Under the pieces are notes generated by a model, which worked only from the letters and a program-made list of their open reading frames with translations, ran no database searches and was not told the DNA's origin. From Desulfobacterales bacterium (GTDB lineage: Bacteria > Desulfobacterota > Desulfobacteria > Desulfobacterales > Desulfosalsimonadaceae), in the NCBI GenBank assembly GCA_018334855.1, contig JAGXLE010000007.1, positions 1-14,900 of the forward strand: a stretch of DNA of 14,900 nucleotides, in the 5' to 3' direction. Each line of letters starts with the position of its first letter. Position 1 is the first letter of the stretch. Shown piece after piece: positions 1-14,900 of the stretch. Position numbers and translations under genes: made by a program.

Positions 1-398
1 CCAAAAAAATCGAGGCAGGCGTGGAATTTATCCAGACCCAGTGCATCTACAACATAGACAAGTTCGAGGAATGGGTCCGGCAGGCCAGAGAACGCGGCCT
101 GACGGAAAAATGCTACATCATGGCCGGAGTCACGCCGTTTAAGTCCGCGGGTATGGCCAAATACATGAAAAACCGGGTACCCGGCATGGACGTACCCGAT
201 GACGTGGTCAAGCGCATGTCTGATACCGACAAGAAAAAACAGGCAGAAGAAGGCATCAACATATGCGTGGAAACCATCCAGCGGCTGAAGGAAGCAAAGG
301 GTGTTGCCGGCTTTCACATCATGGCCATTGAATGGGAGGAAAAAGTTTCCGAAATAGTAGAGAGGGCCGGGCTGCTGCCGCGGCCCGAAGTTGACTGA
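1..398 (+). CDS. metF: Methylenetetrahydrofolate reductase, C-terminal part (cut by window edge)
   Basis: This is the 3' end of a gene that begins before the window; the frame is open from base 3, so the GTG at 21 is probably internal. MetF is a cytosolic flavoprotein that reduces 5,10-methylene-tetrahydrofolate to 5-methyl-tetrahydrofolate for methionine synthesis, and in acetyl-CoA-pathway organisms for the methyl branch of one-carbon metabolism. The visible tail has the typical late-barrel features: FIQTQ near the start, then GVTPFKSAGMAKYM, a VPGMDVPDDVVKRM stretch, and the family-typical ending with GFHIMAIEWEEKV followed by RAGLLPRP. It ends with TGA at 396-398 and a terminator follows, so it seems unrelated to the LPS genes downstream. 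Flavin-binding residues of the N-terminal half are outside the window. Confidence 0.9.
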   Translation, partial: KKIEAGVEFIQTQCIYNIDKFEEWVRQARERGLTEKCYIMAGVTPFKSAGMAKYMKNRVPGMDVPDDVVKRMSDTDKKKQAEEGINICVETIQRLKEAKGVAGFHIMAIEWEEKVSEIVERAGLLPRPEVD

Positions 399-418
399 CG
401 CCTCTGTGTGTTTATACT
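391..418 (+). promoter_or_regulatory. Candidate sigma70 promoter for the waaA operon
   Basis: TTGACT at 391-396 and TATACT at 413-418 are separated by 16 bases, close to the sigma70 consensus. The -35 box overlaps the metF stop codon. Transcription would start near 425, so the terminator hairpin at 433-474 would lie inside the leader. No comparable pair was seen between the terminator and the waaA start, which supports this site, but hexamer matches also arise by chance. Confidence 0.4.
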
Positions 419-432
419 GTTATATTTATAAA

Positions 433-474
433 GCTCCGGTCTGCAGCCTCCCGCTCATGCCGGAGCGTTTTTTT
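433..474 (+). terminator. Intrinsic terminator after metF
   Basis: A perfect 7-bp GC-rich stem (GCTCCGG at 433-439, CCGGAGC at 460-466) encloses a 20-base loop. One G and then seven T residues (468-474) follow. This is a canonical Rho-independent terminator for metF. It lies only 24 bases before the waaA start and downstream of the candidate promoter at 391-418, so it could also act on the waaA transcript. Confidence 0.8.
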
Positions 475-497
475 GATGAAATCGGATAATTACACAA

Positions 498-1793
498 TTG
501 AACCAAAACACTCTCAAACTCGCTGTAAAACTCTATGATACTGCCTGGAGGTCAATTCTGCCGGCTTTGAAGCTCAACTCAAGGCTGAAGGAAGGCTATG
601 AGGGCAGAAGGCTTGACTCCGCCCTGCCTGCTGCAGACCTGTGGATACAGGCGGCATCAGCCGGGGAGGCCTACCTTGCCCGGGCAATTGTCTCTTGTCT
701 CAATACGGATGGCGAGCTGAGAGTTCTTGTAACCACCAATACCAGGCAGGGTATGGATATCCTGGAAAAGGGAGCACCCGGAATCAATTCTCAAACAAAC
801 GGGATTACCCTGTTTCCCGGATGGTTTCCGTTTGACCGGCCGGCGGTCATGGAAAAGGCGGTCTGCCAAGTAAACCCGAAGCTGGTGGTTCTTCTGGAAA
901 CAGAAATATGGCCCGGGCTGCTCTATGCTTTAAAAACACGCAATATTCCGGCCTGTATCATAAACGGCCGGATTACCGGCAAAAGCCTTTACTGCTACCG
1001 CAAAGGCTGCCAACTGCTGCGCCTGCTGCGCCCGGACGCTGTTCATGCCGTCTCTTCTGCGGACGCGGCTAGGTTTGCAGAAATCTTTGGCGAGGATATA
1101 GTATTTGAAATGCCCAACATAAAGTTCGACCGGCTACCGGCTGCACAAAAACCCGAACAGGAAACTGCATTATCCCGGCTGCTGCCGAAAAACTCCCGGT
1201 TTCTGGTACTGGGATCCATAAGGCAGCAGGAAGAAGAGCGAATAATAAACCTGATCAGAAATGTACAGGCGCATCACCCGGCTGTTATAACAGGCCTGTT
1301 TCCCCGGCACATGCACAGGCTTGATTACTGGAAAAGCGCACTTTCACAAATGGGTGTATCATGGAAGCTTAGATCAGGACTTAAAGCCCGAGCCAAACCC
1401 GGCCAAATTATCCTGTGGGACACTTTCGGAGAGCTTTCCGGTGCCTATGCCTCCGCCGACGCCGTATTTGTGGGCGGCAGTCTGGCGCCCATGGGCGGAC
1501 AGAATTTTCTTGAACCTTTGATTTACGGCAACCAGCCGGTAATCGGGCCATCCTGGGAAAATTTTTCCTGGGCCGGGGAAACGATTTTTCGACAGGGACT
1601 GGTGCTCAGGGAAAATAACTGGCAGGCCGCGGCAGAACGCTTGGCAGAGCAGTTGCACAATCCTGCCGACCGCGAGGAAATGCGCAAAAAGGCGATGGAC
1701 TACATCAGTGCCAGACAGGGCGGTTTGCGCAAAACCTGCCGGTTGATCGAAAATTACCTCAATAAAGCCCGACCTACAAGGAAAGCCTCATGA
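498..1793 (+). CDS. waaA: 3-deoxy-D-manno-octulosonic acid (Kdo) transferase
   Basis: WaaA (KdtA) transfers Kdo from CMP-Kdo to the lipid IVA precursor at the inner face of the cytoplasmic membrane, the first step of LPS core assembly. The protein has 431 residues, normal for this GT30 family. Visible signatures: an N-terminal amphipathic/membrane-associating segment (about 5-25), ASAGE at 53-57 containing the family's conserved Glu, ETEIWP at 134-139, INGRITGKS at 155-163, then in the C-terminal GT-B domain GSIRQQEEE (239-247), FPRHMHR (268-274), [19 protein letters not shown] (311-329) and GGQNFLEP (333-340). The start is TTG at 498: an in-frame TGA at 477-479 prevents a long extension, no in-frame ATG fits, and the residues after 498 match a normal WaaA N-terminus. 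No clear Shine-Dalgarno is visible, so translation may be weak. The stop overlaps kdsB as ATGA. Confidence 0.93.
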
Positions 1794-2548
1794 GCAGTAC
1801 TGATCTGCCGGAATGCCTGGGGGTGATCCCGGCCAGGTACGCATCCACAAGGTTTCCCGGAAAGCCGCTGGCAGAAATCCTTGGCAAACCGATGTTCTGG
1901 CATGTTTACACAAGAGCTATTCAATGCCCTGAATTGGGCCGGGTTGTAATAGCCACAGATGACAACCGCATAGCAGATGCAGCCGGCGCACTTGATGTCC
2001 CGGTGACCATGACCGGAAAAGATCATCAAAGCGGTACAGACCGGGTTCAGGAAGCAGCAGCCCTGTTAAATGCCGGTCCGCAAGAGGTCATTGTAAACAT
2101 TCAGGGCGACGAGCCCCTTTTGAATCCGGCCATGCTTTCTCTGCTGATCCGTCCGTTTAAAAACCCCGAAATTGAGGTAACCACCCTGGCCCATAAAATG
2201 GATACCCGGTTTGCAGAAAATCCCGATAGAGTGAAGGTGGCATTTGCACCAAACGGGAGGGCACTGTATTTTTCCCGGGCCCCGATTCCTTATCCGCAAA
2301 ATGCAAAGGACGCCGGATTTTTCTGCCATATCGGGCTATACGGCTTCCGCAGAACAGCCCTGGACAGATTTGTCAGCCTCGCCCCGGGCCGCCTGGAACA
2401 AATCGAGAAACTCGAGCAGCTCCGGCTCATAGAAAACGGGATACCGATTCACGTGCAGGTTACCGAAAGCAGAAGCATCAGCGTGGACCGGCCTGAAGAC
2501 ATAGAAAAAGTTATCCGGCAGATGAACGCCAGTAAAGCCGCTTTATAA
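1790..2548 (+). CDS. kdsB: CMP-Kdo synthetase (3-deoxy-manno-octulosonate cytidylyltransferase)
   Basis: KdsB activates Kdo with CTP to give CMP-Kdo, the donor used by WaaA encoded just upstream; the two are translationally coupled by a 4-base ATGA overlap. The protein has 252 residues, typical for the family. The nucleotidyltransferase fold is shown by [15 protein letters not shown] at 13-27 (CTP-binding loop), ATDD at 55-58, [13 protein letters not shown] at 74-86, NIQGDEP at 103-109 (metal-binding Asp) and [10 protein letters not shown] at 160-169 (Kdo-binding region). It acts in the cytosol. Other Kdo genes (kdsA, kdsD, kdsC) are not in the window. Confidence 0.95.
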
Positions 2549-2558
2549 ATATTTCATT

Positions 2559-3149
2559 ATGCCACTCAATATCATCAGGCGCATAAACAACCTGTTTAAC
2601 AGCAGAAAAGCCAGAAAGACATTTCTGAAGTTTCGCTTCCCTGTCATCCTCATACTGTTTATCCTAATTTTGCCCCTGCTTGAAAAACAATGGTATCTGC
2701 CGGGACTGATTGTATCGGTTTCAGGAGAGCTAATCCAGCTGTGGTGTTTTGCCACAATAAAGACCAAAAAGCGCCTGACCACGGGCGGCCCTTACATGTT
2801 TGTGCGAAACCCCATGTATCTCGGCCGGTTTTTCCTGTTTTTAGGTATCCTGATGATGACCGGCAATCCCTGGATAATCCTGGTTTACCTGATTGTTTAC
2901 TATTTCTACATGACCAACCGGGTCAAGCGTGAAGAAAGCCAGCTCAAAGAAATCTTTGGCCGGGACTACAGGACCTACTGCAGTGATGTGCACCCCTATC
3001 TCCCGACTGTAAACCGCTATTTTAACGCAAAAAACCTGTTTAAATTCGACGGGGAAAGTTTTGCCCAAAACCACGGAACGCGCAACATGACAGCACTGGG
3101 CGCATGCTACGTGCTGCTATACGTATTTACCTTTATCTGGCCGATTTAA
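2559..3149 (+). CDS. Integral-membrane methyltransferase, isoprenylcysteine carboxyl methyltransferase-like
   Basis: A 196-residue membrane protein with hydrophobic segments at about 25-41, 46-66, 88-102, 104-119 and 178-195. The conserved SAM-binding block of the ICMT/PEMT-like family is present: GGPYMFVRNPMYLG at 76-89, a Glu-containing RVKREE at 121-126, and FGRDYRTYCSDVHPYLP at 133-149. Bacterial members of this superfamily methylate small or lipid-linked carboxyl, hydroxyl or amino groups at the membrane; the substrate cannot be read from sequence. It starts 10 bases after kdsB with no obvious Shine-Dalgarno and ends the waaA-kdsB unit, so a lipid, Kdo or core-related substrate is an attractive but unproven guess. 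The family call is fairly sure; the function is unknown. Confidence 0.8.
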   Translation: MPLNIIRRINNLFNSRKARKTFLKFRFPVILILFILILPLLEKQWYLPGLIVSVSGELIQLWCFATIKTKKRLTTGGPYMFVRNPMYLGRFFLFLGILMMTGNPWIILVYLIVYYFYMTNRVKREESQLKEIFGRDYRTYCSDVHPYLPTVNRYFNAKNLFKFDGESFAQNHGTRNMTALGACYVLLYVFTFIWPI

Positions 3150-3158
3150 AAAAACGGA

Positions 3159-3174
3159 TTCTGTCAAGGCAGAA
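3159..3174. terminator. Small hairpin between convergent operons (weak terminator candidate)
   Basis: TTCTG (3159-3163) and CAGAA (3170-3174) form a 5-bp stem with a 6-base loop in the 29-base gap between the two convergent gene ends. Read on the - strand the hairpin is followed by TCCG and a run of seven T. Read on the + strand it is followed only by AAAA. The stem is short and AT-rich, so termination here is uncertain. Confidence 0.25.
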
Positions 3175-3178
3175 AAAT

Positions 3179-3838
3179 TCAATACCGGCGCCTTCCCCTG
3201 GATCTCCCGGATCGGCCCTTGAAAATCCAAAGTGAACGCTTTCTTCCGAATACATTAAGGTGAGCGAGGCGTTTTTCATCCATCAGATCGGGGCGCAGCC
3301 TGATCCAGCTTTTATACACCCCTGAAAGATCGATATCTTTTAGCAGGCCCCGTAAAAAACAAGGTATGCGGGTCAAATCCAGGCCTGACTGAAAATCGAG
3401 CAGATAAGGCCTGCTGTTTTGCGATATCAGGATATTGCGACGGTTGCGGATATCGAGATGCACGATATTGAATCGATGTATCCTTTGGACCAGTTCTTCC
3501 AGCTCATAGAAAAACGAGGTGGGGATTTCGCCTGGCTCTGCCTTGCGCAAAGACTTCCCCTGAATAAACCTGTAGCCCACCGCATATGCATCCAGAAGAA
3601 AAGGTTCGGCCGGGACCCCCTCTATACCCTTGAGTCTGACAAGAATCCTGTATTCACGTCTGGTCATCCACCTGCCCCAGGTTTTTTTCACCATCAGAGG
3701 ACAGGCGGAAAAATCCTTGACCGCCCATTTTTCCCCGTTAATACAGCAGCAGAAAAGCTCGGCATTGGCCCGTCTTCCTTCAGACAAAATCCGGCGGGGC
3801 ATATCTTCAAATATCTGCCTGGTAATCGGCCCGCTCAT
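3179..3838 (-). CDS. Kinase-fold protein, Kdo/LPS-kinase-like, at the lpxK 3' end
   Basis: A 219-residue protein with a minimal eukaryotic-like kinase layout: a candidate ATP lysine in WAVKDF (K41), a Glu in RREY (E62), a catalytic loop HLDIRNRRN at 127-135 (H127, D129, N135, the HxDxxxxN pattern of small-molecule and LPS kinases) and LLDFQ at 146-150 with the metal-binding Asp D148. A classical glycine-rich loop is only weakly suggested (EGRRANA, 20-26). The C-terminus is very basic (199-218), which could help binding to the membrane or anionic lipid. The gene overlaps lpxK by ATGA and is the last of the lipid A operon, so a lipid A, Kdo or core sugar is a likely phosphoacceptor, as for KdkA or WaaP. 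A protein kinase cannot be excluded. Confidence 0.75.
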   Translation of the reverse strand: MSGPITRQIFEDMPRRILSEGRRANAELFCCCINGEKWAVKDFSACPLMVKKTWGRWMTRREYRILVRLKGIEGVPAEPFLLDAYAVGYRFIQGKSLRKAEPGEIPTSFFYELEELVQRIHRFNIVHLDIRNRRNILISQNSRPYLLDFQSGLDLTRIPCFLRGLLKDIDLSGVYKSWIRLRPDLMDEKRLAHLNVFGRKRSLWIFKGRSGRSRGRRRY

Positions 3839-4983
3839 ATCCGGACCTCATTAACATTTCCTGCAAGCTTCCGCCTGACAAAACGGATAAAGCCCTCCTC
3901 CTCTTCTTTATCCTGAAACTCCATGCGCACCCCCACTACTGCAACGGGAATAGAATCCGGCACCCGGCCTGCAATCCGCACGAAATCCTTTTCAGTGGTT
4001 GCCAGCAGATCTGCCGACAGCGCTTTAGCTGTTTTTATAATTTCGTTGAGATCCCTTTCGGTATAAAAATAATGATCCGGAAACTCCTTAAATCCCGCAA
4101 GTGGTCCTGTATGCTTTTCCAGCATATCCCGGAACTCTTCATTGCCCGCGATACCGGAAAAAGCAAAAACCCGCTGCCCGGTCATAAAGGAAAAATCTGC
4201 TGATTCGCCCAGGGCGGAAACAGCCAGTGCCCCGTGATCGCTGCCTTTATATACACCCGCCACGTAAGCAACATGATCTGTGCTAAATACCGGTATATCC
4301 TGGAAAACAGGGATATCAGAATTATCTTTGGGGCTGTTTCTGCTTCGCGTCAGCACTATCGCATCTGCCCGTTTTAGCCCTGAAACCGGCTCCCTTAGCA
4401 TACCCCGGGGCAGCAGATGCCCGTTGCCGAGCCCGCGTTTTGAATCAATGAGAACAAGATCAACGTCCCTGTACAGCCTCAGGTGCTGAAAACCGTCATC
4501 AAGAATCACCATGTCCGGCTCAAATTCGGCCGCCGCACGCATGGCGCTTCTATAGCGGTCTCCCCCCACCAGCACCGGGACTCCCCTGAGGAGGCACGCC
4601 ATCAGTACGGGTTCGTCTCCCGCGGTCTGTGAATCCGTGAATATGCTGTATCCATCGCTTACCACGGCCCCGTCTTTTTCCGCCCTGCCCATGTAGCCGC
4701 GGCTCAGAACCGCCGGCCGGTATCCCATCTGCTGCACGAGAGCTGCCATGTAGACGGTCATGGGCGTCTTTCCGGTACCTCCTGTGGTAATGTTTCCCAC
4801 GGAAATAACAGGACATGGCAAAGTTTTAACCTGCATGATTCCCGCGCGAAAGCAGGCGGTCCGTAGCCGGACCGCCCCGGCGTATATCCGGGATGCCCCG
4901 TAAAGCAGGCCGGGCAGCACCCTTTCCCGGACACCTTCATCTGACTGCATCACCTGCTCAATTTTTTTCCTCAAATATTTCAT
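3835..4983 (-). CDS. lpxK: Tetraacyldisaccharide 4'-kinase
   Basis: LpxK uses ATP to phosphorylate the 4' position of the tetraacyl disaccharide 1-phosphate made by LpxB, giving lipid IVA on the inner leaflet. Evidence: 382 residues (slightly longer than the usual 320-350, with a longer C-terminal end), an N-terminal membrane-associating helix, the P-loop VGNITTGGTGKTPM at 62-75, SRGY at 94-97, GDEP at 122-125, VGGDR at 139-143, the diagnostic DDGFQH at 162-167 and LPRGMLREP further on. Its start lies downstream of a 204-base gap filled by a palindromic element, so it may be less well coupled to lptG than the rest of the operon. Its stop overlaps the following kinase gene as ATGA. Confidence 0.95.
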   Translation of the reverse strand: MKYLRKKIEQVMQSDEGVRERVLPGLLYGASRIYAGAVRLRTACFRAGIMQVKTLPCPVISVGNITTGGTGKTPMTVYMAALVQQMGYRPAVLSRGYMGRAEKDGAVVSDGYSIFTDSQTAGDEPVLMACLLRGVPVLVGGDRYRSAMRAAAEFEPDMVILDDGFQHLRLYRDVDLVLIDSKRGLGNGHLLPRGMLREPVSGLKRADAIVLTRSRNSPKDNSDIPVFQDIPVFSTDHVAYVAGVYKGSDHGALAVSALGESADFSFMTGQRVFAFSGIAGNEEFRDMLEKHTGPLAGFKEFPDHYFYTERDLNEIIKTAKALSADLLATTEKDFVRIAGRVPDSIPVAVVGVRMEFQDKEEEEGFIRFVRRKLAGNVNEVRI

Positions 4984-5004
4984 TTAATCCGCCGGGCATG
5001 GCTA

Positions 5005-5210
5005 TTCAACCTAAATTGAGCGATTTTCAAGTTTGCTGCAGATACAAGGAAGATGCAGACGAGCTATAGTGGACTATGCAAGGCTGCATCTGACGCAGTA
5101 GATGCGGCAGAATTGGAAATCCCGGAGGATTTCAGATTTTTAAAAATAAATGGGTATAATCCTTTACAAAATCATTTTTTAAAAATCTTAAACGCTCAAT
5201 TTAGGTTCAA
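5005..5210. repeat. Palindromic element with terminal inverted repeats and three-way-junction fold
   Basis: Three nested or adjacent stems account for nearly all of the lptG-lpxK gap. P1 is a perfect 15-bp terminal inverted repeat, AACCTAAATTGAGCG at 5008-5022 against 5193-5207, with two more pairs beyond one mismatch (to 5005/5210). P2 starts at the very next base: 5023-5040 pairs with 5103-5120 (17 of 18 counting three U-G wobbles). Inside it, AGATGCAG 5051-5058 pairs with 5084-5091, and ATAGT 5066-5070 with 5073-5077, all nearly collinear. P3 pairs 5130-5146 with 5176-5192 (16 of 17, perfect for 13) and ends directly against P1. Only 9 bases (5121-5129) lie between P2 and P3. The right P1 arm lies in the end of lptG. 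No ORF or transposase is visible. It could be a non-autonomous mobile repeat or a structured RNA; multi-copy status is untested. Confidence 0.75.
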
Positions 5211-6294
5211 GGTTTAACAGCAGCAGGCCCACGCCAAAACCAAACAATATGTTTGCGCTCCATGCCGCCAGCCAGGCCGGCAGCACACCACCGTAACCCA
5301 ACGACAGGCAGAAACTGTAGACCGACCAATAAACAAATGCCGTGACAATGGCATAGGCAAAGCTGGCTGCCATGCCTTCCCCGGCGCTTCCTCTAAGCGC
5401 CAGGCCTGCTCCCATAAGGCTCATGATAAGGCATACCGCCGGAAAAGCGGTTTTGGCATACAGGTCCACCCGGTATTTTGTTGCGTCATACCCCTCGGCT
5501 TCGATTTCTTTAATATATTCCCAGAGGGCGGTAAAACTCATTTCCACTGATTGACGGGCCACCTGTTTGAAATCAGAGGGCTTCAGGTCAATAGAAACCG
5601 CCTTATTATCATAATACCGGGTATGTGCCGCCCTGTCTTGTCCTGCAGTGGCATCCTTGGCGAAGCGCTGCTCCATGCAGTCAGAAAGCACCCACCTGCC
5701 CTGCCTGTACCCGGCAGATTCAGCGTCAAGACGGCGGAGCAGGTTAAAATCCGAATCAAAAAAATAAAGGCTTACCCCACGGAGCACGGCTTCAGAGGGA
5801 TGATAATATTTCACGTTAACGATACTTCCTCTTTGACGTATCCAGATATTTTTTTCCCTGGAAGATACGGCAAGCGCGTCTCCTGTTTTATTCTCCTCTA
5901 TATGCAGGGCCTTGGCAGCACTTATAGGCACAACAACCTCTGAGAAAACAAACAACGCCACCGAAAATATAACCCCCAGCACCGCAACCGGGGCAAGAAG
6001 GTAGAAAACGCTGATACCTCCGCTTTTTAAGGCAATGATCTCGTTGTTTTTGTTCATCAGGCCGAAAATAATCAATACCGCGAGAAGTACGGCAAGAGGC
6101 GTAATCTGGGAAAGGATCTGAGGGATCTTTAACAGAAAATAAAGCACCACTGATCCGGCGGGGCGCCCGGACTCTATAAAATCTTCAATCCTGTCGATAA
6201 AATCGACTGACAGATAGATGCCAACCACCAGGATAAGCACAAAACAGAAGTATTTCAGAAAGGAGGCGGTGATATATCGATGTATAACCGACAT
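5188..6294 (-). CDS. lptG: LPS export permease LptG
   Basis: LptG pairs with LptF in the inner-membrane LptB2FG ABC transporter that extracts LPS and passes it to the periplasmic Lpt bridge. The ATG at 6294 is chosen although the frame stays open further upstream: it gives MSVIHRYITASFLKYF, a normal family N-terminus, and a 368-residue protein, while the extension is polar, unlike the family, and overlaps lptF. GGGAGG at 6308-6313 is the nearest Shine-Dalgarno, 13 bases away. Transmembrane helices lie at about 12-30, 50-80 and 97-119, with three or so more at the C-terminus. The coupling motif NKNNEIIALKSGGIS at 81-95 matches LptF's equivalent, and the middle is the periplasmic jellyroll domain. 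The last residues (LEPKLSV) and the stop are encoded by the arm of the adjacent palindromic element. Confidence 0.9.
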   Translation of the reverse strand: MSVIHRYITASFLKYFCFVLILVVGIYLSVDFIDRIEDFIESGRPAGSVVLYFLLKIPQILSQITPLAVLLAVLIIFGLMNKNNEIIALKSGGISVFYLLAPVAVLGVIFSVALFVFSEVVVPISAAKALHIEENKTGDALAVSSREKNIWIRQRGSIVNVKYYHPSEAVLRGVSLYFFDSDFNLLRRLDAESAGYRQGRWVLSDCMEQRFAKDATAGQDRAAHTRYYDNKAVSIDLKPSDFKQVARQSVEMSFTALWEYIKEIEAEGYDATKYRVDLYAKTAFPAVCLIMSLMGAGLALRGSAGEGMAASFAYAIVTAFVYWSVYSFCLSLGYGGVLPAWLAAWSANILFGFGVGLLLLNLEPKLSV

Positions 6295-6302
6295 GATACT
6301 GT

Positions 6303-7520
6303 TTATTCCTCCCGGCCGCCTTGAGAGTCCTGATTGCCGGCATTGCCGCCTCGCAGAAATTTCTGAAGCATGCGCGCTGCTTTGTAAATTCCCTGCAAGG
6401 GTGCTGCCGGACTGTCGTTTGCCGCTTTTATAAACAGATAGATTCCCAGGCCTCCCATGATAACATTCGGAGCCCATAGCAGCGGTGCCGGGGGATACAT
6501 GAATGATTCGCCGACTACCATGCCGCCTGACAACAGCAGGTAATACAGAAGAAAGCAAAAAAGACCGATTCCGAGCCCTGCCGATTTTCTTGCTGAAACG
6601 TTTTGTATGCCTAATGGCATGGCCAGTATTGCCAGAGCTATGCAGGCAAAAGGAATGGAAAATTTCCTGTGAAACTCGGAAAGGATGGAATAATATCTTT
6701 TTCCCCCGGGCTCTGCGCTCTTGAGGTACCGCTGCATTTCCGCAAGCCCCATTTCCTCTTCATCCCTGCTGCGCGACTCGCCCCCGGCCCCGGCCCTTTT
6801 CGGATCCAGCCTGATATCATAGGTATCAAACCGGATGGCGTCTGCAGACTGTCCTGCGGGGTCCACCTTGCTGACAACCCCGTCATATAGCCTGATGACA
6901 AATGTATAGGGATCTTCGCCCCTGAAAATAGATCCTTCAGGCGCTACCACTGTGCTGCCGGGCCCCTCTTTGCGGCTGTCTTCTATGAACACGCCGTACA
7001 TCCTGCGGCTTTGCATGTCAACCTCGTTGACATACATCATGATTCCTTCAAAATTATCTATAAACTGGCGCTCCTTTATTCCCACGCTGAAATTGGACTG
7101 CATCACGTTCATTGAAACCCGCTCGTAAGCGCTTTTCCCCCACGGCATACCATAGGCTGCCATGAAAACTGCTATTAAAAAGCCTGCGACCGCAAACGTC
7201 ATAACCGGAATTATAACGCTGTATAAACTTATTCCGCCGGATTTCAGTGCCACAATTTCATTTTCCGAAGACATGCGCAGAAAGGTCAGAAGTACACTCA
7301 TCATCACGGACATGGGGATAATATAGACAAGAAAATAGGGCATGGAATAAATAATCATCAACAAAAAGGCCAGCAGGCTGACCTGGTAGTTGACGATCAT
7401 ATTTGTGATATCCAAAATCTGGCGCATCAGAAAAACAAACATGAAAAACGCCAGACTCATGAAAAACGGCGGAATCAGTTCACGTAATATAAAGCGGTTG
7501 ACGATCGTATTGATCTTCAT
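6303..7520 (-). CDS. lptF: LPS export permease LptF
   Basis: Second membrane subunit of the LptB2FG LPS extractor. It has 405 residues, somewhat longer than usual because of a polar C-terminal tail (about 366-405). Transmembrane helices lie at about 13-33, 49-79, 101-124, 288-304, 315-331 and 348-365. The cytoplasmic coupling-helix motif SSENEIVALKSGGIS at 84-98, which contacts the LptB ATPase, is intact. Between helices 3 and 4 is the periplasmic jellyroll domain. The start overlaps the msbA stop by ATGA, and lptG begins 8 bases after its stop, so MsbA, LptF and LptG are likely made together. LptB, LptA and LptC are not encoded in the window. Confidence 0.92.
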   Translation of the reverse strand: MKINTIVNRFILRELIPPFFMSLAFFMFVFLMRQILDITNMIVNYQVSLLAFLLMIIYSMPYFLVYIIPMSVMMSVLLTFLRMSSENEIVALKSGGISLYSVIIPVMTFAVAGFLIAVFMAAYGMPWGKSAYERVSMNVMQSNFSVGIKERQFIDNFEGIMMYVNEVDMQSRRMYGVFIEDSRKEGPGSTVVAPEGSIFRGEDPYTFVIRLYDGVVSKVDPAGQSADAIRFDTYDIRLDPKRAGAGGESRSRDEEEMGLAEMQRYLKSAEPGGKRYYSILSEFHRKFSIPFACIALAILAMPLGIQNVSARKSAGLGIGLFCFLLYYLLLSGGMVVGESFMYPPAPLLWAPNVIMGGLGIYLFIKAANDSPAAPLQGIYKAARMLQKFLRGGNAGNQDSQGGREE

Positions 7521-9319
7521 TGCTTTTTACTCTGTTCCGGAAATCCATTTTCACGGCCGTTTTCAGATGACCTGCCGGAAAACTGGCGATTATAAAGCTT
7601 ATAATATTCACCGCCTGCAGACAAAAGTGACTCATGGCGGCCTTCCTCCACGATTTTCCCGCCTGAGATCACGACTATGCGGTCTGCGTCTATGATCGTG
7701 GACAGTCTGTGGGCGATTACAAAAGAAGTACGGCCTTTCATAAGGTTTTCCAGGGCCTTTTGGACCAGCTGCTCCGCTTGGGCGTCCAGGGCGGAAGTCG
7801 CTTCGTCAAGGATAAGGATGGGGGCGTCTTTTAAAAGGGCCCTGGCAATGCACATGCGCTGCTTTTCCCCGCCTGAAAGCCGGTTGCCCAGCTCTCCGAT
7901 GACCGTGTCAAGACCTTTGGGCAGGCTCTGGATGAACTCGTAAATATAAGCGGCCCGGGCGGCATCCAGCAACTGTTCCTGCGTGGCATCAGTACTGCCG
8001 TAGGCTATGTTGCTGCCAATGGTGTCGTTGAACAAAATCGGCTCCTGGGTCACCACGGCTATTCTGCTCCTCAGGTCCTTTACGGCCAGATCCCGGATAT
8101 CAATACCGTCGAGCCTTACCGCCCCTTCGGTGACATCGTAGAAACGCGGAATCAGGCTTACCAGGGAAGTTTTTCCCCCTCCGCTGGTTCCGGCTATTCC
8201 AAGCCGCTCTCCGGGATAAACCTCCAGATTGATTCCCCTGAGTACCGGCTCACCCGGCTGGTAAGCAAAAGAGACGTTCTCAAAAGTTATCCTGTGAGGC
8301 GGATCCGGGATTGGAGCGGGGTTCTCCGGTTCGACCACCTCGGATTCGGTCTCCAGAATATCAAATACCCGGTCTGCTGCCGCCATACCCCGCTGGATCG
8401 CATTATTAAGCCTGGTCAGTTTTTTTACCGGGCCGTAAAGGAGCATAACCGCGGTCATGAAGGAAAAAAAATTGCCCGGAGTGGATTGGCCGTTTATAAC
8501 CCCGTATCCGCCGTACCATATTATCAGCGCAACACCTGTTCCGCCCAGAATTTCCATGACCGGCGAACTAAGAGCCTTGACACGGTATGTTTTTACCTCG
8601 TATCGGAAATAGCGCTTGTTTTTCTCCATAAAACGGTTTTTTTCCCACGGCTCCATCCCGAACGCCTTGACAATTTTGTTGCCTGCAAATGTTTCATGCA
8701 GAAAAGAGTTTAAATCGGCCATTGATTCCTGGCTCCTCGTACTGAAGCGCCGGATCCGGCGGCCGAACTCATAGATCGGGAAAAACGCAAACGGCAGTAC
8801 TATCATGGCTATAATAGCCAATTTCCAGTCCCGGTAGAAAATAACGCCGATAAGCCCTATAATGGTGAAGCAGTCCCTTAATGCCCCTGTAACCGCGGTC
8901 GAAACCATGTTTTTGATGATATTTACATCATTGGTGATCCGCGACATTAGCACGCCGGTCTTCTTGTCATGGAAAAACGCCAGGGAAAGCTCTGTTATTC
9001 TGTCGTAGAGGTTATCGCGCAGCTGCCTGATGATGCTTTCACCGACATAATGCATCAGAAACTCCTGGCCGTACATACCCGCTGCGCGCAAAACGTAGAT
9101 GATCACGACCACAAACGGCATCAAAAGCAGCATCTGCTCGTTTTTTTTCATGAAAATATCGTCTAACACCGGCTTTACCACAAAAGCAGTCGCCGATGTT
9201 GAACCCGCCACCACGATCATACATACCATCGCCAGCAAAAGCCTGCCCCTGCTTTCCCGGATGTATCCCAGGAGACGTTTGTGCCGCGGCCGCAATTCTA
9301 TTTTAAGCTTCAGAGACAT
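7517..9319 (-). CDS. msbA: Lipid A export ATP-binding/permease protein MsbA
   Basis: MsbA is a homodimeric ABC exporter that flips core-lipid A across the inner membrane. At 600 residues it is a half-transporter of normal size. The membrane domain occupies about 25-310 with six helices and includes FFHDKKTGVLMSRITND at 115-131, a typical type IV exporter element. The nucleotide-binding domain has Walker A GTSGGGKT (377-384), Q-loop Gln425, ABC signature LSGGE (481-485), Walker B ILILDE (501-506) and the switch His537 (IAHRL). It overlaps lpxB by 10 bases upstream and lptF by ATGA downstream. Position between lipid A synthesis genes and Lpt permease genes supports MsbA over another exporter of the same fold. 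Confidence 0.93.
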   Translation of the reverse strand: MSLKLKIELRPRHKRLLGYIRESRGRLLLAMVCMIVVAGSTSATAFVVKPVLDDIFMKKNEQMLLLMPFVVVIIYVLRAAGMYGQEFLMHYVGESIIRQLRDNLYDRITELSLAFFHDKKTGVLMSRITNDVNIIKNMVSTAVTGALRDCFTIIGLIGVIFYRDWKLAIIAMIVLPFAFFPIYEFGRRIRRFSTRSQESMADLNSFLHETFAGNKIVKAFGMEPWEKNRFMEKNKRYFRYEVKTYRVKALSSPVMEILGGTGVALIIWYGGYGVINGQSTPGNFFSFMTAVMLLYGPVKKLTRLNNAIQRGMAAADRVFDILETESEVVEPENPAPIPDPPHRITFENVSFAYQPGEPVLRGINLEVYPGERLGIAGTSGGGKTSLVSLIPRFYDVTEGAVRLDGIDIRDLAVKDLRSRIAVVTQEPILFNDTIGSNIAYGSTDATQEQLLDAARAAYIYEFIQSLPKGLDTVIGELGNRLSGGEKQRMCIARALLKDAPILILDEATSALDAQAEQLVQKALENLMKGRTSFVIAHRLSTIIDADRIVVISGGKIVEEGRHESLLSAGGEYYKLYNRQFSGRSSENGRENGFPEQSKKQ

Positions 9320-10512
9320 GACAACACGCCGGAGTTTTCTTTGTATGGAGAAGCGCCCTTTTCCCCGGCCGGCCTTATCATTGACAGGGCGATATCCGCG
9401 GTCTTCCCGGAAGCACCCTGCCGGCCAAGCATGGCCCTTACTGATAAAAGCCGCCGGCGCAAAACAGCCAATGCATCCGGATCAGAAAGCAGATGGGAGA
9501 CAGTGCACGCGATTGCAGCCGGATTGGCCTGCTTCTGGATCAGTTCCGGCACTACCCGCTCGCCTGCAATTATATTGGCAAGCCCTATATGATCAACATT
9601 TACCAGCATACGTCCCAGCATATAGTTTACAGGAGATATACGATACATTATCACCATCGGCACGCCGAAAATGGCCGCTTCCAGGGTAACGGTTCCTGAT
9701 GCCGCCACCACCAGGGTGCATACATTGAGCACCTTTTCAATCGCCCCGGGCTTTAATTCAATGTCTAAAACATCCCTGTAAGGCCCGAGAAAACCTTCCA
9801 GCCATTGCCGGTCAATTCCCGGCGCCATTGAAACGACAAAACCGATTTCCCCTATTTGATTTCCCAGCCGGTTTGCCGCAGCCAGCATTACCGGAAGGTT
9901 TCGCCTGATTTCACTGTATCTGGATCCCGGAAGCAGCCCCACGGTAATTCTTTCTTCATCTGCCGAGGATTTAAGCTCCCCGGCTTCCTGCGCATAATGA
10001 TCCAGAAGGGGATGGCCCACAAATGTTGCAGCAACCCCATGGGTTTGATAAAAATCCTTCTCAAACGGCAGGATCACGGCCATGTGATCGACGAAACGCC
10101 TGATTTTACGTATGCGCCCCCTGCGCCATGCCCACAGCTGCGGGCTGATGTAATAAAGAACCGGCACAGAATTCTTTTTTGCAAATTTTGCCATGTGGAG
10201 GTTGAAATCCGGAAAATCAATCAATATAAGCAGTTCCGGTCGATGACGGAGCATCTCTTTTTTTACGCGGGAGGCTTCGCTGATCACAACCGGCAGCCTG
10301 GAAAAAACTTCCGTAATGCCGACAACCGAAAGCCGGCCGGCCTCCACCAGGATATCTACGCCCGCCTCTTTCATCTTCTGCCCCCCGATTCCGCAAAAAG
10401 TCAGATCCGGAGATTTTGCCGTCATTTCCCTTACCAGGCGCGCCCCGTGATTATCCCCGGAGGTCTCGCCCGCAATGATCATCACTCTGCGGCCCGGCGA
10501 AGCCTGAGTCAT
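9310..10512 (-). CDS. lpxB: Lipid-A-disaccharide synthase
   Basis: LpxB is a peripheral inner-membrane GT19 glycosyltransferase that joins UDP-2,3-diacylglucosamine to lipid X to form the disaccharide 1-phosphate. The 400-residue length fits. Signatures: GETSGD at 15-20, DFPDFN (substrate pocket), YYISPQLWAWR, the LPFE and VGHPL blocks, GLLPGSR (nucleotide-sugar side), and ASGTVTLEAAIFGVPMVIMY followed by KQANP near the C-terminus. The ATG at 10512 overlaps the stop of the oxidoreductase gene (ATGA) and gives a short lead-in before the first beta strand. It works directly after LpxI, encoded two genes upstream, and before LpxK. Confidence 0.95.
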   Translation of the reverse strand: MTQASPGRRVMIIAGETSGDNHGARLVREMTAKSPDLTFCGIGGQKMKEAGVDILVEAGRLSVVGITEVFSRLPVVISEASRVKKEMLRHRPELLILIDFPDFNLHMAKFAKKNSVPVLYYISPQLWAWRRGRIRKIRRFVDHMAVILPFEKDFYQTHGVAATFVGHPLLDHYAQEAGELKSSADEERITVGLLPGSRYSEIRRNLPVMLAAANRLGNQIGEIGFVVSMAPGIDRQWLEGFLGPYRDVLDIELKPGAIEKVLNVCTLVVAASGTVTLEAAIFGVPMVIMYRISPVNYMLGRMLVNVDHIGLANIIAGERVVPELIQKQANPAAIACTVSHLLSDPDALAVLRRRLLSVRAMLGRQGASGKTADIALSMIRPAGEKGASPYKENSGVLSCL

Positions 10513-11483
10513 TTGGGGCGTCCTTTCACCCGGGCCATTGCCCTGTCTATCTGTCCTGTGATATCAACGGCTATCTTTAAGGCATTCCTGCCCATGCTGC
10601 CGGAAACCTCGGGCTCGCTGCGATCTGCCACGGCCGCGGCAAATGAACGGATTTCATCGGCCAGGGCGTCTGCCTGTTCAAAAGTCTGGCTTTCCATCTG
10701 CATGCCCGGAACAGGGCATTGCTCTTCGCCGCTGCCGGGCCTTATATGGGTGATAGCCCGATTGGCGAAATCAATGGACAGGTAACCGTCCTGCTGGAAA
10801 ATTCTTATTTTTCGTTCATTCTTGTTTGAAATCCGGCTTGCGGTCACGTTGGCGGCGGCACCGTTTTCAAATTCGATATGAGCATTGGCGATATCCACCA
10901 TGCCGGTGACCACCGGGGCGCCCAGGGCATGGCAGTAACTTATGCCTGATTTGACAAAATTTAATATCAGATCGATATCGTGGATCATAAGATCATGTAT
11001 TACACTCACGTCCGTGCCCCGGGGCTGATAAAGGCTCAGACGGTTACACTCTATGAAAAGCGGATTGCGCACAATATCCTTTACGGCAGACACCGCCGGA
11101 TTAAAGCGCTCCAGATGGCCCACCTGGATAATTCTGCCTTTTTGCGAGGCAAGCTCGATTAATTCATCAGCCTCGGCAACGGTTTGCGTGATGGGCTTTT
11201 CAATGAGCACATCAACACCCTGCTCCAGAAAGGCCCTGGCAACTTCATAATGCAGCGGGGTGGGCACGGCAATACTTACCGCATCCGCCTTTCCGAAAAG
11301 CTGCCTGTAATCAGCAAAAGCCTCTGTCCCAACCCTTTTTGCCACCTCTGCGGCCCGGTCCCGGTTTGTATCCACCACCCCTACCAGATCAACGCCTTCC
11401 AGATTGGCGTATTTTTCCGCGTGAAACTTGCCCAGGTAGCCGACTCCGACCACCGCCGCCCTGATTTTATCTGTCAGGCCCAT
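10509..11483 (-). CDS. Gfo/Idh/MocA-family NAD(P)-dependent oxidoreductase (GnnA-like candidate)
   Basis: A 324-residue cytosolic dehydrogenase. The N-terminal Rossmann fold has GVGYLG at 13-18 and an acidic residue ending strand 2 (VVDTN, Asp38). The family motif EKP is at 95-97, followed by the C-terminal beta-sheet domain with LMIHDIDL at 165-172 carrying the catalytic-type His168. The gene lies 3 bases after lpxI and overlaps lpxB, so it belongs to lipid A synthesis by context. The known precedent is GnnA, which oxidises the 3-OH of UDP-GlcNAc before the aminotransferase GnnB makes the 3-amino sugar. No aminotransferase is encoded in the window, so that role is a hypothesis. Family assignment is firm; the substrate is not. 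Confidence 0.85.
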   Translation of the reverse strand: MGLTDKIRAAVVGVGYLGKFHAEKYANLEGVDLVGVVDTNRDRAAEVAKRVGTEAFADYRQLFGKADAVSIAVPTPLHYEVARAFLEQGVDVLIEKPITQTVAEADELIELASQKGRIIQVGHLERFNPAVSAVKDIVRNPLFIECNRLSLYQPRGTDVSVIHDLMIHDIDLILNFVKSGISYCHALGAPVVTGMVDIANAHIEFENGAAANVTASRISNKNERKIRIFQQDGYLSIDFANRAITHIRPGSGEEQCPVPGMQMESQTFEQADALADEIRSFAAAVADRSEPEVSGSMGRNALKIAVDITGQIDRAMARVKGRPK

Positions 11484-11486
11484 TTT

Positions 11487-12341
11487 TTACCCGCTGCTTT
11501 CTTTATTATACTGCCCGGAATCATCCACACGGGCCTCTATTGATATGCCGTATTTATCTGCCAGTTCCACCATCTCCTCTTTGTCAAATACAATGGATTT
11601 GCCGGCCTCCATTACCAGGACCCTGACGCCGGCTTCCTGCATGGTCCGTATGGTCCGTGATCCTACCGCGGGCACGTCGAATCTGAAATCCTGAATCGGT
11701 TTGCATACCTTTACCACCACGGCATCTCCCCGGCCCAGTCCCCCTCCGCGCTGTATAGTGGAATCCGTGCCGTCTACGGCCTCGACGGCCAGGACCGTAC
11801 CGTTTGCCACCACGACGCACTGACCGATATCAAGACTGCCGATTGCCTTGGCCATTTTCCATCCCAGGTCGATATCCCTTCTTTCTTTTTCCGAAGGCCT
11901 TCGCCTGGTCCAGCAGCCCTCCTCTGCCAGAAGCTCGGGCAGCAGAAAAGTAGAGGAGAGAACCTTTATGCCCTCGTCTTCGAGCAATCCCGCAAAAGCC
12001 CTAAGCACCCTATCGTCATGGGAATCTTTCCGCATGGAAGACATAAGGGAAAGGGCCTTTATATCCGGGCGGATTTCAGACAGGGAAGCCGGCTTTCTGA
12101 TCGCCCCGATCATAACCGCGGCCTTGACCCCGTGCTTTTTGAAAAATTTGATCAGGCGGCGCAGCTGGCCTATATAAAGAGTTTCCATGGCGGCCGTATG
12201 GTCGGCCAGGGAAGGCTCGGTTTCATTGTGAAAGCCCACCGCGCAGACCTCGTAGCCCCTGGCGGCGGCTTTTCTGGCAAACAGCACCGGAAACGGACCG
12301 CTGCCCGCAATCAGCCCGATCCGTTTTTCCGCCTGTTCCAT
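11487..12341 (-). CDS. lpxI: UDP-2,3-diacylglucosamine pyrophosphatase LpxI
   Basis: LpxI (formerly DUF1009) hydrolyses UDP-2,3-diacylglucosamine to lipid X and UMP, replacing LpxH of gamma-proteobacteria, with attack on a different phosphorus. The 284-residue size fits. Visible: the N-terminal domain opening RIGLIAGSGPFPVLFARKA (7-25), IGQLRRLIKFFKKHGV (57-72), then the C-terminal catalytic domain with DIDLGWKMAKAIG (156-168), EAVDGTDSTIQRGG (187-200) and KVCKPIQDFRFDVPAVG (211-227). Asp222 in FDVPAVG corresponds to the essential Asp described in the Caulobacter enzyme. A short AGGA lies 4 bases before the ATG. It is separated from lpxA by 69 non-coding bases in which no structure was seen. 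Confidence 0.93.
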   Translation of the reverse strand: MEQAEKRIGLIAGSGPFPVLFARKAAARGYEVCAVGFHNETEPSLADHTAAMETLYIGQLRRLIKFFKKHGVKAAVMIGAIRKPASLSEIRPDIKALSLMSSMRKDSHDDRVLRAFAGLLEDEGIKVLSSTFLLPELLAEEGCWTRRRPSEKERRDIDLGWKMAKAIGSLDIGQCVVVANGTVLAVEAVDGTDSTIQRGGGLGRGDAVVVKVCKPIQDFRFDVPAVGSRTIRTMQEAGVRVLVMEAGKSIVFDKEEMVELADKYGISIEARVDDSGQYNKESSG

Positions 12342-12410
12342 AATATCCTGCAGTACCGATAAGTGTTATCACCAAGCACGGCTGTACAAGAAGGCTGCCG
12401 ATAATTAAAA

Positions 12411-13181
12411 TTAACGCGTAATGCCGCGCTGGGTGTCTTTGATGAAATTGACCAGGTTGAGCACCTCCGGAGTGTTTTCCACCTCTGCCAGAACCCGCTC
12501 CACGGCCTCGTTTACCGTCAGGCCGATCCGAAAAATAATCCGGTAGGCCCGCTTTAGCTGATCCACGGAATTGTCTGAAAACTGATGACGCTTTAACCCC
12601 ACCTTGTTTAAGCCGTGCAGGGAGGCCCGGTCTCCGGCGGCAATCAGATATGGCGGGATATCCTTGACCACCGCCGATTTTCCCCCGATATAGGCATAAT
12701 TTCCAATCCTTACAAATTGGTGAACGGCTACCAACCCGCCGATTGTCACATGGTCTCCTATGGTGATATGGCCGGCCAGTGTGGCATTGTTTGCCATAAT
12801 CACCCCCCTGCCGGTAATGCAGTCGTGGGCCACGTGAGTATAGGCCATAAGAAAATTGTCTTCCCCGATACGGGTGACCCCGCCTCCGAATTCCGTACCG
12901 CGGTTAAGCGTGGCAAACTCTCTGATAATGGAATTCTGCCCTATCTTTAAGTATGAGACCTCTCCCTTGAACTTTACCGCCTGGGGCACGGCTCCTATGG
13001 AAGCATACTGAAATATCTGGCAATCGGGCCCTATATCAACGTAGGAATCTATGGTGACATGAGAACCTATCCGGGTTCCCGAAGCTATGGAAACATTGGC
13101 ATTGATAATTGAATACGGTCCTATTTCAACATTTTCATCGATTTCTGCCTTTGGGTCAATAATTGCTGTCGGATGTATCAT
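12411..13181 (-). CDS. lpxA: Acyl-ACP--UDP-N-acetylglucosamine O-acyltransferase
   Basis: LpxA transfers a 3-hydroxyacyl chain from ACP to the 3 position of UDP-GlcNAc, the first step of lipid A synthesis. The 256-residue protein is a left-handed beta-helix of hexapeptide repeats (about 1-185) followed by a helical C-terminal domain containing GLKRHQF and ending RGITR. The catalytic His is H119 (HVAHD, equivalent to E. coli H125). By alignment by eye, the chain-length ruler position of E. coli G173 is also Gly here (G167), which would predict a long, C14-type hydroxyacyl chain. No good Shine-Dalgarno precedes the ATG; it starts 12 bases after lpxD and is probably coupled to it. Confidence 0.95.
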   Translation of the reverse strand: MIHPTAIIDPKAEIDENVEIGPYSIINANVSIASGTRIGSHVTIDSYVDIGPDCQIFQYASIGAVPQAVKFKGEVSYLKIGQNSIIREFATLNRGTEFGGGVTRIGEDNFLMAYTHVAHDCITGRGVIMANNATLAGHITIGDHVTIGGLVAVHQFVRIGNYAYIGGKSAVVKDIPPYLIAAGDRASLHGLNKVGLKRHQFSDNSVDQLKRAYRIIFRIGLTVNEAVERVLAEVENTPEVLNLVNFIKDTQRGITR

Positions 13182-13193
13182 CTTTTTTATCGT

Positions 13194-14252
13194 TTATTTT
13201 TCGCCAGTTTTTGTGGTCTTTTTTTCAACACTGGCAATACGCCTTGCCAGCTCTGCGATCTGCTTTTTCATTTCCGGCAGCCCGGAAAGCACGTGCTGAA
13301 CCCTCAGCCATCGGCTATGCGGCATCTCAGGGGTCCCGGAAACCGTTTTGCCGGCATCCACGCTTCTGGCCACACCGGCCTGAGGGCCTACAACAGCCCC
13401 GTCGCCTATGGAAATGTGGCCGCCTATACCCGCCTGACCGGCAAGGATTACGTTTTTCCCCACTGCAGTGCTGCCTGCTATGCCCACCTGGGCCACCACA
13501 ATGGTGTGCTCCCCGATTGTTACGTTATGGGCGATATGGACCTGGTTATCGGTTTTTACTCCTTTGCCGATCCGTGTTTTGCCGAATGTCGCACGGTCAA
13601 CAGTATTGCCGGCGCCTATTTCCACGTCGTCGTCAATCTGCACGATACCCACCTGCGGAATTTTAAAATGCCGCCCCTCATCCGGGGTATATCCATACCC
13701 GTCAGAACCGATCACGCTGCCTGCCTGGATAACCACGCGGCTGCCGATCACGCATTTATCCATTATCGTTACGTTTGCCATGATTTCCGTATCATCACTG
13801 ATGCTGACATTATCGCCTATACAGGCGTGCGGATGAAGGGTGACCCTCCTGCCCAGAGTGACGTTTCTGCCGATAAAAACAAAAGGGGCAATGGCCGCCT
13901 CGCCGCCGCAGCAAAAATTTTCCCCGATAAACGCCATGGGACTGATTCCGGAAAAAGACCGCGTACGGGGATAAAAATAATGCATTACCCTGGCAAAGGC
14001 CAGCCTGGGATTATCCGATAGGATCAGGTCGACCCCGGCCTGCTGCGAAAATCCTCTGGGCACTATCACTGCCCCGGCCCGGATCTTGCTTAACTGGTTC
14101 AGCATCCCCTTATTGTCGGCAAAAGTCACGCAATCCTCTGTTGCCTGTTCAAACGGCATGGCGCACGCCACGCTTCTGTCAGGATCTCCCAGGATATCTG
14201 AGCTCTTTGCCCCGATTATCCTGACCAGTTCAGCCAATCTGATTTGCGTCAT
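13194..14252 (-). CDS. lpxD: UDP-3-O-acylglucosamine N-acyltransferase
   Basis: LpxD adds the second 3-hydroxyacyl chain at the 2-amino group of UDP-3-O-acyl-GlcN. The protein has 352 residues: an N-terminal uridine-binding domain (about 1-100, with DCVTFADNKGMLNQL at 40-54), a left-handed beta-helix of hexapeptide repeats (about 105-300), and a C-terminal helix (325-347) as in E. coli LpxD. The catalytic His is H242 in VHIAHN, and GH279 corresponds to the E. coli H276 region. GSDGYGYTP at 182-190 is the conserved lipid/sugar loop. AGGTGA at 14262-14267 lies 9 bases before the ATG, a good ribosome site. The next gene is lpxA with no fabZ between. Confidence 0.95.
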   Translation of the reverse strand: MTQIRLAELVRIIGAKSSDILGDPDRSVACAMPFEQATEDCVTFADNKGMLNQLSKIRAGAVIVPRGFSQQAGVDLILSDNPRLAFARVMHYFYPRTRSFSGISPMAFIGENFCCGGEAAIAPFVFIGRNVTLGRRVTLHPHACIGDNVSISDDTEIMANVTIMDKCVIGSRVVIQAGSVIGSDGYGYTPDEGRHFKIPQVGIVQIDDDVEIGAGNTVDRATFGKTRIGKGVKTDNQVHIAHNVTIGEHTIVVAQVGIAGSTAVGKNVILAGQAGIGGHISIGDGAVVGPQAGVARSVDAGKTVSGTPEMPHSRWLRVQHVLSGLPEMKKQIAELARRIASVEKKTTKTGEK

Positions 14253-14294
14253 AACAAAATGTCACCTGACCGCCTGTTTTTTACAGCCTCCGGC

Positions 14295-14837
14295 TTACTG
14301 TGTATCTTCCTGCGAAGCTCCGAACTCCCCGTTGTACTTATTGATAAGCCTGTCTGTAATATCAATGGAGTCAGGAGAATAGATCACGGCTGATTTTTCG
14401 ATTATCATCAGATATCCTTCCTTTTTGCCGATCTTTTCGGCAAGGGAAAAAATTTCCTCCCGCAGTTGTCCGACGATTCTGGACTGAATTTCCTGGAGCT
14501 GGGACTGATACTCTTCTTTCTTTGACCGGAGGTCCATTTTTTTTATCGCGATCTCTCTTTTCTTTTCTTCCCGCTTGTCCTTGCTCATGACCATGGAATC
14601 GCGTTCGATCTGCTTTTGCAGCTTTTCTATCTCGCCTGCCAGTGTCTGAAGCTCGTTTTGCATTTCACTGTGTTTATTCTGGATCCGGTTCTGGGCATCC
14701 TGGCCCGCCTCCGATTCCTTGAGCACCTTTTGAAAATCAACCACCCCGATCTTGGCAACATCGGCAGCCCCCGCGGATGTGGCGAAAAAAACCATACACA
14801 GCAGCATCGTTGAAACAGCTTGAATTGCTTTCATCAT
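14295..14837 (-). CDS. ompH: Periplasmic chaperone OmpH/Skp family
   Basis: Skp-type chaperones trap unfolded outer-membrane proteins in the periplasm and deliver them to the BAM complex. An ATG at 14837 is chosen because GGAGG at 14844-14848 sits 6 bases before it; the tandem ATG at 14834 is equally possible, while an upstream ATG at 14864 lies before the ribosome site. The 180-residue product has a signal peptide (basic start, hydrophobic core about 7-19, A22-G23-A24 cleavage before ADVAKIGVVDFQ). A long charged coiled coil follows (about 42-125), forming the prongs, and then a beta segment GYLMIIEKSAVIYS that completes the trimer body. It leads the lpxD-lpxA operon, as in many proteobacteria; the BAM gene usually upstream would be beyond the window. 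Confidence 0.9.
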   Translation of the reverse strand: MMKAIQAVSTMLLCMVFFATSAGAADVAKIGVVDFQKVLKESEAGQDAQNRIQNKHSEMQNELQTLAGEIEKLQKQIERDSMVMSKDKREEKKREIAIKKMDLRSKKEEYQSQLQEIQSRIVGQLREEIFSLAEKIGKKEGYLMIIEKSAVIYSPDSIDITDRLINKYNGEFGASQEDTQ

Positions 14838-14843
14838 TCTTTT

Positions 14844-14848
14844 CCTCC
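14844..14848 (-). promoter_or_regulatory. Strong Shine-Dalgarno of ompH
   Basis: GGAGG on the - strand, 6 bases before the ATG at 14837 and 9 before the ATG at 14834. It rules out the upstream in-frame ATG at 14864 as the likely start. The 52 bases beyond it to the window edge are AT-rich, but no convincing -35/-10 pair was found. Confidence 0.75.
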
Positions 14849-14900
14849 AAAATTTATATGTCATATAGTTCTGAAATAAATTCTATCTTTATTCAAATCA

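Follow-up and report, generated by a model that had tools for sequence, protein, structure and literature searches.

The window analysed here, a stretch of 14,900 nt from a Desulfobacterales contig, carries lptG and lpxK on the minus strand, and a non-coding element of 196 bp lies in the large gap ahead of lpxK, reaching into the end of lptG (Table 1). The borders of the element were set by target duplications and by an alignment of 38 copies, and its plus orientation is defined as the one in which the core hairpin comes first and the second hairpin after it. The inverted repeat, the two hairpins and the linker of nine bases between them that the original prediction had described all lie where it had placed them. 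Its terminal repeat of 15 bp exists as well, but the true length is 13 bp (5010-5022 / 5193-5205), since two bases of the TTCAA duplication, pairing by coincidence, had been counted in; the terminal inverted repeats (TIRs) of the window copy, CCTAAATTGAGCG and its reverse complement, are perfect. In most other TIR-bearing copies the linker reads CCCGGAGGGT or CCCGAAGGGT, counting from the last base of the core, and CCnnnGG is present at the linker in 96 of the 122 copies with a TIR-like start.

Table 1. Features of the element and its flanking genes (positions in the window).
Feature	Position	Strand	Basis or remark
Whole mobile element	5010..5205	+	target duplications, alignment of 38 copies
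Left target site duplication TTCAA, 5 bp	5005..5009	.	
Right target site duplication TTCAA, 5 bp	5206..5210	.	
Left terminal inverted repeat CCTAAATTGAGCG, 13 bp	5010..5022	+	
Right terminal inverted repeat (CGCTCAATTTAGG on the plus strand), 13 bp	5193..5205	-	
Core hairpin, conserved, 100 nt, 36 consensus pairs, internal loop ACAAGGA / TGACGCAGTA, apical ATAGTnnnCTAT	5022..5121	+	
Linker CCGGAGGA	5122..5129	+	
Second hairpin, A+T-rich, loop differing among copies	5130..5192	+	
lptG ORF as listed	5188..6558	-	TIGR04408; N terminus probably over-called, LptG model begins at residue 92
lpxK, downstream of the insertion	3835..4983	-	TIGR00682

Folded as RNA, the plus strand of 4995-5225 reached -79.5 kcal/mol, whereas 200 dinucleotide shuffles gave -48.0 +/- 3.8 (z = -8.3) and none of them was equally stable. 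The three-way junction that had been proposed holds for the consensus of the 38 copies, by which the three arms were drawn, and for the core folded alone (5022-5121), but not for the minimum fold of the window copy, in which the base of the core arm is open and a small third hairpin at 5116-5133 makes the junction four-way. This third hairpin, with its T-run, is terminator-like on the plus strand and directly follows the core. A plus-strand transcript ending there was considered and is not relied on, because the Aminicenantes copies and the CCCGGATTATGCA-ended copies examined have no T-run after the linker. Promoter-like sites were at chance level, with one found and 0.8 expected.

The element has neither an ORF of its own nor a transposase gene, and in the inward direction two frames from the left end stopped within 30 bases and all three did so from the right end. 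The predicted lack of an ORF thus applies to the element itself, but the lptG frame enters it for 18 nt and then stops, and the last six lptG codons, stop included, lie within it. Read inward on the minus strand, 5205-5188 extends lptG by PKLSV and a stop, and the C terminus of LptG in the window is LLLLNLEPKLSV, with PKLSV and the stop coming from the element. The original lptG stop, TAG, is stranded past the element, beyond the TTCAA on its far side; when the element and one duplication are removed and the flanks joined, the sequence reads ...LLLLNLE* and then has 18 nt to the ATG of lpxK. The insertion struck the last two sense codons of lptG; the inverted repeat of the element now encodes a tail of five residues and provides the new stop, and the order of lptG and lpxK was left unaltered.

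A search with LpxK identified 20 loci in 19 relatives, among which the 12 with a good lptG alignment were used, the other eight (L194 and L197-L203) being left out as their lptG alignment was absent or partial. The element was absent between lptG and lpxK in all 12 relatives examined, where the lptG stop lies about 14-151 nt ahead of the lpxK start as aligned (three of the lpxK starts were placed by hand) and the LptG tail is short, such as LLSLE or LLNLE, followed by the stop. One relative (L187, in G008) carries a different inverted repeat, GGATGAACCTGTGTGTTC ... GAACACACAGGTTCATCC, in its 132-nt lptG-lpxK gap.

A structured RNA acting in cis on lpxK, or an attenuator of it, had been one of the original suggestions, and the position upstream of lpxK in a large operon gap agrees with it. 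However, the 12 relatives are empty at this site, copies of the element lie in both orientations, the core on the minus strand, which the operon reads, folds to -28.0 kcal/mol against -44.5 for the plus strand, and the sole terminator-like site is on the other strand, a scan of the operon strand having found none. We therefore regard control of lpxK as extremely improbable. The covariation that had been proposed as a check was positive for the element family, but no fixed position near lpxK accompanied it. At lpxK the element is probably a passenger, as transcription of the operon would cross its less stable strand, and as a guess from the sequence we would expect read-through and little effect on lpxK.

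Copies of the element are numerous. In the draft genome of the host (1.63 Mb in 287 contigs, 62% complete), a 216-base query gave at least 40 matches at E <= 0.001, with 40 of 58 candidates scored and three of the matches being repeat readings of places already counted. Among 39 other genomes of relatives, 17 had matches (18 of 40 counting the host) when at most 20 candidates were scored per genome. An exact 5-bp target duplication flanks 25 of 38 full copies, while random re-pairing of the flanks gave a mean of 1.0 and a maximum of 7 in 2000 trials; the 38 copies are 40 rows minus two double readings, and over the 40 rows the duplication was exact in 26, and matches of 3, 4 and 6 bp were seen in two, three and one of the 40, respectively. 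Within the host genome alone the exact duplication was found in 11 of 15 copies. Target sequences are rich in A+T; among the 26 exact rows, 20 begin with T and 21 end in A.

The element is short, multicopy and dispersed, lacks a transposase gene, ends in terminal inverted repeats of 13 bp flanked by a 5-bp target duplication, and has an empty site in relatives, all of which are features of miniature inverted-repeat transposable elements (MITEs). The multiple copies, the target duplication and the clean empty site, with the element absent in 12 of 12 relatives, identify it as a MITE and not as an RNA specific to lpxK. Of the classes that had been suggested, the MITE-like one is borne out by copies with common ends, the 25 of 38 exact duplications and the clean empty site, and the proposed search for further copies returned many with the same ends. 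The best explanation as a whole, which we hold with considerable confidence, is a copy of a non-autonomous transposable element (MITE), for which we infer an IS1380-type mobiliser and a role of the fold.

The REP-like class, in which a RAYT (Y1) transposase would mobilise a repeat of the REP or BIME type, has in its favour a hairpin repeat that is intergenic and present in many copies, and solo GTAA...TTAC hairpins devoid of a terminal repeat occur elsewhere in the family. REPs are shorter and are not known to have terminal repeats or target duplications, however, and 196 bp is long for a REP; Y1 transposition is not known to make target duplications. As the window copy has both terminal repeats and a 5-bp target duplication, the REP reading is not supported for it, and we consider it hardly credible here.

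Copies are mostly intergenic, in 141 of the 148 used, as judged by crude ORF calls, and their orientation to genes has no clear bias, both neighbours being antisense in 39 and sense in 29 of the 148 (39 of 187 cores had been dropped for lack of flank). Searches of plasmids and phages did not match the element, and a search of plasmids alone did not match a distant variant. Copies of the core hairpin were seen in three IMG/VR contigs labelled viral (L416, L417 and L418), two of which are identical over 9633 bases.

Several known systems resemble the element. The Chunjie MITE of Geobacter uraniireducens (235 bp), as described in the part of PMC10969869 available to us, is likewise short and non-coding, has terminal and direct repeats and lies in an operon; compared by description, it belongs to another host group, and the element studied here is set apart by an inner hairpin that is conserved in two phyla and biased to one strand. 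The Tn3-derived TIMEs (262 bp), in the available part of PMC4133298, can be likened to the element in their 5-6 bp duplications, conserved core stretches and predicted folded transcripts, but they have 38-bp Tn3-type ends and are mostly single copy. Multicopy palindromes of Geobacteraceae are also intergenic and occur in related anaerobes, a likeness drawn by description from the available parts of PMC2700814, PMC2996986 and PMC3543383. REP/BIME sequences share with the element their nature as intergenic hairpin repeats. Insertion sequences (ISs) of the IS1380 family (PF13701, NCBIfam NF033539) resemble it in ends beginning CCT(A/G) and, in a few cases, in 4- or 5-bp duplications; the element differs in lacking a transposase gene, and no autonomous copy with its 13-bp ends was found.

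The IS1380 likeness bears on the question of the mobiliser. At E <= 0.001, PF13701 had matches in 141 of the 389 genomes searched in the order, 106 of them above the curated cut-off. Among 11 ISs whose presumed ends were examined, an exact 4- or 5-bp duplication was found in three, namely L118 (ends CCTGCATTATTCA / CCTGAATAATTCA, 4-bp duplication TTAA), L120 (end CCTAAAAAATGCA, duplication TGTTA) and L122 (end CCTAAAAGTTGCA, duplication TTGAA). The IS at L099, of the IS1380 family and from this order, has the end CCTAAAACAAGCG and a 6-bp match at its flanks. The ends closest to those of the element, CCTAATTGAGCG / CCTAAATGAG, belong to the IS at L140, whose transposase is IS1380 by NCBIfam (7e-61) and which, like the rest of the 11, shows no target duplication. 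The available part of a table in PMC4133298 holds two rows for IS1380, whose values, the header lying outside that part, we take as repeat lengths of 4 and 5 bp.

Searches for an autonomous copy, with a transposase between two CCTAAATTGAGCG ends, found none in the surroundings of TIR matches in 40 stretches or around IS1380 transposases in 40 and 389 genomes, with ends inspected at 47 IS1380 loci. The closest-ended transposase was also searched in the 389 genomes and its 30 loci were scanned for ends, and among the TIR pairs listed, those in G019 and nine other genomes were inspected; long TIR pairs in G019 and G052 had no recognisable transposase inside.

The link to IS1380 is probable rather than demonstrated, and judging from sequence likeness an IS1380-family transposase, acting in trans now or formerly, would recognise the terminal repeats and move the element. 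Alternatively, the same MITE may be mobilised by a transposase of another family that has CCT ends and makes 5-bp duplications, the IS1380 likeness being convergence. This would agree with the absence of PF13701 matches in nine genomes of the genus, with the lack of association between IS1380 and the core hairpin in 389 genomes (42 co-occurrences against 47.5 expected, p = 0.26), and with the lack of a target duplication at L140, the closest-ended IS; the Tn3 family, too, can make 5-bp duplications according to the available part of PMC4133298. On the other hand, the L118 ends match those of the core-bearing Aminicenantes elements at 12 of 13 bases, and the length of the duplication, 4 or 5 bp, tracks CCTG or CCTA ends in both ISs and elements, if in few cases. 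We consider another transposase family rather unlikely.

The core hairpin extends well beyond the copies with the ends of the window copy. A covariance model built from 35 cores had matches at E <= 0.001 in 131 of the 389 genomes searched in the order and, at E <= 1e-4, in 23 of the 395 of a phylum sample, 16 of the latter outside the order, with 10 candidates scored per genome and strict filters in both searches. In the genus g2 the core was present in all eight genomes tested, with 8 to 65 matches each. A degenerate core pattern identified at least 80 loci, and the matches listed fall in Desulfobacterales, Desulfobacteraceae, Desulfobulbales, Desulfobulbaceae, unplaced Deltaproteobacteria and Thermodesulfobacteriota, Desulfosarcina alkanivorans (core copy at L369), and Candidatus Aminicenantes, the last with 10 of the listed loci from seven MAGs. 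In the NCBI taxonomy Aminicenantes belong to the phylum Candidatus Aminicenantota and Desulfobacterales to Thermodesulfobacteriota. The impression, voiced at the outset, that cores resembling ATAGTGGACTAT are found repeatedly in sulfate-reducer genomes was borne out by the searches of relatives, of the order and by pattern.

Rfam 15 gave nothing above the gathering score in the window, and for the element at E <= 5 two microRNA models alone, far below that score; across 16 distant loci it gave a tRNA elsewhere in L287 and nothing else. The family was not described in the titles and abstracts searched, most subscription papers and all supplements being outside that scope, and as far as these literature searches and Rfam 15 extend, it appears to be undescribed.

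The most constant parts of the core are the internal loop (ACAAGGA or GCAAGG against ACnnAGnAGAT) and the apical stem. The terminal repeats vary by group, among CCTAAATTGAGCG, CCTAAATCCTGCA, CCCGGATTATGCA and CCTGGATTATTCA. MAG binning error is possible for single contigs, but the Aminicenantes copies have an end type of their own in common; their core-bearing elements end in CCTGGATTATTCA / CCTGAATTATTCA, with a 4-bp duplication in four of six copies as judged by eye. When 187 distinct cores were sorted by script, 69 had a TIR and a 5-bp duplication, 29 a TIR alone, 71 neither and 18 too little flank, the class of 71 being a mixture of solo hairpins with truncated or diverged copies. Some members of the family are solo hairpins, with for example GTAA...TTAC borders and no terminal repeat. 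In Desulfobacteraceae MAG_Ve_Sed_19, solo cores with no terminal repeat were observed at L308, L310, L311, L327, L354, L358, L364 and L372, bordered by a conserved left flank of about accacctaattGTAA-GCG and by CGC-TTAC on the right, and these may represent the same hairpin mobilised in a different way.

Short derivatives are also present, with 26 forms of 42-148 bp among the loci, 17 of them with an exact 5-bp duplication. One-armed forms retain either the second hairpin (L046, L206 and L209) or the core (L071). In the core-less forms of 103-104 bp in G001 (L095, L204, L207 and L208) the joints coincide with the direct repeat TTTCAA, which makes deletion after insertion likely, although core-less transposition is also possible. 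Since core-less derivatives with target duplications exist, the core may be unneeded for movement. At about 4470-4580 of L095 (G001), a diverged element was noticed, one end of which is CCGAAATCGAGCG and whose hairpin is of another kind, containing CATAGTTCACTATGGC.

How the core changes was followed on a tree of 186 cores, in which changes from Watson-Crick pairs comprised 154 double compensatory changes, 103 single changes to G.U, 43 single changes to A.C, 73 single changes to other mismatches and, in addition, 23 double changes that led to G.U or mismatches. Compensatory changes maintain the 100-nt core hairpin in copies from two phyla. A strand-neutral process is expected to give G.U and A.C equally, because G.U on the plus strand equals A.C on the minus strand, while the single changes were biased 103:43 (p = 7e-7; 72:35 at tips and 31:8 on internal branches). 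Plain transitions had no strand bias, with 220 against 205 in paired columns and 66 against 67 in unpaired ones (raw counts, uncorrected for base composition). Across the 120 elements that had both ends, G.U outnumbered A.C by 71:25 in the core and, in the same direction, by 30:17 in the terminal repeats (p = 0.08). In every distinct core examined the plus strand is the better folding one, by RNA energies in 187 of 187 and by DNA energies in 185 of 187.

The bias argues against a functionless fold, whose arms would be kept alike by template switching during replication and whose strand bias would come from one ancestor. Palindromes can undergo arm-to-arm correction, and the copies are related, so that the G.U shared at positions 6, 13 and 14 counts many times when cells are counted. 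However, template switching restores pairs equally on the two strands and should produce no excess of G.U relative to A.C, events counted on the tree still stood at 103:43 while plain transitions had no strand bias, and the conserved internal loop remains unpaired. We therefore consider a functionless fold somewhat unlikely.

Within genomes, pair states private to one copy kept the pair in 25 cases and broke it in 20, while shared states kept it in 20 and broke it in none (Fisher p = 1.2e-4). This comparison used 92 copies in clusters of four or more, with 45 private and 20 shared states, and many of the 92 were best model matches; when the comparison was restricted to the 28 copies that BLAST or the end pattern had identified, the counts were 4/4 private and 7/0 shared (p = 0.077). 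The core set was drawn from BLAST, the end pattern, the core pattern and the structure model, of which the last two favour intact copies and the structure model tolerates G.U. The fold seems to be under selection while the elements spread. As the shared states keep their pairs and the copies are intergenic with no clear orientation bias, we infer that the role of the fold lies in the spread of the element itself and not in neighbouring genes. Copies with an intact plus-strand fold would then spread better and, on that premise, the fold, as RNA or single-stranded DNA, would take part in the life cycle of the element.

A different source of selection would be the host, if the core hairpin were a useful small RNA or RNA-binding site that was spread by transposition and kept by selection at host level. 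The presence of the core in two phyla, its folding on one strand and the solo cores free of terminal repeats are in line with such a role, but the copies face either way relative to neighbouring genes (both genes antisense in 39 and both sense in 29 of 148), stem-breaking changes occur in single copies (20 of 45 private states), and copy number ranges from 8 to 65 across eight genomes of one genus, which makes host benefit an improbable explanation.

Selection on the element's own spread leads to a tentative reading, to which we give some credence but less than even weight, namely that the element is a transposable structured nucleic acid, one strand of which acts as a conserved RNA or single-stranded DNA, and that only copies keeping the fold leave descendants. 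Such an entity would have its own internal-loop motif, occur with several end types and as solo hairpins, and be distributed in Desulfobacterota and Aminicenantes. If this is true, the folded strand would be an active partner in transposition and not filler between inverted repeats.

For the organism, the large gap ahead of lpxK is accounted for by a passenger absent in the relatives examined, and LptG here bears five extra residues of transposon origin. For the family, the implications may be wider. MITEs are usually seen as two transposase-binding ends with dispensable filler, whereas in this family conservation is highest in the filler, which can be recognised in two phyla although the ends have diverged, and changes in it follow the base pairing of one strand. 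If confirmed, annotators would have a covariance model for a repeat that has no Rfam entry and is present in many sulfate-reducer genomes, and an RNA or single-stranded DNA step would be implicated in the spread of a target-duplicating DNA transposon.
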